Shown one piece after another: positions 1-64,000 of a DNA stretch of 64,000 nucleotides (positions are counted from its first letter, which is position 1; each line of letters opens with the position of its first letter). The notes beneath the pieces are model-generated. The model was not told the origin of the DNA, made no database searches, and worked only from the letters and a program-made list of their open reading frames with translations. The translations under genes and the position numbers were made by a program. Origin of the DNA: Persicimonas caeni (lineage in GTDB: Bacteria; Myxococcota_A; Bradymonadia; Bradymonadales; Bradymonadaceae); NCBI RefSeq assembly GCF_006517175.1, contig NZ_CP041186.1, positions 3,313,074-3,377,073 on the forward strand, written 5' to 3'.

Positions 1-1
1 C

Positions 2-799
2 ATCATCAGCGACACGCTCGGCAAGTCGGGCCTGCCGCTGGTCATCAACAATTGGTCCGACGGGTATCACACCCAGGCGATGGATTTGCTGAAGTTTGTG
101 CCGGTGACCCACCGGTTTCGAGTGCCGTCGCAGAAACTAGAGGCGCTCGGTGGGCTCGACGAGGCGCTGAAAGACTACAAGATCTCGCTGCCCCAAAAGC
201 ACAAGCAGGTCATCCTGGTCCAAACGGGTTCGGCGTCGAGCTCACGCGGCACGCTGCGTCGATTTCGGCGTACGGAAGATGGCTGGCAGCAAGTCGGCGA
301 GCTGGTAGACGTGCGCCTGGGCGCGGCGGGACTGGGCGAGGGACGCGGGTTGTACGACTTCGATGCCGGCGATCTCGAAGCCAAAAAGGAGGGCGACAAG
401 CGCTCCCCGGCCGGCGTCTTCGGGCTGGGCACAGCCTTCGGCACGGTCGAAAAGCCTTACGAGGGCGACTGGCCCTGGCGCAGCGTCGACGCCCGCGACC
501 GCTGGGTCGACGACCCGACTTCGCCCCACTACAACACCTGGCAGCGGGTGGGCGCGGACGGAAAGGAGGGAGACTGGAAGTCGGCCGAAAAACTCGCCAT
601 GTACCGACTGGGGCTGGTCGTCGAGCACAACACCAAGGACGTCAAAAAGGGCGCAGGCAGCGCCATCTTCCTGCACACTTTTGCCGTCGGCGAGGGCGCC
701 ACGCTCGGCTGCACGTCCACCAAGCAAGCCGCGCTGGTCGAGCTTCTGGGTTGGCTCGACCTGAAGGATGAGCCGATGTTGGTGCAGGTAGCTTTGTAG
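2..799 (+). CDS. L,D-transpeptidase (YkuD-like) domain protein, 5' end outside window
   Basis: The frame is open to the left edge, so the gene starts before the window; an internal ATG at 80 is a poor start because the 26 codons before it also read like protein. The C-terminal half resembles YkuD-type L,D-transpeptidases (COG3786-like), which cross-link peptidoglycan in the periplasm through a catalytic cysteine. Visible hallmarks are the GDKRSPAGVFGLG stretch, a GSAIFLH strand holding the likely catalytic His, and LGCTST with the candidate nucleophile Cys, followed by a short C-terminal helix. The N-terminal part was not recognised. It could also be an inactive relative, because the spacing between His and Cys is short. 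A palindromic repeat begins 4 bases after the stop codon. Confidence 0.65.
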   Translation: MISDTLGKSGLPLVINNWSDGYHTQAMDLLKFVPVTHRFRVPSQKLEALGGLDEALKDYKISLPQKHKQVILVQTGSASSSRGTLRRFRRTEDGWQQVGELVDVRLGAAGLGEGRGLYDFDAGDLEAKKEGDKRSPAGVFGLGTAFGTVEKPYEGDWPWRSVDARDRWVDDPTSPHYNTWQRVGADGKEGDWKSAEKLAMYRLGLVVEHNTKDVKKGAGSAIFLHTFAVGEGATLGCTSTKQAALVELLGWLDLKDEPMLVQVAL

Positions 800-802
800 A
801 GG

Positions 803-997
803 GGACCTTGCAGAATAGTCACCTCAACCCCTCCGCCCTCCGGGCACCTCCCCTAACGGCAAAAAGCGCCGTTGGGGAGGAAATGGTTGCTCCAACGAAC
901 ACATGTGGTGGTGGGGCCGACCATTCGCCCCCCAAAGCGACGCGTGGGGGGCAGGCGCGAACGCGCCGGGGGGTTGAGGTGGCGCATCTGCAAGGCC
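803..997. repeat. Palindromic repeat element with GGnCCTTGCAG termini
   Basis: The left end reads GGACCTTGCAG and the right end is its near inverse CTGCAAGGCC. Inside these, CACCTCAACCCC is matched by GGGGGTTGAGGTG. The interior is G/C-rich with no convincing coding signal. Similar outer ends occur near 14936, 52508 and 59137, so this looks like one member of a dispersed family sitting between two genes. Confidence 0.6.
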
Positions 998-1007
998 AAC
1001 TCTACAA

Positions 1008-1127
1008 GACGAGGGCAAGATGCCCCCGCTCCGAGAAGACGAGGGCAAGATGCCCCCGCACCGAGAAGACGACGGCAAGATGCCCCCGCACCGAGAAGAC
1101 GAGGGCAAGATGCCCCCGCACCGAAGC
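1008..1127. repeat. Four tandem copies of a 30-bp unit
   Basis: Units start at 1008, 1038, 1068 and 1098 and differ at only a few positions; each contains GGGCAAGATGCCCCCGC, which can fold on itself. The array abuts the uvrB stop codon (CTA at 1127-1129 on the plus strand). It has no spacers, so it is a plain tandem repeat and not a CRISPR array. Confidence 0.85.
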
Positions 1128-3160
1128 TACGCCACGTTCACACCCAACAGCCGACTCTCCAGCTCACGCACCTTGTCGCGCAGGTCCGCCGCATCCTCGA
1201 AGCGCAAGTCGGCCGCCGCCGCCTTCATCTCCTCGCGCAACTCCTCGATCTTCGCCTCCATGCGCTCGGTGGAGTTGAGCGCCTCGACGTTGTCGAAGTC
1301 GAATTTGGTCGCCTCGTCGGCGGTCTTGGTGCCGGCGGCGACCTCGTCGGGCGCGCCGGGCACGTGCTGCTCGATGTCGGCGATCTTCTTTTTGATCGTC
1401 TGCGGCGTGATGCCGTGCTCTTCGTTGTGAGCCATCTGGATCTCGCGGCGGCGGTTGGTCTCGTCGACCGCCGCCTCGATGCTGTCGGTGACCTTGTCGG
1501 CGTACAAGATGACCTGGCCCTTGGAGTTACGCGCGGCGCGCCCGATCGTCTGGATGAGGCTGCGCGTGCTGCGCAAGAAGCCCTCCTTGTCGGCGTCCAA
1601 GATGGCCACCAGGCTCACCTCGGGGATGTCGAGGCCCTCGCGCAACAGGTTGATGCCCACGAGCACGTCGAACTCGCCTCGGCGCAGGTCGCGGATGATA
1701 TTCATGCGCTCGATGGTGTCGATGTCGCTGTGCAGGTAGCGCACTTTGACGCCCAATTCGCGCAAGTACTCGGTCAAGTCTTCCGACATGCGCTTGGTCA
1801 GCGTGGTGATGAGCACCCGCTCGTTGGCGTCGATGCGCTTGCGAACCTCGCCGTACACGTCGTCGACCTGCTCGAGGGCGGGGCGCATCTCGACCTGCGG
1901 GTCGATCAGACCGGTCGGGCGAATGATCTGCTCGGTGACCACGCCCTGGCATTTCTCCAGCTCGTAGTCGCCCGGGGTCGCCGACACGTAGATGATCTGG
2001 TTGATCTTGTCCTCCCACTCCTCGAACTTGAGCGGGCGGTTGTCCATGGCGCTGGGCAGCCGGAAGCCGTGCTCGATGAGCGTGGTTTTGCGGGCGCGGT
2101 CGCCGCGGTACATGCCGCCGATCTGGGGCACGGTCACGTGCGACTCGTCGACGACCATCAAAAAGTCTTGGGGGAAGTAGTCGATCAGGCACGGCGGCGC
2201 CTGGCCGGGGCGCCGGCCCGACATATGCCGCGAGTAGTTCTCGATGCCGTTGCAAAAGCCCATCGTAATCAGCATCTCGATGTCGAATTGGGTGCGCTGC
2301 TCGAGGCGCTGCGCCTCCAACAACTTGCCCTGGCTGATGAGCTTCTCGAGGTGCTCTTTGAGCTCGTCTTTGATCGAGTCGATCGCGCTCTTTTTGCGAT
2401 CGGGCGGGATCACATAGTGGCTGTTCGGGTAGATGGCGATCTTGTCGAGCTTCTCCAAGCGTTTGCCGCGAAACGGGTCGATCCGGTAGATCGCCTCGAT
2501 CTCGTCGCCGAAAAACTCGATGCGAATCGCCTCATCCTCCTCGTAGGCCGGGAAGACCTCGACGACGTCGCCGCGCACGCGGAACTTCCCGCGAAAGAAG
2601 TCGTAGTCGTTGCGGTCGTATTGGATGTCGATGAGCTTGGCGAGCACGTCCTTGCGGCGCGCCTCCTGGCCCTGTTCCAGGAACAGGAGCATGCCGTGGT
2701 ACGCCTCCGACGAGCCCAGGCCGTAGATGCACGACACCGAGGCGACGATGATCACGTCGTTGCGGTCGAAGAGGCTGCGCGTGGCCGAGTGGCGCATCCG
2801 GTCGATGGCATCGTTGATCGACGAGTCCTTCTCGATGAAGGTGTCCGTCGACGGGATATACGCCTCGGGCTGGTAGTAGTCGTAATACGAGACGAAATAC
2901 TCGACGGCGTTGTGCGGAAACAGCTCCTTGAACTCGTTGTAGAGCTGCGCCGCCAGCGTCTTGTTGGGCGCCATCACGAGCGTGGGCCGGTTGACCTGCT
3001 CGATCACGTTGGCGATCGCGAAGGTCTTGCCCGTGCCGGTCGCCCCCAGCAACGTCTGATGCTTCAAGCCCTCATTGAGGCCACCGGCCAACTCGGCGAT
3101 GGCATTGGGCTGGTCGCCCTTGGGCTCGTACTCCGATACCAATTTGAAACGATCGCTCAT
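1127..3160 (-). CDS. uvrB: Excinuclease ABC subunit B (UvrB)
   Basis: UvrB is the helicase-like damage-verification subunit of UvrABC nucleotide excision repair; it receives DNA from UvrA and recruits UvrC. Near the N-terminus is the Walker A motif GATGTGKT, then the beta-hairpin region with [12 protein letters not shown], helicase motifs including the DES of the DEAD-like box (VVDESHVT), and QTIGRAARN near the end of the helicase core. A C-terminal UVR coiled coil (about the last 40 residues, with [15 protein letters not shown]) is present. The length, near 680 residues, is normal. The ATG at 3160 (MSDRF) is chosen; a GTG at 3172 would add four residues. The only weak Shine-Dalgarno-like site (GGCGAG) lies between the two. 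No co-transcribed partner is evident. Confidence 0.97.
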
Positions 3161-3174
3161 AAATCTCGCCACGT

Positions 3175-3238
3175 ATGTTTGGAGGCAGGCCTTCTAGGCC
3201 TGATCCATGTTTGGAGACAGGCCTTCTAGGCCTGGTCC
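3175..3238. repeat. Two tandem copies of a 32-bp unit with an internal palindrome
   Basis: Units at 3175-3206 and 3207-3238 are nearly identical. Each carries CAGGCCT-TCT-AGGCCTG, a perfect 7-bp inverted repeat with a 3-base loop. They lie just upstream of uvrB and downstream of the bpX6-like gene, so they may form hairpins in the transcript of that operon. There is no strong T-run. Confidence 0.7.
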
Positions 3239-3348
3239 CGCGCCCGAAGCGCTCCCTCCGAAACGACTGAACAGGCGTTTAGTCTCGCGCCCACCATAAC
3301 GGAAATCCCGCGCCACGAAAACCGGCGAGCGAGACGAGTCATTCCACG

Positions 3349-6162
3349 TCAGGAGAGGCGCAGATCGCAGTCGAGACGCAGCGTCTGGGCGTCGAAGTTG
3401 AGCAGGCGCCCCCGCTCGTCCCAAAGCGTCAACCACTGCCCGTCGAAGCGAACGCCCGGAAAGACATACGGGTAAGATGCGCCGTCGAGCTGAACAGTGA
3501 GCTGCGGCTCCTCGCGCTCGGTGCTCAGCAGCATCAGCCGGACATCGTCGTCGCCGTGCAACAGCAACGCCACGCGTTCTCCGTGCACCTCCGCCCGCGC
3601 CGCATCGAAACCGGTCCCGAGCTCCCAGCTCACACGCTGGCGGTGCACATCGCCGAACTCGACGTGGAGCGGACAATGCGACTCCTCGGGCAGATGCTCT
3701 CCGCGAACCTCATGATAAGCCCTGCACACTTGGCCCCGCGCAAACACCGCCTGACGAACGGTCATCGTCTGACCGTCAGCGTCGACATACCGGTTGAGGC
3801 CGTGCTCGTCTTCCGGCACCCCGACCTCCGCGCGCTCGCGCAGCATGAGCGACGGCAACTCGTAATTCCACACCTCGCAATTCTGGAGGACGAAGCTCAG
3901 GTGCTCCTCGCTTCGCTGCATCGAGCTCACCCAGCCGCCGACCTCGGCCACCCGCCACAGGGCGCTAAAGTCGTCGGCCATCGCGTCGACGCCGATGAAC
4001 GTATCGACGCGGGCGACAAACCAGATCGAGCCGTCGTAGGAGTCCGCCCAACGGGAGATATCTGCGTAGCACCAATGCGAAGCCCACAGCTCGACCAGGT
4101 CGACACGGGTGAGCCGAACTCGGCGCCCGTCTAGACGCTTGATTGCGATGGCGCGATCGCCGCTGTCTGAAATGACGAGCGCGTCCGACGGCTGGTCGAA
4201 CCGGGCGATCGTTCGCCCGTCGAGCGACACCACCCGCATGCCTGCATCACCCAAAGCCACCAGAAGCCGCCCGTCGGGCAACCTCGCCGCGTCGTGGATA
4301 TGCACCGCGCCGCAATCTTCGGCCGCGATCTGCACCGACACCGGCTCTCGGCGCGTGACCGGCCGGAAATCGACCCGGCGCACGTCCTCGTAGAGCATAA
4401 ACTCGTCGATCGAGCCCGCCATCGCCTCGATCTCCTCGGGCCCGAAGCTCCCCGGCGCGCGCAGCTCTTCGGCGACCATCATCCGCGCAGCCTTTCGCCG
4501 CAGCACGTCGAGCACGGCGTTGTGGTCGTGGGTCGTGCGCAGCGCGTCGACCAGCGCGCGCCGCTCGTGGGCGCGGGCATTGGAGGTGTCGTCGAGAAGT
4601 GCGAAGACCTCCTTGCGGAAGGAGTCGAACTCGCCGGGCAACAGGGACGCCTTCCACACATACATGCGCGCGGCGAGCGCACCGCCAACGTCGATGCCAC
4701 GATCGAGCCACTCGCAGGCGATATGCCGCGCCTCCTCGACCGGCCAGATCACCGAGACGGCCCCGCCAAAGTCACCCGCGCTGGCCAGGTGGTCGGCCCA
4801 AAAGAGCCGCAACTGCTTCGCCTTGTCGGGGTCGCTTTGCTCCAAGTGCGACACAGCACCTGCGAACGCGCCCGTTCGCCGGGCAACCAACAGCGCGCGC
4901 TCGACATCACCGGCCAAAAACCACAGCCTGACGACCATGCCGCCCGACAGCTCGCGCCCCTCGGCGATCTTTGCCGCCAGCTCGAAGCGCTCGTGGGTCT
5001 CCAAAAAGCTGACCGCCTCGTAGGGCATATCGAGCAGCTCGAGCAGCACGAACGCCGCCTTTTCGATCTCGCCGCGCCGCTCGAGCTCCTCGAACGCCTG
5101 GCTGTAGATCTCCTGCAGGTCTTCGAAGAACGTGACGGCGGTGAACAACGCCGAGCTAACCCGGTTCTTTTGCAGCCCGAGCTCGAGGTTCTCGCGCGGC
5201 GAGGGCGACCATAGCGTGGGCCCGAGGTCTTTGACGTCGAGGTCGGCGTCGAGCGGAATCGCATGCTTGAGCGCCTCGTCGAGGTCGCCTCGCCGGAACA
5301 TCTCGACCATCTCTTGCATGTATTTGGCCTGCTTTCGCCCCACGAGCCGCGAGAGCTGCGTCATGTTGAGCAGACGCGCGGCGAGCTGGCGAAACCAGCG
5401 CTCGAGGCCGCCCGAGCGGTGTTTTTCTTTCGTTGGCGTTGGCCGCCGAACGCCGGCGGGCTCCAAGTAGCCTTCGCCGCCGGTGAACATGAGCATCCAA
5501 GGGAAGAACAAGAATTTGAGCGTAGTGCGCACGGCGAGCCCGGTGGCCCGCAAGACCGCCCCTGCGCCCTCGCCCAACTTCGCCAATGAAGTTTCACGTC
5601 CCGTCGACTCGCCCTTGGCGGCTCGACGCAACGCGCGCTGAACCTCCTCGGCGCGCGCGTCGACCGGGGGGACGAAATCGGCAAAAATCCCCCTCGCCGC
5701 ACGCTCGACCGCCTCCGGCAACGCCTCCACCGGCGGCTCCTCGGGCACGAAGCCGCTGGGCTCGACGAGCTCGAAGCCGTCGAGCTCGATCCACTCGGCC
5801 GGCTCGACGCTCATCTCATCGCCGAACATAGCCGAGCGAGCGCGCCCCGCCTCGATCCACACGAGCGCGCCTTCAGCTACGTCGAGCGCCTCGATCTCCG
5901 AGTCGGTAAGAGGCGCGGTGAGCCAAAGCCCATCGCGGCAGATCAGCGGCTCGCCGATCGCAGCCTCGCCCCGAAGCCGCACACTCTCCTCGAGCAGCAA
6001 CACGTAGCGCCCCTCGACCCGAAAGAGCCGCGCCCCAGTCTGCCACGCGTCGAGGATGCGCCGACGGCAGGTCGCCTCGCCGATCAATGCCGGATCGAGC
6101 ACGAATCCGCGCGCTCGAATCACGCCACGATGGGCGACCGCTCTGGGACGAAGCTCGCTCAC
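3349..6162 (-). CDS. bpX6-like protein of a MoxR-vWA-beta-propeller system
   Basis: Large protein of 937 residues, last gene of a four-gene operon. The first ~90 residues (RGFVLDPALIGEA, then AWQTGARLFRVEGRYVLLL) match my memory of the bpX6 domain of MoxR-vWA-beta-propeller ternary systems, proposed as NTP-dependent conflict systems. A hydrophobic stretch (FLFFPWMLMF, about residues 215-225) may associate with the membrane. The middle is helical and repeat-like with TPR/HEAT character, and the C-terminal third has repeated beta strands suggesting a propeller. The start is a GTG whose bases overlap the TGA of the upstream vWA gene (GTGA), implying translational coupling. The role is inferred from family and neighbours; no catalytic motif is visible. 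A profile search would decide the domain name. Confidence 0.65.
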   Translation of the reverse strand: MSELRPRAVAHRGVIRARGFVLDPALIGEATCRRRILDAWQTGARLFRVEGRYVLLLEESVRLRGEAAIGEPLICRDGLWLTAPLTDSEIEALDVAEGALVWIEAGRARSAMFGDEMSVEPAEWIELDGFELVEPSGFVPEEPPVEALPEAVERAARGIFADFVPPVDARAEEVQRALRRAAKGESTGRETSLAKLGEGAGAVLRATGLAVRTTLKFLFFPWMLMFTGGEGYLEPAGVRRPTPTKEKHRSGGLERWFRQLAARLLNMTQLSRLVGRKQAKYMQEMVEMFRRGDLDEALKHAIPLDADLDVKDLGPTLWSPSPRENLELGLQKNRVSSALFTAVTFFEDLQEIYSQAFEELERRGEIEKAAFVLLELLDMPYEAVSFLETHERFELAAKIAEGRELSGGMVVRLWFLAGDVERALLVARRTGAFAGAVSHLEQSDPDKAKQLRLFWADHLASAGDFGGAVSVIWPVEEARHIACEWLDRGIDVGGALAARMYVWKASLLPGEFDSFRKEVFALLDDTSNARAHERRALVDALRTTHDHNAVLDVLRRKAARMMVAEELRAPGSFGPEEIEAMAGSIDEFMLYEDVRRVDFRPVTRREPVSVQIAAEDCGAVHIHDAARLPDGRLLVALGDAGMRVVSLDGRTIARFDQPSDALVISDSGDRAIAIKRLDGRRVRLTRVDLVELWASHWCYADISRWADSYDGSIWFVARVDTFIGVDAMADDFSALWRVAEVGGWVSSMQRSEEHLSFVLQNCEVWNYELPSLMLRERAEVGVPEDEHGLNRYVDADGQTMTVRQAVFARGQVCRAYHEVRGEHLPEESHCPLHVEFGDVHRQRVSWELGTGFDAARAEVHGERVALLLHGDDDVRLMLLSTEREEPQLTVQLDGASYPYVFPGVRFDGQWLTLWDERGRLLNFDAQTLRLDCDLRLS

Positions 6163-8039
6163 ACGACCTCCTCGAGCGCCACCCGAAGCAACTCGGCGTC
6201 GTGATCGGTCGAGTAGACGACGACCTCACCGTCTTCGTTCGTCCAGGCAATATGCGGGCGCGCAGGACTCACGGCACAAGTCACGATCGGCATGCCCGAG
6301 CGGCGCAACTCATTGTTGAACGAGCGACCCACTCGCGACAGCCTGCGACGGCCGTGCTCGAGGATGAGCAGCGTCGGCTCGATCTCCTGCCTGTCGTTGC
6401 GCTCATCGATCCAACCCTCGCGACCGAACGCGCCGACGACCTCGGCGCCGGTGGGCGCGTGCAGCGTCAGCGCGCGCTCACCGTGAACCAGCACCCACGT
6501 CCGTTCGCGCTTCGAGACGGCGATCACCGGCACGTCCGGGCCACGAGGGCTGCCCATGCGCACCTGCGGCATGTGGCCGGGGGCGACGTTGACGGCATGG
6601 CTCCCCTCGCAGGTCGGCTCGACATCTCTGTCGAAATCGTAATCGAGCCGCCACCACTCCACGTTCACTTGCCACGCCATCTGCGACGGCCCCGGCGGAC
6701 GCCCGCGCACCACGCCGAGGTACTCACCCGACAAGTTGTAGTCGAGGATCACCTCGCCGGCGTCGGCATACTCGGCGAATTGGCGCGCGATCTGGTCGCG
6801 GCGCAGCGACGCGTCGGCCCGCGCCACACGCAGCCTGCCGCCGGGGGTACAGAAGATCATCCGCGCGTCCTGCTCCGACGAGCGCGCGCTCCAGCACGGC
6901 AGCAGGCGGTCGTGCAGGGCGCCGCGGCCAGCCGCGAAGTCTCCCGGCGTGCAGCCGAGCTCGATGTCCGGCGAGTGAATCCCGCCCCGGATTCCGCGCA
7001 CTATCAACTTGTGGCCGCTGCGCGTCACCCCCTGCAGACTCTTGTGCCAGCCGACGGCGACCAAGTCTTCTCTTGGCGGCGCCTCGAAAAACTTGGGCTT
7101 GCCGGGCCGAGCATTGGGCGAATTGGGCACATGCAGCGCCGCGATGCGCCCGTCCGCGAGGGGCACGAAGAGGCGGTCGCCGCGCGGCGAGAACAGCAAG
7201 CTCGCCCCGGCCTCGCCAGACGACGGCGTTCGGCGGGGTTCGAGCGGCTCGTCCGACAACGGATCGCGCACGATTTTTAGGCAAACGAGCGGCTCGGGGA
7301 GTTCGATCTGCGCGTGCGCCCGGTGTCCATCGGCGCGCTCGACCGTCACCTGCAGGCCCCGCTCCCCGGGCTCCAGGGAGTCGGCGATGCCGACCCACGC
7401 GCTCGCAAAGCCGCACGTCGACTCGCTCAGGCCCGACGACCCGACGATCCAGCGGTCTTCGAGCTCGTCGACCTCGCCCAGCTCGGCCTCCCAAGCCGAC
7501 AGGTCGGCGTCGTCTGCAGAACGGCCCAGTCGACACGTCTTCCAGTGACCGAGCGTCTCGGCAGACAGCCCCGTGTGCAGTTTGCAGTCTCGATCTTGCA
7601 GCAGGCCCCAGGCGAAGACGACGCCGGCATCGCGCGCCCGCCGCGCCAGCAGCACGAGCGCGGCGAGTTGACCCACGCGCGGGGCGCCGAGCTGGCCCGG
7701 GCCGGTATCCAAGAGCACCACCGAGCGGCGTGCGGCCTTGGGGATACGCCGCGCGCGACGCAAAAACGACTGCTCGCCGGTTGCGGCGCGGCGCAGAAAC
7801 TCGTCGGGATACTCCTCGGCCAGCGCCCATTCGCTGATCAACAGCCGCTCGTAGGCGCCTCGCCGACTCAAGCCGTCGAAGCCGTCGGGATCCCCCTGCC
7901 GATCTTCGAGTGCTTCGGCCAAAGGGCCGACCAACGCAGCCAACCGAGGCAACATCGAGCCGAGTCCGGCGGCGACGTCGTCAGGGAACAGCTCGAGTTC
8001 GTCGGCCCAGGGGCGAAGCGCTCGCGGTAACTGGGTCAC
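6159..8039 (-). CDS. vWA-like plus beta-propeller protein of the MoxR system
   Basis: The 626-residue protein starts at a GTG that overlaps the stop of the bpX5-like gene (GTGA). The N-terminal part contains a vWA-like strand (SVVLLDTGPGQLG) where the usual MIDAS DxSxS reads D-T-G, followed by amphipathic helices and a second strand (VVFAWGLL). The metal site therefore looks degenerate. From about residue 270 on, short repeated strands such as ASLLFSPRGDRLFVPLADG and IAWTNEDGEVVVYS are typical of beta-propeller blades. In this family the vWA component is thought to act as substrate or scaffold for the MoxR ATPase. It could be the bpX propeller component with only a vestigial vWA; a structure prediction would tell. 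Confidence 0.6.
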   Translation of the reverse strand: MTQLPRALRPWADELELFPDDVAAGLGSMLPRLAALVGPLAEALEDRQGDPDGFDGLSRRGAYERLLISEWALAEEYPDEFLRRAATGEQSFLRRARRIPKAARRSVVLLDTGPGQLGAPRVGQLAALVLLARRARDAGVVFAWGLLQDRDCKLHTGLSAETLGHWKTCRLGRSADDADLSAWEAELGEVDELEDRWIVGSSGLSESTCGFASAWVGIADSLEPGERGLQVTVERADGHRAHAQIELPEPLVCLKIVRDPLSDEPLEPRRTPSSGEAGASLLFSPRGDRLFVPLADGRIAALHVPNSPNARPGKPKFFEAPPREDLVAVGWHKSLQGVTRSGHKLIVRGIRGGIHSPDIELGCTPGDFAAGRGALHDRLLPCWSARSSEQDARMIFCTPGGRLRVARADASLRRDQIARQFAEYADAGEVILDYNLSGEYLGVVRGRPPGPSQMAWQVNVEWWRLDYDFDRDVEPTCEGSHAVNVAPGHMPQVRMGSPRGPDVPVIAVSKRERTWVLVHGERALTLHAPTGAEVVGAFGREGWIDERNDRQEIEPTLLILEHGRRRLSRVGRSFNNELRRSGMPIVTCAVSPARPHIAWTNEDGEVVVYSTDHDAELLRVALEEVV

Positions 8040-8470
8040 AGCGCACCTCGCTCGGCCCACGTTTGGAGCTTCTCGACGTCGATCGGGGCCAACTTACGCA
8101 GCGAAATGATGCGCGAGGGGCGGGCGCAGATGGCGAACCGCCCCTCGCCGTGGTGAGCCACGACCGCGCGCTCCAGCAGGTCGAGGGGCACGTCGGGCTC
8201 GAGCGCGGTCGGGACCAACAGCCTCGGCGCCGCCGGCTCGCGGCCCAGGTAATGAAGTCCATCGACCCACGGCAGCCACTCGGTCTGGGCGACGACAATC
8301 AAAAGCCCGTCGCAGGCAGCCGCCTCGAGCGCGTCGAAGCGCGGCCGATCTTGTCGGCTCAGGCCCACGAGCCGCTCGGCGAGGGCGGCCGCCACGTCGG
8401 CAAAGCCCACCACTGCCCTCGGCTCGAGCGGCTCAAGCCTCGGTCTCCATGTCGGGCGAAACTGCGTCAT
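8036..8470 (-). CDS. bpX5-like protein of the MoxR-vWA-propeller system
   Basis: Small protein of 144 residues. The core (PRAVVGFADVA, then LPWVDGLHYLG, then LLVPTALEPDVPLDLLERA) matches my recollection of the bpX5 domain, which is found only in MoxR-vWA-beta-propeller operons. Its biochemical role is unknown; it may be an adaptor between the ATPase and the propeller proteins. I choose the ATG at 8470 because the core begins just after it; an upstream start at 8527 would add 19 low-complexity residues. The 5' end overlaps the end of the MoxR gene by 38 bases and the stop overlaps the next start by four, so all four proteins are probably made from one mRNA by coupled translation. Confidence 0.65.
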   Translation of the reverse strand: MTQFRPTWRPRLEPLEPRAVVGFADVAAALAERLVGLSRQDRPRFDALEAAACDGLLIVVAQTEWLPWVDGLHYLGREPAAPRLLVPTALEPDVPLDLLERAVVAHHGEGRFAICARPSRIISLRKLAPIDVEKLQTWAERGAL

Positions 8471-9611
8471 TCGCTGGGTCGGTTGTGGGGGATTCGAGCC
8501 TGCGCACGAGGCCGGCACGGGCCTCACGCAGCGGCTCGGGAAGCTGGTCGGGGGCGATGCTCGCGTCGATCTCGCGCGCCAGCGCCTCGGCCTCGAGCCG
8601 CCATGACTCGTCGGAGGTCGCAGGTTCGCGCTCGAGCAGCTCGTGGCAGGCAGCCGTCAGTCTCGCAGCGCGTGCTGCCGGGCCGGCCGCGGCGTCCTCG
8701 GCGGCGGCGCGCAACGCCTCGTTTTGGCTGCGCTCGAGGATGTCGCGCAACAGCTCGCGCGCCCGGTCTTGCTGCTCGGCCGAGGGCACCGCAAACACCA
8801 ACGGCCACAGATCGCGCGCGTCGGGCGTCTGGCGCCCATCGAGCACGGCCGCGGCCGCGATCAGGCGCTGGGCGCGCACCACACGCCGATCGCTCAGCTC
8901 GATATCCGCCGCGCGTAGCAGGCGTACGGCCTCGGCGAGCTGCGGGCGCACCTGGCTCAGATCTGCGCGGCGCGCGGCTCCAGCCAGTCGGTCAATGTCG
9001 GCCAGCGAGCTCACCGCGTCGGGTGAACCCCCTTCGAGCTTCCACCCCGCCGTCAGCAGCTCTTCGAGGCGACTCGACCCCACAGGCTCGACGAAAATCT
9101 GCACCAGAAACCGGTCGGCGAAGGCTGCCAGCGACTCGTCACTCGGCAGCGCGTTCGACGCGGCGATGCACACACGCAGGGGACACGCGATCCGGGTGTG
9201 ACCGCGGCGAAACGTGCGCTCGTTGAGGAGCCCGAGCAGGGTGTTCAGGATGGCCGTCGAGCCCTGGAACACCTCGTCCAAAAACGCCAGGTCGGCCTCG
9301 GGGAGCATGCCGCTCGTCTCGGTCTCGACCACGCCGTCGCGAAGCCGGCGCAGGTCGACCGGGCCGAAGATCTCGCTCGGCTCGGTAAACCGCCCCAGCA
9401 AGTACTCGAAATACGACCCCCCCAGCGCCTGGGCCATACGCCGCGCCGCCTCACTCTTGGCGGTGCCGGGGGGACCGATGATCAGCACGTGCTCGCCGGC
9501 CACCGCAGCCAGCGCGATCATCTCGACGACGTGCTCACGTTCGACCAGGCCACGGCTGGCCACCTCGCGCGCTCGTTGGATCGACGCGGCCGCTTGGGAA
9601 ATCTCTGCCAT
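8433..9611 (-). CDS. MoxR-family AAA+ ATPase
   Basis: First gene of the operon. MoxR/RavA-type AAA+ ATPases are chaperone-like remodelling enzymes that work with vWA proteins. In this 392-residue protein Walker A is GPPGTAKS (residues 46-53), Walker B is LDEVFQ (111-116), sensor 1 is near AASNALP (150-156), and an arginine-finger candidate lies in FADRF. The C-terminal third is helical (lid) with a long acidic tail. Three in-frame ATGs stand close together; GAGGAG sits 4 bases before the ATG at 9611, which is preferred over 9614 or 9623. The gene is divergent from the sensor kinase at 9811, with 199 bases between them that must hold both promoters. The ATPase call is firm; membership in the ternary system follows from neighbours. 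Confidence 0.93.
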   Translation of the reverse strand: MAEISQAAASIQRAREVASRGLVEREHVVEMIALAAVAGEHVLIIGPPGTAKSEAARRMAQALGGSYFEYLLGRFTEPSEIFGPVDLRRLRDGVVETETSGMLPEADLAFLDEVFQGSTAILNTLLGLLNERTFRRGHTRIACPLRVCIAASNALPSDESLAAFADRFLVQIFVEPVGSSRLEELLTAGWKLEGGSPDAVSSLADIDRLAGAARRADLSQVRPQLAEAVRLLRAADIELSDRRVVRAQRLIAAAAVLDGRQTPDARDLWPLVFAVPSAEQQDRARELLRDILERSQNEALRAAAEDAAAGPAARAARLTAACHELLEREPATSDESWRLEAEALAREIDASIAPDQLPEPLREARAGLVRRLESPTTDPANDAVSPDMETEA

Positions 9612-9810
9612 CATGCTCCTCATCTCGAATCGGACACGCCCATTGTGCGCAAAGCCGCCGGTGATTGCTACCCAGACTCGTCACGGAAAGAATTAAACGA
9701 CCGAAAACGTTGATTCGGCAGTGAGACCTGCGTCCGACTGTGTTAAAGTTTCCAATACTTGAAGTAAGAGAAACGGGAGGACGGCCCTTTACTGCTGCAC
9801 TCAGCGTGCC

Positions 9811-11640
9811 ATGAGACCATTAGCCATCGGACCCGAGCGTCTCAAGCCGGCGCTCGCCAAAGCCCAGGAAGTCGTCACCAGCTACTTTGCTCGGCCCCAG
9901 TTCGACCCCGAACACGGCCGTATCGAGGTGGCCGGGGAGCGCTATGTGCTCATGCGCGCCGCCTCCCTGTCGGTCGAGTTTTTCGACGTGATGCGCAACC
10001 TGTACCGCGACGAGGGCGAGACGAAGGCCTTCGCCATCGCCCACGGCGTCCTGTTCGACGTGGCCCACGCCCAGGGACGCGCCGATGCGCGCGCCTTCTG
10101 CGATCGATTCGACCTGGACGACCCCATCGAGCGCTTCGTCGCCGGCCCCGTCCACTTCGCCCAGAGCGGCTGGGCGTCGGTCGAGCTCATCGAAGAGCAT
10201 GTCGAGCCCGACGACCCGACCAACTACCTGATCTTCGATCATCACCACTCCTTCGAGGCCGACGCCTGGCTCGAGGCGCGCGGCGGGACCACCGTGCCGG
10301 TATGCACGATGAACTCGGGCTACTCGTCGGGTTGGGTCTCCGAGAGCGTGGGAACGAACTTGCTGACCACCGAAATCTTGTGTCGGGCGCGCGGCGACGA
10401 ATGCTGCCGGTTCGTCATGGCCGCCCCCGACGTCATCGAAGAGCGCATCGAGCGCTATCTGGAAGACGAACCCAAGATCGCCGAGCGCTCGAGCACCTAC
10501 CGGGTGCCCGGCTTCTTTGTGCGCAAGCGCATCGAGGAGGAGCTTCGCGAGCGCGAGGCGCAGTACCGCGGCGTCTTCGAGGCAGCCACCGACGCCCTGC
10601 TCATCGTAGCGCCCAGCGGCAAGATCATCGGGGTCAACGAGGCCGCCGAGCAGCTCTTTCGCAAGCGACGCGACGAAATCGACGGCACCGACGTCGCCGA
10701 CTTGCTCCCCTTGAGATCCGATTACGAGACCATCACGAAGGTGGTGTCGGCCGGCGATTCTTTCCAGAGCGAACTCGAGATCGAGATCAACGGCGAGCAA
10801 TGCCACGTCGAGGTGCGCGGCTCATCTTACAAGTTCAAGCACAACCACCACGTGCTCCTGAGCGTGCGCGACATCACGCACCAAAAACAGATGCAGGAGC
10901 AGCTCTACCGCGCCGATCGCCTCGCCAGCCTGGGCACCATGGCCGCCGGGGTGGCCCACGAGATCAACAACCCGCTCTCGTTTATCATCAGCAACCTGGA
11001 GGTCATCCTCTGGGACCTGGACAACGACGAAGAACCCGACCTCGAGGACGTGCGCGACGCGGTCCGGCGCGCCAAAAAGGGCGCCGAGCGTGTCGAGCGC
11101 ACGGTTCGCGACCTGACCAACTTCTCGCACGGTGGCCTCGACGACAGCGTCGAGCCGGTCAACGTCAAACGCATGCTCGATCTCGCCGCCCAGATGGTCG
11201 AAAAGACGATCAAGCACAAGGGCGGCGAGCTCATCAAAGACTACGCCAACACCCCGCCGGTGCTGGCCAACGAGGCCCGGCTCAACCAGGTCTTCGTCAA
11301 CCTGCTCCTCAACGCCGCCCAGGCGCTGCCCGAGCGCGCCGAGCCCGACACCAACCGCGTCGAGATCTCCACGCGCGTCGACGACCAAAAGCGCGTCGTC
11401 GTCAGCGTACACGACACCGGCTCGGGCATCCCCGACAAGATCCGCGACCGCATCTTCGACCCCTTCTTTACGACCAAGCCCGTCGACCAGGGCACCGGCA
11501 TCGGCCTGGCGATCTGCCACGAGATCGTCCAGGCCATCGGCGGAGAGATCTCGCTGGAGAGTGAGGTCGGCGAGGGCACCACCTTCGAGGTCGCGCTGCC
11601 GACTCAGGCACAATTCGCGGCGTCAGTTCGCGATATGTGA
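9811..11640 (+). CDS. Sensor histidine kinase with XylR_N/V4R input domain and PAS
   Basis: 609 residues and no membrane segment, so a cytoplasmic sensor. Residues ~1-205 resemble the XylR/DmpR aromatic-effector domain with a V4R module. Cys165, Glu188, Cys191 and Cys199 keep the spacing I recall for the zinc site of the phenol sensor MopR (C155, E178, C181, C189). A PAS domain follows (about 248-360), then a HisKA box with AAGVAHEINNPL (phospho-acceptor His383) and a HATPase_c domain with NLLLNAAQAL (N box), DTGSGIPD (G1) and TGIGLAI (G2). This suggests autophosphorylation controlled by a small aromatic or hydrophobic ligand. No response regulator is adjacent; the nearest is at 63114. No good Shine-Dalgarno precedes the ATG (a GGGAGG lies ~27 bases upstream). 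Confidence 0.9.
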   Translation: MRPLAIGPERLKPALAKAQEVVTSYFARPQFDPEHGRIEVAGERYVLMRAASLSVEFFDVMRNLYRDEGETKAFAIAHGVLFDVAHAQGRADARAFCDRFDLDDPIERFVAGPVHFAQSGWASVELIEEHVEPDDPTNYLIFDHHHSFEADAWLEARGGTTVPVCTMNSGYSSGWVSESVGTNLLTTEILCRARGDECCRFVMAAPDVIEERIERYLEDEPKIAERSSTYRVPGFFVRKRIEEELREREAQYRGVFEAATDALLIVAPSGKIIGVNEAAEQLFRKRRDEIDGTDVADLLPLRSDYETITKVVSAGDSFQSELEIEINGEQCHVEVRGSSYKFKHNHHVLLSVRDITHQKQMQEQLYRADRLASLGTMAAGVAHEINNPLSFIISNLEVILWDLDNDEEPDLEDVRDAVRRAKKGAERVERTVRDLTNFSHGGLDDSVEPVNVKRMLDLAAQMVEKTIKHKGGELIKDYANTPPVLANEARLNQVFVNLLLNAAQALPERAEPDTNRVEISTRVDDQKRVVVSVHDTGSGIPDKIRDRIFDPFFTTKPVDQGTGIGLAICHEIVQAIGGEISLESEVGEGTTFEVALPTQAQFAASVRDM

Positions 11641-11657
11641 GAGAGTGAGTGAAAAAG

Positions 11658-11829
11658 TGAAGGAGTAAAGAAGGAGCAAAGGAGTGAAAAAGTAAAAAAG
11701 TGAAGGAGTAAAGAAGGAGCAAAGGAGTGAAAAAGTAAAAAAGTGAAGGAGTAAAGAAGGAGCAAAGGAGTGAAAAAGTAAAAAAGTGAAGGAGTAAAGA
11801 AGGAGCAAAGGAGTGAAAAAGTAAAAAAG
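11658..11829. repeat. Polypurine tandem array, 43-bp unit, four copies
   Basis: Units begin at 11658, 11701, 11744 and 11787 and are essentially identical. On the plus strand they consist almost wholly of A and G with scattered T (for example GAAGGAGTAAAGAAGGAGC). The array starts 18 bases after the stop of the sensor kinase gene and leads into a palindromic terminator. It cannot be CRISPR because there are no spacers. Confidence 0.9.
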
Positions 11830-11830
11830 C

Positions 11831-11864
11831 AAAAGAGCTCGGGTCGACTGACCGGAGCTCTTTT
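11831..11864. terminator. Bidirectional hairpin terminator between convergent genes
   Basis: The arms AAAAGAGCTC and GAGCTCTTTT enclose a second small stem (GGTC/GACC). The A-run on one side and T-run on the other make it usable in both directions. It lies between the plus-strand kinase (ends 11640) and the minus-strand lipoprotein gene (ends 12010), so it probably ends both transcripts. Confidence 0.75.
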
Positions 11865-12007
11865 ACTTCTTCACTCTTTTACTCTTTTACTCTTTTACTC
11901 TTTCTCTTCTTTGCTCTTTTACTTCTTTGCTCTTTTGCTCTCCCGCTTTTTTGCTCTTTCTCTTCTTTGCTCTTTTGCTCTTTCTCTTCTTTGCTTTTTC
12001 GCTCTCC
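11865..12007. repeat. Polypyrimidine repeat array
   Basis: The plus strand is almost purely T and C, with many irregular copies of short units such as CTCTTTTACTC and CTTTCTCTTCTTTGCTC. It mirrors the polypurine array on the other side of the terminator, so strand purine content flips at the hairpin. It ends at the stop of the next gene. Confidence 0.8.
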
Positions 12008-12009
12008 CG

Positions 12010-13116
12010 CTACCTGTTCGGCGTACTCGCCGCACCCCAGAACCCGATCCCCGAGAACGTGTGCACCAAGGTGCCTGCGCCGGTGTGCTGGTCGATCTCG
12101 ATGAGCTCGCCGTCGTTGGTCAGCCCGTACAGGGTGCCCCAGGCGGCGGTCAGCGCGAAGACGCTGTCGTAGCCGATCTCGCCGACGGCGGTGCCCTGGC
12201 CGCTCTGGCGCGAGACCTGCACGAGCTTGTCGGACTGGCCTTCTTCTTTGGAGGTCAGAAAGAGCGTGTCGCGCTTGTTCACCACGCAGTCGCCGCTCGA
12301 GTAGAAGCTTCCGGTCGTCCCCAGGAGCGTCGCCCGCCCGGTGCGCAGGTCGGCCGAGTACACCTTGTCCTGGGAGGTGATGAAGGCGGTGCCCGTCGAG
12401 TCGATCGCCAGCCCGTTCGGGTCGCCCACGTCCATGCCGAAGTCGCCCTGGAAGACCCAGCCATCAGCCCACTGGTCGAAGCGGTAGACGCCGTCTCGGG
12501 TGATGCCGAACAGCGTGCCGTCCGGGTGGGTGTCCATGTCCTGCAGGTAGAGATCGTCGTTTTGGAACTGAACGGCGCCCAGCGAGGTGGCCGTCTTGGC
12601 GAACGGGTCGATCTCGTAGAGCTCGGGGCCGGCGTGCGCGTAGAAGGTGCACGTGATGTTGTCGTTGACCACGCCCGAGCAGTTGTTGTCGACCGTGTCG
12701 CAAAACTCGTTGTAGTACGGCGAGCGCGCCGGGTCGTTGTCGTCACAGTCGTAGCCGCCGCACGATTCGGCGAGGGCTCCGTCGCGGTCTTTGTCGCACT
12801 CGTCGAGGTCGACGTCGGCCTCCACATCCCCACTCACGTCTTCTTCGGTGACGTCCGGCTCGACGTCCGCGCCTGTGTCGTCGGTCTCGTCGGTGTCCGG
12901 CGTCTCCGTGATGTCGCCGGCGTCGGCCGCGTCGCTCGAGTCGGCGTCCGACTCGCTCAGGGTGCCGCGAGGCACGCACTCATCGTTGACGTGGTCGTAG
13001 AGTTCGTCGCTATCGCAGGAGATCTGGTCATTCGCATCGTCCGAGCAGCCTGCGAGGCTGCAGACGACGAGCGCCGCGATCAAAACAGTCCAATGTCGAG
13101 ACATGCGCCGGTCCAT
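12010..13116 (-). CDS. Lipoprotein with MopE-type metal-binding motif and propeller-like C-terminus
   Basis: An N-terminal signal peptide ends in the lipobox LAGC, so the protein is probably lipid-anchored at the cell surface or in the periplasm. Next comes a ~70-residue Asp/Glu/Thr-rich linker. The motif CGGYDCDDNDP, followed by CDTVDNNCSG, fits the MopE-type putative metal-binding motif common in myxobacterial and Bradymonadales surface proteins. The C-terminal ~210 residues show repeated short strands (YEIDPFAKTATSLGA, then GVYRFDQWADGW) typical of a beta-propeller or SMP-30-like fold. The ATG at 13116 is used; ATG 13104 is also possible, and neither has a strong ribosome site. The ligand and function are unknown. 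The gene ends at the polypyrimidine array. Confidence 0.75.
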   Translation of the reverse strand: MDRRMSRHWTVLIAALVVCSLAGCSDDANDQISCDSDELYDHVNDECVPRGTLSESDADSSDAADAGDITETPDTDETDDTGADVEPDVTEEDVSGDVEADVDLDECDKDRDGALAESCGGYDCDDNDPARSPYYNEFCDTVDNNCSGVVNDNITCTFYAHAGPELYEIDPFAKTATSLGAVQFQNDDLYLQDMDTHPDGTLFGITRDGVYRFDQWADGWVFQGDFGMDVGDPNGLAIDSTGTAFITSQDKVYSADLRTGRATLLGTTGSFYSSGDCVVNKRDTLFLTSKEEGQSDKLVQVSRQSGQGTAVGEIGYDSVFALTAAWGTLYGLTNDGELIEIDQHTGAGTLVHTFSGIGFWGAASTPNR

Positions 13117-13268
13117 CAAAGAGAATCACTGTGTCACGACGGGCACATACGTGCGTCCGTCGGTCCCCATTGATAGTGACCGAACGAGGCGAGTGCAAAC
13201 GTGAATTCGAGGTTTCTTGCCGGAGGAGGTGACGCTGCGGAAACAATCGCCGCGAGATCACCCCACCA

Positions 13269-14789
13269 CTAGCTGAGAATCAGGTAGAGGCCCACGCCGG
13301 CGAGTGACAGGAGCAGCGTAAAGGCGACCAGCGGCGCGCGTCGGGCCCACCCGCCGCGGCCGAGCGGCTCGACGGCGACGGCCCACTGGTGGGCGAGCCA
13401 ACGGCGCCAATGCTGGGCGCGACCCACAGCAGTCGCCTGGCTGTCGTCGAACTGGCGGTCGTCAAACTCAGAGGGCGCTTGGGCGCGGTGGCGCGGAAAC
13501 GACATGCGCGGAAACGTTTCGGCCTCGCCGACCTCGCGTAGCGGGTGAGTCACACGCATACCCGGCGCTCGGCTCCCCTCGTCCGACGCATCGCGCCCGC
13601 GCAGGCGCCGGCCGGGCGGCCCGGGCGACGGGTCGGCTTTGGGTTGTCGGTGGGGCATCGGGATCGGCGGCGGTGTCAGCGGGAACACCGACGACGCCTC
13701 CTCGCGCTGCGAAAAGCTGCCTGCAGAAGATTGCGAGAAGGCCTCGGGCTCTGCGTCATCGGCGTCCGAGTCGTCGCCGCCGTCGCCGCCGTCGCGGTCG
13801 GAGCGACGGCCGCGGCGCTGCTTTTTGAGCAAGCGCGCCAGCAGATCGGGCGACATCGGCTCGTCTTCGGGCTCGAGGTCGCTCGGGTCGAGTCGAAAGT
13901 ACGACGCGGTCGTGTCGGAGGCCTGCTCGAGGGCGTCGTAGAACGCGTCGGCGTCGGGAAAGCGGTTGTCCGGATGCTTGCTGACCGCCTTCAAGAGCAC
14001 CTTGCCCAGCGACGTCCACGCCAGCTTGGCCGGCAGACGCACGCTGGTATGGATCTGGCGGTAGAGCACCTGGGCCAACGAGTCGCCCCGGAAGACCTGC
14101 TCGCCGGTGAGCATCTCGATGAGGATCAACCCCACCGCGTACACGTCGGTGGGCTTGCCCGAGACCTGCTTGACCAGCGTCTCGGGGGCCAGGTAGGCGG
14201 CGGTGCCGCAGATCTCGGCCTCGCGGTCGTCGTCCTCCTCGTCGTCCTGCGGCAGCGAGTCGAGGCTCGAGGCGAGCCCGTAGTCCAAGATCTTGACCTG
14301 CTGGCCGCCGTGGCGCCGCGGCAACAAGAAGACGTTGCGCGGCTTGAGGTTGCGGTGCACGAAGTTTTGGTCGTGCGCCTCCCCCAGTCCGTCCAGCATC
14401 TGCATGCCGATGTCGATGACCCAGCCCACCGGATACGGCGCGCCGCGCTCGATGATCGTCTGCAGCGTGGCGCCGTACAGAAGCTCGCTGACCAGATACA
14501 GCGAGCCGGCGGCCTGGCCGAAATCGTACAGCCGGCAGTTGTTGGGATGGTGAAGGGCCTGGGCCTGGTGAACGCGCTGGATGAGCCGGCGCCGGATCGT
14601 CGGATGGTTCGAGATCTCGGGACGCAACAGCTTGACGGCGAATTCTCCGCCCATGGTGATGTGCTGGGCCCGCATCACGGTGCCCAGCGCTCCGTGACCG
14701 ATGACTGATTCCAGGCGATACCGTCCTCCAATCAGATCACCGACCCCGGGCATGTTCTCGACATGCTCGCTCGGGTCGTGCGGCATCAT
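13269..14789 (-). CDS. Ser/Thr kinase-like protein, probable pseudokinase, with C-terminal membrane segment
   Basis: The kinase fold is clear over residues ~24-300: glycine loop GHGALGTV (31-38), lysine in FAVKLL (Lys53), CGTAAYLAPE in the activation segment, and DVYAVGLILIEMLTG. However, the HRD motif reads HRN, replacing the catalytic Asp with Asn147; DFG reads DYG (169-171), which keeps the metal Asp; and the usual helix-C Glu position appears to be Arg72. This suggests weak or no phosphotransfer and a scaffolding or allosteric role. A long charged, Pro/Ser-rich linker follows, then one hydrophobic segment (LVAFTLLLSLAGVGLYLIL) at the very C-terminus, so the kinase-like domain would sit in the cytoplasm. 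The start is one of two adjacent ATGs (14789, 14786). No partner gene is adjacent. Confidence 0.85.
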   Translation of the reverse strand: MMPHDPSEHVENMPGVGDLIGGRYRLESVIGHGALGTVMRAQHITMGGEFAVKLLRPEISNHPTIRRRLIQRVHQAQALHHPNNCRLYDFGQAAGSLYLVSELLYGATLQTIIERGAPYPVGWVIDIGMQMLDGLGEAHDQNFVHRNLKPRNVFLLPRRHGGQQVKILDYGLASSLDSLPQDDEEDDDREAEICGTAAYLAPETLVKQVSGKPTDVYAVGLILIEMLTGEQVFRGDSLAQVLYRQIHTSVRLPAKLAWTSLGKVLLKAVSKHPDNRFPDADAFYDALEQASDTTASYFRLDPSDLEPEDEPMSPDLLARLLKKQRRGRRSDRDGGDGGDDSDADDAEPEAFSQSSAGSFSQREEASSVFPLTPPPIPMPHRQPKADPSPGPPGRRLRGRDASDEGSRAPGMRVTHPLREVGEAETFPRMSFPRHRAQAPSEFDDRQFDDSQATAVGRAQHWRRWLAHQWAVAVEPLGRGGWARRAPLVAFTLLLSLAGVGLYLILS

Positions 14790-14935
14790 GTAGTCAACCG
14801 TGTGTAGATGTCCGCCAGGTGGTAAGCCCCCGAATTGCGGACAAGATGTGGTGAAAAGCTCCCCTATAGCACCGCCCCACGCGGTGCCTTGCTTCTCCTT
14901 TCAAGTTAAACACGGTTTGGGGATGAGATAGGGTG

Positions 14936-15090
14936 GCCTTGCAGAGCTGGAACGCCCTCTATTTGGGCAGTTAAGGATTTGGGGGCTGCGAGTTGCTTCG
15001 TGATTCTGACTCGTAACCCTCGAATCTGAACCACTCGGCGATACGCAGCCCCTAAATCCTTATTTGCTCAAATAGAAGGCGTTGCGCGAT
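14936..15090. repeat. Long inverted repeat, 40-bp arms, GGCCTTGCAG at left end
   Basis: The arms 14951-14990 and 15044-15083 are inverted copies matching at about 35 of 40 positions (shared core AAGGATTTnGGGGCTGCG). The ~50-bp centre is unrelated. Just after it, CCTAGGCCTC occurs twice within 30 bases. The element fills the space between the pseudokinase promoter side and the end of cysS, and has no coding potential. It may form a very stable hairpin in any read-through transcript. Confidence 0.75.
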
Positions 15091-15120
15091 CCTAGGCCTC
15101 ACTTAGACCCTAGGCCTCTC

Positions 15121-16662
15121 TTACTTGAACCGCCAGCTCGTCCCTTCGGCCCGATCCATGATCTCGACGTCCATCGCCGCCAATTCGTCGCGGATGGCGT
15201 CGGCGCGGTCCCAATCCTTGTTGGCGCGCGCCTCTTTGCGCTCGGCGATCTTCTGGTCGATGTCGGCCGGGTCGATGTCGAGCGCGGCGGCCTTGAGGTC
15301 GCGGATCTCGAGCAGCGCGTCCATCGGCTCGCGGCCGAGCACGCCGAGCACGCCGCCGGCGTGGCGCATCAGCTTGCCGACGTTGTAGAGCGTCCAGGCC
15401 ACGTCCGCGCCCGGCTTCTTGTTCGACTGGGTCAGCTCGTTGCCCACCTTGGCGACCTCGCCGAGCACGGCGATGGCCCGCGGGGTGTTGAAGTCGTCGG
15501 CCAGCGCCCCTTCGAAGCGGGCGTGGAAGCCGTCGAGCACCTCGTCGGTCCCCTCGACCCAGTTGGCCTCCGCCGGCGGGTTGTCCATCGAGAACTCCGC
15601 GCGCGCCAGGGCATCGTCGATGCGCTTGAGCGTGGTGTAGTAGTACTCGACGCGGTCGGTCGCCTCCTCGAGGTTCTCCAGCGAGTAGGTGATCGGCTTG
15701 CGGTAGTGGGTGGTGTGGAAGAAGTAGCGCACCGCCTCCGGGTGGAACCCCTGGAGCACGTCGCGCGTGGTCCAGAAGTTGCCCAGCGATTTGGACATCT
15801 TGCGCTCGATCTTCTCGCCGTCGTCGGTCGTCTCCGAGACGTTGACCATGCCCACGTGCATCCAGCTCTTGGCGAACTCTTGGCCGGTGGCCCCTTCGGA
15901 CTGGGCGATCTCGTTTTCGTGGTGCGGGAACACCAGGTCGCGCCCGCCGCCGTGGATGTCGAAGGTCGCCCCCAGGTAGGTCGTGCTCATCGCCGAGCAC
16001 TCGATATGCCAGCCCGGACGGCCCTGGCCCCAGGGCGACTCCCAGCTCGGCTCGCCCTCTTTGGACTTCTTCCACAGCGTGAAGTCGAAGGGATGCTCCT
16101 TTTTGTCGGCGGCCTGCGCCTCGACGCGCCCCGAGCGACCCGACTCCATGTCCTCGAGCTTGCGGTGCGACAGCTTGCCGTACCCGTCGAATTTCTCGAC
16201 CCGGTAGTACACGTCGCCGTCGGACTCGTAGGCGTAGCCGTTGTCGACCAGCTTCTCGACCATGTCGATGATGGCGTCGATGTGGGTCGAAACCTTCGGC
16301 TCCTCGTCGGCGTGGGCCACGCCCAGCGCGCCCATGTCGCGGTCGAGCTCTTCGATGAAGTTCTGGGCCAGCTCCAGCGGGTCTTTGCCCACCTCGTTGG
16401 CCCGCTCGATGATCTTGTCGTCCACGTCGGTGTGGTTGCGCACGTAGGTCACGTCGTAGCCCACGTGGCGCAAAAAGCGCTGGACGACGTCGAACACCAC
16501 GAACACCCGCGCGTGGCCGATGTGGGTCAGGTCGTAGACCGTCACACCACACACATACATCCCCACTTTGCCCGGCTCGATGGGCTCGAGCACTTTCTTG
16601 TCACCCGAGAGGGTGTCGAAAATTTTGATCTCGCGAAGCTCTGTGGCGGTGTCCGCTGCCAT
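15121..16662 (-). CDS. cysS: Cysteinyl-tRNA synthetase
   Basis: Class I aminoacyl-tRNA synthetase that charges tRNA-Cys. The HIGH signature is at residues 47-50 (LTHIGHARV), preceded by CGVTVYD with the first zinc-ligand Cys. The zinc site continues with WHIECSAM and [10 protein letters not shown], and the KMSKS loop appears as [13 protein letters not shown]-type helical C-terminal part follows. The protein has 513 residues, slightly longer than the usual ~460-480, because of charged insertions. The start [15 protein letters not shown] is the only sensible one, with the conserved core beginning at IKIFDTLSG. Both neighbours are separated by long repeat-bearing gaps, so it is probably a single-gene transcript. 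Confidence 0.97.
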
Positions 16663-16784
16663 GTTGTGCGCCTATTCGTTGCGTTTGGGTTATCGTCGAA
16701 AACGTATCTAACACCACTGTCCCCACGGCGCAAATCGTGTCGAACCGCTGGAATTGTGCCAAGAGATACTATGTTTGTTAGATA

Positions 16785-16871
16785 GAGCCCGGTGACGGTG
16801 GAGCGCCAATCCCCCCACATCGTAGTCCAGCTGGCGTTCGCATGGACTCACATACGTCACTGGGCTTTTTT
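16785..16871 (+). other. Long hairpin ending in a T-run, possible small RNA or orphan terminator
   Basis: AGCCCGGTGACG at the left pairs with CGTCACTGGGCT at the right (11 of 12), with GGCGTTCGCATGGACT and GCGCCAAT inside able to extend the structure; TTTTTT follows directly. No plus-strand gene ends here, because the gene to the left is transcribed the other way. A short transcript starting just upstream (AT-rich stretch ATACTATGTTTGTTAGATA) would end here. No promoter is certain. Confidence 0.35.
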
Positions 16872-16917
16872 ACGTTCTTGCAATGACGTCGCCCTCGCCA
16901 CCCCCGAGGGTGCGCTA

Positions 16918-16943
16918 ATCAAAGCGCCGAGGGGCGCTTTGAT
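16918..16943. repeat. Perfect 11-bp inverted repeat
   Basis: ATCAAAGCGCC-GAGG-GGCGCTTTGAT is a perfect stem with a 4-base loop. It sits in a 557-base gap (16663-17219) that also holds an outer inverted repeat (GCTTACCCCCGGTCA at 16948 against TCACCGGGGGTAAGC at 17075) and a 17-bp direct repeat. No gene was seen in the gap. Confidence 0.7.
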
Positions 16944-17043
16944 GAGGCTTACCCCCGGTCACCAGCGAGTCTTCGCGCAAGCGACCGCAAGGGCAATTCG
17001 CTCTTCCAGTCAGGCGACCTGAGTTGCGACGAGCGCAGTCGAG

Positions 17044-17079
17044 CAATCAATCTCGTCACCAACAATCAATCTCGTCACC
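17044..17079. repeat. Direct repeat of 17 bp upstream of trhO
   Basis: CAATCAATCTCGTCACC occurs at 17044-17060 and again at 17063-17079. The second copy runs into the right arm of a larger inverted repeat. An operator role is possible but unproven, since the trhO start is 140 bases away. Confidence 0.6.
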
Positions 17080-17219
17080 GGGGGTAAGCACAGTCGTGCG
17101 CGCCTCGCGCGCTCGACGAAGCGCACCCACGGAAGGGTCGCAGCTCGACACACCCCCAACCTTGATTTATACCACCACCATCAGGCAACCCACGCCCACC
17201 CAAGCAGTAAGCCCCAACC

Positions 17220-18038
17220 ATGCAAGACCAAGAACGAACGACGAACCTCGCCTTCTACAAGTTCACGCCCATCGCCGACCCGGCCGCGCTGCGCGACGAG
17301 CTCCAGGAGCTGTGTGAGTCACTGGGCATCAAGGGCACGATCCTGCTCGCCCACGAGGGCATCAACGCCATGCTCGCCGGCTCGCCCGAGGCGTGTGAGC
17401 GGCTCGAGGGGGCGATCACGGCCGTCGACGACATCGGCGAGCTGTGGTTCAAGCGGTCTGAATCGCGCGAGGTGCCGTTCGGCAAGCTGGTGGTCAAGGT
17501 CAAGCCCGAGATCGTGACCATGCGCGTCGACGGGGTCGATGCGTGCGCGGCCACCGGCAAGCAGCTGCCGCCGGAGACGTTTCGCGACTGGCTGCGCGGC
17601 GGCGAAGAGATGATCGTCATCGACACTCGCAACGACTACGAGTACGACCTCGGCACCTTCCGCGGTGCCATCAACCCGAACACCGCCGCCTTCCATGAGT
17701 TCCCCGAGTACGTCGAGCAACGAAGGGACGAGCTGCAGGACACGAAGGTCGTGATGTTCTGCACCGGCGGCATCCGCTGCGAGAAGGCCACGAGCTGGAT
17801 GCTCGACGAGGGCCTGGGCGACGTCTACCAACTCGAGGGCGGCGTCCTGAACTACTTCGAGCGCATCGAAGACGCCGACAAGGACTGGCAGGGCGAGCTC
17901 TTCGTCTTCGACGGCCGCGTCGCCGTCGACACGCGCCTCGCGGAGACCGATACGGTCTTGTGCGACGAGTGCGGCGCGCCGGTCCGAGGCGGAGTCGAGC
18001 CGGTGTGCGGGTGCGCGGGGCGAGCGAAGGACGAATAA
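17220..18038 (+). CDS. trhO: tRNA uridine(34) hydroxylase TrhO (rhodanese family)
   Basis: TrhO (formerly YceA) makes 5-hydroxyuridine at the wobble position of certain tRNAs using oxygen, in parallel with the prephenate-dependent TrhP route. The N-terminal ~100 residues form the family's acylphosphatase-like domain (GIKGTILLAHEGINAML). The rhodanese domain follows (VIDTRNDYEYDLGTFRGA) with the active-site loop CTGGIRCEKA, in which Cys181 and Cys187 are both kept. A C-terminal Cys-rich tail (CDECGAP, CGCAG) looks like a small zinc knuckle. The length of 272 residues is a little short for the family. The ATG at 17220 follows a C-rich leader without a clear Shine-Dalgarno. It is flanked on both sides by repeat-rich non-coding DNA, so it is probably transcribed alone. 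Confidence 0.95.
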   Translation: MQDQERTTNLAFYKFTPIADPAALRDELQELCESLGIKGTILLAHEGINAMLAGSPEACERLEGAITAVDDIGELWFKRSESREVPFGKLVVKVKPEIVTMRVDGVDACAATGKQLPPETFRDWLRGGEEMIVIDTRNDYEYDLGTFRGAINPNTAAFHEFPEYVEQRRDELQDTKVVMFCTGGIRCEKATSWMLDEGLGDVYQLEGGVLNYFERIEDADKDWQGELFVFDGRVAVDTRLAETDTVLCDECGAPVRGGVEPVCGCAGRAKDE

Positions 18039-18092
18039 CTTCGGCAAATCTCGCCGACTGACCGCCGGCGCTCGTCGACGCCCGACTTTGCT

Positions 18093-18255
18093 GGACCTCG
18101 AGGCTCATCTGAGACCCCCTCGATGGGTGTCGGACGGACCTCGAGGCTCGTCTGAGCCCCCCTCGATGGGTGTCGGACGGACCTCGAGGCTCGTCTGAGC
18201 CCCCCCTCGATGGGTGTCTGACGGAGCCCGAGGCTCACCGACCCCCCATCGAAGG
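18093..18255. repeat. Tandem 43-bp repeat, nearly four copies
   Basis: Units start at 18093, 18136, 18179 and 18223 with core GACCTCGAGGCTCGTCTGAG followed by CCCCCTCGATGGGTGTC. The last copy is decayed. It starts 55 bases after the trhO stop codon. The sequence differs from the 43-bp polypurine unit at 11658 although the period is equal. Confidence 0.85.
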
Positions 18256-18425
18256 GCACTCGAACGCGAGCGCAGCCCACCCAAATACCCCTCGGAGGGT
18301 CTTTTTCGGACGAGTTGGTTCACCAAACACCCCTCGACCGGCAATTTTTCGACATTTTGGCCCGAGAAAATGCCTCGGCACGGCAGTTTTTGGACGAGGA
18401 GGCTCGAAAAAATGCCGTCGAAGGG

Positions 18426-18618
18426 GTCTCAGCTGAGCCACGAGGCCCAAGAAAATGCCATCGATCGGCAGTCAGACGGCGCGCGCAAGCGTTTGACACC
18501 CGTTGACCCCGTCTCGGCTGAGCCACGAGGTCCAAGAGAATGCCATCGACCGGCAGTCAGACGGCGCGCGCAAGCGTTTGACATCCGTTGACCCCGTCTC
18601 GGCTGAGCCACGAGGTCC
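18426..18618. repeat. Tandem 85-bp repeat, about 2.3 copies
   Basis: Units start at 18426, 18511 and 18596 (partial); they share GTCTCGGCTGAGCCACGAGG, AATGCCATCGA and GGCAGTCAGACGGCGCGCGC. Decayed pieces (GAAAATGCC) extend left to about 18360. Frames through it are open only because of base composition. Confidence 0.8.
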
Positions 18619-18707
18619 ATCCGTCGACCATCGACTCCTATTTTTACGCGCGTCAACTCACGGTCGCGGGGCCGGTCACGGTCACGTTCACGGTCGCGGG
18701 GCCGGGT

Positions 18708-18771
18708 GCCGGAGCCGGATGCCGGAGCCGGATGCCGGAGCCGGATGCCGGATGCCGGAGCCGGATGCCGG
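18708..18771. repeat. Tandem GCCGGAGCCGGAT microsatellite
   Basis: A 13-bp unit is repeated about five times with one shortened copy. It is flanked by inverted CACGGTCACG-like and CCGTGACCGTGACCG stretches. It is part of the 18.0-19.6 kb gene desert; from 18780 to 19640 I see no supported gene. Confidence 0.75.
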
Positions 18772-19646
18772 ACACCGTGACCGTGACCGTAGCCGTCGCC
18801 GTCGCCGTCTCACCGTGGCGAAAGCGCACAACCTGCTCGGGCCGCGCGGCGTCCTCGCCCGCCCTGGGGCGTCACCGCCCCAGCTTGCGTGTCTTCTGCA
18901 GGGCACCACGCCCTGCTCGTACACGTGCGGGGCCCGAGACGGACCCCGGCGGTCGGGGACGACCGCGCCCCGAGTGGTCTCAATATCCATTTTTAATCGC
19001 GTCATGACGGTACAATGGTGCGTCTACCGACGAAATTCGCCGGCATGGGCGCTGCGTGTTTGCTTGTGATTGTGATCGGCTAACGGGCAAAGCCCGCCCC
19101 GTTTTGAAGCCACCTCGGATAGGTCATGCGCTCAGCACATGCCCACCCCGACGCCACTGCCTACGACCATATCGACGCCGCTGCGGCACTCCTCATGGCA
19201 CAGGCCCATCTTCACGCCACATCGCCTACATCGACGTTCGTACGAACCCGCACCGGGCAAATCCGACCGTTTCGCCACGAGGACGAAACTGCCGGCTCGG
19301 CCTCCGCCGAGCGCGTCGAAGAGGTACAGGCCGACATCTCCTCGAAGATACGCTCGCTACGAAAGCTCTGTTTTGCGGATCGGGAAACCGTTCCGCCGCA
19401 GACCAGGTTCTGTTCGACAACTCCGGACCGAGCCGAGGCGAGGGGATTCGGTGCAGATTCGGATGCCGTCTGACGCAGGCGATGCAGCGCATCGTCGAGG
19501 ACAGACGGCGCCGAAGATGCACGAATCAACCGCCTTCGGCGACGGGAGTGAGTTGTCGAACAGAACCTTCTGAGCCCACCGGCTCAGCCACCTGGCGGTG
19601 GGTTAACGCTAACTACGACCCACCCGCCCATTTGAAGGAGAGATTC

Positions 19647-19796
19647 GTGCGCACGATACGTCCACCCCTCATTACGGTTTTCGGCAAATTTCGAAATTTG
19701 TTGCGTACTTTTTTGGCTGAAGCTGAAAAATCGGCCCGTGGAGGGTGCTGGAGGCCGATCAAAGTCGCTCGTCTCTGCTCCCCGTCGCCAAGTTAG
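19647..19796 (+). CDS. Possible 49-residue small protein
   Basis: A GTG preceded by AAGGAG at 19635-19640 (spacing six) opens a 49-codon frame that is basic and ends SPSPS. Codon use is not clearly like that of neighbours and no family was recognised. The strong ribosome site is the only argument for it; it could equally be a chance frame at the edge of the repeat desert. Confidence 0.25.
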   Translation: MRTIRPPLITVFGKFRNLLRTFLAEAEKSARGGCWRPIKVARLCSPSPS

Positions 19797-19821
19797 AACG
19801 GCCCCTGACCATGTCCCCCAC

Positions 19822-21987
19822 TCAATCCAAGTACGTCAGCTCGTAGATCATGCTCGACGGCCCGCTGACCTTGTAGAAGTACTGGGCCTGCGTGGTCGGG
19901 GTGAACTCGAGCTCGAGGCGGTCGCCGTTGACCGTGGCGGAGTCGATGAGGCCGTTGGCGTCCCAGACCGAGAACTCGACGTCGCTCACGCGCGCGCCCT
20001 GCTGGACGACGACCTCGGCGAGCACGACCTGGTCGGCGAAGCCGGTGCGCTCGTACCAGTCGGGCTGGCCGGCGCACATCTTCAGGTCGCTGTAGGTGCC
20101 CGGCGTAATCAGCGCCGGGCTCGACTGCGAGTGGTTCGACGTGCCGAAGGTGTCGTCGTCGCCGCAGGTCTTCGAGATCGTCAGGTCGTAGGTGTTGGGG
20201 GTGTCCGAGGACATCACCAGCAGGTGGTAGATCCCCGACTCTTGGGCGACGTGGCTCAGCTCCTCGTCGTCGTTGGTCGACCAGGCGTCGGCCACGCCGA
20301 AGCTGTCCATCGACACGTTGTCCGACTGCGACGGGGCGTACAGCGTCATGTCGAGGTCGCCGTCGGCGTGGATGAACTCGAGCAGGGCGTCGACCGTGTC
20401 GCCGGCGAGCACGTCGAAGGCGTAGATGTCGACGTCGTCTTCGGTGCAGATCGCGGCGCCCTCGAACAGGGCGATCTCGTCGAAGACCAGCGTGGCGTCG
20501 GCGGCGGTGTCGTTCGGCTCGTTGGCCTCGTCGCCGCAGGTGCCTCCGCCGCCCTGCTGGCGCCAGGCGGTGATCTGGTAGGGCGCGTCGGCGCCGGTGA
20601 CCTCGACGAACCAGGTCTTCTGGCCCGACTCGGGTGCCTCCAAGGGGATGTAGGCGACGCCGTAGCACTCCGAGAACTCCACGAGATCGCGCTGCTTTTC
20701 GGCGTCGTCGTACAGCTTGACGTCGACGTCCTGGCCCAGCGAGTAGGTCACGTACAGGTCGACGATTTCGCCGGCCTCGACGGTAAATTGGTGGAAGTCG
20801 GCCGTGCCCGAGCACACCGTCTGCTCGGCCCACACGTCGTCCGGGATGGGCGTGGCGCTCCCAAAGCTCGCGCCGGCGGCGTCGTCCAGGCAAGCCGTCT
20901 CGTCGGGCGAGTAGGCGTTGAACGTAAAGTACGAGCCGCCCGGCGCGCAGATAAACGCGTCTTCGGCGTCCTCGGCGGCGTCTTCGTCCATCGCGCAAAT
21001 CGAATAGTAGACCGTCTGCGACTCACCGGCGGGCAGGAGCAGGTTCGGGATGGCGCCGCGAAGCTCGGTGCCGTCGATCTTCATCTCGGTCGAGCCCCAC
21101 TCGACTTCCTGGTTCATCACGTCGTCGGTCGACCAGAACAGGTAGGCCAGGTCGTATTTGGCGGCCGCCGTCGACGAGAACGTCGCCTCGACCTCGTAGT
21201 CCTCGATGGTGCGCTGGGCCCCCAGCGGGTCGTGCGCGATGGGCTGCTCGCCCTCGCAACTGCCCACCGGGTCGGGGTCGGTCGTGCCGCCGCCACCGCC
21301 TCCGTTTTGCAAGATGATCGACACCTTCAGGGTGACCGGCTCGGTCTGTCGGTCGTCGGCCACGAAGGTCACCGAGTGCACGCGCTTGTCGCGCTGCTGG
21401 ACCGACGGCGACCAGGTGAAGGTGCCGATTTTGGGGCCGGTCTGCTCGAAGCTCGCCCCGGCCGGCGCCTTGTCGGCGGGCATCTGCAGGTCGACGTCAC
21501 GCGAATCGTCGTCGCGCACCTCGACCTCGAACTCGAGCGGCTTGTTGCTGTTCGGGTCGTACAGCTTGCTCGAGGCGGTCAGGAATCGCGGCGTGCCGTT
21601 GCCCGCGTGGATCGTCAGGTTGACCACCCGCTCGGTGCTCGCCCCCTGCGAGTCGGTGGCCACGAAGATCAGCCGCAGCGGCTCGTCCTCGGTCACGTCG
21701 CTGGTGATGGGGTCCCAGCTAAAGAGCGCCGAGCTTGCAAAAGTCTGGAACTCGGCGCGCGACGGCCGGTTGATGACGTCGAACGAGACGTTTCCGCCCT
21801 CGGGATCTTTGGCGGTCACCTGAATCTGCACGACATCTTCGCCGACCACGTAGGTCTCCTCCGATCCCACGCTCAGCGTGAGGCTGGGGGCTTCGTTCGG
21901 CGGGGCATCTGCGCCACAGCTTGCCGAGAAGGTGGCGAGGAGGGCAACAAACAGGGCGAGCAGCAGGGAGAGACGTCGGGTACGCAT
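19822..21987 (-). CDS. Large lipoprotein with Ig/cadherin-like and PPC-type domains
   Basis: The ATG at 21987 gives a signal peptide with lipobox FSASC, so the mature protein starts at that Cys and is lipid-anchored. Two cadherin/Ig-like beta domains follow (IQVTAKDPEGGNVSFDVI, then DDDSRDVDLQMP), a Gly-rich linker (NGGGGGGTT), and repeated beta-rich PPC-like domains in the C-terminal half with the family look of VDIYAFDVLAGDTVDALLE and DFHQFTVEAGEIVDLYV. PPC domains usually sit on secreted proteases or adhesins; no protease motif is visible, so an adhesin or matrix protein is more likely. Length 721 residues. A longer frame upstream is rejected because the signal peptide starts here. Its promoter lies in the ~100 bases before the PP2C gene end. 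Confidence 0.75.
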   Translation of the reverse strand: MRTRRLSLLLALFVALLATFSASCGADAPPNEAPSLTLSVGSEETYVVGEDVVQIQVTAKDPEGGNVSFDVINRPSRAEFQTFASSALFSWDPITSDVTEDEPLRLIFVATDSQGASTERVVNLTIHAGNGTPRFLTASSKLYDPNSNKPLEFEVEVRDDDSRDVDLQMPADKAPAGASFEQTGPKIGTFTWSPSVQQRDKRVHSVTFVADDRQTEPVTLKVSIILQNGGGGGGTTDPDPVGSCEGEQPIAHDPLGAQRTIEDYEVEATFSSTAAAKYDLAYLFWSTDDVMNQEVEWGSTEMKIDGTELRGAIPNLLLPAGESQTVYYSICAMDEDAAEDAEDAFICAPGGSYFTFNAYSPDETACLDDAAGASFGSATPIPDDVWAEQTVCSGTADFHQFTVEAGEIVDLYVTYSLGQDVDVKLYDDAEKQRDLVEFSECYGVAYIPLEAPESGQKTWFVEVTGADAPYQITAWRQQGGGGTCGDEANEPNDTAADATLVFDEIALFEGAAICTEDDVDIYAFDVLAGDTVDALLEFIHADGDLDMTLYAPSQSDNVSMDSFGVADAWSTNDDEELSHVAQESGIYHLLVMSSDTPNTYDLTISKTCGDDDTFGTSNHSQSSPALITPGTYSDLKMCAGQPDWYERTGFADQVVLAEVVVQQGARVSDVEFSVWDANGLIDSATVNGDRLELEFTPTTQAQYFYKVSGPSSMIYELTYLD

Positions 21988-22084
21988 TTTTCGTCGTTCC
22001 GTGGGGCAGATAAGCTTCAATGATTCCCACGGTACTATTTGGGAGGACAAACTACAATTTGCGGGTCGAGGTGTCGTGGCGTCG

Positions 22085-23443
22085 CTACTCGACCAGGACC
22101 ACCAGCGCCGTGGCGTTGTCGCGACCCACGTGGGCCAGCGCGTGCTCGACCAGGGCGTCGGACAGCGCCTGCGGGTTGTTTCGGTGGAGCGCGACGAGCT
22201 GCTGGAGGCGCTCTCGGGGGACTTCGTCGTGGACGCCGTCGGAGGTGAGCACAAAGAGATCGCCCGGCTGGGCCCTGAAGCCGACGGTGTCGAGGTCGCC
22301 GTCGTCTGCGAGCGAGTGCGCGTCGGGGCCGAAGCCGTCGATGCGCGCCGCTTCGAGCTCGATGCCCGTGCTCAGAAACCGCGAGATCGTGCGCTGGCTC
22401 ATCTCGGCCTGCGCATCGCTGTCGGCCTCTTCGCCCAGGTGCTTCATGATATTGGCCAGCGTGTGATCGTAGCTGAGCTGAATGAGTTCGCCGTCGCGCA
22501 CCAACAGCGCGCGCGAGTCCCCCACGTGGCCGAGGCCGACGCGGTCGCCGGCGATCACAAGTCCGGTGAAGGTCGTGCCGCCGCGGTTTTTCGCCGCGTC
22601 GAACTCGCCTTCGAGCGCGAGGCGCTGGCTGGTGACCTTGGCGATGGCGCGCGCGAATGCGGACGGCTTCTGGGAAAGCGCCGTCGCCCCGTAGTGGCTC
22701 AGGGCGCGGCCGAAGGCGATGCACGACTCCTCGACCGCCAACTTGCTGGCGCGCTCGCCGTCCTGAATGCCGCCGATGCCGTCGGCGACGCAGAAGAAGC
22801 CGACGCTTCGCTTGGCCGAGCCGGTGATCGACTGCATGACCAGGTGGCCACACGAGTCCTGGTTGTTGCGCCGAAAGATGTAGTTTCCGACCGTCGAGTT
22901 CGAGCCCACCCGAAAGACGAGTGGGCGGTCGAGCTCGAGGCGGAGCTGCTCGAGCGCCACGGCCAGATCTTGCATGTCGAGCAGGGCGAGTTCACCGTAG
23001 GGCGACACGCACACGGCGACGACCTGGGTCAGCCCCGGCTGCAACAGACCCGTTTCGGCCATGGCGCTTCGCTCCTGCAGAAGCGCCGCCATCTGGTGGC
23101 CGCCGGGGTAATCCTCGTCCATGAAATTTTCGTAGGCGAGTTCGCCGATGAGCCGGGCATCGCGCCAGACGGCCTCCGGCTCGAGGCGGCCGGCGGGTCG
23201 AACCCGCGGCGCCGCCGTCAGGTACAGCCGAGCCGCCTCGGCGTCGAGGTATAGGTCATCGCGGCGTATGCCATGGAGCACCACGCCGGCCTGGTGAATT
23301 CGGTCGATCGTAGCGACCAGGCGAATCAACCCTGCGACGGCGCGATCGGTGTCGAGGCGCCGCCACGAGGCGTCGTCGAACGGACGCGCGGCGTCCGACG
23401 GTGTGTCCAGATACGCCCGAATGTCATCGACAGCTTGACTCAT
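22085..23443 (-). CDS. PP2C-type protein phosphatase with kinase-like N-terminal remnant
   Basis: The C-terminal ~270 residues are a PP2C (PPM) Ser/Thr phosphatase: FCVADGIGGI (metal Asp), GHVGDSRALL, DHTLAN, LTSDGVHDE and RDNATALV supply the usual metal ligands. The N-terminal ~150 residues are not part of the family. They contain IHQAGVVLHGIRRDDLYLD, which looks like a kinase catalytic-loop remnant, and ARLIGELAYENFM, similar to the end of a kinase N-lobe. The ATG at 23443 overlaps the stop of the FHA gene (ATGA), so the two are translationally coupled. It probably removes phosphates placed by the kinases at 26-30 kb. An upstream ATG at 23518 is rejected because it lies inside the FHA gene. 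Confidence 0.9.
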   Translation of the reverse strand: MSQAVDDIRAYLDTPSDAARPFDDASWRRLDTDRAVAGLIRLVATIDRIHQAGVVLHGIRRDDLYLDAEAARLYLTAAPRVRPAGRLEPEAVWRDARLIGELAYENFMDEDYPGGHQMAALLQERSAMAETGLLQPGLTQVVAVCVSPYGELALLDMQDLAVALEQLRLELDRPLVFRVGSNSTVGNYIFRRNNQDSCGHLVMQSITGSAKRSVGFFCVADGIGGIQDGERASKLAVEESCIAFGRALSHYGATALSQKPSAFARAIAKVTSQRLALEGEFDAAKNRGGTTFTGLVIAGDRVGLGHVGDSRALLVRDGELIQLSYDHTLANIMKHLGEEADSDAQAEMSQRTISRFLSTGIELEAARIDGFGPDAHSLADDGDLDTVGFRAQPGDLFVLTSDGVHDEVPRERLQQLVALHRNNPQALSDALVEHALAHVGRDNATALVVLVE

Positions 23444-24399
23444 TCGCCGCCCCTCCCGCGTCCGGAGTCGCTCGGCTCGCTTGCCTCGTCGAGGATGGGC
23501 GTCGAGCCCTCCTGCCAATCGATGACCGCCGGCGGCTCCAACGCCTTGCGCTCGGGCGCCACGTCATCGCCCGGCTCGTGCAGGTAAAAAATGACCGAGC
23601 CGAGCGCGATCTCATCACCAAACGACACCGAAGTAGCGTCGATGACCTCGAGGCGATTGACGAAGGTCTTGCGGCGCGCGCCCAACGGCGAAACCTGCCA
23701 CTGGTCGTCGGCCATGCCGATGCGGGCATGCTCGAAGGAGATGAACTTGCGCTCATCCTCGTAGAGGCCGGCCAGGTTCCAGTCGGGTTGGGAGCAGCCG
23801 TCCCAGCTACTCGGGCCGGCCAAGAGGGGCCCGTCGGGAAAGCTTCGCCCTAAGGTGGTACCTGCGCCATTGAGAAGGATGTGCGGACCGCAGGGGCCGC
23901 CGCGGCGACACAAGAAGAGCGACGGCCCCTGCGCCCGATTCAACAGACGGGTGCGCGCCCCCTCCCACTCGTCGAGCGAGAGGCCGGAGGTCTCGAAGCG
24001 ATAGCGGATCTGGCCCACGGTGAGTTCGCTGCCGCTTTCGATCGGCCGGCGCTCGCCGGGGTGGTCGAGCAGGCGGCCGTCGATGGCGGTCGTGGCGCCC
24101 GGGGAAACCCCGCGCAGGCGCCAGACGGCATCGTCGCCCAGGCTCAGGTGCAAGTGCGGCGCGCCGAGGCGGTAATTCTCGTGGTCGGCCAGCCCGCGCA
24201 AAATGACGTCGACCGGCCCGTGTTGGGGATGGTAGCGCCCGACGAGGACATCGGGCCCGTGAATCGTCTCGATCTGGCTGCCGTCCAGGCGCACCAAACG
24301 CGCCAGCGGCGGGAGCAGGTGGTCTTCTCGAAGCTCAGCGTCGAACTCCTCTCGCCACCCCCGAAGCACATTCAGGTCGATATCGGCGAATCCACTCAT
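23440..24399 (-). CDS. Double FHA-domain protein
   Basis: 319 residues with two phosphothreonine-binding FHA-like modules. The first (about 45-135) contains VLVGRYHPQHGPVDVIL, and the second (about 180-290) contains TTLGRSFPDG, then FISFEHARI and TFVNRLEV, matching the G-R, S-x-x-H and N-x strands of the FHA fold. In the second domain SFEHAR keeps the conserved Ser/His; the first has lost it. A Pro/Glu-rich tail follows. The protein would dock on Thr-phosphorylated kinases or substrates. It overlaps the phosphatase gene by four bases and stands 23 bases downstream of rapZ, all on one strand. Confidence 0.85.
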   Translation of the reverse strand: MSGFADIDLNVLRGWREEFDAELREDHLLPPLARLVRLDGSQIETIHGPDVLVGRYHPQHGPVDVILRGLADHENYRLGAPHLHLSLGDDAVWRLRGVSPGATTAIDGRLLDHPGERRPIESGSELTVGQIRYRFETSGLSLDEWEGARTRLLNRAQGPSLFLCRRGGPCGPHILLNGAGTTLGRSFPDGPLLAGPSSWDGCSQPDWNLAGLYEDERKFISFEHARIGMADDQWQVSPLGARRKTFVNRLEVIDATSVSFGDEIALGSVIFYLHEPGDDVAPERKALEPPAVIDWQEGSTPILDEASEPSDSGRGRGGE

Positions 24400-24422
24400 C
24401 GTATTATCCAGCCTGCACAGGC

Positions 24423-25388
24423 TTATTTCGCGATGTCTCGGTGACGCACCGACGCTTGCCAGCCGCGCGTCTTCAAGCGCTCGGAAATGGTCTCGGAGAC
24501 GGCCACCGAGCGGTGGTGCCCGCCAGTGCAGCCAATGCCGATCGTCAGGTAGCTCTTACCCTCCCGGCGGTACATCGGCAGCATGAAGTCGGCCATCTCT
24601 TGGAAGAGTGACAAAAAGCGGGAGGTCTCGGGGAAACTGAGCACGTAGTCGCGCACGTCGGATTCGTTGCCCCGGCCCTCGCGCAGCTCCTCGACAAAGT
24701 ACGGATTGGGCAAAAAGCGTACGTCGAAGACCAGATCGCACTCGACGGGCACGCCGTGCTTGAAACCAAAGCTCAAGACCGTGACCTGCAGCGACGGCTC
24801 TTTGTCGCCGCTAAAGCGCTGCTGGATGAGTGATTTGAGGGTGTGCACCGTGTGGGAGGAGGTGTCGATGACCTCGTCGGCGCGGTGGCGAAGCTCTTCG
24901 AGGCGCTCGCGATCGCGACGGATCCCTTCGCGAATGGTCACCCCGTCTTCTGCCAGGGGGTGGCGCCGGCGCGTCTCGCTGTAGCGGCGCACCAGCACAT
25001 CCTCGGCCGCCTCCAAGAAGACGATGCGCATGGGCACGCCCTCGTCGCGCATCTGCTCGACCATCTCGCCGGCTTCGCTCAAGAATTCGCGACCGCGTGT
25101 GTCGACCACGAACGCCAACGACTGCAGCGAGCCGCCGCCGGCGCCGAGTTCGACGACTTTAGGGAGCAGCGGAACGGGCAGGTTGTCGATGCAGAAGTAG
25201 CCGAGATCTTCGAGGGCGTGGATGGCGGTGGACTTGCCCGAGCCGCTCAGCCCCGTCAGCACGACCACGCGCGGGACGGCACTGTTCTCGGTAAGCTCGA
25301 CGACCGAGGATTCGGTGTCGGCGGAAAGCCCAGAATTCTCCTTTTGGAGAACGGGCATCGGGCTGATTGTCTGCTGGTCGTCGCTCAC
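24423..25388 (-). CDS. rapZ: RapZ/YvcJ-type nucleotide-binding protein
   Basis: RapZ-family proteins bind nucleotides and, in enterobacteria, act as RNA-binding adaptors that guide RNase E to the sRNA GlmZ. The P-loop is GLSGSGKS (46-53). DTRGREF and the C-terminal domain with GIGCTGGHHRSV are conserved family signatures. The N-terminal ~40 residues are variable and Ser/Glu-rich. The start is a GTG (25388) with no strong ribosome site; a Met at residue 11 is an alternative. It lies between an FHA/phosphatase pair and a second phosphatase, an unusual context, since the gene more often sits with rpoN or PTS genes. Whether the RNA function exists here is unknown. Confidence 0.93.
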   Translation of the reverse strand: MSDDQQTISPMPVLQKENSGLSADTESSVVELTENSAVPRVVVLTGLSGSGKSTAIHALEDLGYFCIDNLPVPLLPKVVELGAGGGSLQSLAFVVDTRGREFLSEAGEMVEQMRDEGVPMRIVFLEAAEDVLVRRYSETRRRHPLAEDGVTIREGIRRDRERLEELRHRADEVIDTSSHTVHTLKSLIQQRFSGDKEPSLQVTVLSFGFKHGVPVECDLVFDVRFLPNPYFVEELREGRGNESDVRDYVLSFPETSRFLSLFQEMADFMLPMYRREGKSYLTIGIGCTGGHHRSVAVSETISERLKTRGWQASVRHRDIAK

Positions 25389-25406
25389 GTCCGACCGCCC
25401 ATGGAG

Positions 25407-26177
25407 TTATTTTGCAACTTGTACGACCGCGACGGTGATATTGTCGTTACCGCCGTTTTCGTTGGCCGCATCGATCAGCTTATCGCAGCACAGCTCCAGG
25501 TTGTCGCGATGCTCGAGCATGATCTTGCGAATGGCCTCGTCGTTGATCATGCCGTTGAGGCCATCGGAGCAGAGCATGTAGGTGTCACCGGCCTGCGGCT
25601 TCTCGGTGTTGATGTCGACCTGGACGGTCTCTTTCATGCCGAGCGCGCGCACGATGACGTTTTTGTGCGGGAAGTTCTCGATCTCTTCTTCGGTGAGATC
25701 TTTCATCTTGATGTAGTCGTTGAGCAGCGAGTGGTCTTCGGTAACCTGCTCGAGCTCGTCGCCGCGAAGCCGGTAGATACGGCTGTCGCCGACGTGACCG
25801 AAGTAGGCGGTGTCGCCGGCGAGCAGGAGCGCGACGATCGTCGTGCCCATGCCTCGCTGGGCGGCGTTCTGCGCGGCCGTCTCGAAGATGCGCAGGTTCG
25901 CCAACTTGATACCGGCGTTGAGCCGGTTCTCCTCGTAGGTCTGGCCCTTTTCCATCTTGTAGGGCCAGGTGATTTCTTCGTCGGCCGACGTCTCCTGGAA
26001 GAATTTAGCGAGGGTTTTGACCGCCATCTCGGAGGCGACCTCACCACTGGCGTGGCCCCCCATTCCATCGGCGACCATGTAGAGCTGTTCTTCGTCGAGC
26101 AAGTACAGATTGTCTTCGTTGTGGGAACGTTTCATTCCCACGTCTGTCTTGCCGGCGTATCGGATTTTGAGAGCCAA
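25407..26177 (-). CDS. PP2C-type protein phosphatase (Stp-like)
   Basis: 256-residue compact PPM phosphatase of the bacterial Stp1/PrpC type, expected to dephosphorylate targets of Hanks-type kinases. Metal-binding motifs are complete: [37 protein letters not shown] and [12 protein letters not shown]. The likely start is a TTG at 26177; no in-frame ATG exists before the conserved TDVG motif, and no clear Shine-Dalgarno precedes it. It ends 18 bases before the rapZ start, so the two are probably co-transcribed. With the kinase genes upstream on the same strand it forms a kinase/phosphatase module. Confidence 0.93.
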
Positions 26178-26333
26178 TGTGACACCCGAATGCTAATCTC
26201 TTCCCAGCATCGGGAAGCTCAGACGGTATTGAAACTAAGCTAACACTCACTTAGCACAGCCAACCGATCGGTGCAAGATCGGCGGGTCGTCCGGGCCTCC
26301 CAAAGCCTGGCCAAAACGGCCTTACGAACCATT

Positions 26334-28499
26334 CTACTTCTGCTGGTGCGCCACCAAATTGCGGTGCAAATCCCAGCCGAAGATACTACCTTCGACTTCA
26401 CAGTAGCCCACAAGTTGGTTGTTGTCATTAAAACTGACTGAAAGCGGCTGCTCGAGCAACCGATCTTTGCGCATGAACAGTTTTCCTGTCATGACATGGT
26501 ACAGGGCCAACTTTTTATCCGCAAAGACAACTGCCAGCAGATAGCCGTCCTGCGAGAAGGACATCTGCTCGACGCGATCATCGGCCGAGAACCGGTGAAC
26601 CAGCGAGGTGGGAGACGAAATGTTGAACACCCCGATGCTTCCATCGGCGCGGGCCACGGCAAACATGTTGCGCGAGGCGCTCAGCGCCACGGCACGCACG
26701 CCGGGGCCGGATTGAATGCGCAGCGGCTGGAGCTGATCGTCATGACGCTCGGCCAAGTACAACCCGCCGGCCTCGGTGCCAAAGAGCAGCCAGCGTCCGT
26801 CACTGTCGCAGTCGACCGAGGTGACCGCCGAGGTGGACGCGTTCTGGTGCAACCGTTGGCTCGTGGCGTCGGCGACGGACCACTCCAACAACGTGCCGTC
26901 GGCGTGGCCGGTGTAGATGGTGTCACGTCCCAAGCTCAACGCCGTCAACTCGGGTTGGGCCGGCATACTGAACTCGGTGCTGAACCCGGTGTCGGGTTGG
27001 CCCACATGCACCTGATAGTCGGCATCGACGACCAACAATTCCTGGCTTCGAGCGGCCGCGCAGCGAAGCCCGCCGTTGGGCAGTTGCGCAGCCAGCCGCG
27101 GCATTTCGTACAGGCCCGAGTCGCGCCGCAGCTTGGCGGCCTGGTCGAAGTCCGAGCCAGACGCGACCGCGTCGGCCTCGCTCGACTCGGTGGCCGACTT
27201 CGAGCTGCGCCCGATCGCCCGCACGGGGTTGGTGGGGGTGCGTCCGCGAAAGATCGCCGCCTTGGGGCCGGTCGAGTCCCACTCGTCGGAGCGGAAAAAG
27301 CCACTGTCGCGTCCGCCTAGAGGCTTGGCTTCTGGCTTGGACGCCTCCACGAGCGACGCCTCGCTCTGGACGGTGCGGTTGGCCTCGGCTCTGTCGTCCG
27401 TGCCACTCAGCTCGTCTTTGGCCGGAGGCAATTCGACCGAATCGGAGACCTCGTCGGCCCCGGCGTTGCCCGCCTCGGACAGAGCCGCGACCAGCTCGTC
27501 GAGGGTGTAGATGACCCCCGACAGGCTCTGCGGACGATCGTTGGGGCTTTTGGCCAGCATTTTGCGCACCAGCGCCTCAATCGCCTCGGGGAACTGGCGG
27601 TTGGTCGCCACCTCCGCAAGGCGCGGCGGCTGGGTGCTCACGTGCGCCTTGAGCACGTTGTAGACGTTGTTGTCGAAGAACGGCGGCCGGCCGGTGAGCA
27701 TGAAGAAAAAGACGCCGCCCAACGCATAGATGTCGGCGCGGCGGTCGAGTTGGCCGCCGACCGCCTGCTCGGGGCTGGCGTACAGCGGCGTGCCCAAAAA
27801 GCCCTGGGTCACCCGCACGTCGCCCTCGCGCCACACGATGCCAAAGTCGAGGATGTGCACGAAATCGTCGCCGGCGGGCAGCCGCTCGATCATGACGTTT
27901 TCGGGCTTGAGATCCCGGTGGATCATGCCCGCTTCGTGCGCCTCGTGCACCCCGTTGGCGATCTGGCGCAAGACCTTGCAGGCGCGCACCATGTCCATGG
28001 GCCCACCCGTGGCGACCAACTCCTCGAGGGTCTGGCCGTCGATGAGGTCCATCAGCAGGGCCACGGCGCGCTCGCCGATGGGGACCACGTCGTAGAACGA
28101 GACGATGTGAGGGTTTCGCAGATGGCCCAGCGCGCTGATCTCGCGGTTGAGACGCGCTTCGATATGCTCGGCCTTCACCGACGTGTCGGCGTTGTCCAGC
28201 GGGATGATCTTGACGGCGAACTGCCGCGAGATCGTCAGCGACTCGGCCCGGTAAACGTTGCCCGAGGCGCCCTGGCCGATGCGGCGGGTCAGCAGGTAGC
28301 GGTCGGCGAGGGTGCGACCGAGCCAGGGATCGGTGGTGCGCCCGAGTTCGGGCCATCCTTGGGAGGGGCGCGCAACGCGGCATTCCAAACACATCTCGTC
28401 GTCCGCAAAGAGCACCGAGGTGCACCTGCTACAGTGATGTGTCGGCTTACGGTCGCGGAAAACACGCCGCCGCCTTTCGTATGCACTCCGTTCCCCCAT
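26334..28499 (-). CDS. Ser/Thr kinase with N-terminal zinc ribbon and C-terminal propeller
   Basis: 721 residues. An N-terminal C-x2-C...C-x2-C ribbon (Cys23/26 and Cys37/40) is followed by a complete Hanks kinase: GQGASGNV loop, Lys97, HRDLKPEN with Asp196, DFG at 218-220, activation segment TPLYASPEQ, and DIYALGGVFFFMLTG. After a Ser/Glu-rich linker comes FFRSDEWDSTGPKAAIF, then a ~250-residue beta-propeller-like region with repeated strands (LLVVDADYQVHV, GRWLLFGTEAG, FAVARADGSIG). No transmembrane segment. It probably phosphorylates Thr targets recognised by the FHA protein; the propeller would be a sensing or docking platform. The start ATG has AGGA at good distance. It is followed by its paralogue at 28611. 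Confidence 0.93.
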   Translation of the reverse strand: MGERSAYERRRRVFRDRKPTHHCSRCTSVLFADDEMCLECRVARPSQGWPELGRTTDPWLGRTLADRYLLTRRIGQGASGNVYRAESLTISRQFAVKIIPLDNADTSVKAEHIEARLNREISALGHLRNPHIVSFYDVVPIGERAVALLMDLIDGQTLEELVATGGPMDMVRACKVLRQIANGVHEAHEAGMIHRDLKPENVMIERLPAGDDFVHILDFGIVWREGDVRVTQGFLGTPLYASPEQAVGGQLDRRADIYALGGVFFFMLTGRPPFFDNNVYNVLKAHVSTQPPRLAEVATNRQFPEAIEALVRKMLAKSPNDRPQSLSGVIYTLDELVAALSEAGNAGADEVSDSVELPPAKDELSGTDDRAEANRTVQSEASLVEASKPEAKPLGGRDSGFFRSDEWDSTGPKAAIFRGRTPTNPVRAIGRSSKSATESSEADAVASGSDFDQAAKLRRDSGLYEMPRLAAQLPNGGLRCAAARSQELLVVDADYQVHVGQPDTGFSTEFSMPAQPELTALSLGRDTIYTGHADGTLLEWSVADATSQRLHQNASTSAVTSVDCDSDGRWLLFGTEAGGLYLAERHDDQLQPLRIQSGPGVRAVALSASRNMFAVARADGSIGVFNISSPTSLVHRFSADDRVEQMSFSQDGYLLAVVFADKKLALYHVMTGKLFMRKDRLLEQPLSVSFNDNNQLVGYCEVEGSIFGWDLHRNLVAHQQK

Positions 28500-28610
28500 A
28501 GGTCGTCCTGGCTCCGTGCGCGAAGGGATCCCCAGTCGATTCTCAACCGAACGGTCACTATCCTACAAGGGAGGACACCATCGTTCAAGCCCAATAGAGC
28601 CCCCGACGGC

Positions 28611-30023
28611 TCAGCGAACCCGTCGGGACAAACCTTGCGCGCTCAAATTGGGGCGAGGGATGAAGATCGCGGCTTTGGGACCGGTATGATCTCGCTCCTC
28701 CGACTCGAAGAAACTGTCGGGGTTGCCCAATGATTCCACCTCGTTTTGCGAGTCGAGCGCAGCGAAGGGATCGTCGAAGACCTCCTCGGAGTCCAGCCCT
28801 CCCAGGGGGCTGTGAGTGAGGGCGGACGCACGGGCAGCCCGATCCGGGGATGGCGTGGCGCCGCCGAGCGCAAAGCCCAATCCGGGGGCGGTCTGCTCCA
28901 CTTCACGCACCTCCGGTTGATGGACGGCCGGCTGGTAGGGCGTGGAAGACGGCTCGGCCGTTTGCTCGGCATCAGCCAGCTGCGGCTCTTGGCGCAAAAT
29001 CGCATCGAGCTCGTCGATGATCTCGGACAGGTGGCCCGGCCGGGCCTCACGGCTCTTGGCGAGCATGCGGCTGATGAGATTTTGGACTGCCAACGGCACA
29101 TGGCCGGGCGCAACACGACGTACCGGAGGCGGCTCTTGGCGCACGTGCATGCGCAGCACCTCGATGACGTTGTTGCTCTCGAAGGGAGGCCGCCCGGTGA
29201 GCATCTGGAAGAAGAGCGCCCCCAGCGCGTAGATGTCGCTGCGACGATCGACCGGCTCGCCCAGCGCCTGCTCGGGGCTGGCGTACAGGGGCGTGCCTAC
29301 AAAGCCCTGGGTGACCTCGAGGCCGTCGTCCATCCAGACGATGCCAAAGTCGAGCACGTGGATGAACTCGTCACCCGAGGACAGTTGCTCGACCATGATG
29401 TTGGCCGGCTTGAGATCGCGGTGGATGAGGCCGACCTCGTGGGCTTCGTAGACGCCGTTGGCGATCTGGCGGAGCAAGCGGCAGGCGCGTCGCCAGTCCA
29501 GCCCGCCGTCGCGCGCCAGCAGCTTGTCGAGTGTCAGCCCCTGCACGTATTTCATGACCACGCCCACGCACGACTCGGTCAGCTCGAGCACCTCGTAGAA
29601 CGGCACGGTGTGTGGGTTGCCCAGCCGGCTGATCGCCTCGACCTCCCTGTCGAGCCGGGCGCGCACAAGCTGTGGATCTTTGCCGCTCTTGCACGCCCGC
29701 AGGTCGACGACCTTGACGGCGAAGCGCCGCGAGATGTTGAGCGACTCGGCCTCGTAGACCGTGGCCGTGGCGCCTTTGCCCAGACGGCGCGTGATCAAGT
29801 AGCGATCGGCCATGACCTGGCCCAACCACGGATCTCCGCTGTCGCACAGCCGCGGCCAGCCCTCCCGAGGCTGGTTGCGTCGGCACTCCACGCAACGTGG
29901 ATCTGCCGCATACACCACGCTCATGCACCGGCCACAGTAGTGCTGCGGCAGTCCTGGCGGTACCGTCGAATCTACGCCCCCACATGCTTGCGACTCCAGC
30001 ACGATTGGCTCTGCGCTGGTCAT
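28611..30023 (-). CDS. Ser/Thr kinase with N-terminal zinc ribbon
   Basis: 470 residues and paralogous to the kinase just downstream. The start ATG at 30023 has GGAGG six bases before it; a longer frame to 30185 lacks this. The Cys pairs at 30/33 and 44/47 form the ribbon, then the kinase domain (GKGATATV loop, FAVKVV lysine, HRDLKPAN, DFG, TPLYASPEQ) is complete and presumably active. The C-terminal tail is Glu/Ser-rich and ends with DSFFESEERDHTGPKAAIF, almost the same as the linker of the neighbouring kinase. No membrane segment is present. The two kinases differ mainly by the propeller of the second, suggesting tandem duplication with later domain gain or loss. Confidence 0.93.
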   Translation of the reverse strand: MTSAEPIVLESQACGGVDSTVPPGLPQHYCGRCMSVVYAADPRCVECRRNQPREGWPRLCDSGDPWLGQVMADRYLITRRLGKGATATVYEAESLNISRRFAVKVVDLRACKSGKDPQLVRARLDREVEAISRLGNPHTVPFYEVLELTESCVGVVMKYVQGLTLDKLLARDGGLDWRRACRLLRQIANGVYEAHEVGLIHRDLKPANIMVEQLSSGDEFIHVLDFGIVWMDDGLEVTQGFVGTPLYASPEQALGEPVDRRSDIYALGALFFQMLTGRPPFESNNVIEVLRMHVRQEPPPVRRVAPGHVPLAVQNLISRMLAKSREARPGHLSEIIDELDAILRQEPQLADAEQTAEPSSTPYQPAVHQPEVREVEQTAPGLGFALGGATPSPDRAARASALTHSPLGGLDSEEVFDDPFAALDSQNEVESLGNPDSFFESEERDHTGPKAAIFIPRPNLSAQGLSRRVR

Positions 30024-30317
30024 AGAAGTCCTCCGTGCTCGTTCTCCCGAGGCGACACCGCCGCCTCGCGATCCCCGTGAACGCTCCCGGTTTTCGGCTC
30101 GTACTCCCCGTTCGCTCGAAATGAACACCCCGTGTGATTGCAACCCCTGCAATCGTCCCCGAATGACTGGCACAAGGCCGCCCAACCTGACGGTCGGTGA
30201 CCGGCACAGCTACTGCGTGGCGTGTTCCCCTGATGGAATATCGTCTATGAAACAAGGTAGGCACCAGCCGCACCTTTTGAAGTACGGCCGGCGCAAAAAG
30301 GCGAGATCGATTCAGCG

Positions 30318-32078
30318 TTACCGGCGAGTGAGGTTGCCGGCGGAGACGACGACCTCGAGGCGGAAGCCCTGCAGGCGTTCGAACCAGCGCGCCTCATTCC
30401 ACTTGATGGTCACGCCCTCGTCTCGGGCCGAACACGGCTCGAACCCGTACACGTTCGGGTCGACCACACATCCGTTGGGCGCCATCTGCGAGTCGATGCT
30501 GTCAGCCAGGCAATACTCGTGGTCCTGCAGATCGGCGAAGCTTCGCTCCTTCGGGTACATGCGCACCTGGATGGCGTTGTCGCAGAAGTACTGGTCGACA
30601 CGCCCGAATTGGGAGCACTGGCCGGCGCCGGCGTCGAACGGAAAGCTCGGGCAGGAGGTATCCGACGGTCCCTGGCAGCTCACCGGCATCTGGGTGATGC
30701 ACTGCTCGACGGCGCCAACGATGGTGGTGGCGATCCCTTTCATATGACCGCTGAACTCATCGGGATTACACACTAGACCGGGCATGAACTCGCCCTGCGG
30801 CTTCGGGTAGATGCGATCGCCGTCAAAGGAACGCAGAAACGCCTCGTAGCGATCGCCCGAGTAGGCCGTCCCGAAGGTCTCGGGGTTCGAGCAAGACGGT
30901 TCCTTTTTGAGGCTTTCGGGAGGCTGTTCGCACAGTTGGAACGTCGACGGATCTGCTTCCGGATAATTGGCGGTCGCCCCATAGCGCTTCGAGTTGGCGT
31001 GCAACGAGGCGACGACGATGTTGCGAGGGTCGAAGTCGTCAGGCTCGACTCCTTTCGAGCCGGCCACGTTGGCCACCAACTCTGCGGCGAGCGCGTCGGG
31101 GGCGATCAGCGGCGACTCGTCGGCGAATTTCGGGTGGTTGGCAAGTGCACAGTTGAGGTCGGAGCATTCGTCGAGCGAGCCGTCATGGCTGCAGTCGTTC
31201 TCGTCGGTCAAAAAGATCGCCGCGAACTGCGCGTTCTCGCGCAGCAGGCCGTGATTGGGAGCCTCCGCGTCGACGGGGTTCTCGACCGTGCCGCCGGTCA
31301 TCTCCGGAGAGACCGCGAGGTTGACTGCCGACAAGCCCTTTTCAATCGCCCAGCCACTCGTCCCCACGAAGCTCATGCACGCAAAGTCGTCCATCAGCTT
31401 CTGGCGATCGATCAGCCCGTCTTCGCCCTGGTACCTCGAGTCGGAAGCGCGCAGCACCTTGGGAATGTCGCGATAAGGCGACTCACCATTTGTCGCGGTG
31501 GGAAATAGCGACTTGATGGTCGTGGCGCAGTCTCTCGTATCGAGGGCGCAAGCAATCGTGTCGTCGTCGACCTCGAGCAGGCTCTGCCAGCGCGACGGGT
31601 CTTTGGTGCACGCGATCGCCGCCTCGATATTCTTGCGGATCGGCTCGTAGCCATCGGTCGGGATGGATGGGTCACCCTCGTCACCCGAACAGCCCTGATA
31701 GGAGCCGGGAATGGGCTGCGGCGTCGATTGGAGCCGACCAGGCAGTGCCACCACGTCTTGGTTGAACATGCGCATCTGCGTGGTGGTCACACCGATATGA
31801 AAGTCGATATTGCGCGCGGTGAACTCTTCGATAAAAGAGTCGAATTCGTCACGCAGCGCCTCTTGCTCCTGACACATCGACCCGGAATTATCGATCACCC
31901 ACAGGATATCGACCTTCTCGGGCTCGGTGGCCGGCGGCTCCGGGAAAATGTCTACAATCCCGTCGGTATTGGCGAGTTCGACCGGGTGCTCGTTGCACGC
32001 GGTAACGAGCCCTGCACCAGCGACAACCAAGCATCCAGCAGCGAGCATCCAGCGAGTTCTGTGCGACCGAGCAGACAT
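30318..32078 (-). CDS. VWA-domain lipoprotein, copy 1
   Basis: The signal peptide ends in VTAC (Cys28), so this is a lipoprotein. A vWA domain follows at once with the MIDAS motif DNSGSM (63-68). It is interrupted by large Cys-rich insertions and continues with AAIFLTDENDCS and NIVVASLHA. Near the C-terminus FADLQDHEYC and SIDSQMAPNGC are shared with the paralogue at 32393. About 20 cysteines suggest disulfides, fitting a periplasmic or surface protein. Related lipoproteins are frequent in Myxococcota and Bradymonadales; their role is unknown, possibly adhesion or metal-dependent binding. Start ATG 32078 is preceded by GGGGGA. No conserved operon partner except its paralogue. Confidence 0.85.
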   Translation of the reverse strand: MSARSHRTRWMLAAGCLVVAGAGLVTACNEHPVELANTDGIVDIFPEPPATEPEKVDILWVIDNSGSMCQEQEALRDEFDSFIEEFTARNIDFHIGVTTTQMRMFNQDVVALPGRLQSTPQPIPGSYQGCSGDEGDPSIPTDGYEPIRKNIEAAIACTKDPSRWQSLLEVDDDTIACALDTRDCATTIKSLFPTATNGESPYRDIPKVLRASDSRYQGEDGLIDRQKLMDDFACMSFVGTSGWAIEKGLSAVNLAVSPEMTGGTVENPVDAEAPNHGLLRENAQFAAIFLTDENDCSHDGSLDECSDLNCALANHPKFADESPLIAPDALAAELVANVAGSKGVEPDDFDPRNIVVASLHANSKRYGATANYPEADPSTFQLCEQPPESLKKEPSCSNPETFGTAYSGDRYEAFLRSFDGDRIYPKPQGEFMPGLVCNPDEFSGHMKGIATTIVGAVEQCITQMPVSCQGPSDTSCPSFPFDAGAGQCSQFGRVDQYFCDNAIQVRMYPKERSFADLQDHEYCLADSIDSQMAPNGCVVDPNVYGFEPCSARDEGVTIKWNEARWFERLQGFRLEVVVSAGNLTRR

Positions 32079-32321
32079 ATGTCCCCCACGGGAAATAAAG
32101 TAAAGTTAGGCCCTCATTCTAACAGCCAGATTGCGCAACGCAATGAGGTCACCAAGAAAGTGATTCGCGTGTAAGGAGTCGGACCGAGGCACGGCGAGAT
32201 GATTTTGCCGGGGTCGAAGCCGACAAACGCAGCCGATGCGGGTAGCATCGTCGAGTATTGGCGGCGAAGAGACCGGTAAAATCAGCCGGCGATGCCGACA
32301 GGAGACTTCTTACACGCGAAT

Positions 32322-32369
32322 CAAAAAAAGTAGAGCCCCGGCCGACCTCAACAAGGTCGACCGGGGCTC
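32322..32369 (-). terminator. Intrinsic terminator for the second VWA gene
   Basis: GAGCCCCGG and CCGGGGCTC form a strong stem with a 19-base interior (GTCGAC/GTCGGC extension), followed on the minus strand by a T-run (CTACTTTTTTT). It lies 24 bases after the stop of the VWA lipoprotein gene at 32393. Confidence 0.9.
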
Positions 32370-32392
32370 GATGCGTCGCGACGTGCTACGGC

Positions 32393-34264
32393 TTAGTTGG
32401 TGGTCTCCGAGCCGTTATTCGACGCGCTGTCGTCGGTCTCGGGGAGCAGCGTGTAGACGAGCTCGACCTCGTAGCCCGACAGGGTGTTGAAGTAGCGGTC
32501 GTCGGTCCACGTCAGGTTGATGGCCAACTCGGGCGCGCCCGGGCAGGCGCTGATGGCGTACTTGTCACGCTTGATGACGCAGCCGCCCGGGGTCATGCTC
32601 GAGTCGATGCTCTCGGGGATGCAGTACTCGTGGTTCTGCAGGTCGGCGAAGGTCTTGTCGCCGTCATCCTTGCCCGGGTACAGCCGAAGCTGCAGGCCGC
32701 TGTTGCAGTACGAAGTGTTCGGCTTCTGGCCGAAGGGCAGGCACTCGGGGGTGCCGCCGCCGAAGGCAAACGCCGGACACTGGTCGCTCGAATCACACGC
32801 GTAGGGCACCTGGTAGATGCACTGCGAGACCGAGCCGGCGATGGTGCGACCCAGACTCTCCAGGGTGTTGGCGATCTCACCCGGGCGGCAAATCAGGCCG
32901 TCCATGTAGGTGTTCGGGTTGTCCGGGATCTTCGGGAAGACCTGCTCGGGATCGAATTGGCGAAGGAAGCGCTCGTAGCGGTCACCGCTGTACGCCGTAC
33001 CGAAGGTAGTGTTGCACGAGGTCTGCTCGCCTCGGCCTTCCGGGTCCGGCCGCTCCTGCATCCCCTTGCATTCCTGCGGGGTCAAAGGCTGGCCGTCGGG
33101 GTAGTTGACGCCGTAGCGCTTCCAGCGCCCGTGAATCGACGCGGCGATCACCGAGTCGTTCTCGACGTCGTAGCCCTTGGAGGCGGTCAAGTTCTGCTTG
33201 AGGCTGTCGGCCAAGTCCGCCGCCGGAATCAGCGGCGAGTTCTCCAGGCCGGGAGCGTTGGCGAACGCGCAAATCTGGCCCGAGCACGTCGTGCCTTCGA
33301 ACTCCTCTTCGTCGGCGAAATGCTCGTACTGGCCCGACTGGCTGCAGTCGGTCTCGTCGGTCACGAAGATGACGGCGAATTTGGCCGCGTCTCGCAAAAA
33401 GCCGTGGTTGGGGGCATCTTTGTCCGTCGGCTCATCAAGGGTACCGCCGGTCATCTCCGGCGAGACGGCTTTGACCGCGGCCGCCAGGCCCTTCTCGATG
33501 GAGTAGCCGCGCGTGCCCACAAGGCTCATACAGGCGAAGTCTTTGCGCAGGCCCTCGACGTCGAGGTTGCCGGCATCGTCTCGGTAGTCACCGAATCGGA
33601 GCACCTTGGGGATATCGCGATAGGGCGACTCCGTGGCGGGCATGCCCGCGTACGGCTGGGTGCCGTCGGGCGCGGTCGGGAACATCTCGTGGGGCTCGCC
33701 ACAGGAGCGGTCCAAGTGGCAGGCGATATCGTCATCGCTGATGCTCTTGAGGCCCTGCCATTGCGACGGATCTTTGGTGCAATCATCGACCGCGACCGCC
33801 AACGCCTCGCGAATCGGCTTGTAGCCGTCCATCGCGTCGTTGGGATCTTCGGGGTCATCATCCGAGCCGTGACACGTCGGGATATAGGTCGGCACCGGCT
33901 GGGGCATCGACTGCAGGTGACCCGGTCGCGCCACCGTCTCCAGCGGATAGATATCCTTCATGTGCGTGGTCGTCACGCCGATGTGGAAATCGATGTTCTG
34001 GTCGCTGATTTGCGTGATGAACTGCTGGAAGTTATCGCGCAGCGCACCCTGCTCCTCACACATCGACCCGGAGTTGTCGATCACCCACAGGATGTCGACG
34101 GCGGCCGCCGAATCCGGCGAGCGCTCCTCGTGTACCGAGATGGCTCCGGTCGCCTGAGCGAACTCGACCGGGTGCGAGTTGCACGCGCCCAAAAGTCCCG
34201 AGGTCGCCACCACGGTCAACCCCAAGACCGCGCTCCACCGAAGAGTATTGAAATCCTGCTTCAT
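32393..34264 (-). CDS. VWA-domain lipoprotein, copy 2
   Basis: 623 residues with the same layout as the gene at 30318: lipobox LGAC with Cys28, and MIDAS DNSGSM at residues 63-68, at the identical distance from the lipid Cys. It continues with FADLQNHEYC and SIDSSMTPGGC as in copy 1. The insert between is longer and less conserved. AGGGGG lies 7 bases before the ATG, a good ribosome site. The promoter must lie in the ~370 bases upstream, which also hold a five-run G-quadruplex motif and an inverted repeat. Both copies probably bind divalent metal through the MIDAS site. The ligand is unknown. Confidence 0.85.
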   Translation of the reverse strand: MKQDFNTLRWSAVLGLTVVATSGLLGACNSHPVEFAQATGAISVHEERSPDSAAAVDILWVIDNSGSMCEEQGALRDNFQQFITQISDQNIDFHIGVTTTHMKDIYPLETVARPGHLQSMPQPVPTYIPTCHGSDDDPEDPNDAMDGYKPIREALAVAVDDCTKDPSQWQGLKSISDDDIACHLDRSCGEPHEMFPTAPDGTQPYAGMPATESPYRDIPKVLRFGDYRDDAGNLDVEGLRKDFACMSLVGTRGYSIEKGLAAAVKAVSPEMTGGTLDEPTDKDAPNHGFLRDAAKFAVIFVTDETDCSQSGQYEHFADEEEFEGTTCSGQICAFANAPGLENSPLIPAADLADSLKQNLTASKGYDVENDSVIAASIHGRWKRYGVNYPDGQPLTPQECKGMQERPDPEGRGEQTSCNTTFGTAYSGDRYERFLRQFDPEQVFPKIPDNPNTYMDGLICRPGEIANTLESLGRTIAGSVSQCIYQVPYACDSSDQCPAFAFGGGTPECLPFGQKPNTSYCNSGLQLRLYPGKDDGDKTFADLQNHEYCIPESIDSSMTPGGCVIKRDKYAISACPGAPELAINLTWTDDRYFNTLSGYEVELVYTLLPETDDSASNNGSETTN

Positions 34265-34356
34265 TCAAAGCCCCCTGGAAAAAATCCAGCGTTCAGGTGT
34301 CATTTGCGTCAGATTGACAGCAGTTAAGGTATAAGAAACAGGCGGGTGTGTCTACT

Positions 34357-34390
34357 GGGGGGCGGGGGCTGGGGGTTGGGGGGTTGGGGG
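34357..34390 (+). other. Strong G-quadruplex motif
   Basis: Five runs of five or six G on the plus strand with loops of C, CT, TT and TT. It lies 93-126 bases upstream of the VWA gene (transcribed the other way), so the C-rich strand is the coding strand of that gene. Such a motif could affect replication or promoter opening. It is in a 374-base gap with no gene. Confidence 0.6.
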
Positions 34391-34399
34391 CATCCCCGC

Positions 34400-34543
34400 G
34401 AACGTGCACGTGCACGTGAACCTGAACGGCCTTTTCAACTGCAATGAGACCAACTTATTGACTGCCTGACGTCTTCGCCTTCGCCGCTCGCCTTGCTCCT
34501 TTTACTGCCGTTCACGTGCACGTGCGCGTTCAGGTTCACGGGG
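34400..34543. repeat. Inverted repeat with CACGTGCACGTGAAC arms
   Basis: The left arm (34400-34430) and right arm (34507-34543) share GTGCACGTG and GTTCAGGTTCAC in opposite orientation. The spacer is ordinary sequence without a gene. The arms themselves are internally palindromic, so small hairpins would compete with the large one. Confidence 0.55.
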
Positions 34544-34564
34544 CTGGGGGCCGCCCCAAAAACG

Positions 34565-34602
34565 CAAAAAGCCACCCTCACCGAGACGTGAGGGTGGCTT
34601 TC
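34565..34602 (-). terminator. Terminator of the rpsR/rpmG transcript
   Basis: AAAGCCACCCTCAC pairs with GTGAGGGTGGCTTT around a short loop, then the minus strand continues TTTTGCG. It starts 37 bases after the rpsR stop codon. Confidence 0.9.
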
Positions 34603-34638
34603 TGCCGAGGCCGAGGGCCTCCAGTCTGTTGCTTCAGA

Positions 34639-34887
34639 TCACGACTTGTGGGTCGTGTACGGAAGCAGGGCAATCTGGCGAGACCGAAGGATGGCCTGGC
34701 GCAGTTTGCGCTGGTTCTTGGCGCTGACGCCGGTGATGCGCGCCGGCAAAATTTTGCCGGTGGTCGTCAAGAAGAGCTTCAGGAGCTCCGGGTTCTTGTA
34801 GTCGATGCGCCACGAGGGGTTCTCGTCGAACGGATCGATCTTGCGACGACGACGCCAGTTGATGCGGCCGTACTTGCTGCGAGCCAT
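34639..34887 (-). CDS. rpsR: Small-subunit ribosomal protein bS18
   Basis: 82 residues. bS18 binds bS6 on the 30S platform. Diagnostic segments are [18 protein letters not shown] and [17 protein letters not shown]. The basic N-terminus (WRRRRKID) lacks cysteines, so it is the zinc-free form. The start ATG has AAGGAG seven bases upstream. It directly follows rpmG on the same strand (11-base gap), and the pair ends at the hairpin near 34565. Elsewhere it usually sits with rpsF, ssb and rplI; these are not here. Confidence 0.98.
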
Positions 34888-34898
34888 TGGAAATCTCC

Positions 34899-35054
34899 TT
34901 ACTTGATTTTTTCTTCGACGAACTCGACGTGCTTGCGCACTACGGGGTCGTACTTCTTCATTTTCAGCTTGTCCGGGTTCTTACGCTTGTTCTTGGTGGT
35001 CGTGTAGTAGTACCCGGTACCAGCCGACGAAACGAGTTTGATTTTTTCCCGCAT
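34899..35054 (-). CDS. rpmG: Large-subunit ribosomal protein bL33
   Basis: 51 residues with [13 protein letters not shown] and [14 protein letters not shown], the bL33 hallmarks. It has no cysteines, so it is the zinc-independent (C-minus) type often used under zinc limitation. The ATG at 35054 has AGGAGG at ideal distance; a longer frame to 35177 is rejected. It precedes rpsR in one transcript. Confidence 0.97.
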
Positions 35055-35201
35055 ATCTTCCTCCTGCACCACCTCAGGGGTGGGGCGAACTCTCCAAAAT
35101 CGTTGCTGAACCCGCACCGCGTGCGGCACGAGCGCTGCGAGGCGCAAGACGTTAAGGCAAAACCGTCGGTCTTGCAAGACTATTTGTCTTCTGGGGTTTT
35201 C

Positions 35202-35432
35202 TCAGACTTTTTGAGCCGGAAAACCTTGCTTTTTGAGCTCGTACAACGTGGCGTGAAAGGTGTCCGAGTCGGTGTCGACCGGCTCGTCGGTGGCGATGAT
35301 CGCGGTACCATTGTCCACGCTGACGTCGATATCGTCTTTGTCCAAGCCCAGGTTCTTGCTGATGATCGTGCGCACCGAGTTGGCGCAGCCGCCACAGCTC
35401 ATGCCCGAGACGAGGATTTTGAGTTCTTTCAT
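35202..35432 (-). CDS. Heavy-metal-associated (HMA) domain protein, CopZ-like
   Basis: 76-residue single HMA domain. The metal-binding loop GMSCGGCANSV holds the two Cys that carry Cu(I) or another soft metal, and the rest has the beta-alpha-beta pattern (VDNGTAIIAT, FHATLYELKKQGF). CopZ-like proteins ferry copper to P-type ATPases, but no copper ATPase or regulator is near, so the metal is uncertain. GAGGAA precedes the ATG. It lies upstream of the rpmG/rpsR pair on the same strand, 147 bases away, and may be transcribed with it. Confidence 0.9.
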   Translation of the reverse strand: MKELKILVSGMSCGGCANSVRTIISKNLGLDKDDIDVSVDNGTAIIATDEPVDTDSDTFHATLYELKKQGFPAQKV

Positions 35433-35477
35433 ATTGGGTTCCTCAGGGAGTTTAATTTTTTAAATTCATTGCTTTGC

Positions 35478-35635
35478 GACGCCCCCCATCCGCCCTCCGC
35501 TTCGCTTCGGGCACCTTCCCCGCGGGGAAGGGCTGCCTTGGCGCGCCCGAGCCACATAGATTCTGGCGACAGCATCCCTTCCCTCGGGGGAAGGTGGCTC
35601 GCGCGCAGTTTCGCGCGAGGCGGATGGGGGGCACC
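35478..35635. repeat. Palindromic repeat with CCCCCCATCCG ends, copy 1
   Basis: The left end GACGCCCCCCATCCG and right end CGGATGGGGGGC are inverted; inner arms (GCACCTTCCCC against GGGGAAGGTG) continue the palindrome. The centre holds a ~35-bp unpaired part. A second full copy lies at 56259 and a half copy at 50951. Confidence 0.75.
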
Positions 35636-35678
35636 GCATACCTACGCGCCCCAAACATGAATCCCCAATCCACCCACG

Positions 35679-36458
35679 TCAACGCCTGTCGGCCGGCAAG
35701 CCTTCCACCCGCCACTGATCGCCCTCGCGCCACGCCTCTTGGACGCGCTCACCGTCGCGAAACGCGCACACGTGCGCCTCGTCGGTGTGAATGAGCACCC
35801 AATCGACGAAGCCGCAGCAGATCGAGCCCGTGTTGACGTACAACCCGCCGTCGACGGGCACCAGCCGAAGCAAGTGCGAGTGACCCGAGATGACGATGTC
35901 GAGACCTTCGGTGTCGATGAGCTCGCGCGCGCCGCGCAGCGAGCGATCGGGTCCGGGTTTGGTGGTGCTCTTGGTGTGCAAGACGCGATCGACGACCAAG
36001 GGCACCCCGCCCATGGCGCCGGCGACCGCGTCGAGGCCGAGGCGATCGAACCAGCCGGCCACGTAGTTGGCCGTGGGGGCGAGCGCAGGAAGCTTTTTGA
36101 GCGGCATGTCCCACTGGTGGCCGTGGCGCGCCAAGATGCGAAGTCCGTCGGCGTGGAAAAAGCGCTCCTCGGGGACGCCGGTGCGGCACAATTGGCCGTC
36201 GTGGTTGCCGAAGATCCAGTCGTAGCCTTCCAGCCGATCCACGACCTGGGGAAACTCGTCGCGCACACCTTCGATGATCGATCGCCACCCGCCGGGCAGC
36301 TTGGGTCGGTCGAGATCAAAGAGATCGCCGCCGACCAAAACCCGGTCGGCGACGGCTTCGATCTCGTCGAATAAGTCGAGCAGCGCGGCGCGAGGCGCCG
36401 TGCATCGATTCGACGCCCCCGGCGCCAGATGCAGATCCGAAATGACGGCTAATTTCAC
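35679..36458 (-). CDS. Calcineurin-like metallophosphoesterase
   Basis: 259 residues. Motifs of the two-metal phosphoesterase fold are complete: SDLHL, GGDLFDLD, GNHDGQL, RHGHQWD and SGHSHLLR. It resembles UDP-2,3-diacylglucosamine pyrophosphatase-like (LpxH-related) enzymes, but specificity cannot be read. It starts at a GTG whose bases overlap the TGA of the upstream choice-of-anchor lipoprotein gene (GTGA), so the two are coupled. No signal peptide, hence cytoplasmic. Confidence 0.88.
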   Translation of the reverse strand: MKLAVISDLHLAPGASNRCTAPRAALLDLFDEIEAVADRVLVGGDLFDLDRPKLPGGWRSIIEGVRDEFPQVVDRLEGYDWIFGNHDGQLCRTGVPEERFFHADGLRILARHGHQWDMPLKKLPALAPTANYVAGWFDRLGLDAVAGAMGGVPLVVDRVLHTKSTTKPGPDRSLRGARELIDTEGLDIVISGHSHLLRLVPVDGGLYVNTGSICCGFVDWVLIHTDEAHVCAFRDGERVQEAWREGDQWRVEGLPADRR

Positions 36459-38077
36459 GGAAACGACTGGTACAAGCGGTCCACTTCAATGACTTCGCCG
36501 CTGGGCCAGTCGATATTGGCCACGTGCCAAAACTCCTGGTTGTCCATCGGCTTTCGCTGCGCCTCATAAGCCAGTTGGCCGCCGATGTAAATACGCACGG
36601 TGACGTAGCTTCGCCCGTAGTTGTGGTCCGAGAAGTAGTAGGCTCCGACGTTGTAAGTCGTCTCGACCTCCGGGTTGTCGAGGTTGATATTCTCGGGCCC
36701 GGCGCCGTCGACATCGTCGATGTCCAAGCTCGGGTTATCGATGGCGACGCCCGTCTCGCCCCAATCGGGCTCCATGTTCTGCCAGAAGCAATCCCACGGC
36801 GGCGAGTTCCAATGCAAGTTGGCGTTGGGGTGCAACAGGTGGATGTCGACGTCGCTTCCGGACTGGTCGGTCTCGTTGGGATCCGCGGGCGTGTTCCACA
36901 CGAGCTGGATGTGGATGTCCTCGTCGGAGATCGACTTGAGGGTCATGCGTGCCGGCTCGCACGATTTGACGCCGAGTTCGTTCCACACATCGAGCTCGAC
37001 GACGTAGGTGCCGGCGAGCTGCATCCACAGCGAGCTTTGCTCGCCGCTGGTGTTCGCCAGGCCCTCGGTGCTGTCGGCGGGACGCTCGGCCAGACGCCAT
37101 TCGACGCGCGAGATGCCCGAGCCTTCCGGGTCGCGGCTGAGCGAGGCGTCGAGATCGATGTCGTCGAGCGGGACCACCTGCAATTCACCCATCGGGTCGG
37201 CGATCGCCTCGCCCCGCTCGGGGTTATAGGCGCGGATGACCGGCTCGGGGCAGTCGTAGGGGCGGCCGCGGCCCTGCAGATCGACCACGCGGTTGGGTTC
37301 GAGGTCGTCGTCGGAGCGGATAAAGACCGCGCCTTCGTACTCACCGGGGGTCTCGGGGCTGAAGCCGATGGGGATGCGCACCTGAGCGCCCGGCTCGAGG
37401 GTGACTTGGCTGCGGAATTGGTTGTCGAGCAGGCTGAACTCGTCGGCGCCGTCGAGCGATGTGACCGAGAAGGTCGTTGGGCTACGCCGCGCGCAGCTCT
37501 TGGCGATGATGAACCGACGCGAGGTCTCGCCCAGCTCGGCCATGCCGAAGTCGACTTCGTCGGCCGGATCGAGCTCCAAACAAGGAAAGTCGGCGTTGGC
37601 ATACAGCGGGATCTCGAAGATGCCCTCGTCGGGGTCGTTGCTCTCCACACTGAGCACACCCTCGGCGCGGTCGGTGTTGTGCGCTGTATAGGTGATCGTG
37701 GCGGTGACCGCTTCACCGGGCATCAACTCGACCGGCGGGCGGCCGTCGTGGCGCGGAAAGCTGAGTCGAAAACGCCCCTCGATCTGCCACTCGCCCAGCT
37801 TGAGCAAGTTACGGCCGACGTTGGTCACTTCGACGTCACGGCTGACTGTCTCCCCTTCGAGCACGTCGCCGATAAGAAGCCGCTCGGGCCCGTCAATGTC
37901 GGGCTCGCCGCGATACTCCCACTCGCCGTACTCGTGTGGCTTGAAGAAGTCGACGGTCTCGTCAGTCTCTTCGACACAGCCGGTACAACCGCTGATCGTC
38001 ACCGATGCCACTAGTAGCACCGCCAACCGCGCCCACCGCCGTACCGTCTCCCGTTGAAGTCGCATCACGTTCCCCAT
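36455..38077 (-). CDS. Lipoprotein with choice-of-anchor (ASH-like) domains
   Basis: The signal peptide ends in TISGC, giving a lipid-anchored protein of about 510 mature residues. Two ASH-like immunoglobulin domains follow (SRDVEVTNVGRNLLKL with SVESNDPDEG, and SRRFIIAKSCARR with IRSDDDLEP). A PKD-like domain (IDLDASLSRDPEGSG) and a C-terminal beta domain with SDVDIHLLHPNA come next. This layout is typical of Myxococcota/Bradymonadales surface proteins of unknown function. Start ATG 38077 has AAGGTGA eight bases upstream. It is divergent from the PEGA gene; the 317-base space between them holds the promoters. Confidence 0.8.
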   Translation of the reverse strand: MGNVMRLQRETVRRWARLAVLLVASVTISGCTGCVEETDETVDFFKPHEYGEWEYRGEPDIDGPERLLIGDVLEGETVSRDVEVTNVGRNLLKLGEWQIEGRFRLSFPRHDGRPPVELMPGEAVTATITYTAHNTDRAEGVLSVESNDPDEGIFEIPLYANADFPCLELDPADEVDFGMAELGETSRRFIIAKSCARRSPTTFSVTSLDGADEFSLLDNQFRSQVTLEPGAQVRIPIGFSPETPGEYEGAVFIRSDDDLEPNRVVDLQGRGRPYDCPEPVIRAYNPERGEAIADPMGELQVVPLDDIDLDASLSRDPEGSGISRVEWRLAERPADSTEGLANTSGEQSSLWMQLAGTYVVELDVWNELGVKSCEPARMTLKSISDEDIHIQLVWNTPADPNETDQSGSDVDIHLLHPNANLHWNSPPWDCFWQNMEPDWGETGVAIDNPSLDIDDVDGAGPENINLDNPEVETTYNVGAYYFSDHNYGRSYVTVRIYIGGQLAYEAQRKPMDNQEFWHVANIDWPSGEVIEVDRLYQSFP

Positions 38078-38321
38078 GTGTTGTTCACCTTTGACTCGAG
38101 CTCGACCACTCTAGCGCATTTCCAAGCGTTTGGCGATTTCATCGCTGCGAGTCCGTGCGTGTCATTGTACTAACACCCAGGTGTCGCAGCAATGATCGTG
38201 CCATCTCCCCCCACCGCCCTACAGCACGCTGCGCAAGCCCCGGCTGGAGTGAACAGACTCCACAGCCTCGCCTCAGTGGGACATTGATGCCACAGAGGGT
38301 CAGATTTCTGAGATCTACCGG

Positions 38322-38350
38322 TTTTGTGCTTGCAAGGGGCGTGTTATAGT
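38322..38350 (+). promoter_or_regulatory. Possible sigma70-type promoter for the PEGA gene
   Basis: TATAGT at 38345-38350 is a good -10 box; 17 bases upstream TTTTGT is a weak -35. The same TATAGT box occurs before the last gene of the window. The gap 38078-38394 holds nothing else I could identify. Confidence 0.35.
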
Positions 38351-38394
38351 CGCCATGTACCATTGTTTTGCGATTTTTCCGCGAGCGCCCCGCC

Positions 38395-38739
38395 ATGACT
38401 CGAAGACTGTTGATGCTGGCGTTAAGCGTCAGCCTTGTCGGGTGGGCGCTGGCAGGCTGCTCTGCCGTCCAGCGAATTCCTGATCGGCAAGAGTCGACCC
38501 GGGCTTATCTGCGTCTCGACGTCGAACCGTCGACGACCAGAGTCTTTATCGACTCGAAGTATATGGGCATCGTCAAAGGGTGGGTGCAACAGACCGTGCC
38601 GGTCGAAGCCGGTGCGCGTCGGGTCGAGCTTCGCGCCGAGGGATACATCACCCGTCGGTTCGACGTCGAGCTGGAGCCAGGCGAAGAGGTCACGTTGCAG
38701 GTGAATATGGAGCGCACGCTGGATGATGAACCTAATTGA
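38395..38739 (+). CDS. PEGA-domain lipoprotein
   Basis: Short lipoprotein of 114 residues: signal peptide to LAGC, then a single PEGA domain (LDVEPSTTRVFIDSKYMG, later AGARRVELRAEGYITRRFD). PEGA domains are beta-rich surface-layer-like modules, frequent beside kinases. The ATG at 38395 is chosen over a TTG at 38368 because the signal peptide starts there. It is followed after 14 bases by the CpaF-like gene, so the two share a transcript; a link with that protein is only suggested by position. Confidence 0.8.
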   Translation: MTRRLLMLALSVSLVGWALAGCSAVQRIPDRQESTRAYLRLDVEPSTTRVFIDSKYMGIVKGWVQQTVPVEAGARRVELRAEGYITRRFDVELEPGEEVTLQVNMERTLDDEPN

Positions 38740-38753
38740 GGACTGAAACACCC

Positions 38754-40685
38754 ATGGACACCGCCAATTTCAGCCAGCAGCTGCGTGTGCTGCCCACTCT
38801 GGTCAAGATGTTGGCCGAGGACAGCACGCACAAGTTCAAGGTGTCAGCAGCCGGCCACCTGTCGGTCCTGCGTGGCGCGCGCTGGACGGCGTCGAAGACC
38901 CCCCTCGACGTCGACGCGGTACAGTCGCTGGCCCGGGAGATCGCCGCCAAACGCGAACAAGCCGTGCTCGGCCCATGGTATCTGCGCGTGCTGCGCGGCG
39001 CCGACGGGCTGACCATCTTCGGCGAGCGCCGCCTCGACGTGCCCGCCGAACCGCTCGAGGATACCGTCGAAGACCAGCTCTTGCAGCTGGCGCGCGCCGG
39101 CAGCACCGGCTCGATCGCCGGCACTATCGGCTCCAAGAAGGGGGCCGTGCTGCTGTGGCTGGCCTCCCAACTCGGCCGCCGCGAGCTGGTGTTCGTCTCG
39201 GACGTGCCACCACGCGATCTGTTGGAGCCGACCGCCACCCACGTCTTCCCCCCGGCCAACGACCGTGAGCGCCGCGATCTCGAGCGACTGCTCCGCGCCC
39301 ACGATTGCATCTTTTGGGACGGGCTCAACCGCGGCGACGACCTGGTCAGCTTTGCGGGCACCCCGGGCGCCCACAACCGCTGGTTCACCATCGACGCCGA
39401 CTCGCCCGACGCGCTCGCACGCCAGCTTCGCTCGGTGGTCACCCCGGCCGGCCAAATCCGCCTCGACAGTTGTCTGTTCATTGACGTCGACGCCGAGGGG
39501 CATTCAGCGATCACGAGCCTGGTACGGCGAGATCCGTCCGGTTGGGCCGAGATTCTGTCTGGAGGACCCTCGGTCCTCGAGGTCCTCGAGGGGCTCGACG
39601 ATCTCTTCGTCGCCCCGGCCATCGAGCGCACGCCGGAGCCGAAACCAGCCTCCGAGCCGAAACCACTTTCCGAGCCGAAACCACATTCCGAGCCGCTGTC
39701 GGAGCCCGAGTCACAGCCTGAGGTGTCTTCGAGTCCCTCGAACAGCCCGGAGCGTCGCCGTCGTCCGTCCCCCATGGCAGGGATCGTGTCACCCAAGCGC
39801 GCCGGCGGCCAAGGGCGCGGCAGCAAATCGATTTTTCCCAACGCAGACAAGCCTCCCGAAGAGCCGACCGTCAACTCCGATATCCGGCCGCTGGACGGCG
39901 ATTCGTTGGACGGCGATTCGTTGGGCGGCGATTCGTTGGGCGGCGATTCGCTGGGCGGCAAGGAGCAGTCCGAGCCGACGGTCAACTCCGGGGAGCATCC
40001 AGTACCCGACGGGATGAGCCTCGACGAGCTTTTGAAGAGCGACGAGATCGACGAGGAGGAGCTGCTGCGCCAGTCCGGCGAGATCGACCTGCAGGCATTT
40101 GTGAAGGCGCGAAACGCGCGAATGCTCCAGCAGCATGCGAAGGCCGATGAAAACAACACCGCCGAGCGCACACGCGTCGGCACCGTCGATCCCTCACTGG
40201 CAGCCGATCCCTCAGATCTCTTTGAGCCATCGAGCAGCGATGCGCCGCCGCCCGGCCTCGGCCTCGAATATTCTTCGGAGCACGCCGAAACCAACGTGGC
40301 TGACGGAGCTGCGGTCGACGCCATGCTCGAGAAAATGGGGATCGAGGGGAACGGCGACGGACCGCCTCAATTTCCCGACGTCGATCACTCCAAGCTGACC
40401 CCGCCGGTGCGCGACGAGACCACCGCGCTCACGCCGGTCGACATGGAGCGCATCCGTGAGAGCGCTCACGACGACGTCTCGTGGCTGTTGCAAGACGACT
40501 TCATGGGCGGCGAGCCGGCCGACGACGAGACGCTCAGCGACCACAAGCTCCCTCAGGAGGTCGCCGAGGAGGGCACCAGCCCCTCCAAACCGATCTGGGA
40601 GGCGGATCCGGCCTCGACCGACGAACTGACCCGCGAGGACCTCCAGCAAAGCCGGTCGGAGTGGTCGGAGGCGAAAGGCGACTAG
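38754..40685 (+). CDS. CpaF/secretion-ATPase-like protein with lost P-loop and long acidic tail
   Basis: 643 residues. The first ~225 resemble CpaF/TadA-type secretion ATPases: after an N-terminal domain (LRVLPTLVKMLAE, then WYLRVLRGADGLTIFGERR) comes AGTIGSKKGAVLL (about 122-134) where the P-loop GGTGSGKTTLL should be, then RELVFVSDVPP, RRDLERLLRAHDCIFWDGL and TIDADSPDALARQL, matching CpaF's TTIHANSPRDALARL. The P-loop Lys/Thr are not in place, so ATP binding is probably lost. The remaining ~400 residues are acidic, Pro/Ser-rich and disordered, with SEPKP repeats and a 15-bp (GDSLG) tandem. It overlaps the end of sctQ on the other strand by four bases. The start ATG has GAGG 12 bases upstream; the gene is likely coupled to the PEGA gene. 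Confidence 0.7.
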   Translation: MDTANFSQQLRVLPTLVKMLAEDSTHKFKVSAAGHLSVLRGARWTASKTPLDVDAVQSLAREIAAKREQAVLGPWYLRVLRGADGLTIFGERRLDVPAEPLEDTVEDQLLQLARAGSTGSIAGTIGSKKGAVLLWLASQLGRRELVFVSDVPPRDLLEPTATHVFPPANDRERRDLERLLRAHDCIFWDGLNRGDDLVSFAGTPGAHNRWFTIDADSPDALARQLRSVVTPAGQIRLDSCLFIDVDAEGHSAITSLVRRDPSGWAEILSGGPSVLEVLEGLDDLFVAPAIERTPEPKPASEPKPLSEPKPHSEPLSEPESQPEVSSSPSNSPERRRRPSPMAGIVSPKRAGGQGRGSKSIFPNADKPPEEPTVNSDIRPLDGDSLDGDSLGGDSLGGDSLGGKEQSEPTVNSGEHPVPDGMSLDELLKSDEIDEEELLRQSGEIDLQAFVKARNARMLQQHAKADENNTAERTRVGTVDPSLAADPSDLFEPSSSDAPPPGLGLEYSSEHAETNVADGAAVDAMLEKMGIEGNGDGPPQFPDVDHSKLTPPVRDETTALTPVDMERIRESAHDDVSWLLQDDFMGGEPADDETLSDHKLPQEVAEEGTSPSKPIWEADPASTDELTREDLQQSRSEWSEAKGD

Positions 40686-42019
40686 TCCTCGATCGACAGC
40701 ACGCGCACGCCCAAGCGCCCGTCGACGTTGACCAGTTCGCCGCGACCGACCAGCCGTCCATCGACGACGAGATCGACGCCGTCATCGACTCGGCGCTCCA
40801 ACTCGAGCACGTAGCCCGATTGTACCTCGGCGAGCATCGCCACTGGCAGCGGCAGCGTGCCGACGCGCACCTCGACGTCGACCTCGGCCTTCTCGAGCAC
40901 TTGGGTGGCATGTCCGTGACTGTTTTGACTCTCCTGCTTCTCTTCGTGGCTCACTGTATCTCCTTTTCCTTCGGTTATATTGGGTGAACGATCCCGAGGG
41001 GTCGCATCCGTAATCTCGACCTCCCACATGTCGGTCGATTGCCGGCGAAACTCGCACCACATGAAGCTCTGTTGAGAAGCCCCCAGCCACAGCTTCCCGC
41101 GCGCCTCTTTTCCAGCAACAGTTCCTTTTCCAGCAACAGTTCCTTTTCCAGCAAGAGCTTCGTCACGCAATCCGTGCTCACCGGGCAGAAGCACGTCGCC
41201 CTGCCCGAGGCTTCCAAGTTCATGCGCCGCCAGCCTCACGCTTCCCAAGCTCGCCGATAGCTCGACGGGCACCGTGCCCAGGCGCGTCATCATCAGTCGA
41301 TGCCGCCGCCTCTCGTGTCGCGCGGCCGTCGCCACGAAGACCTCCATGCTGCGCACCATGTCGGCGGGCACGAACAGGCGAACCAAGCCCGCGGCGCGTC
41401 GTGAGGTGACGGTGTAGACCAGTTCGGCGATCTCGGACTGCCGGCGCAATCGCTGCGCCACCGTCTCCAGATCGGGTTGGGCCGTGGGAATCGACAACGG
41501 CGGCAGGCCGCGCGCGCATAGCCAGTTGACCAACTGCATGGCGACAAAGGTCACCAGCCCGAAGTCACGCGCGCTCGGCGGGGTGAGGGTGCGCGCTTCG
41601 GGCGGCTCGTCGTCGAGCAACTCCTCGATCCAACTGGCCACCAGGTTCATGTCCGCCGCCACGACGATTTCGTCGGGGTCCGGCGCCAGGCGAAGCGTGG
41701 TCACGAAGTGGTCTTCGAGGCGCGAGGTGAACTCGTTTCCCTCGTAGGTGCGCACGGTGTGAAAGAAGACATCGTGCTCCAAGCCGACCAACCGCTCCAG
41801 CTCGTCGGCCAATTCGTCGAGCAGACGCTCGCCGGGGTGTGGCGACGGGAGCAGACCGAGTAGGCGGTTTCCCAACTCGACCTCCGCCCGAGACAGCGCC
41901 TCGAGGGACTTGAGCGGGATACGCCGAACGGTGCGGCGGCGTTTGACGGCGCGCTTGGGGATATTCACCCCGTGCGCGGCATGTTGTGTCGAAGATCCGG
42001 GCTCTCGGTGATGAGGCAT
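40682..42019 (-). CDS. sctQ: Type III secretion cytoplasmic ring protein SctQ-like
   Basis: 445 residues. The C-terminal ~75 residues form a SpoA (FliN-like) domain: VDVEVRVGTLPLPVAMLAEVQSG, then ELVNVDGRLGVRVLSIED. A second SpoA-like module lies around 225-300 (RLFVPADMVRS, LMMTRLGTVPVEL). SctQ/FliM-FliN proteins form the sorting platform below the export gate. An in-frame micro-repeat (GKGTVAGKGTVAGKEA, 18-bp unit at 41111-41155) is inserted between domains and may be hypervariable. A GGAG lies eight bases before the ATG. No other injectisome genes except sctP are near, so the rest is elsewhere or absent. Confidence 0.8.
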   Translation of the reverse strand: MPHHREPGSSTQHAAHGVNIPKRAVKRRRTVRRIPLKSLEALSRAEVELGNRLLGLLPSPHPGERLLDELADELERLVGLEHDVFFHTVRTYEGNEFTSRLEDHFVTTLRLAPDPDEIVVAADMNLVASWIEELLDDEPPEARTLTPPSARDFGLVTFVAMQLVNWLCARGLPPLSIPTAQPDLETVAQRLRRQSEIAELVYTVTSRRAAGLVRLFVPADMVRSMEVFVATAARHERRRHRLMMTRLGTVPVELSASLGSVRLAAHELGSLGQGDVLLPGEHGLRDEALAGKGTVAGKGTVAGKEARGKLWLGASQQSFMWCEFRRQSTDMWEVEITDATPRDRSPNITEGKGDTVSHEEKQESQNSHGHATQVLEKAEVDVEVRVGTLPLPVAMLAEVQSGYVLELERRVDDGVDLVVDGRLVGRGELVNVDGRLGVRVLSIED

Positions 42020-42036
42020 TTGGGCAACTCCGGCAA

Positions 42037-42936
42037 TTAGACAATCTCGATGGAAGTAAAGTCGACGCCCTTATCGGCCGCCGACTGGCGGAAGTGCTCG
42101 CGCTCGCGGCGCAGGTCGCGGGCAAAGTCTTCATTTTCGGGGCGCATGCGCAGCTCGAAGCCGTCGCCGCGGCGTCGCAAACGCACGCGCACGTTGCCGC
42201 GACCGGGCACCTGCAGGTCGAGCAGCATGATCTGACGCCCGCTAGCGTCCCGGCCGACGTGGGCCCGCTCGACGAGTTGCTTGGCGAGCTCGGCCACTTC
42301 GGCGCGCAGCTTCGACTGCTCGATCGGGGCGTTCCCCTTTGCTTTGGCCGGACCCTTCGCTTCCGAAGTGCCAACTTGGGCCGGTTGGAGTTCGACGGAT
42401 TGCTCGGCGCGGCTGGCGTCGTGACTCTTGGAGCTGGCGGCGCCGAGCTTCGGGCCCGAGTTTTGTCTCGGGCCGCCATCTTGTTTCGGTGCGCGGACAT
42501 CTTGCCCTCGCCGGGCCTTCTGCGCGTGCTCGGTGTGTACTTGGCGGTGATGCTTTTTTCGGTGGCCGTGCTCGACACGCGCCTCGTCGTGATGCTGGGT
42601 GACCTGACGCTCGGCGCCGAGCCGGTCTTTTTGCTCGAGCTGACGTCCGAGTTGCAGCTCACCGCCTTTGAGGCGACGGCTGAAGCCATCAGCCTGCCCG
42701 AGCGTCTGCTTGCCCGGCTGCCCGGTCGCGGTGCGCTGCTCGGACGCCTGGCGGGCCGCTCGGTCACCGACGGTCTTCTTCTGGGAACCCTTCGGCGCCT
42801 TCTTGCCCTTTTCACCTCCCTTGCCCTTCAAGAGTTCTTTGAAGTCCTTCTTGTCTTCGGACTTCTTGGTGCCCTTCTTGTCGGCGGGCTCATCGAGGCG
42901 TTCGGCCTGGGTCGTGTTCTCGTTGTTTATCTTCAC
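42037..42936 (-). CDS. Type III secretion needle-length/FliK-like protein (SctP-like)
   Basis: 299 residues, very basic and Gln/Lys-rich, as in FliK/SctP rulers. The C-terminal ~65 residues are folded: QIMLLDLQVPGRGNVRVRLRRRGDGFELRM fits the FliK C-terminal core that switches substrate specificity. The N-terminal 200 residues are disordered with many short repeats. It ends 17 bases before the sctQ start, so the two form an operon. The family call rests on context and the C-terminal pattern. A generic hook-length-type protein is the alternative. Confidence 0.6.
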   Translation of the reverse strand: MKINNENTTQAERLDEPADKKGTKKSEDKKDFKELLKGKGGEKGKKAPKGSQKKTVGDRAARQASEQRTATGQPGKQTLGQADGFSRRLKGGELQLGRQLEQKDRLGAERQVTQHHDEARVEHGHRKKHHRQVHTEHAQKARRGQDVRAPKQDGGPRQNSGPKLGAASSKSHDASRAEQSVELQPAQVGTSEAKGPAKAKGNAPIEQSKLRAEVAELAKQLVERAHVGRDASGRQIMLLDLQVPGRGNVRVRLRRRGDGFELRMRPENEDFARDLRREREHFRQSAADKGVDFTSIEIV

Positions 42937-43063
42937 GGTTCGATCCGCAGCAGGTCACGGGTGAACTCCGGCTCTACTACTGTTTTCGGCAAAAAGGCCC
43001 AAATCGTTGCGTGTTCGGCGAAACTTTTTTCTCCACAGGCATGTGGAAAACCAAGAAAACGCA

Positions 43064-43098
43064 AAAACGCCGGCAACTTACGCAGTTGCCGGCGTTTT
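43064..43098 (-). terminator. Terminator downstream of topA
   Basis: AAAACGCCGGCAACT pairs with AGTTGCCGGCGTTTT around a 5-base loop, with a further AAAA/TTTT at each end. It lies about 115 bases after the topA stop codon and may also act on the other strand. Confidence 0.85.
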
Positions 43099-43214
43099 CG
43101 ATTTTTTCGCGATTCTCTGTTTGGCGCTCATGACCCCGAGGCGAGCCTCGGGGCTGCACCGGCGAGTGCTCCGCGGGCAGCAGACAGCCGCTCCGCGAAG
43201 CCTCGATCACGCGA

Positions 43215-45752
43215 TCACTTCTGCTTTTCTTTGATCAACTCGAGTGCTTTTTCGAGCGTCATGTCCTCGGGATTGACGCCTTTGGGAAGCGACGCGTTGG
43301 TCTTGCCGAGCTTGACGTAGGGACCGTAGCGTCCGTCGAGGACGTTGATCTCTTTGCCGCTCTCGGGATCCTTGCCCAGCTCCTTGAGCACCTTGCGGCG
43401 CCTGCGGTTGTTCTTGGGCTGACTCAAGATCTCCATCGCCTCCTCATAGGTGATGGTGAAGACCTTATCGACGTTGTCGAGGTTGCGGTAGTCGCGCTTG
43501 TGGCGCACGTAGGGCCCGTAGCGGCCGATGGCGGCCTCGATGGGCTTGCCGTCCTCGGGGTGCTCGCCGAGCACGCGCGGAAGCGACAGATACGTGAGCG
43601 CCTGGTCCAAGTCGACGTCGTGCAGCTCGACGTTGGGCGGTACCGAGGCCGTCTTGGGCTTCTTCTCGCCTTTGATGCGCTCGCCGAGCTGGACGTACGG
43701 CCCATAGCGGCCGTTGTTCAGGAAGACCGTCTTGCCGGTCTCGGGATCTTCTCCCAGCGCCTTGGGCCACTGCTCGCGCTCGGCGTACAGCTCCTCGAGG
43801 TGCTCCAGGGTCAGGTCGGCGGGCGGGATATCTTCAGGCACGTCGATCTTCTTGGTCTCACCGTCCGCCTCCCACTCGGCGTAGGGGCCGAAGCGGCCGA
43901 CGCGAAGCGTGGCCGGGAAATCGGACAGGTGCACCACGCGCGCCTCTTCGTTGTCGATCTCCTCTTCGCCCGATTTGATCTGGTCGTCGAAGGCACCTTC
44001 GTCGCGGTAGAACTGGTGCAGGTACTCGACCTTGCTGCCCTCGCCGCGGGCGATCTCGTCGAGATCGTCCTCCATGCGGGCGGTGAACTGCAGGTCGACC
44101 AGGCCCGGGAAGTAATCCTCGAGCAGCTCGACGACGGCGAACGCGGTGTAGGTCGGGATGAGCGTCTTGCCCTGCTTTCGGGCGTAGCGATCATCGCGGG
44201 TGATCGTGCTCATGATCGACGCGTAGGTCGACGGGCGGCCGACGCCTGCTTCCTCGAGCACCTTGACCAGCGACGCCTCGGTGTAGCGTGCCGGCGGCTT
44301 GGTCTCGTGGCGAATCGGTTCGACGTCGGTGCAGTCGACCCCGTCGCCCTCTTTCATCGGCGGCAGGTGCTTTTCCTGGTCGGCCAATTCGGCTTCCGGG
44401 TCGTCGCTCGACTCGAGATAGGCGCTGATGAAGCCGGCGAAGTCGGTCTTCAGGCCGTTGGCGCGGAAGACGACCTCTTTGCCGTCGACGTCGACGACCA
44501 GCTCGACCGAGGTGCTCGTCTTCTTGGCGTCGGCCATCTGGCAGGCGAGCGTGCGCTTGTAGATCAGGTCGTACAGCTTGAGTTCGCGGCCGCTCAGCCC
44601 GCTCTTCTTGGGCGAAACGAACTCTTCGCCAGCCGGGCGGATCGCCTCGTGAGCTTCTTGGGCGCCCTTCGACTTCGACGAGTAGATGCGCGGCTCGTCA
44701 CGCACGTAATCGTCGCCGTACTGCTCGCGGGCAGCCTTGCGTGCCGCGGTCACCGCCTGCTTCGACAGGTTGACGCTGTCAGTACGCATGTAGGTGATTT
44801 TTCCGCTTTCATACAGGCGCTGAGCAATGCTCATCGTCTGCGAGGCCGACATGCCGAGCTTGCGGCTGGCCTCCTGCTGGAGCGTCGAGGTGATGAACGG
44901 CGCCTTAGGAGACGTGGTGTACTGGCGCTTTTTGACCGACTGGACGCGCCAGTCGAGTCCCTCGAGCTTGTCGAGCAGCTCGTTGGCCATCTCCTCCTCG
45001 ACGAGCAGGACATCCTTGCCCTCGGCGATCTTGCCGGTGTCCTTGTCGAAGTCTTTGCCGCTGGCGATGCGGGTGCCGTCGATGGAGACGAGATCCGCGT
45101 CGAATTTGCTGCCGTCTTTGTCGAGCGCGGCCTTCAGGTCCCAATACGTACCGGTGCGGAAGGCGCGGCGCTCACGCTCACGCTCGACCAACACGCGCAC
45201 CGCGACCGACTGGACGCGGCCGGCGGAGAGCTTGGGCGCGATCTTCTTCCAAAGCAGCCCCGACAGCGGAAAGCCCACCAGTCGGTCGAGAATGCGGCGC
45301 GCTTCCTGCGACTGCACGAGGTGCACGTCGATGTCGCGCGTCTGCTCGAGCGCCTCTTGGATGGCCGACTTGGTGATCTCGTGGAACACCATGCGTCGGG
45401 TGGGAACCTTGGGATTGAGAAGCTCGACCAAGTGCCAGCTGATTGCTTCACCTTCGCGGTCTTCATCTGTCGCGAGGTACAGCTCCTCAGCCTTCTTGAG
45501 TTCGCTTTTGAGCTCCGAAATCGCTTTCTTAGAGCGCTTGTCCTTGACGACGTAGATCGGCTCGAACTCGTGCTCGATATCCACGCCCAAGCTAGCCCAA
45601 TCCTCCTTTTGATACTTTTTAGGAAGCTGGCTCTTCTTGTCGGGAAGATCGCGAACGTGGCCCAGTGAAGCCAAGACTCGGAAGTCTCCGGGCAAGTATT
45701 TCTCAATCGTTTTCGCCTTAGCCGGCGACTCGACGATGACGAGTTTCGACAT
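43215..45752 (-). CDS. topA: DNA topoisomerase I
   Basis: 845 residues. Type IA topoisomerase that relaxes negative supercoils. The TOPRIM start is LVIVESPAKAKTIEKYL; the acidic residues and DEDREGEAISWH are intact; the catalytic Tyr is in ITYMRTDSVNLS. The C-terminus has no zinc-finger cysteines but four topoisomerase C-terminal repeats, each with a GR(F/Y)GPY core. This replaces the three Cys4 fingers of the E. coli enzyme. The ATG at 45752 (MSKLVIVES) is chosen over a TTG two codons upstream. The terminator at 43064 follows. Confidence 0.97.
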   Translation of the reverse strand: MSKLVIVESPAKAKTIEKYLPGDFRVLASLGHVRDLPDKKSQLPKKYQKEDWASLGVDIEHEFEPIYVVKDKRSKKAISELKSELKKAEELYLATDEDREGEAISWHLVELLNPKVPTRRMVFHEITKSAIQEALEQTRDIDVHLVQSQEARRILDRLVGFPLSGLLWKKIAPKLSAGRVQSVAVRVLVERERERRAFRTGTYWDLKAALDKDGSKFDADLVSIDGTRIASGKDFDKDTGKIAEGKDVLLVEEEMANELLDKLEGLDWRVQSVKKRQYTTSPKAPFITSTLQQEASRKLGMSASQTMSIAQRLYESGKITYMRTDSVNLSKQAVTAARKAAREQYGDDYVRDEPRIYSSKSKGAQEAHEAIRPAGEEFVSPKKSGLSGRELKLYDLIYKRTLACQMADAKKTSTSVELVVDVDGKEVVFRANGLKTDFAGFISAYLESSDDPEAELADQEKHLPPMKEGDGVDCTDVEPIRHETKPPARYTEASLVKVLEEAGVGRPSTYASIMSTITRDDRYARKQGKTLIPTYTAFAVVELLEDYFPGLVDLQFTARMEDDLDEIARGEGSKVEYLHQFYRDEGAFDDQIKSGEEEIDNEEARVVHLSDFPATLRVGRFGPYAEWEADGETKKIDVPEDIPPADLTLEHLEELYAEREQWPKALGEDPETGKTVFLNNGRYGPYVQLGERIKGEKKPKTASVPPNVELHDVDLDQALTYLSLPRVLGEHPEDGKPIEAAIGRYGPYVRHKRDYRNLDNVDKVFTITYEEAMEILSQPKNNRRRRKVLKELGKDPESGKEINVLDGRYGPYVKLGKTNASLPKGVNPEDMTLEKALELIKEKQK

Positions 45753-45930
45753 ACGCAAACGCTCTTTATCTACAGGTACTTGTGAGATTTTCGATGGGGA
45801 CGACGCAACACACTTGGGTGGTCGGTCGACCGATTGGTATGGAGGATGGAACCCGATTTGTCCAGCGCCGAACCCGATTCATTCGGCGCCGCGCCATTGG
45901 CACAACGCCAATTTTTCGCACAATGTCGAT

Positions 45931-47400
45931 CTAGACGTCGCCGTCGGGGTCGTCGTCGTCACCGTCGCTCGACGGCTGGTTTCCGTTCATTCCCTCGAAG
46001 GGGTTCTCCCCCGACTGCATCATCTCGTAAAACTGACGCATCTGCTCTTCGATCTGATCGGAGGACAGCTCCGACAGGTCGATATCCTCGAGCTGCGACG
46101 GGTCGAGCCCGCCGACATTCTTGAGCAGGCTCGGCGGCACGTTCTTGAGAATATTGGGCGCGTTTTTCATCGCCATCTCCAAAAACGGCTTGAAGCGGCC
46201 CTTCATCTTGCCCGAATCGTCGAAGACCTGACCGAGCAGGCTCATCGGATCGAAGCTGCCAAACGGCGGGTGGGCGCCGGTTTGGCCGCCCTCGCCTGCG
46301 CTCTCTCCGGAGACGGCCTCGGAGTAGCGGTTGAGCATGTCACGCATCGAGGTCTGGAAGCCGGTGGCCTCCAGGGCGCTGTAGCAGGGGCCGAGCAAAA
46401 ACATCGGAAGCTCGGCGGGAGCCTGATGGGCGCGCTCGAAATCTTCCTGAGCTTGCTTTGTGTCGCCGCGCATGTGCAGCGCCGCCCCACGCACCATGTA
46501 GGCGTCCGACAGGCTCGGATCGAGCTCGACGGCTCGCTCGGCGGCTTTGAGCGCCATATTGCCCTGACCGGCGGCGAGTTGGACATGAGCCAGCTGCACG
46601 AAAGCAAACGCTTCGTCGGGAAAATTATTCGACGCGCGAATCGCATCGGCGCGTGCCTGGGTGTTACGGCCGCCCAACAGATGGATGTGGCTGCGAAGCA
46701 GCAACGCCTCCAGGGCGGTGTCATCGCCCTCGATCGCCTTATCGATCACATTGGCGGCGTCGTCGGCGCGCCCCTGCACCATCATCAACCGGGCGAGTTG
46801 CAAGGCATAATCCGACTCCTCCGGGTCGATTTCGCGCGCCTGGATCAGGTCGCGCTCGGCCTGGTCGAACTTGCCCATCCGGATAAACGCGTCCCCACGC
46901 AGGGCGTACAGCTCGGCGTCGTTGCCCTCGATATTGATCGCGTGCGTCAGATCGGAGCGGGCGTGATCGAACTCGTCGACGTCGACCAGCGCCAGTGCGC
47001 GCCCCATCAAGCTCGAGACCCGATCCGGGTCGAGCTCGAGGGCGCGATCGAATTGATCGCGGGCCGCTTCCGGCCGATCGAGGCCGTAGTTGGCCCAGCC
47101 GGCGGCGTCGTAGGTCTCCGACTTCTGCCAGCCGGCCTCCACCGCCGCTTCGGCGTCTTCGAGGGCGCGGGCAGGCTCGTCGAGATCGAGGTGCACGTCG
47201 GCCCGCAGCGCCAACAAGGCCGCTCTCAACAACTGATAGTCCTCCGCCTCGGGCACGTTCGACAGGATCGAGTCGAGGCTCGATCGCGCCTTTTTGGGTG
47301 CACCGGCCGCGCGCAGCGGCTCGAGTTCGGCGGAGATGGCCTCCAGCTGCTGCTGTTGCTCTTCCGAAAGAGCAAGCGAGCTTGTAGCGGAGCCAGACAT
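45931..47400 (-). CDS. TPR-repeat protein
   Basis: 489 residues from the ATG at 47400, which has GAGG six bases upstream; a longer frame from 47484 is rejected. About nine TPR-like units (for example AARDQFDRALELDPDRVSS and AERDLIQAREIDPEESDYAL) fill the first two thirds. The tail is Asp/Met-rich and ends in a run of Asp and Gly. There is no signal peptide, so it is cytoplasmic. It probably works as a protein-binding scaffold; no pathway can be named. Downstream is topA after a ~180-base gap; upstream is an inverted repeat, then trxA. Confidence 0.85.
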   Translation of the reverse strand: MSGSATSSLALSEEQQQQLEAISAELEPLRAAGAPKKARSSLDSILSNVPEAEDYQLLRAALLALRADVHLDLDEPARALEDAEAAVEAGWQKSETYDAAGWANYGLDRPEAARDQFDRALELDPDRVSSLMGRALALVDVDEFDHARSDLTHAINIEGNDAELYALRGDAFIRMGKFDQAERDLIQAREIDPEESDYALQLARLMMVQGRADDAANVIDKAIEGDDTALEALLLRSHIHLLGGRNTQARADAIRASNNFPDEAFAFVQLAHVQLAAGQGNMALKAAERAVELDPSLSDAYMVRGAALHMRGDTKQAQEDFERAHQAPAELPMFLLGPCYSALEATGFQTSMRDMLNRYSEAVSGESAGEGGQTGAHPPFGSFDPMSLLGQVFDDSGKMKGRFKPFLEMAMKNAPNILKNVPPSLLKNVGGLDPSQLEDIDLSELSSDQIEEQMRQFYEMMQSGENPFEGMNGNQPSSDGDDDDPDGDV

Positions 47401-47496
47401 AGGTACCTCACCTGGGTCGGTAGAAAAATCGAATGCGTTGTCCTCGCCCTCATTGTAGTTACGACACGTGGCGCAACAAGCCAAGCGAACTGCACG

Positions 47497-47589
47497 CTCG
47501 GTTCACCACAGAGCGCACAGAGAGCACGGAGAATTCCAGAAGTTTTTCAAACCTCCGTGCTCTCCGTGCTCTCTGTGGTGCGAACCGAG
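47497..47589. repeat. Inverted CACAGAG/CACGGAG repeat element
   Basis: CTCGGTTCACCACAGAG at the left pairs with CTCTGTGGTGCGAACCGAG at the right; the full arms are ~33 bp with few mismatches and a ~20-base loop. It is similar in style to the CACGGGG copies at 58193. It lies between the TPR gene and trxA, so it would form a hairpin in that mRNA. Confidence 0.7.
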
Positions 47590-47603
47590 TTGGCGGGCGA
47601 CGA

Positions 47604-47930
47604 TTATTCGCCGGCGGCCTTCTCGAACATCTGGCGCACGGCGCCTTCGCCGCGGAAGCCGATCTGGTGATCGGTGACGTCGACGCCGTCGAGGGCCACG
47701 AGCATCGGGATGCTCTGGACCTTGAACGAGCGGGCCAATTCGGGCTGCTCGTCGACGTTGACCTTACCGACTTTGACCTTGCCCTCGAACTCCTCGGCGA
47801 GCTTCTCCAGGATCGGGGTCAGCGACTTGCACGGGCCGCACCAAGGCGCCCACAGGTCGACGATGACGGGGACGTCGCTGTTGGCGACTTCGCTCTCGAA
47901 GTTCTCGGCGGTGATATTTACCGTTGTCAT
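47604..47930 (-). CDS. trxA: Thioredoxin
   Basis: 108 residues. Active site WCGPCK (Cys31/Cys34) within LWAPWCGPCKSLTPI, and the cis-proline QSIPML. No signal peptide, so a cytoplasmic disulfide reductase. AAGGAG eight bases before the ATG. It lies just downstream of the dihydrolipoyl E2 gene on the same strand with a 77-base gap, and may be co-transcribed with it. Confidence 0.96.
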   Translation of the reverse strand: MTTVNITAENFESEVANSDVPVIVDLWAPWCGPCKSLTPILEKLAEEFEGKVKVGKVNVDEQPELARSFKVQSIPMLVALDGVDVTDHQIGFRGEGAVRQMFEKAAGE

Positions 47931-48007
47931 GTCTCAATCTCCTTTGGGTACGTCGGAGTACATTTCTTAAATGTTCGCCTATTGGATGTCTGAACCGTCT
48001 GAAGGTT

Positions 48008-49351
48008 TCAAATCGCCCAATTTTCGATGATCTCACGCATCCGACGCATGAACTTGTCGGCGGTCGCCCCGTCGATGATGCGGTGGTCGAACGACAGGCA
48101 CCAGATCGAAGTCGGCCGCACCAAAATGGCGTCGGTCTTCTGGTCGACGACCACCCGTTTTTTGATGGCGCCGGTGCTCATGATCGCCGCCTGCGGCTGG
48201 TTGATGATGGGGATGCCGAATTCGGGGCCGAATACACCGTGGTTCGACAGGGTGAACGTGCCGCCTTTGACCTCGTCGGGCTTCAGGCGCTTGTTGCGCG
48301 CGCGGTCGGCGATGTCGTTGACCTTGCGGGCCACGCCCAGCAGGCTGAGCTCGTCGACGTTGTCGATCACCGGCACGATCAGGCTCTTGTCGAGCGCCAC
48401 GGCCATGCCCACGTTGATGTCACCGCGCAGCACGATCGACTCGTCGTCCATCGAGGCGTTGACGGTGGGATACTCGCGCAGCGCCTCGGCGGCCGCTTTG
48501 ATCAAAAAGGCGGTGTAGGTCAGCTTGACGCCGCGCTCGGCGAAGTCGGCCTTGAGCGCCTTGCGCGCGGCGACCACGTTCGAGAAGTCGACCTCGTGAA
48601 CGGTGTGCGCGTGCGGGCTGATCTCCTTGGAGGCGACCATGTGCTCGGCGATCATCTTGCGCTGCGGGGTGAGCATCTCGAGCTTGTCGCGCTCGCCCAC
48701 CTCGATGTCGGGGCGGTGAATCTCGCGGGTGGTGGTGCCACCGGTCGAGGCTTTCCGGGCTTGCTGTGCCGCCGGCGCCGCCGGCTTCTCGAGGTGCTTG
48801 CCCTGGTCGATCCACTCCAAGATATCGTCCTTGGTGACCCGACCAGACAGGCCCGAGCCGGGGATGGGCGACAGGTCGTCGATGCCGTGCTCGGCGGCGA
48901 TGCGACGCACCACCGGGGTCGAGCGAGTGCGACGAAGCTCGGCTTTGCTGGGAAAACCACCGGCGTCGGCGGTCACCGAGGAGGCCGACCCACCTGCAGC
49001 CGCGACCTGGCGGGTGGTCTTTTCCTCTTCGAGCGACACGACGTTCGACTCTTCGTCGCCGACCGATTGGGCGGCCTGAGCCGGCTCGGCGGCCGGCACT
49101 TCACCCTCTTGGGCCTCGGTGTCCACCACCGCCACGATCGTGTTGATCTCGACGGTCTGACCCGGCTCGACGTGCTTTTCGACGAGCACACCGGCGACGG
49201 GGCTGGGCACTTCGGCGTCGACTTTGTCGGTGGTGATCTCGAAGAGCGGCTCGTCACGCTCGACAAAATCTCCGATCTCCTTGAGCCAAGTAGTGACCGT
49301 TCCCTCGGCTACCGATTCGCCCATCTGGGGCATGACGACTTCGGTTCGCAT
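48008..49351 (-). CDS. 2-oxoacid dehydrogenase E2 (dihydrolipoyllysine acyltransferase)
   Basis: 447 residues. One N-terminal lipoyl domain with TDKVDAEVPSP (lipoyl Lys43), a peripheral subunit-binding domain (STPVVRRIAAEHGIDDL), and a catalytic domain ending in LSFDHRIIDGA with the His-Asp catalytic motif. The E1 subunits are not in the window, so acetyl, succinyl or branched-chain specificity cannot be assigned. The E3 gene is directly upstream on the same strand (85-base gap); trxA is downstream. Confidence 0.93.
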   Translation of the reverse strand: MRTEVVMPQMGESVAEGTVTTWLKEIGDFVERDEPLFEITTDKVDAEVPSPVAGVLVEKHVEPGQTVEINTIVAVVDTEAQEGEVPAAEPAQAAQSVGDEESNVVSLEEEKTTRQVAAAGGSASSVTADAGGFPSKAELRRTRSTPVVRRIAAEHGIDDLSPIPGSGLSGRVTKDDILEWIDQGKHLEKPAAPAAQQARKASTGGTTTREIHRPDIEVGERDKLEMLTPQRKMIAEHMVASKEISPHAHTVHEVDFSNVVAARKALKADFAERGVKLTYTAFLIKAAAEALREYPTVNASMDDESIVLRGDINVGMAVALDKSLIVPVIDNVDELSLLGVARKVNDIADRARNKRLKPDEVKGGTFTLSNHGVFGPEFGIPIINQPQAAIMSTGAIKKRVVVDQKTDAILVRPTSIWCLSFDHRIIDGATADKFMRRMREIIENWAI

Positions 49352-49436
49352 CGCGCAAGTCCTTGTTTTGGTTTTATGTGCGGCGTTCTTTTGACGTTTG
49401 TATCTGTATCACGACAAAGCTGTTTTGCAATCCCGC

Positions 49437-50852
49437 TCAAATATGAATCGTCTCCCCCATCACCGCGTGCGCGGCTTCGCCCACGGCTTCGGCCAGCGTC
49501 GGGTGCGGGTGGATGGTGTGCAACAGCTCGACGACCGTCGACTCGAGTTCCATGGCCACGGTGCCCTCGGTGATCAACTCGGTGGCCTTCGGGCCGATGA
49601 TGTGCATGCCCAGAAGCTCGTCGTACTTCGTCTCGCTGACGATTTTTACGAAGCCCTCTGTCTGGCCGACGATGCTCGCCTTGCCGATGGCCGAGAACGG
49701 GAAGGTGCCCGTCTTGACGTCGTAGCCGCGCTCCTTGGCCTGCTCTTCGGTCAAGCCGACGGAGGCGACCTCCGGCGAGGTGTAGGTGCAGTTGGGCACC
49801 AGGTCGTAGTTGAGCGGGTGGGCAGGCTCGCCGGCGAGGTGGTCGACGGCCAAGATGCCCTCGTGGGAGGCGACGTGAGCCAGCCACGGGGTGTTGACGA
49901 TGTCGCCGATGGCATAGACCCAGTCTTCGGCCGTCTGCATGTACTCGTCGACGGCGATATAACCGCGGTCGTCGACCTCGATCTTGGTCTTGTCGAGGCC
50001 GCAGTCGCCGGTGACCGGACGGCGGCCGGTGGCGACCAGCAGGTGCGAGGCTTGGATCTCTTTGGCCGAGTTCTTGCCGCCTTTGGTGGTCTCGACGACC
50101 ACTTTGACGCCGTCGTCGGTGCGGGTGACGTCGGTGACCTTCGAGGAGGTCATCACGTTCATGCCCTGCTTCTTGAAGCTCTTCTCGATCTCTTTGGAGA
50201 CCTCGACGTCCTCGATGGGGAGCAGGCGGTCGACCATCTCGACGAGCGTGACCTCGGAGCCGTAGCGAAGAAAGACGCTGGCGAACTCGCTGCCCACAGC
50301 GCCGGCGCCGATGACGACCAGGTGCTCGGGCTTGTCGGTCATCTGGAGCAGGTCGTCCGAGTCGATGATCCGCTCGTGGTCCATCTCGATGAACGGCAGG
50401 TGCTGGCAGGCGCTGCCGGTGGCCAGCACGCAGTGCTTGGTCTCCAGCGTGGTGGTCTTGCCGTCGAGGCCCTCGACCGACACCTTGTTCTTGCCGGCGA
50501 TGCGCCCGTGGCCGAAGTGGACGTCGACGTTGTTCTTCTTCATCAGGTACTTCACGCCGCCGGCGTTCTTCTTGACAATCCGCGCGCGATACTTGTCCAT
50601 CTTGTCCATATCGACCTTCGGGTCGCTCAGCGAGATGCCGAAGTCCTCGGCGTGGCTCGCCTTGGCGAGCAGATCGGCGGTCTGCAACATCGCCTTGGTC
50701 GGGATGCACCCGCGCAGCAGGCACGTGCCGCCCAAGCGCTCGGTCTTCTCGCGCTCGACAATCGCCGTCTTGAGGCCCAGCTGGCCGGCGCGAATCGCCG
50801 CCACGTATCCACCCGGACCGCTACCGATTACCACCACGTCGTACTTGCTCAC
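49437..50852 (-). CDS. lpdA: Dihydrolipoyl dehydrogenase (E3)
   Basis: 471 residues. FAD-binding GSGPGG near the N-terminus; the redox disulfide is GGTCLLRGCIPTK (Cys44/Cys49); a second nucleotide site GAGAVGSEFA; and the C-terminal His-Glu active site in HIIGPKATE and IHPHPTLAE. The start is a GTG (50852) with GGAG six bases upstream; an upstream start at 50897 is rejected. It reoxidises dihydrolipoamide of the E2 encoded next to it, passing electrons to NAD+. Confidence 0.96.
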   Translation of the reverse strand: MSKYDVVVIGSGPGGYVAAIRAGQLGLKTAIVEREKTERLGGTCLLRGCIPTKAMLQTADLLAKASHAEDFGISLSDPKVDMDKMDKYRARIVKKNAGGVKYLMKKNNVDVHFGHGRIAGKNKVSVEGLDGKTTTLETKHCVLATGSACQHLPFIEMDHERIIDSDDLLQMTDKPEHLVVIGAGAVGSEFASVFLRYGSEVTLVEMVDRLLPIEDVEVSKEIEKSFKKQGMNVMTSSKVTDVTRTDDGVKVVVETTKGGKNSAKEIQASHLLVATGRRPVTGDCGLDKTKIEVDDRGYIAVDEYMQTAEDWVYAIGDIVNTPWLAHVASHEGILAVDHLAGEPAHPLNYDLVPNCTYTSPEVASVGLTEEQAKERGYDVKTGTFPFSAIGKASIVGQTEGFVKIVSETKYDELLGMHIIGPKATELITEGTVAMELESTVVELLHTIHPHPTLAEAVGEAAHAVMGETIHI

Positions 50853-50950
50853 GTTTGTCTCCGACTTCTCGAGGTTGATAAATTTTTGCCTGCGCAATCG
50901 TGTTGGAACGTACTAGGAGGGGTACTTTTGTCAAGCCAAGCCTTGCTTTC

Positions 50951-50966
50951 TGACGCCCCCCATCCG
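50951..50966. repeat. Half copy of the CCCCCCATCCG repeat
   Basis: GACGCCCCCCATCCGA matches the left end of the element at 35478, including the preceding TTGCTTT. No right arm follows, so it is a truncated remnant in the 5' region of chaC. Confidence 0.6.
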
Positions 50967-51005
50967 AGTTGCCCATTCGTGCTCTCTAGAAAACACGCAA
51001 ACACT

Positions 51006-51536
51006 ATGTGGATCTTTGGCTACGGCTCACTCATCTGGCGTCCCGACTTCGAGCACGTCGAGCACCGCGACGGCTACCTCGAAGGGTGGACGCGCAAGTT
51101 TTATCAGGGATCGACCGACCACCGCGGGGTGCCCGGTGCGCCCGGGCGGGTGGTCACGTTGCTGCGTGAGCCCCAGGCTCGGGTGTGGGGCCGCGCCTAT
51201 CGCATCGCTCCGGCTCGTGCCAACGAGATCATGGCGCGGCTCGACCATCGCGAAAAGGGTGGCTACGAGCGCCACCAGGTAAACGTTTACTGCCGGTCGG
51301 GAGAGAGTGTGCGCGACGCCCTGGTTTATGTGGCGACACGCGAGAATCCGGAGTGGGCGGGACCGGCACCCGTCGATGAAATCGCCCGCCAGATCTACCG
51401 CTCCCACGGTCCTAGCGGGCCCAATCGTGAGTACTTGCTCGAGCTGGCCGCGAGCCTCCGCAAGATGGAGGCCCACGACCCGCATGTGTTCGCCATCGAG
51501 CACGCCTTACGCGAGCTCATCGGCGAGGAGTTCTAG
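51006..51536 (+). CDS. chaC: Gamma-glutamylcyclotransferase (ChaC-like)
   Basis: 176 residues. ChaC enzymes cleave glutathione to 5-oxoproline and Cys-Gly. Hallmarks are YGSLIW near the start (MWIFGYGSLIW), the catalytic Glu83 in LDHREKGGY, and VYVATRENPEW. The length is normal and no signal peptide is present. The start ATG follows directly after a short C-rich stretch without a Shine-Dalgarno. The stop overlaps by four bases the end of the convergent helical-protein gene. No cation antiporter gene (chaA) is near. Confidence 0.92.
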   Translation: MWIFGYGSLIWRPDFEHVEHRDGYLEGWTRKFYQGSTDHRGVPGAPGRVVTLLREPQARVWGRAYRIAPARANEIMARLDHREKGGYERHQVNVYCRSGESVRDALVYVATRENPEWAGPAPVDEIARQIYRSHGPSGPNREYLLELAASLRKMEAHDPHVFAIEHALRELIGEEF

Positions 51537-51970
51537 CGGCGCTGCTGCCACTCGCTGCGCGAGCGCTGCAGCGAGGCGAATTGATCGGAGATCTGCGCGT
51601 TGAGGTCGGGCGACCACTCGGCGTTCATCGCGTCTTCGTACTGCTCCAAGAGCTCGTCTTCGACACGCTTGGTCTCGGCGATCAACGCGTCGAGATCGGT
51701 CTCGGAGACGTTGTCCTCGAGGCGCTCCAAATCATCGTACAACATGCCGAGCTCGACCTCCTCGATCTCCTCCTGGGAGCCTTCGAAGGTGGTCGCGTGC
51801 GCCTCGAGCTCGTCGGCAAAATCGGAGTGCTTCTTCTGATACTCGCGAAACAGGTCGCTATAATCTTCGAGCTCGACGTTTTTGACGGCGGCGCCGTACC
51901 GATCCGCGGCGCTCTTGTGATACTCGGCGAGGCGCCGCAGTTTTTGTGCGCGTTCGTTGTCTTTTGCCAT
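51533..51970 (-). CDS. Helical acidic protein of unknown function
   Basis: 145 residues, nearly all helix: AEYHKSAADRYGAAVKNVE, then FADELEAHATTF, then ALIAETKRVEDELLEQYEDA. The pattern of four long amphipathic helices recalls DUF2383/ferritin-like four-helix bundles, but no conserved metal ligands stand out. GGAGG precedes the ATG, so the gene is expressed. No functional clue from neighbours. Confidence 0.75.
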   Translation of the reverse strand: MAKDNERAQKLRRLAEYHKSAADRYGAAVKNVELEDYSDLFREYQKKHSDFADELEAHATTFEGSQEEIEEVELGMLYDDLERLEDNVSETDLDALIAETKRVEDELLEQYEDAMNAEWSPDLNAQISDQFASLQRSRSEWQQRR

Positions 51971-52058
51971 GGCAATTCCTCCCAGTTCGTCCGGGTCAGT
52001 AAATACACCTTGGCATCGACGATAAGCGCGATATCGGCGGGTTCAATCCGCTCGCGAG

Positions 52059-52436
52059 TTACTCGGCGGCCGCAAGCTCCTCGAGCATCTTGGGGGTGGT
52101 CTTGCCCTCGGCGATGAGACGCAGCATCTCCTCGTCGATCTCGTCGCCCAAGATCAGACGCAGCATCTTGAAATCCCCTCGAAGCGACCACAACGGGTGC
52201 TTGAAGGTCGCCGGACGGTTCTTCTCGATGAGAAAGTGGCCGATCCACGCCGGCGCGTATCCGAGCACCGGTGCCAGGGCGAGCAGCTTGGGGTTCTTTT
52301 TGAACACCCCGGCCGCCGCACATACCAGCGCCGCCGATGTGCCCACGGCGTGCAACAAGCGGTTGGTGGGATCACTGTGCTCGGCCAAATAGTACGGCCA
52401 GAACTCGTCGAAGCTTTCGAATTTCTCGTCGGACAT
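52059..52436 (-). CDS. Mpo1-like (DUF962) membrane protein
   Basis: 125 residues. The order FWPYYLAEHSDPTNRLLHAVGT, then APAWIGHFLIEKNRPATF, then PLWSLRGDFKM matches the DUF962/Mpo1 family. The yeast member is an iron-dependent dioxygenase for alpha-hydroxy fatty acids; the His residues are kept. One or two hydrophobic segments (AALVCAAAGV and following) suggest membrane association. AGAGGC precedes the ATG. Its enzyme activity in bacteria is unproven. Confidence 0.85.
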   Translation of the reverse strand: MSDEKFESFDEFWPYYLAEHSDPTNRLLHAVGTSAALVCAAAGVFKKNPKLLALAPVLGYAPAWIGHFLIEKNRPATFKHPLWSLRGDFKMLRLILGDEIDEEMLRLIAEGKTTPKMLEELAAAE

Positions 52437-52507
52437 GGGCGCCTCTGGGATTGGAGGTTGTCGGTTTGTTGATGGTCAATGTACTGATTGCGGCGACATG
52501 TGTGAAG

Positions 52508-52570
52508 GCCTTGCTGGGTTGCGGCGCCCTCTATTGAAGTGGAATTAATATTGAGGGGCGGACGACTCGT
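52508..52570. repeat. Truncated member of the GGCCTTGC repeat family
   Basis: GGCCTTGCTG, then CGCCCTCTATTGAAGTGGA, TATTGAGGGGCGGACGA repeat the left end of the element at 59137. No right arm is seen; it runs into ordinary sequence before the HD gene. Confidence 0.6.
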
Positions 52571-52646
52571 GACGCGACTGCGTAGAGCACGCCTCAGCCA
52601 GTAGCCACGTGACTGCGCCCTCCCAACTTCTGAATGACGTAACACC

Positions 52647-53330
52647 ATGAACAAAAAAACCTTCCGCGACGCCATCGCTCCCCTGATTGATCGCCCCTGG
52701 GTGGCGCCTACGGTCGACTTTTTGGCCGATGAATTGGGCGACTCGGGCAGCCACGACTTCGGCCACATCCTGCGCGTGCTGCGAAACGCCGCGCGTATCC
52801 GCGACGGTGAGGCCGAACGAGGCGCCACGGTCGACTGGGAGGCATTGAGCGCCGCGGCGATCCTGCACGACGTGGTCGACCTCCCCAAGGACCACCCCGA
52901 GCGCCACCTCGCGTCGACCAAGTCGGCCGACGCGGCCGTCGAGCACTACAAATCGCTCGAGGCCCTCGCAGGACGCCTCGACGCAGTTCACCACGCCATC
53001 CGGGCGCATAGCTTCTCGGCCGGCGTTCCCGCCGAGTCGCTCGAGGCCCAAATTCTGTGTGATGCCGACCGCCTCGAGGCGATCGGGGCCTTTGGAATCG
53101 CGCGCGTCTTTTACGTGAACGGAGAGCTGCAGCGAAAGATCTGCGACATGGCCGATCCGTTCGCCGACACACGCGAGCTCGACGACTTGGAGTACGCCGT
53201 CGACCACTTCTACAAAAAGTTGTTGAAACTAAAGGAGCGCTTCTACACGCCGACAGGTCGGCAACTCGCCGCCAAGCGCCACGAGTTTATGGAGACCTAC
53301 CTGGATCAGTTGGCCGACGAGGTCACTTGA
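52647..53330 (+). CDS. HD-domain phosphohydrolase
   Basis: 227 residues. HD superfamily metal motif: His36/His40 in HDFGH, His74-Asp75 in LHDVVD, and a later Asp in LCDADRLE. The inserted helices resemble small COG1418-type HD hydrolases acting on nucleotides. The substrate is unknown. The ATG lacks a good Shine-Dalgarno (AACACC before it). It overlaps the end of the convergent zinc-ribbon gene by 25 bases. Confidence 0.88.
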   Translation: MNKKTFRDAIAPLIDRPWVAPTVDFLADELGDSGSHDFGHILRVLRNAARIRDGEAERGATVDWEALSAAAILHDVVDLPKDHPERHLASTKSADAAVEHYKSLEALAGRLDAVHHAIRAHSFSAGVPAESLEAQILCDADRLEAIGAFGIARVFYVNGELQRKICDMADPFADTRELDDLEYAVDHFYKKLLKLKERFYTPTGRQLAAKRHEFMETYLDQLADEVT

Positions 53331-53803
53331 GAAGAGAGGTTGTCGGGCAGGCGTTGGCGCAAGCGGGCGAGGCTGGCAGCGATATCGATGGGGTCTTCAT
53401 CTTCGAGCCACACCTCCAACAGCGGGGGTAGTTCGGTGGCACCTGCGACGGCCTGTTCGAGTTGCGCTTCGAGATAGCTCAGGTGGGCCACATTGAGCGC
53501 CCAAACGGTGTGCCTGCCGCAGCCAACGCGTAGATAGAGCGACAATTCGCCAAACCAATTGACCAGCGTGCGCAAGAAGTTCAAGTCCCCCGGCTTCCAC
53601 GAGCGCTGGAAGGAACACGCCGAGCACTCGAGATAGCGCGGGTTCATTGCGCTCTCGCTCGCGTGAGGTGAGTCGGTGGCGTCCTCGCCCATCGGCAACA
53701 GAAAGGCACACGCCTGGCATTTGGGGCACTCGACAAGAAACTCGTCGCTGAAGTCTGGTGCTTCCTTGGCTGCGTTCTTGTAGCGCACGTCGCGATAGGT
53801 CAT
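53306..53803 (-). CDS. Zinc-ribbon protein of unknown function
   Basis: 165 residues. A four-Cys zinc ribbon with CPKC (26-29) and CSAC (60-63), separated by a loop, is followed by a helical region and a Leu/Glu-rich C-terminus (LEVWLEDEDPIDIAASLARL). No family recognised. The C-terminal end overlaps the HD gene by 25 bases, so the two are convergent. The start ATG has no clear ribosome site. Confidence 0.65.
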   Translation of the reverse strand: MTYRDVRYKNAAKEAPDFSDEFLVECPKCQACAFLLPMGEDATDSPHASESAMNPRYLECSACSFQRSWKPGDLNFLRTLVNWFGELSLYLRVGCGRHTVWALNVAHLSYLEAQLEQAVAGATELPPLLEVWLEDEDPIDIAASLARLRQRLPDNLSSQVTSSAN

Positions 53804-53958
53804 CGCGCCCCCGTGTAACGGTTGACATGTTTGTCGTTACTGTATCCCAAAAGCTACACACCGACAACACGGCAATTTGGCCGGGCAGCAAGGTCGTGAT
53901 TTAGTTGTGCTTGCGTTAGAGTAGGCGCAAACACTCACCCCCAACGAGGAGGAGCAAG

Positions 53959-55161
53959 GTGGATTTTGGGATCGATGATCAGCAGCGAAAGAGGCTCGAT
54001 ACGATCGCCGAATTCGTGCGCGAGGAGCTCGAGCCGCTCGAGTCGGAGTTTGTCGGCAAGTCGTTTCGTGCGTTGGTGCCGACGCTCGAAGAGAAGCGAA
54101 AGAAGGTCAAAGATCTGGGGCTGTGGGCGCCACACCTGCCCGAGGAACACGGCGGCCTGGGGCTCTCCTTGGTCGACTTCGGCATGATCGCCGAGGAGTT
54201 GGGCCGCTCGCCGGTGGGCCACTACGTGTTCAACTGCCAGGCGCCCGACGCCGGCAATATGGAGATTTTGATCGAGCACGCCACCGACGAGCAGCGCGCG
54301 AAATACCTCGACCCGCTGGTGCGCGGCGAGATCCGCAGCTGCTTTTCGATGACCGAGCCGGAGTATGCCGGCGCCAACCCCACCCAGATGGGAACCACGG
54401 CGGTCAAAGACGGCGACGAGTACGTCATCAACGGGCGCAAGTGGTTCACCTCGTCGGCCGACGGCGCGAGCTTCGCGGTGGTCATGGCGGTGACCAACCC
54501 GGAGGCGGAGTCGCGCTATATGAAGGCGAGCCAGATCTTGGTGCCCACCGACACCCCCGGCTTCAACCTGGTGCGCAACATCTCGGTGATGGGCGAGCCG
54601 GGCGACGACTACGCCAGCCACGCCGAGATCGTCTACGACGACTGCCGCGTGCCCATCGACAACCGGCTGGGCCCGGAGGGCGCCGGCTTCATGATCGCCC
54701 AGCAACGTCTGGGACCGGGGCGCATCCACCACTGCATGCGCTGGATCGGCATCTGCGAGCGCGCCTTCGAGCTGATGGTCGAGCGCGCCGCCACCCGCGA
54801 GCTGTATCCGGGCACGATGCTGGGCGACAAGCAGATGGTCCAGGCCAAGATCGCCGACAGCCGCGCCGAGATCGACGCCGCCCGCATGCTGGTGCTGCGC
54901 ACCGCCTGGGAGATCGAGAGGAGCGGCCAGAAGGCCGCGCGCATCCAGATTTCGGCCATCAAGTTCTACGTGGCCAACGTCCTGCAAAACGTGCTCGACC
55001 GCGCCATTCAGGTCCACGGCGGCCTGGGCGTGACCGACGACACGCCGCTGGCCTATTGGTTCCGCCACGAGCGGGCCGCGCGCATTTACGACGGGCCGGA
55101 CGAGGTGCACAAGTCGCAGGTGGCGAAGAAAGAGTTGGCCAAGTATCGGGAGGACAAATGA
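53959..55161 (+). CDS. Acyl-CoA dehydrogenase
   Basis: 400 residues. FAD-dependent enzyme that introduces the C2-C3 double bond in acyl-CoA chains. The FAD-binding part has FSMTEPEYAGANPTQMGTTA, and the C-terminal domain has AIQVHGGLGVTDDTPLAYW, a typical ACAD signature. The start is a GTG with GAGGAGGAGC just upstream. It overlaps the following phosphotransferase gene (ATGA), an arrangement like ACAD10/11-type pairs that handle 4-hydroxy fatty acids. Chain-length specificity cannot be read. Confidence 0.93.
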   Translation: MDFGIDDQQRKRLDTIAEFVREELEPLESEFVGKSFRALVPTLEEKRKKVKDLGLWAPHLPEEHGGLGLSLVDFGMIAEELGRSPVGHYVFNCQAPDAGNMEILIEHATDEQRAKYLDPLVRGEIRSCFSMTEPEYAGANPTQMGTTAVKDGDEYVINGRKWFTSSADGASFAVVMAVTNPEAESRYMKASQILVPTDTPGFNLVRNISVMGEPGDDYASHAEIVYDDCRVPIDNRLGPEGAGFMIAQQRLGPGRIHHCMRWIGICERAFELMVERAATRELYPGTMLGDKQMVQAKIADSRAEIDAARMLVLRTAWEIERSGQKAARIQISAIKFYVANVLQNVLDRAIQVHGGLGVTDDTPLAYWFRHERAARIYDGPDEVHKSQVAKKELAKYREDK

Positions 55162-56237
55162 CCCACATCGACCAACCCAAAGACGTCCGCTCCGGCGAGG
55201 AGCTCGACACCGACGCGTTGCGCACCTGGCTCGACCAGGAAGTCCCCGAGCTGTCCGGCGATATCGCCGTCAAGCAGTTCCCGTCGGGCCACTCGAACCT
55301 GACGTATATGCTGCAGGTCGATGGCAAGGAAGTCGTGCTCCGACGTCCGCCCTTTGGCGCCGAGAAGATCGCCAAGGGCCACGACATGAGCCGCGAGTAC
55401 ACCATCTTGAGCCACCTCGATGGGGTGTTCGACAAGATCCCCGACCCCATCGCCTACTGCGACGACGCCGAGGTGATCGGCGCGCCGTTCTACCTGATGG
55501 AGCGTGTCGAGGGGGTGATCTTGCGCGGCGCCAAGCCCAAGGTCGACGGCCTCGACGAGCAGACGATGCGCGGGCTCTCCGAGGCGTTCGTCGACACGCT
55601 CGCCGAGGTGCACGCCATCGACCTCGAGGCCGCCGGGCTGGAAGACTTCGGTAAGCCCGAAGGCTACGTCGAGCGCCAGGTCACCGGCTGGATCGGCCGC
55701 TACAAGCGCGCCCAGACCGACGAGATCCCCGCCATGGACCGCGCCGGCGAGTGGCTCGAGGCGAATATGCCCGCCGAGGTGGGCGCCTCGATCATCCACA
55801 ACGACTTCAAATACGACAACCTGGTCCTCGATCCCGACGATCTCACCAAGGTGCGCGCCATCCTCGACTGGGAGATGGCCACGGTGGGCGACCCGCTCAT
55901 GGATCTGGGCACGAGCCTGGCCTACTGGGTCGAGCCCGACGACCCCGACGTCATCAAGGCGATGAGCTTCGGCCCCACGGTGATGCCGGGCAACTTCACC
56001 CGCCGCGAGCTCGTCGATCGCTACGCCGAAAAGAGCGGCCTGCCGGTCGACGACATCGTCTTCTACTTCGTCTACGGCCTCTATAAAGTCGCGGTCATCG
56101 GCCAGCAGATTTACTTCCGCTTCAAGGAGGGCGACACCGACGACCCGCGCTTTGCGATGTTGATCCACGCGGTCAAGGCGTTGGGCGACGTGGCGCAGAA
56201 GGCGATTGATGAGGGAAAGATCGAGGGGTTGGGGTAG
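55158..56237 (+). CDS. APH-family phosphotransferase (ACAD10/11-like partner)
   Basis: 359 residues. The aminoglycoside-phosphotransferase-like kinase fold has KQFPSGHSN early, and the catalytic IIHNDFKYDN (His214, Asp216, Asn221) followed by LDWEMATVG (metal Asp237). In ACAD10/11 systems such a kinase phosphorylates 4-hydroxyacyl-CoA before elimination. The ATG overlaps the TGA of the acyl-CoA dehydrogenase by two bases, so the two are translationally coupled. A dispersed repeat element follows 22 bases after the stop. Confidence 0.93.
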   Translation: MTHIDQPKDVRSGEELDTDALRTWLDQEVPELSGDIAVKQFPSGHSNLTYMLQVDGKEVVLRRPPFGAEKIAKGHDMSREYTILSHLDGVFDKIPDPIAYCDDAEVIGAPFYLMERVEGVILRGAKPKVDGLDEQTMRGLSEAFVDTLAEVHAIDLEAAGLEDFGKPEGYVERQVTGWIGRYKRAQTDEIPAMDRAGEWLEANMPAEVGASIIHNDFKYDNLVLDPDDLTKVRAILDWEMATVGDPLMDLGTSLAYWVEPDDPDVIKAMSFGPTVMPGNFTRRELVDRYAEKSGLPVDDIVFYFVYGLYKVAVIGQQIYFRFKEGDTDDPRFAMLIHAVKALGDVAQKAIDEGKIEGLG

Positions 56238-56258
56238 GTGGAGGCGTAGCTTGTTGGG

Positions 56259-56416
56259 GCCCCCCATCCGACTGGCGCTGCACTTCGCGCCAGCCACCTT
56301 CCCCGAGGGAAAGGGATGACCCTGCGAACAGCTACTACTGTGGTTCGCGCAAGGACAACCCTTCCCCTGGGGGAAGGTGCCGAGCGCGTCGTTTAGCGCG
56401 AGGCGGATGGGGGGCG
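56259..56416. repeat. Palindromic repeat with CCCCCCATCCG ends, copy 2
   Basis: The ends GGCCCCCCATCCG and CGGATGGGGGGCGC are inverted; inner CCACCTTCCCC and GGGGAAGGTG arms match the copy at 35478. Between 56417 and 56626 nothing was seen except the ribosome site GGAGGAGACGC of the next gene. Confidence 0.75.
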
Positions 56417-56626
56417 CCGCGAAGCAAAGAGCTACACACTCCACCCCCATGACATCCATGTCCCCACGCTGACATCCGTGTCAGCCTCGACAACACCCCG
56501 ATCCCCTCCACAACCCAATCCCGCACATTTTTCCCGCCCGGCACCGCATTTGCACCGTCTCCCCGACGTATCCCGGACGTACAGCCGACACTCGATGACT
56601 GCTGACCAAGAACGGAGGAGACGCAA

Positions 56627-58186
56627 ATGGGCCCCACACAATTCGCAAAACGCGCCTTAATCGCACTCAGTGCCTCACTCATGCTCGCCGCCTGCGGCGA
56701 TATCGAGAGCACCGGCGGAGATTATGCCTATGCCCCCGATCACAACGGCTCGCCGAACTACAACAACTCGCAGAGCTACGCCGACGCGGGCACGAGCGAG
56801 CAGGCCGATCCCGACTATCAAGAGGGCGAGAATTACGAGGAGTGGGAGGAGAACGACTTCGTCGACACCGCCACCGAGAACACCTCGACGTTCTCCATCG
56901 ACGTCGACAACGCCTCCTACACCCTGATGCGCCGCGACATCCGCAACGGGTATCTTCCGGCGGCCGAAGGGGTGCGTCCCGAGGAGTATATCAACTTCTT
57001 CAGCTACGATTATGTGCAGCCGGCGGGTGAAGATCCGTTCTCTATCAACATGGAGATCGCGCCCAGCAAATTCGGCGCGGAGGACCACAAGCTGCTGCGC
57101 ATCGGCCTGCAGGGCGAGGAGATCCCGGTCGAGGACCTCAAGCCGACCAACCTGGTCTTCCTGATCGACGTCTCCGGCTCGATGCAGAGCTCGCACAAGC
57201 TGCCGATGGTCAAAGAGTCGCTCTACACGCTGCTCGACCACCTGCGCCCGTCCGACTCGGTGGGCATCGTGGTCTACGCCGGCGCCGATGGGGTCGTCCT
57301 CGAACCGACCGAGGTGCAAAACCGCGCCCAGATCCAGTCGGCCATCGAGAACCTGTCGGCCGGCGGGTCGACCAACGGCGAGGCGGGCATCGTGTCGGCC
57401 TATAAGATGGCTGAGCAGGCCAAGATCGAGGGCGGCAACAACCGCGTGATCATCCTGACCGACGGCGACTTCAACGTGGGCAAGACCGGCGACGACCTCG
57501 TCCAGCTCGTGCGCGACTACCGCGACAAGCACATCAGCCTGACCTGCGTGGGCTACGGCATGGGCAACTACAACGACGCGACCATGGAGTGGTTGGCCCG
57601 CGACGGCAACGGCAACTACTTCTACGTCGACAGCGAGCAGGAGGCCCAACGCATCTTCGGCGACAACCTGCCGTCGACCCTCGAGGTCATCGCCTCCGAC
57701 GTCAAAATTCAGGTCGAGTTCGACCAGACCAGCGTCGCGCGCTACCGCCTGGTCGGCTACGAGAACCGCGTGATGGCCAACGAAGACTTCGACGACGACA
57801 CCAAAGACGCCGGCGAGATTGGCCCGGGCCACACGGTCACCGCGCTGTACGAAATCGAGCTGAGCCCCGACGCGGCCGCCTCGACCAACAACTTGGCGAC
57901 GGTGCGCATGCGCTACAAACCCCAGTACGGCGACGAAAGCAAGCTCTTGCAGCGCGGCATCAAGATGTCGCAGGTCAAAGACACCTTCGAAGGCGCCAGC
58001 GACAGCTTCCGCTTCGCCGCCGCCGTGGCCGAGTACGCCGAAATCCTGCGCGAGAGCAAGCACTCCGAAGGCGCACGCTACGACGATGTCCTCTCCATCG
58101 CCCAGGGCGCCAACCCCGGTGCCGACCCGCAGAAGACCGAATTCGTCGACCTGGTCGGCATGGCCAAGACGATCGCTTCGAACTGA
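56627..58186 (+). CDS. YfbK-like VWA lipoprotein
   Basis: 519 residues. Lipobox LAAC (Cys23), then a Tyr/Asn/Asp-rich linker, then the YfbK N-terminal module with STFSIDVDNASYTLMRRDI. The vWA domain follows with MIDAS DVSGSM (181-186), later GGSTNGEAGI and LTDGDF. The C-terminal ~120 residues match the DUF3520-like end (GPGHTVTALYEIEL). Such lipoproteins are surface-exposed in other bacteria with unknown role. The start ATG has AGGAGACGCAA upstream. It lies between repeat elements on both sides. Confidence 0.93.
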   Translation: MGPTQFAKRALIALSASLMLAACGDIESTGGDYAYAPDHNGSPNYNNSQSYADAGTSEQADPDYQEGENYEEWEENDFVDTATENTSTFSIDVDNASYTLMRRDIRNGYLPAAEGVRPEEYINFFSYDYVQPAGEDPFSINMEIAPSKFGAEDHKLLRIGLQGEEIPVEDLKPTNLVFLIDVSGSMQSSHKLPMVKESLYTLLDHLRPSDSVGIVVYAGADGVVLEPTEVQNRAQIQSAIENLSAGGSTNGEAGIVSAYKMAEQAKIEGGNNRVIILTDGDFNVGKTGDDLVQLVRDYRDKHISLTCVGYGMGNYNDATMEWLARDGNGNYFYVDSEQEAQRIFGDNLPSTLEVIASDVKIQVEFDQTSVARYRLVGYENRVMANEDFDDDTKDAGEIGPGHTVTALYEIELSPDAAASTNNLATVRMRYKPQYGDESKLLQRGIKMSQVKDTFEGASDSFRFAAAVAEYAEILRESKHSEGARYDDVLSIAQGANPGADPQKTEFVDLVGMAKTIASN

Positions 58187-58192
58187 CGGTGG

Positions 58193-58394
58193 AGTTCACC
58201 ACGGGGAGCACGGGGACACGGGGAACTACTTTTTACTCGCTCCCTGTGGTCCCCTTCACGCTACCTAAGGGCGGGATTCACCACGGGGAGCACGGGGGGC
58301 ACAGGGAACTACTTTTTCTTCTTCCACGTGCTCTCCCGTAGTGATTCCAACGCCTTTTTTGCCTCTCCCCGTGTCCCCGCGCCCCCAGTGGTGA
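58193..58394. repeat. CACCACGGGGAGCACGGGG repeats, direct and inverted copies
   Basis: TTCACCACGGGGAGCACGGGG is at 58196 and again at 58277, each followed by a GGGAACTACTTTTT-like end. Reverse-oriented pieces (CACGTGCTCTCCCGTAGTGA, then CTCTCCCCGTGTCCCCGC) occur at 58325 and 58362. The set could fold into several hairpins between the VWA and comB genes. Confidence 0.7.
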
Positions 58395-58395
58395 T

Positions 58396-59115
58396 TCAAA
58401 AGTCCTCTTTCTCGACGACAGGCTGCCCATTGCGCTCTAAGACGAGCATCACGAAATTCGACCCGCGCGGCACCATCGCCATTTCGATGTCGCGTCGGTC
58501 GAATTTTTCACGTGTGGGATCGATGAATTTCTGGGCCGACTCGCACGCACGGATGCGGCGCACGACTTCGTCGTGGTCGATCTCGCCGTGGCCCAGGATG
58601 CGGTCGCGGATGAACTCGGCGCAGGCAAGGTCGTCGTCGCCGGTGGGGTTGGAGGCGACCAAGTTGATCCGACTCGCCTCGCCGCGCTCGACGAGCGCGT
58701 GGATATGGTCGGCGGTCTGCTGGGCGTTGGTGTAGCCGGTCACGAGCACGACACCGTCGTGCCCGTCTCGCCCATGCTGCATCGCGTGCAACGTCGCGCG
58801 TACCCCGTTGGTCGTGCTCAAGATCATGCCGTGGCCGTCGAGTTCGCACCCGGCACAGTCGAACGGCGAGTTGCCCAAGTCGAAGCCCTCGATCTTGATG
58901 GCGTCGCGCTCGCCGGCGAGCACGTAGTCGGGGTGCTCTTCTTTGAGCGCAAACGCCTCGTCAACCTCCCCGGCGAGCAGCACCTCGGTGGCGCCGTGCA
59001 AAAAGGCGACGTGGGTCGTCGTAAACGCCCGGATGACGTCGATGACCACGTTGACGTCGGCGTCGGGCAGCTCGGGCGTGTGGCCCTGGAAGATGGCGAT
59101 GGTGGGTTGGGTCAT
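58396..59115 (-). CDS. 2-phosphosulfolactate phosphatase-like (ComB)
   Basis: 239 residues. ComB removes the phosphate of 2-phosphosulfolactate in coenzyme M and sulfolactate metabolism. The family pattern is DVIRAFTTTHVAF near the start, GFDLGNSPFD, and STTNGVRATLHAM. Many bacteria carry ComB-like genes without making coenzyme M, so the true substrate is uncertain. GGAG nine bases before the ATG. No other sulfonate genes are near. Confidence 0.85.
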   Translation of the reverse strand: MTQPTIAIFQGHTPELPDADVNVVIDVIRAFTTTHVAFLHGATEVLLAGEVDEAFALKEEHPDYVLAGERDAIKIEGFDLGNSPFDCAGCELDGHGMILSTTNGVRATLHAMQHGRDGHDGVVLVTGYTNAQQTADHIHALVERGEASRINLVASNPTGDDDLACAEFIRDRILGHGEIDHDEVVRRIRACESAQKFIDPTREKFDRRDIEMAMVPRGSNFVMLVLERNGQPVVEKEDF

Positions 59116-59136
59116 GGGGAATCTCTCCTTTCGGTA

Positions 59137-59418
59137 GGCCTTGCTGAACAGACACGCCGGCTATTGAGGTGGAACTACTATTGAAGGGCGGACGACCAGC
59201 TGCGTTTGCGCGAGGCGGTCGTTATGCCGATAAGCCACGTGCTCTTGAGGTGGAACTAGCATTGAAGGGCGGACGACCAGCAGCGTTTGCGCGAGGCGGT
59301 CGTCGTGCAGATAAGCCACGTGGCTGTTGCCGAGATGCACCGCCCCGCAGATGCGCCGCGACTTGTCCGCCCTTTAATATTAGTTTCTTCAATAGCTGGC
59401 GCCACGCTCCTGCAAGGC
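59137..59418. repeat. GGCCTTGC palindromic element with internal 81-bp tandem duplication
   Basis: The left end GGCCTTGCTG and right end CTCCTGCAAGGC are inverted; CTATTGAGGTGGAACTA and its complement near 59377 continue the palindrome. Inside, an 81-bp unit is repeated in tandem at 59164 and 59245 (core GGGCGGACGACCAG). It lies between comB and the TonB-like gene; no coding region was seen in 59116-59531. Confidence 0.75.
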
Positions 59419-59531
59419 AATCGTTGGCCAAGAACGTAAAGGCACCACATTCTCATGATTGCTTACAAGTTGCTTGACTGACTGCAGCGGTCGAGCTGCA
59501 AAGCACTTCTCTCCGCCCGAAATACAGAACC

Positions 59532-60407
59532 TCACCCCAACTTGTAGCTCACCGGCAAGACGAACGTCTTCTGCTGCCAGGTGAGTTCTTGGGGCGGCAC
59601 GGGAAAGCGCTCGAGGTTGCGGATGGTATCGACGGTGCTCTCGTCGAGGACGGTGTGGCCGGATGATTTATAGACCTTCACCGCCAAGATGCGACCGGAG
59701 CGGTCGACGGTGATCTTGACCAGCACGCGCCCCTCCAGACCTGCTTTGCGCGCAAAGCGCGGGTAGGACTTGGCCTTGCTGATGTGGCGGTGCAGGATGA
59801 GGCCGTATCGCTGGTTGAGCTTTTTGTGGTCGACGCCGGTGCCTTTGCGGATGCCGCGCGGGCCCGACTGCTTGGAGGCGCTGCCCACGCCCTTCTCGGC
59901 GGTCTGGTCGGCGCGGGCAGTGCCCTTGCCGTCGCCCGAATCGACCGGCGCGGTCGACGCTCGGGCTTTGGCGGTCGCCTCGGCCTCAGAGTCGGTCTCG
60001 ACGGGGCTGTCGGAGTCCTCGGTCTTGTCGGTGACCACCGATTTCAGCTCTGTTTCGGGCTCGGGCTTTTCTTCCGGCTCGGGTTCTTCTTCGGGCTCCG
60101 GCTCGGGCTCGGGTTCCGGTTCGGGCTCGGGTTCGGGCTCCGGCTCTTCTTCAGGCTCCGGTTCGGGCTCGGGCTCCGGCTCTTCTTCAGGCTCCGGCTC
60201 CACGGGATCCGGGACGCCTTCTGCCGGGTCCTCGCTTCCATCCTCCGACACCTCGTCGGGGAGCACGACCTTCATCTGCACAGACGCCAGCTCCCGAAAT
60301 GCGGTCGATTGGGCCTCGACCTCTTCGGGTACCTCCACGGTATGCGCGTAGCCCAGCAGGGCGACGTGCAATAGCGCGGAGACCACAATGGCACCTTTGA
60401 GATTCAT
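59532..60407 (-). CDS. TonB-like protein with Glu-Pro linker
   Basis: 291 residues. One N-terminal hydrophobic segment (GAIVVSALLHVALLGYA) anchors it in the inner membrane; a long EP-rich rigid linker (about residues 65-115) spans the periplasm, and the C-terminal ~90 residues form a TonB-type domain with YPRFARKAGLEGRVLVKITV and VYKSSGHTVLDES. It transmits energy from an ExbBD-type motor to outer-membrane transporters, or acts with another motor (none in the window). The ribosome site is weak. The LOG gene lies divergently upstream. Confidence 0.88.
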   Translation of the reverse strand: MNLKGAIVVSALLHVALLGYAHTVEVPEEVEAQSTAFRELASVQMKVVLPDEVSEDGSEDPAEGVPDPVEPEPEEEPEPEPEPEPEEEPEPEPEPEPEPEPEPEPEEEPEPEEKPEPETELKSVVTDKTEDSDSPVETDSEAEATAKARASTAPVDSGDGKGTARADQTAEKGVGSASKQSGPRGIRKGTGVDHKKLNQRYGLILHRHISKAKSYPRFARKAGLEGRVLVKITVDRSGRILAVKVYKSSGHTVLDESTVDTIRNLERFPVPPQELTWQQKTFVLPVSYKLG

Positions 60408-60554
60408 AGATAACGTTTCGCTCGTGTTCCCGACACTTCGAAAACCTAACCAGTTTCTTAATGAAAACGAGTTTCACTTGCAACAAGCGGATTGTTTCAA
60501 ACATGGCATTTGTCGCTCGGGCGACCAGCCTTTAACTTCGAAGACAACAACGCT

Positions 60555-60630
60555 CCACCCTAAACTCGAGACCCCTAAATCCCCAAACCCGAGACCCCTA
60601 AACACCCAAACCCTAGACCCCCAAACCCCC
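60555..60630. repeat. Telomere-like CCCTAAA and CCCAAAC short repeats
   Basis: CCCTAAA occurs three times (60558, 60573, 60596) among many C-rich/A-rich short units (CCCCAAACC, ACCCAAACCC). It leads directly into the ATG of the LOG gene with no Shine-Dalgarno. It is simple sequence with no internal coding sense. Confidence 0.65.
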
Positions 60631-60633
60631 ACC

Positions 60634-61215
60634 ATGAAAACCATCTGCATCTTCTGTGGCTCATCTCCCGGCAACGATCCCGTCTATGCGCAGGCCGCCC
60701 AATTGACCGGCGCGACGCTCGCACGCGAAGGGTTCCGAGTGGTCTACGGCGGCGGCAGTGTCGGGTTGATGGGCGAGGTGGCCGACGCCGCGCTCGCCGA
60801 AGGCGGCGAGGTCATCGGCGTGATCCCGACGGGGCTCAACGACAAGGAGCGCGCCCACAGCGGGTTGACCGAGCTGCATGTGGTCGGCTCGATGCACGAG
60901 CGAAAGGCGATGATGGCCGACCTGGCCGACGGCTTCATGGCGCTGCCCGGCGGAATGGGCACCCTCGAGGAGTTCGCCGAGATCTTTACCTGGGCGCAGC
61001 TCGGCATCCATAAAAAGCCGTGCGGCCTGCTCAACGTCGAGGGCTATTTCGACCCGCTGATCTCGTATTTCGACCACGCTGTGGCCGAGGGCTTTTTGTG
61101 GGAGGATCACCGCCGGATCATCCTGAGTGGCGACTCGCCGGACGATCTCATCGCCCAGTTGCGCGCCTACGACCCCCCGGCGGTCAAGCAGTGGATCGAC
61201 GAGAGCGAGACCTGA
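60634..61215 (+). CDS. LOG-family nucleotide hydrolase
   Basis: 193 residues. LOG enzymes cleave cytokinin-type nucleoside monophosphates; bacterial members are nucleotide hydrolases. CGSSPGNDPVYAQ is near the start, the Rossmann YGGGSVGLMGEVA follows, and the signature PGGMGTLEE (from residue 105) is intact. The ATG at 60634 is the first that keeps the core; the leader is C/A-rich repeats without a Shine-Dalgarno, so translation may be leaderless or inefficient. It overlaps the end of the convergent secreted-protein gene by 32 bases. Confidence 0.93.
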   Translation: MKTICIFCGSSPGNDPVYAQAAQLTGATLAREGFRVVYGGGSVGLMGEVADAALAEGGEVIGVIPTGLNDKERAHSGLTELHVVGSMHERKAMMADLADGFMALPGGMGTLEEFAEIFTWAQLGIHKKPCGLLNVEGYFDPLISYFDHAVAEGFLWEDHRRIILSGDSPDDLIAQLRAYDPPAVKQWIDESET

Positions 61216-62353
61216 ACCCCCGAGCTCGCGCCAGGCGCCACACCACCACCAAAGAGGCCACGGCGGCGGCGATGAGCGCGCCGTGCAGGCTTCGTGGCGA
61301 AGACGGATCGCCCGTCGCACACAGCGTCAGATTGTAGGGCTCGGTCGGCTCACTCGCGGCCAACGGCGCCCAAGCGCTGCCGCAGTAGGCGTTGTCGACC
61401 GTACAGCCCTCACGCAGGGTGTAGACCCGGTTGAGTGGTCGATCCAAGAGCTCCTCGAGCCGCGTTCGAGAGGCCGACTCAGAAAGCACGAGCCCGAGCA
61501 CGGCGACCAACTCGACGGTGGCCTCGCGTGCTTCGACCACGCGCATCTCGTCGAAGGCGCTCTCGTCGGTGTCGCACTTGTCGAGGCGCTTGGAATGTGC
61601 CGGGCCGTCTCGCGGCTCGAAGTAGCGCTCCTCGACGACGTCGACGAAGTTGCTCATCGCCACCACCCTCATCTCGTCGTCGCGCAGCGTGTGAGCGTAG
61701 GCATCTTGAACCACGTGGGCGGCGCGCCCCAGATGAAACGCCGCCGCGACCAGCCACACATCGACCTCGCCGTAATAGGCAAAGCTCCAGCGCGCCCGCT
61801 CGAGCAACTCCTCGTCGGTCTGCCAGCTCGACCGCGCCCGCTCGAGGCGTTCGACGACCACCTCTCGAGCGCGCTCGATCGCAGCCGCATCGCCTCCTTC
61901 GTAGTCATGGTCGCTCTGGCGCAGCGAGTGCTTGGGCTGGTTGCCATCCTGCAGGTGCAAGCTTCGCGTCTCGTTGAACTTGATGACACTCAACCCGTCG
62001 GTGTCCGGCTGGCGCACCCCGGCCACAAACGAGGCGAGGACGAACTTCTCGGCCCACGACTGCGCCGAGAACCCGTAGCGCTGCGCGGTTTCGTCGACAA
62101 AGGCGCGGGTCTCTTCGTCGTCCGGCACACCACTCGCCCGAACGCGCTCGGTGAGCAGGCTGACGAGCTTGGGCCCGGCGGAGCCGGCGGAACCAAAGGG
62201 CTCGGCTTCGGCGCCGAGCGCCCCCAGCATCAGCCGCTCGTGGCACGGCTCGCTCTTGGGCGACAGGATATAGAACGCGCTGGCCGGCGGCGGCGCCAAC
62301 CATCCGAGGGCCAACGTGCACAACACCACGAGAAGTCGACTGCGAGACATCAT
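61184..62353 (-). CDS. Secreted protein with S1/P1-nuclease- or phospholipase C-like helices
   Basis: 389 residues. Signal peptide (LLVVLCTLALGWL), mature start FYILSPKSEPCHERLM. The segment FHLGRAAHVVQDAYAHTLRDDE carries the H-x-x-G-x(3)-H-x-x-Q-D-x(4)-H pattern of zinc-dependent phospholipase C and S1/P1 nuclease helices, so a secreted metal hydrolase is possible. One hydrophobic segment near the end (ALIAAAVASLVVVW) is followed by an Arg-rich tail, resembling a C-terminal sorting signal. The start overlaps the stop of the outer-membrane-like gene upstream. No partner enzyme is known. Confidence 0.6.
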   Translation of the reverse strand: MMSRSRLLVVLCTLALGWLAPPPASAFYILSPKSEPCHERLMLGALGAEAEPFGSAGSAGPKLVSLLTERVRASGVPDDEETRAFVDETAQRYGFSAQSWAEKFVLASFVAGVRQPDTDGLSVIKFNETRSLHLQDGNQPKHSLRQSDHDYEGGDAAAIERAREVVVERLERARSSWQTDEELLERARWSFAYYGEVDVWLVAAAFHLGRAAHVVQDAYAHTLRDDEMRVVAMSNFVDVVEERYFEPRDGPAHSKRLDKCDTDESAFDEMRVVEAREATVELVAVLGLVLSESASRTRLEELLDRPLNRVYTLREGCTVDNAYCGSAWAPLAASEPTEPYNLTLCATGDPSSPRSLHGALIAAAVASLVVVWRLARARGFRSRSRRSTA

Positions 62354-62982
62354 CGCACACTCCACTCGAAGCCGAGACGCGTCATGAACGAGACGAGCAC
62401 CAAGGGGATGCCGTCGGTCACCGGCACGGTCAGATCGAGCCCCACCGGCGTCAGCTCGAAGGCCGCCTGCTCGCCGATCGCCCAGCGGATCGAGACGGGC
62501 CGAATGTCGAGAAACCACCCCGACGTCCCCGCCTCGTCGAGGTCGGTATCTTCGAGCAGCACCGACACGCCGGCGATGGCGCTGGTGCGGGCGTGACCCA
62601 GCACGTACAGCCCCTCCACGCCCACCCCGGCGTTGAGCAACGTCAGCGTGTCTGTCTCCTGGGTGAAATCCCAGTTGTGGTCGAGTTCGACCAGCGAGAA
62701 AACCCCTAAGTTTTCGAAGCGATAGCCGCCCAGAAGGCCGACGTTGATGCGCGGGCTGAAGACCTCGCGCCGGGTGTCATAGAAGCTTCCGCCCAGCTCG
62801 ACTTGCGCCCAGGGCGCGTGAGGGCGCAGCACCGGGACCAGACGCTGGATCTTTTCGCGCTTCTCTTTGACGACCTCTTCCTCTTCTTCGTCGCCTGCGC
62901 TCGCGCGCGTGACCACGAGAAGCTGGGCGAAGACAGCCGCAAAAATCGTGAGAGATATGAAGGTGGGACTACATCGCCGCAT
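62350..62982 (-). CDS. Small outer-membrane beta-barrel-like protein
   Basis: 210 residues. N-terminal signal peptide (TIFAAVFAQLLVVTRASA), an acidic stretch (DEEEEEVV), then alternating strands such as VELGGSFYDTRREVFSPRINVGLLGGYRF and LVSFMTRLGFEWSVR ending in an aromatic C-terminal residue region. This suggests a small outer-membrane barrel of the OmpA/OmpW or YaiO-like type. It precedes the secreted-protein gene with a 4-base overlap, so the two are co-expressed. The function is unknown. Confidence 0.7.
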   Translation of the reverse strand: MRRCSPTFISLTIFAAVFAQLLVVTRASAGDEEEEEVVKEKREKIQRLVPVLRPHAPWAQVELGGSFYDTRREVFSPRINVGLLGGYRFENLGVFSLVELDHNWDFTQETDTLTLLNAGVGVEGLYVLGHARTSAIAGVSVLLEDTDLDEAGTSGWFLDIRPVSIRWAIGEQAAFELTPVGLDLTVPVTDGIPLVLVSFMTRLGFEWSVR

Positions 62983-63113
62983 AGCCTGCCAGACTGATGG
63001 TACTCCGACACCCCAAACGTAGGTGCCCGGCGGCGGGCAACAATAGAGAGAGTCGTAGCTTCAGGTGCTGTGACAGGCTTCGAGGTCGGGACGTGTGGTC
63101 GAGCTTGGAGTGC

Positions 63114-63500
63114 TCAGGCTTGGTCGAGGATCTGGCGGATTTGGTCGAGGCGCGCGGGCTTGACGAGGTGATGGTCGAAGCCGGCCTCGACAGCCTTTTG
63201 ACGGTCCGAGGCCTGTCCGTAGCCGGTCAGCGCGACGAGAGTGGTGTGATCTCCCAAACTGTGACTTCGCAGTTGGCGGGCGACTTCGTAGCCATCCATG
63301 CCCGGCAGGCCGATGTCCAAAAAGATAACCTCGGGCTCGAAGTCGAGCGCCTCTTCGAGGCCGGCCTCGCCGTGATGCGCCACCCTTACCTGACACCCCT
63401 GTAGATCGAGCAGCGCAGCTAAGGCGTCGGCGATGTCGACGTTGTCGTCAACCACCAATACCCGCAGCCCGTTGCTTCCATCTGCTCCTAACTCTGCCAT
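63114..63500 (-). CDS. Single-domain response regulator
   Basis: 128 residues: a receiver domain alone, without an output domain. Acidic pocket VVDDN (Asp18, Asp19), phospho-acceptor Asp62 in IFLDIGLPGMDG, conserved Thr in ALTGYG and Lys in LVKPARL. GAGGAG precedes the ATG at 63500; a longer frame from 63605 is rejected. It could serve the kinase at 9811 or another sensor by phosphorelay. CheY-like function is possible. Confidence 0.93.
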   Translation of the reverse strand: MAELGADGSNGLRVLVVDDNVDIADALAALLDLQGCQVRVAHHGEAGLEEALDFEPEVIFLDIGLPGMDGYEVARQLRSHSLGDHTTLVALTGYGQASDRQKAVEAGFDHHLVKPARLDQIRQILDQA

Positions 63501-63745
63501 TTGGTCGAACTCCTCAGTCAGCCGCGACGATCTGTGTGAGCTTGAGCACATCCATTCATTCGGCAACACCTCCGTCACGGTCCTCAATTGCGGAGAGATT
63601 GCCATCCATTCTTACTGCACTGGTAATATCGTCACCGTTGTCGGGTGACTCCAGCGCTCACGCGCAATCGGTGCGTACCATCATCCCTTCAAACAACAAG
63701 CGGTGCGGCGGTCCTAGCAGAAACTCGGCCGCTCGCCAACTCGGA

Positions 63746-63774
63746 TTGTCCCAGATAGCAGAGTCGGTTATAGT
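63746..63774 (+). promoter_or_regulatory. Sigma70-type promoter before the last gene
   Basis: TTGTCC (63746-63751) and TATAGT (63769-63774) are separated by exactly 17 bases. The start codon of the gene is 127 bases further on. Apart from this the gap 63501-63900 holds no gene I can support. Confidence 0.55.
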
Positions 63775-63900
63775 CACCACAAATCCTCATACAGCTTTGG
63801 AGGGGATAACACCCAAAGCTTGTCTGGAGCGCATGCTTCTTGGATTTGTCGTGATGGCATTGAATGGATGTGTCGTAAAGATGTTGCCCACAAGGTGATC

Positions 63901-64000
63901 ATGGAGACGGAAAAGTGGGCCCACCTACTCGAGCGCGCCGGTACCGACACATTTGTCGGACGCCAGCGTGAACGCCACAGCTTCGAGCGTTTTTTGCGCG
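63901..64000 (+). CDS. N-terminal fragment of a probable AAA/STAND-type ATPase, truncated by window
   Basis: Only 33 residues are visible. The ATG at 63901 is preceded by AAGGTG three bases away from the spacer. TFVGRQRERHSFERFL matches the start of many AAA or STAND ATPases and LuxR-type regulators (FVGRxxE). The P-loop lies outside the window. A promoter is visible upstream at 63746. Confidence 0.55.
   Translation, partial: METEKWAHLLERAGTDTFVGRQRERHSFERFLR

What the first reader, a model, noticed from the sequence alone, without database searches (positions are those of the whole stretch)
3349..9611. MoxR-vWA-propeller operon with bpX5- and bpX6-like proteins
Four minus-strand genes with overlapping ends encode a MoxR AAA+ ATPase (GPPGTAKS, LDEVFQ), a small bpX5-like protein (LPWVDGLHYLG), a vWA-propeller protein and a large bpX6-like protein. 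This gene set matches my memory of MoxR-vWA-beta-propeller ternary systems, proposed as NTP-dependent biological conflict systems. No effector gene is seen inside the operon, so the output of the system here is unknown.
Basis: partly seen in the sequence, partly recalled or inferred. Interest (0 to 1): 0.85.

Follow-up and report, generated by a model that had tools for sequence, protein, structure and literature searches.

The report
Four-gene ATPase–propeller module, known family
Four overlapping bacterial genes encode an ATP-driven protein-remodelling machine of a family described in 2020 and suspected, but never shown, to act in defence; this copy is a new, self-contained member that sits as an insert between two housekeeping genes.

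Summary
Window 3349-9623 (minus strand) encodes MoxR (Pfam bpMoxR, 287 bits), bpX5 (108 bits), a vWA/beta-propeller protein with no Pfam match, and a bpX6 protein (102 bits). Models show a WD40-like propeller in the third gene's product, and a bpX6 domain, TPR-like solenoid and second propeller in the fourth. This is the architecture of the beta-propeller MoxR-vWA ternary systems of Kaur et al. 2020 (PMC7159879). Sixteen other loci keep the same four genes in the same order; a Pseudomonas syringae clade-specific region lists the same set (PMC9677677). It is a new member of a known kind. Added here: the unit is patchy (16/284 phylum genomes, 2/21 of the family); it lies in an 11.9-kb block between cysS and uvrB, which adjoin in relatives; no flanking gene recurs, so the output probably comes from the four proteins. 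The vWA-like domain has a conserved D-T/A-G-P...G-x-P-R motif instead of DxSxS. A Bacteroidota version swaps bpX5/bpX6 for bpX2/bpX3; one relative carries an inserted PP2C domain. A conflict role is plausible but untested.

The parts
8433..9623 (-). MoxR-type AAA+ ATPase (bpMoxR), 396 aa
   Evidence: PF20030 287 bits; nearest solved relative RavA, phmmer 2.2e-43
9453..9476 (-). Walker A GPPGTAKS (GXXXTAKS variant)
   Evidence: sequence; variant named as frequent in these systems in PMC7159879
9264..9287 (-). Walker B region AFLDEVFQ
   Evidence: sequence; most conserved region of the family
8036..8527 (-). bpX5 protein, 163 aa in the longest ORF; ATG at codon 20 fits the family start better
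   Evidence: PF19921 107.7 bits; alignment A3
8243..8275 (-). LPWVDGLHYLG motif of bpX5 (W87 invariant)
6159..8060 (-). vWA-like / beta-propeller protein, 633 aa, no Pfam model
7266..7727 (-). vWA-like alpha/beta domain (residues 112-265)
   Evidence: model secondary-structure order; weak homology to the Bacteroidota vWA component; vWA profile match not obtained
7677..7709 (-). DTGPGQLGAPR: conserved motif at the place of the DxSxS metal site (D118, G120, G125, R128 invariant)
6177..7193 (-). C-terminal WD40-like beta-propeller (residues 290-628)
   Evidence: model, pLDDT 75 overall; Foldseek E 1e-7 to 1e-6; VIA Z 14.9, rmsd 4.5, 274 aligned
3349..6162 (-). third component: bpX6 - linker - TPR-like solenoid - beta-propeller, 937 aa
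   Evidence: PF19922 102 bits; model
5635..6144 (-). bpX6 domain (Pfam residues 7-176; confidently folded 14-124)
   Evidence: 16 of 16 aligned members match bpX6
5485..5541 (-). short hydrophobic stretch in the low-confidence linker (residues 208-226), not a clear membrane helix
5251..5274 (-). ALKHAIPL motif, shared with the bpX3-type third component of Bacteroidota
4378..5136 (-). TPR-like helical solenoid, the most conserved part of this protein
3358..4341 (-). C-terminal beta-propeller (residues 608-935)
1127..3172 (-). uvrB, left edge of the insertion site
15121..16662 (-). cysS, right edge of the insertion site; adjoins uvrB in relatives G091, G019 and G048

Best explanation
It is a bpX5/bpX6-type MoxR-vWA-beta-propeller ternary system, complete in four overlapping (probably translationally coupled) genes. 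SHOWN by sequence, model or comparison: family membership, gene order, patchy distribution, insertion between cysS and uvrB, and absence of a recurrently linked effector gene. INFERRED: MoxR forms an ATPase ring that acts on the vWA-propeller protein as its co-chaperone, with bpX5 as a small adaptor. ATP turnover rearranges the complex with the TPR-propeller third component. The two fast-evolving propellers recognise the trigger or target. The exchangeable N-terminal module of the third component (bpX6 here, bpX3 in Bacteroidota) delivers the output; one relative has an extra PP2C phosphatase domain elsewhere in that protein. The most likely use is as an accessory stress or conflict system that is normally off.
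For: Pfam bpMoxR, bpX5, bpX6. Same four genes, order and strand in 16 other loci from Myxococcota, Acidobacteriota and Actinomycetota, and in P. syringae clade 2b-a by annotation. Propellers in both large proteins and a TPR-like solenoid. bpX5 over cut-off in 16/284 phylum genomes; vWA-propeller protein in 2/21 of the family. Insertion between cysS and uvrB. No flanking gene recurs. Bacteroidota plasmid locus with bpX4-MoxR-bpX2-[bpX0..bpX1]-[bpX3] keeps the core but swaps the modules. PP2C insert in L051. Mean column entropy is 0.7-1.9 bits in MoxR against 2.3-2.7 in the propeller part of the vWA protein.
Against: No defence phenotype is known. The loci sampled do not lie in obvious defence islands: flanks give only scattered PADLOC matches, mostly generic kinases. 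The vWA domain was not detected by vWA profiles. The membrane segment described for the third component is clear in only about two of 16 members and not in this one. MoxR relatives with known roles are maturation chaperones (RavA, NorQ).
Confidence: 0.5

Rival explanations
1. It is an accessory maturation or repair chaperone, like RavA-ViaA or NorQ-NorD, that assembles or refolds one host complex. It is optional because the client is optional.
For: The nearest solved relative of the MoxR is RavA and the NCBIfam RavA model matches its N-terminal half. Known MoxR-vWA pairs are maturation factors (PMC9976466, PMC10585395; abstracts). No toxin-like domain is present in the four proteins.
Against: No client gene is linked: no flanking family recurs among the loci. 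Patchy spread and an insertion site are more usual for accessory conflict genes, though they do not exclude this.
Confidence: 0.3
2. It is a regulatory or signalling module for social or predatory life, in which the propeller proteins sense a peptide and the third component signals, for example through phosphorylation.
For: A relative (L051) carries an apparently intact PP2C domain in the third component. A Ser/Thr kinase and a PAS histidine kinase lie in the same 11.9-kb block.
Against: The kinases do not recur next to the operon elsewhere. Only one of 16 third components has PP2C. The operon also occurs in plant-associated Pseudomonas, not known for such a life style.
Confidence: 0.12
3. The four genes are a decaying or non-functional acquired block.
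For: Low frequency in the phylum; one relative (G200) has a stop in bpX5.
Against: All four ORFs here are intact with coding-type composition, and order and key motifs are conserved across phyla.
Confidence: 0.03

Closest known systems
MoxR-vWA subsystem 4, beta-propeller-containing ternary systems (Kaur et al. 2020, PMC7159879; Pfam bpX0-bpX6, bpMoxR)
   Same: MoxR with GXXXTAKS P-loop, vWA-like protein with C-terminal propeller, third component with N-terminal domain, TPR and propeller, small linked bpX protein, no conventional effector
   Different: Four genes only; no bpX0 or bpX1 on the vWA protein, no bpX2, bpX3 or bpX4; no clear membrane helix in the third component; vWA metal site strongly changed
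Pseudomonas syringae clade 2b-a RGP_32 cluster: ravA - bpX5 - '6ND4' - bpX6 (PMC9677677)
   Same: Same four components listed in the same order, located in a region of genome plasticity and unique to the clade; the third was also recognised as similar to PDB 6ND4, a hit of our model as well
   Different: Known to us only as a table entry; function not tested and sequence not compared here
Hymenobacter yonginensis plasmid locus (NZ_CP115397): bpX4 - MoxR - bpX2 - [bpX0..propeller..bpX1] - [bpX3..TPR..propeller]
   Same: Same core order; the TPR region with AIPL motif and the vWA-like domain are detectably homologous
   Different: Slot 2 is bpX2 instead of bpX5 (no similarity detected), the N-terminal module of the third component is bpX3 instead of bpX6, and there is an extra bpX4 gene
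RavA-ViaA of E. coli
   Same: MoxR AAA+ core homologous to RavA; works with a vWA partner
   Different: No bpX5, propeller or TPR partner there; ViaA-type vWA not detected here

Membership tests
beta-propeller MoxR-vWA ternary system | MoxR-clade AAA+ ATPase of the bpMoxR type with intact Walker motifs | tested here: met
   PF20030 287 bits, GPPGTAKS and LDEVFQ; note the model also matches other MoxR proteins
beta-propeller MoxR-vWA ternary system | second component has a vWA domain | tested here: inconclusive
   Model order beta-alpha-beta-beta-alpha-alpha-beta at 112-207 fits a vWA; homologous stretch in the Bacteroidota component, whose sequence shows an ITD at the later strand (read by eye); no hit to vWA profiles; fold search covered only the propeller
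[quoted passage not shown]
beta-propeller MoxR-vWA ternary system | third component with variable N-terminal domain followed by TPR and beta-propeller regions | tested here: met
   bpX6 102 bits, model, Foldseek, bpX6/bpX3 exchange with shared TPR region
[quoted passage not shown]
   Best 19-residue hydropathy in the linker 1.24 here; 2.89 and 2.26 in two of 16 members
beta-propeller MoxR-vWA ternary system | linked small bpX protein and conserved gene order | tested here: met
   bpX5 108 bits; order kept in 16 other loci
beta-propeller MoxR-vWA ternary system | role in biological conflict | not testable with these tools
   Proposed from architecture and distribution; no phenotype known
RavA-ViaA | ViaA-type vWA partner encoded next to RavA | tested here: not met
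   Partner is a propeller protein with no vWA/ViaA family match
VMAP-type ternary system | VMAP third component and effector domains on the vWA protein | tested here: not met
   No VMAP or effector domain hit in any of the four proteins

The most novel reading that the evidence does not exclude
A self-contained ATP-driven defence machine without any nuclease, protease or other catalytic effector: two fast-evolving beta-propellers recognise the invader and a swappable N-terminal module (bpX6 or bpX3) delivers the output, through a vWA-like fold whose metal-binding DxSxS site has been replaced by a conserved D-T/A-G-P...G-x-P-R motif.
Probability: 0.2. Interest if true: 0.7.

Novelty: new member of a known kind. 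Interest (0 to 1): 0.42.

Why it matters
No functional test of a member of this family was found in the papers searched. The comparison here narrows the question: in this type the functional unit is four genes with no conserved neighbour, so the output should be sought in the bpX5, vWA-propeller and bpX6-TPR-propeller proteins (or in a distant gene). It also shows which parts are exchanged (bpX5/bpX2, bpX6/bpX3) and which are kept (MoxR, vWA-like domain, TPR region with AIPL motif). That makes a four-gene transfer into a laboratory strain, with and without the MoxR Walker B residue, a direct test.

Tried and rejected
Profile-profile comparison of the N-terminal part of the third gene's product with 30 classical vWA sequences gave nothing above controls; the first attempt used some wrong-strand sequences and was redone. 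bpX5 has no convincing relative of known structure by sequence. The idea of defence-island clustering was not supported: flanking proteins gave single, mostly generic PADLOC hits, but no matched control set was scanned. Trees of MoxR and bpX6 are too poorly resolved to prove transfer between phyla, although the Acidobacteriota locus is the nearest row by path in both. No phage record encodes the bpX6 protein. No sigma-70-like promoter was found upstream of MoxR.
Full report
THE OBSERVATION. The window holds four intact minus-strand ORFs with overlapping ends at 8433-9623, 8036-8527, 6159-8060 and 3349-6162. Their GC pattern by codon position is that of real genes (third position 0.83-0.84). 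Pfam gives bpMoxR 287 bits, bpX5 107.7 bits and bpX6 102.2 bits, with a cut-off of 27 for each; the 633-aa product of the third gene matches nothing in Pfam, NCBIfam or PADLOC, and its 19 aligned homologues give no convincing Pfam match either. The window's MoxR is the only strong match in its own genome; five weaker matches are other MoxR-like proteins.

THE THIRD GENE. The alignment profile matches WD40 proteins in the PDB over the C-terminal part. An AlphaFold2 model from 18 sequences (mean pLDDT 75.2, pTM 0.56) shows N-terminal helices, an alpha/beta domain at 112-265 and a propeller at about 290-628. Foldseek and VIA-align match the propeller to WD40-like chains (best Z 14.9, rmsd 4.5, 274 aligned). 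The order of elements at 112-207 fits a vWA domain. No vWA profile detects it, and the fold search did not test that part. A bridge exists: the profile aligns, at E 1e-7 for a single target, with residues 236-358 of the equivalent Hymenobacter protein. That protein is encoded in the same position and carries the Pfam bpX0 and bpX1 domains. Its sequence continues into a stretch with an 'LLITDA' strand end typical of a vWA (read by eye). At the place of the DxSxS metal motif both have D-T...G-x-P-R. In the family D118, G120, G125 and R128 are invariant, while the later aspartate is replaced, most often by G. Kaur et al. note that some vWA domains of these systems lack one or both aspartates. The vWA label is thus likely but not proven here.

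THE FOURTH GENE. All 16 aligned members carry bpX6. The model (mean pLDDT 76.1) has a well-folded bpX6 domain (14-124), a low-confidence linker, a TPR-like solenoid (343-595) and a propeller (608-935). Foldseek hits confirm the propeller. The linker contains a short hydrophobic stretch that becomes a clear membrane-type segment in only two of 16 members. One relative, L051, has a PP2C phosphatase domain inserted between solenoid and propeller; the usual acidic residues are visible in its sequence (inspection).

CONSERVATION OF THE UNIT. bpX5 was sought in 284 genomes of the phylum: 17 match at E 0.001, 16 over cut-off, the window's own genome included. The vWA-propeller protein is found in 2 of 21 genomes of the own family, again including its own. 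bpX6 was found in 14 of 269. In every locus where the contig is long enough the four genes lie in the order MoxR, bpX5, vWA-propeller, bpX6, on one strand. Sixteen loci besides the window show all four: fifteen from Myxococcota-phylum genomes, deltaproteobacterial MAGs and one Chloracidobacterium MAG, plus one Embleya plasmid. In one further genome (G200) bpX5 contains a stop. A Methylobacterium plasmid has an unidentified 152-aa protein in the bpX5 slot. In family member G019 the operon is split by contig ends. The P. syringae clade 2b-a table lists the same set in the same order, clade-specific and within a region of genome plasticity.

INSERTION AND NEIGHBOURS. In family members G091, G019 and G048 cysS and uvrB are adjacent (gaps of tens to about 200 bases). 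In the window they are separated by 11.9 kb that holds the operon, a PAS histidine kinase, a putative lipoprotein and a Ser/Thr kinase; in G024 and G014 other genes fill the same place. An all-against-all comparison of flanking ORFs found no family that recurs beside the operon in several loci (a Ser/Thr kinase relative occurs in two others). Flanks are mixed and mostly ordinary. The unit is therefore self-contained, accessory, and placed in what looks like a variable site.

TWO TYPES. The Hymenobacter plasmid locus reads bpX4, MoxR, bpX2, [bpX0-vWA-propeller-bpX1], [bpX3-TPR-propeller]. Its third component shares the linker-to-TPR region with our family (E 2.4e-17 for one target, including the AIPL motif), whereas no similarity was detected between bpX2 and bpX5 and the match does not extend into bpX3/bpX6. 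The simplest reading is a constant core with exchangeable modules, in line with the variable N-terminal region described by Kaur et al.. This rests on one Bacteroidota locus.

HOW IT LIKELY WORKS. By analogy with known MoxR-vWA pairs the MoxR ring remodels the vWA protein and whatever it binds. Column entropies are lowest in MoxR (0.7-1.9 bits), intermediate in the TPR region (about 1.5-2.0) and highest in the propeller of the vWA protein (2.3-2.7). That fits recognition by the propellers, but fast drift of loosely constrained surfaces would look the same. The conflict role is the literature's proposal; patchiness and insertion are compatible with it, while the ordinary neighbourhoods and the RavA-like ATPase leave a maturation role open.

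VERDICT. A genuine, complete, new member of a known kind. The family assignment is about 0.95 certain; the mechanism as stated about 0.5.

Noticed in passing
L051:10211-13762 (+): Third component with a PP2C phosphatase domain inserted between the TPR-like region and the propeller; the only enzymatic domain seen in 16 members.
   Followed up: partly
L067:9296-17132: Hymenobacter plasmid carries the bpX0-bpX4 version of the system; modules bpX2/bpX3 stand in the slots of bpX5/bpX6.
   Followed up: partly
G095:C258, G047:C165, G086:C19, G067:C10, G193:C14: Second group of MoxR genes scoring 244-260 bits with bpMoxR, each with a weak bpX2 match about 1.5 kb away; possibly another MoxR ternary type in the phylum.
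   Followed up: no
whole phylum: The Pfam bpMoxR model is not specific: it exceeds its cut-off in 280 of 284 phylum genomes and in 12 of 14 control genomes including E. coli.
   Followed up: yes
L111:12113-14944 (+): In family member G048 a different MoxR gene and a 546-aa partner lie directly beside uvrB, next to the site where the window carries the operon.
   Followed up: no
L105, L106 between uvrB and cysS: The cysS-uvrB interval holds 6-9 kb of other genes in G024 and G014, so it looks like a variable insertion site.
   Followed up: partly
L058:470-1569: About 1.1 kb separates MoxR from bpX5 in genome G281, where the genes normally overlap.
   Followed up: no
window 1000-1130 and 3190-3240: Short direct repeats near the end of uvrB and just downstream of bpX6 (for example 'ggaggcaggccttctaggcctgatcc' and a near copy).
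   Followed up: no
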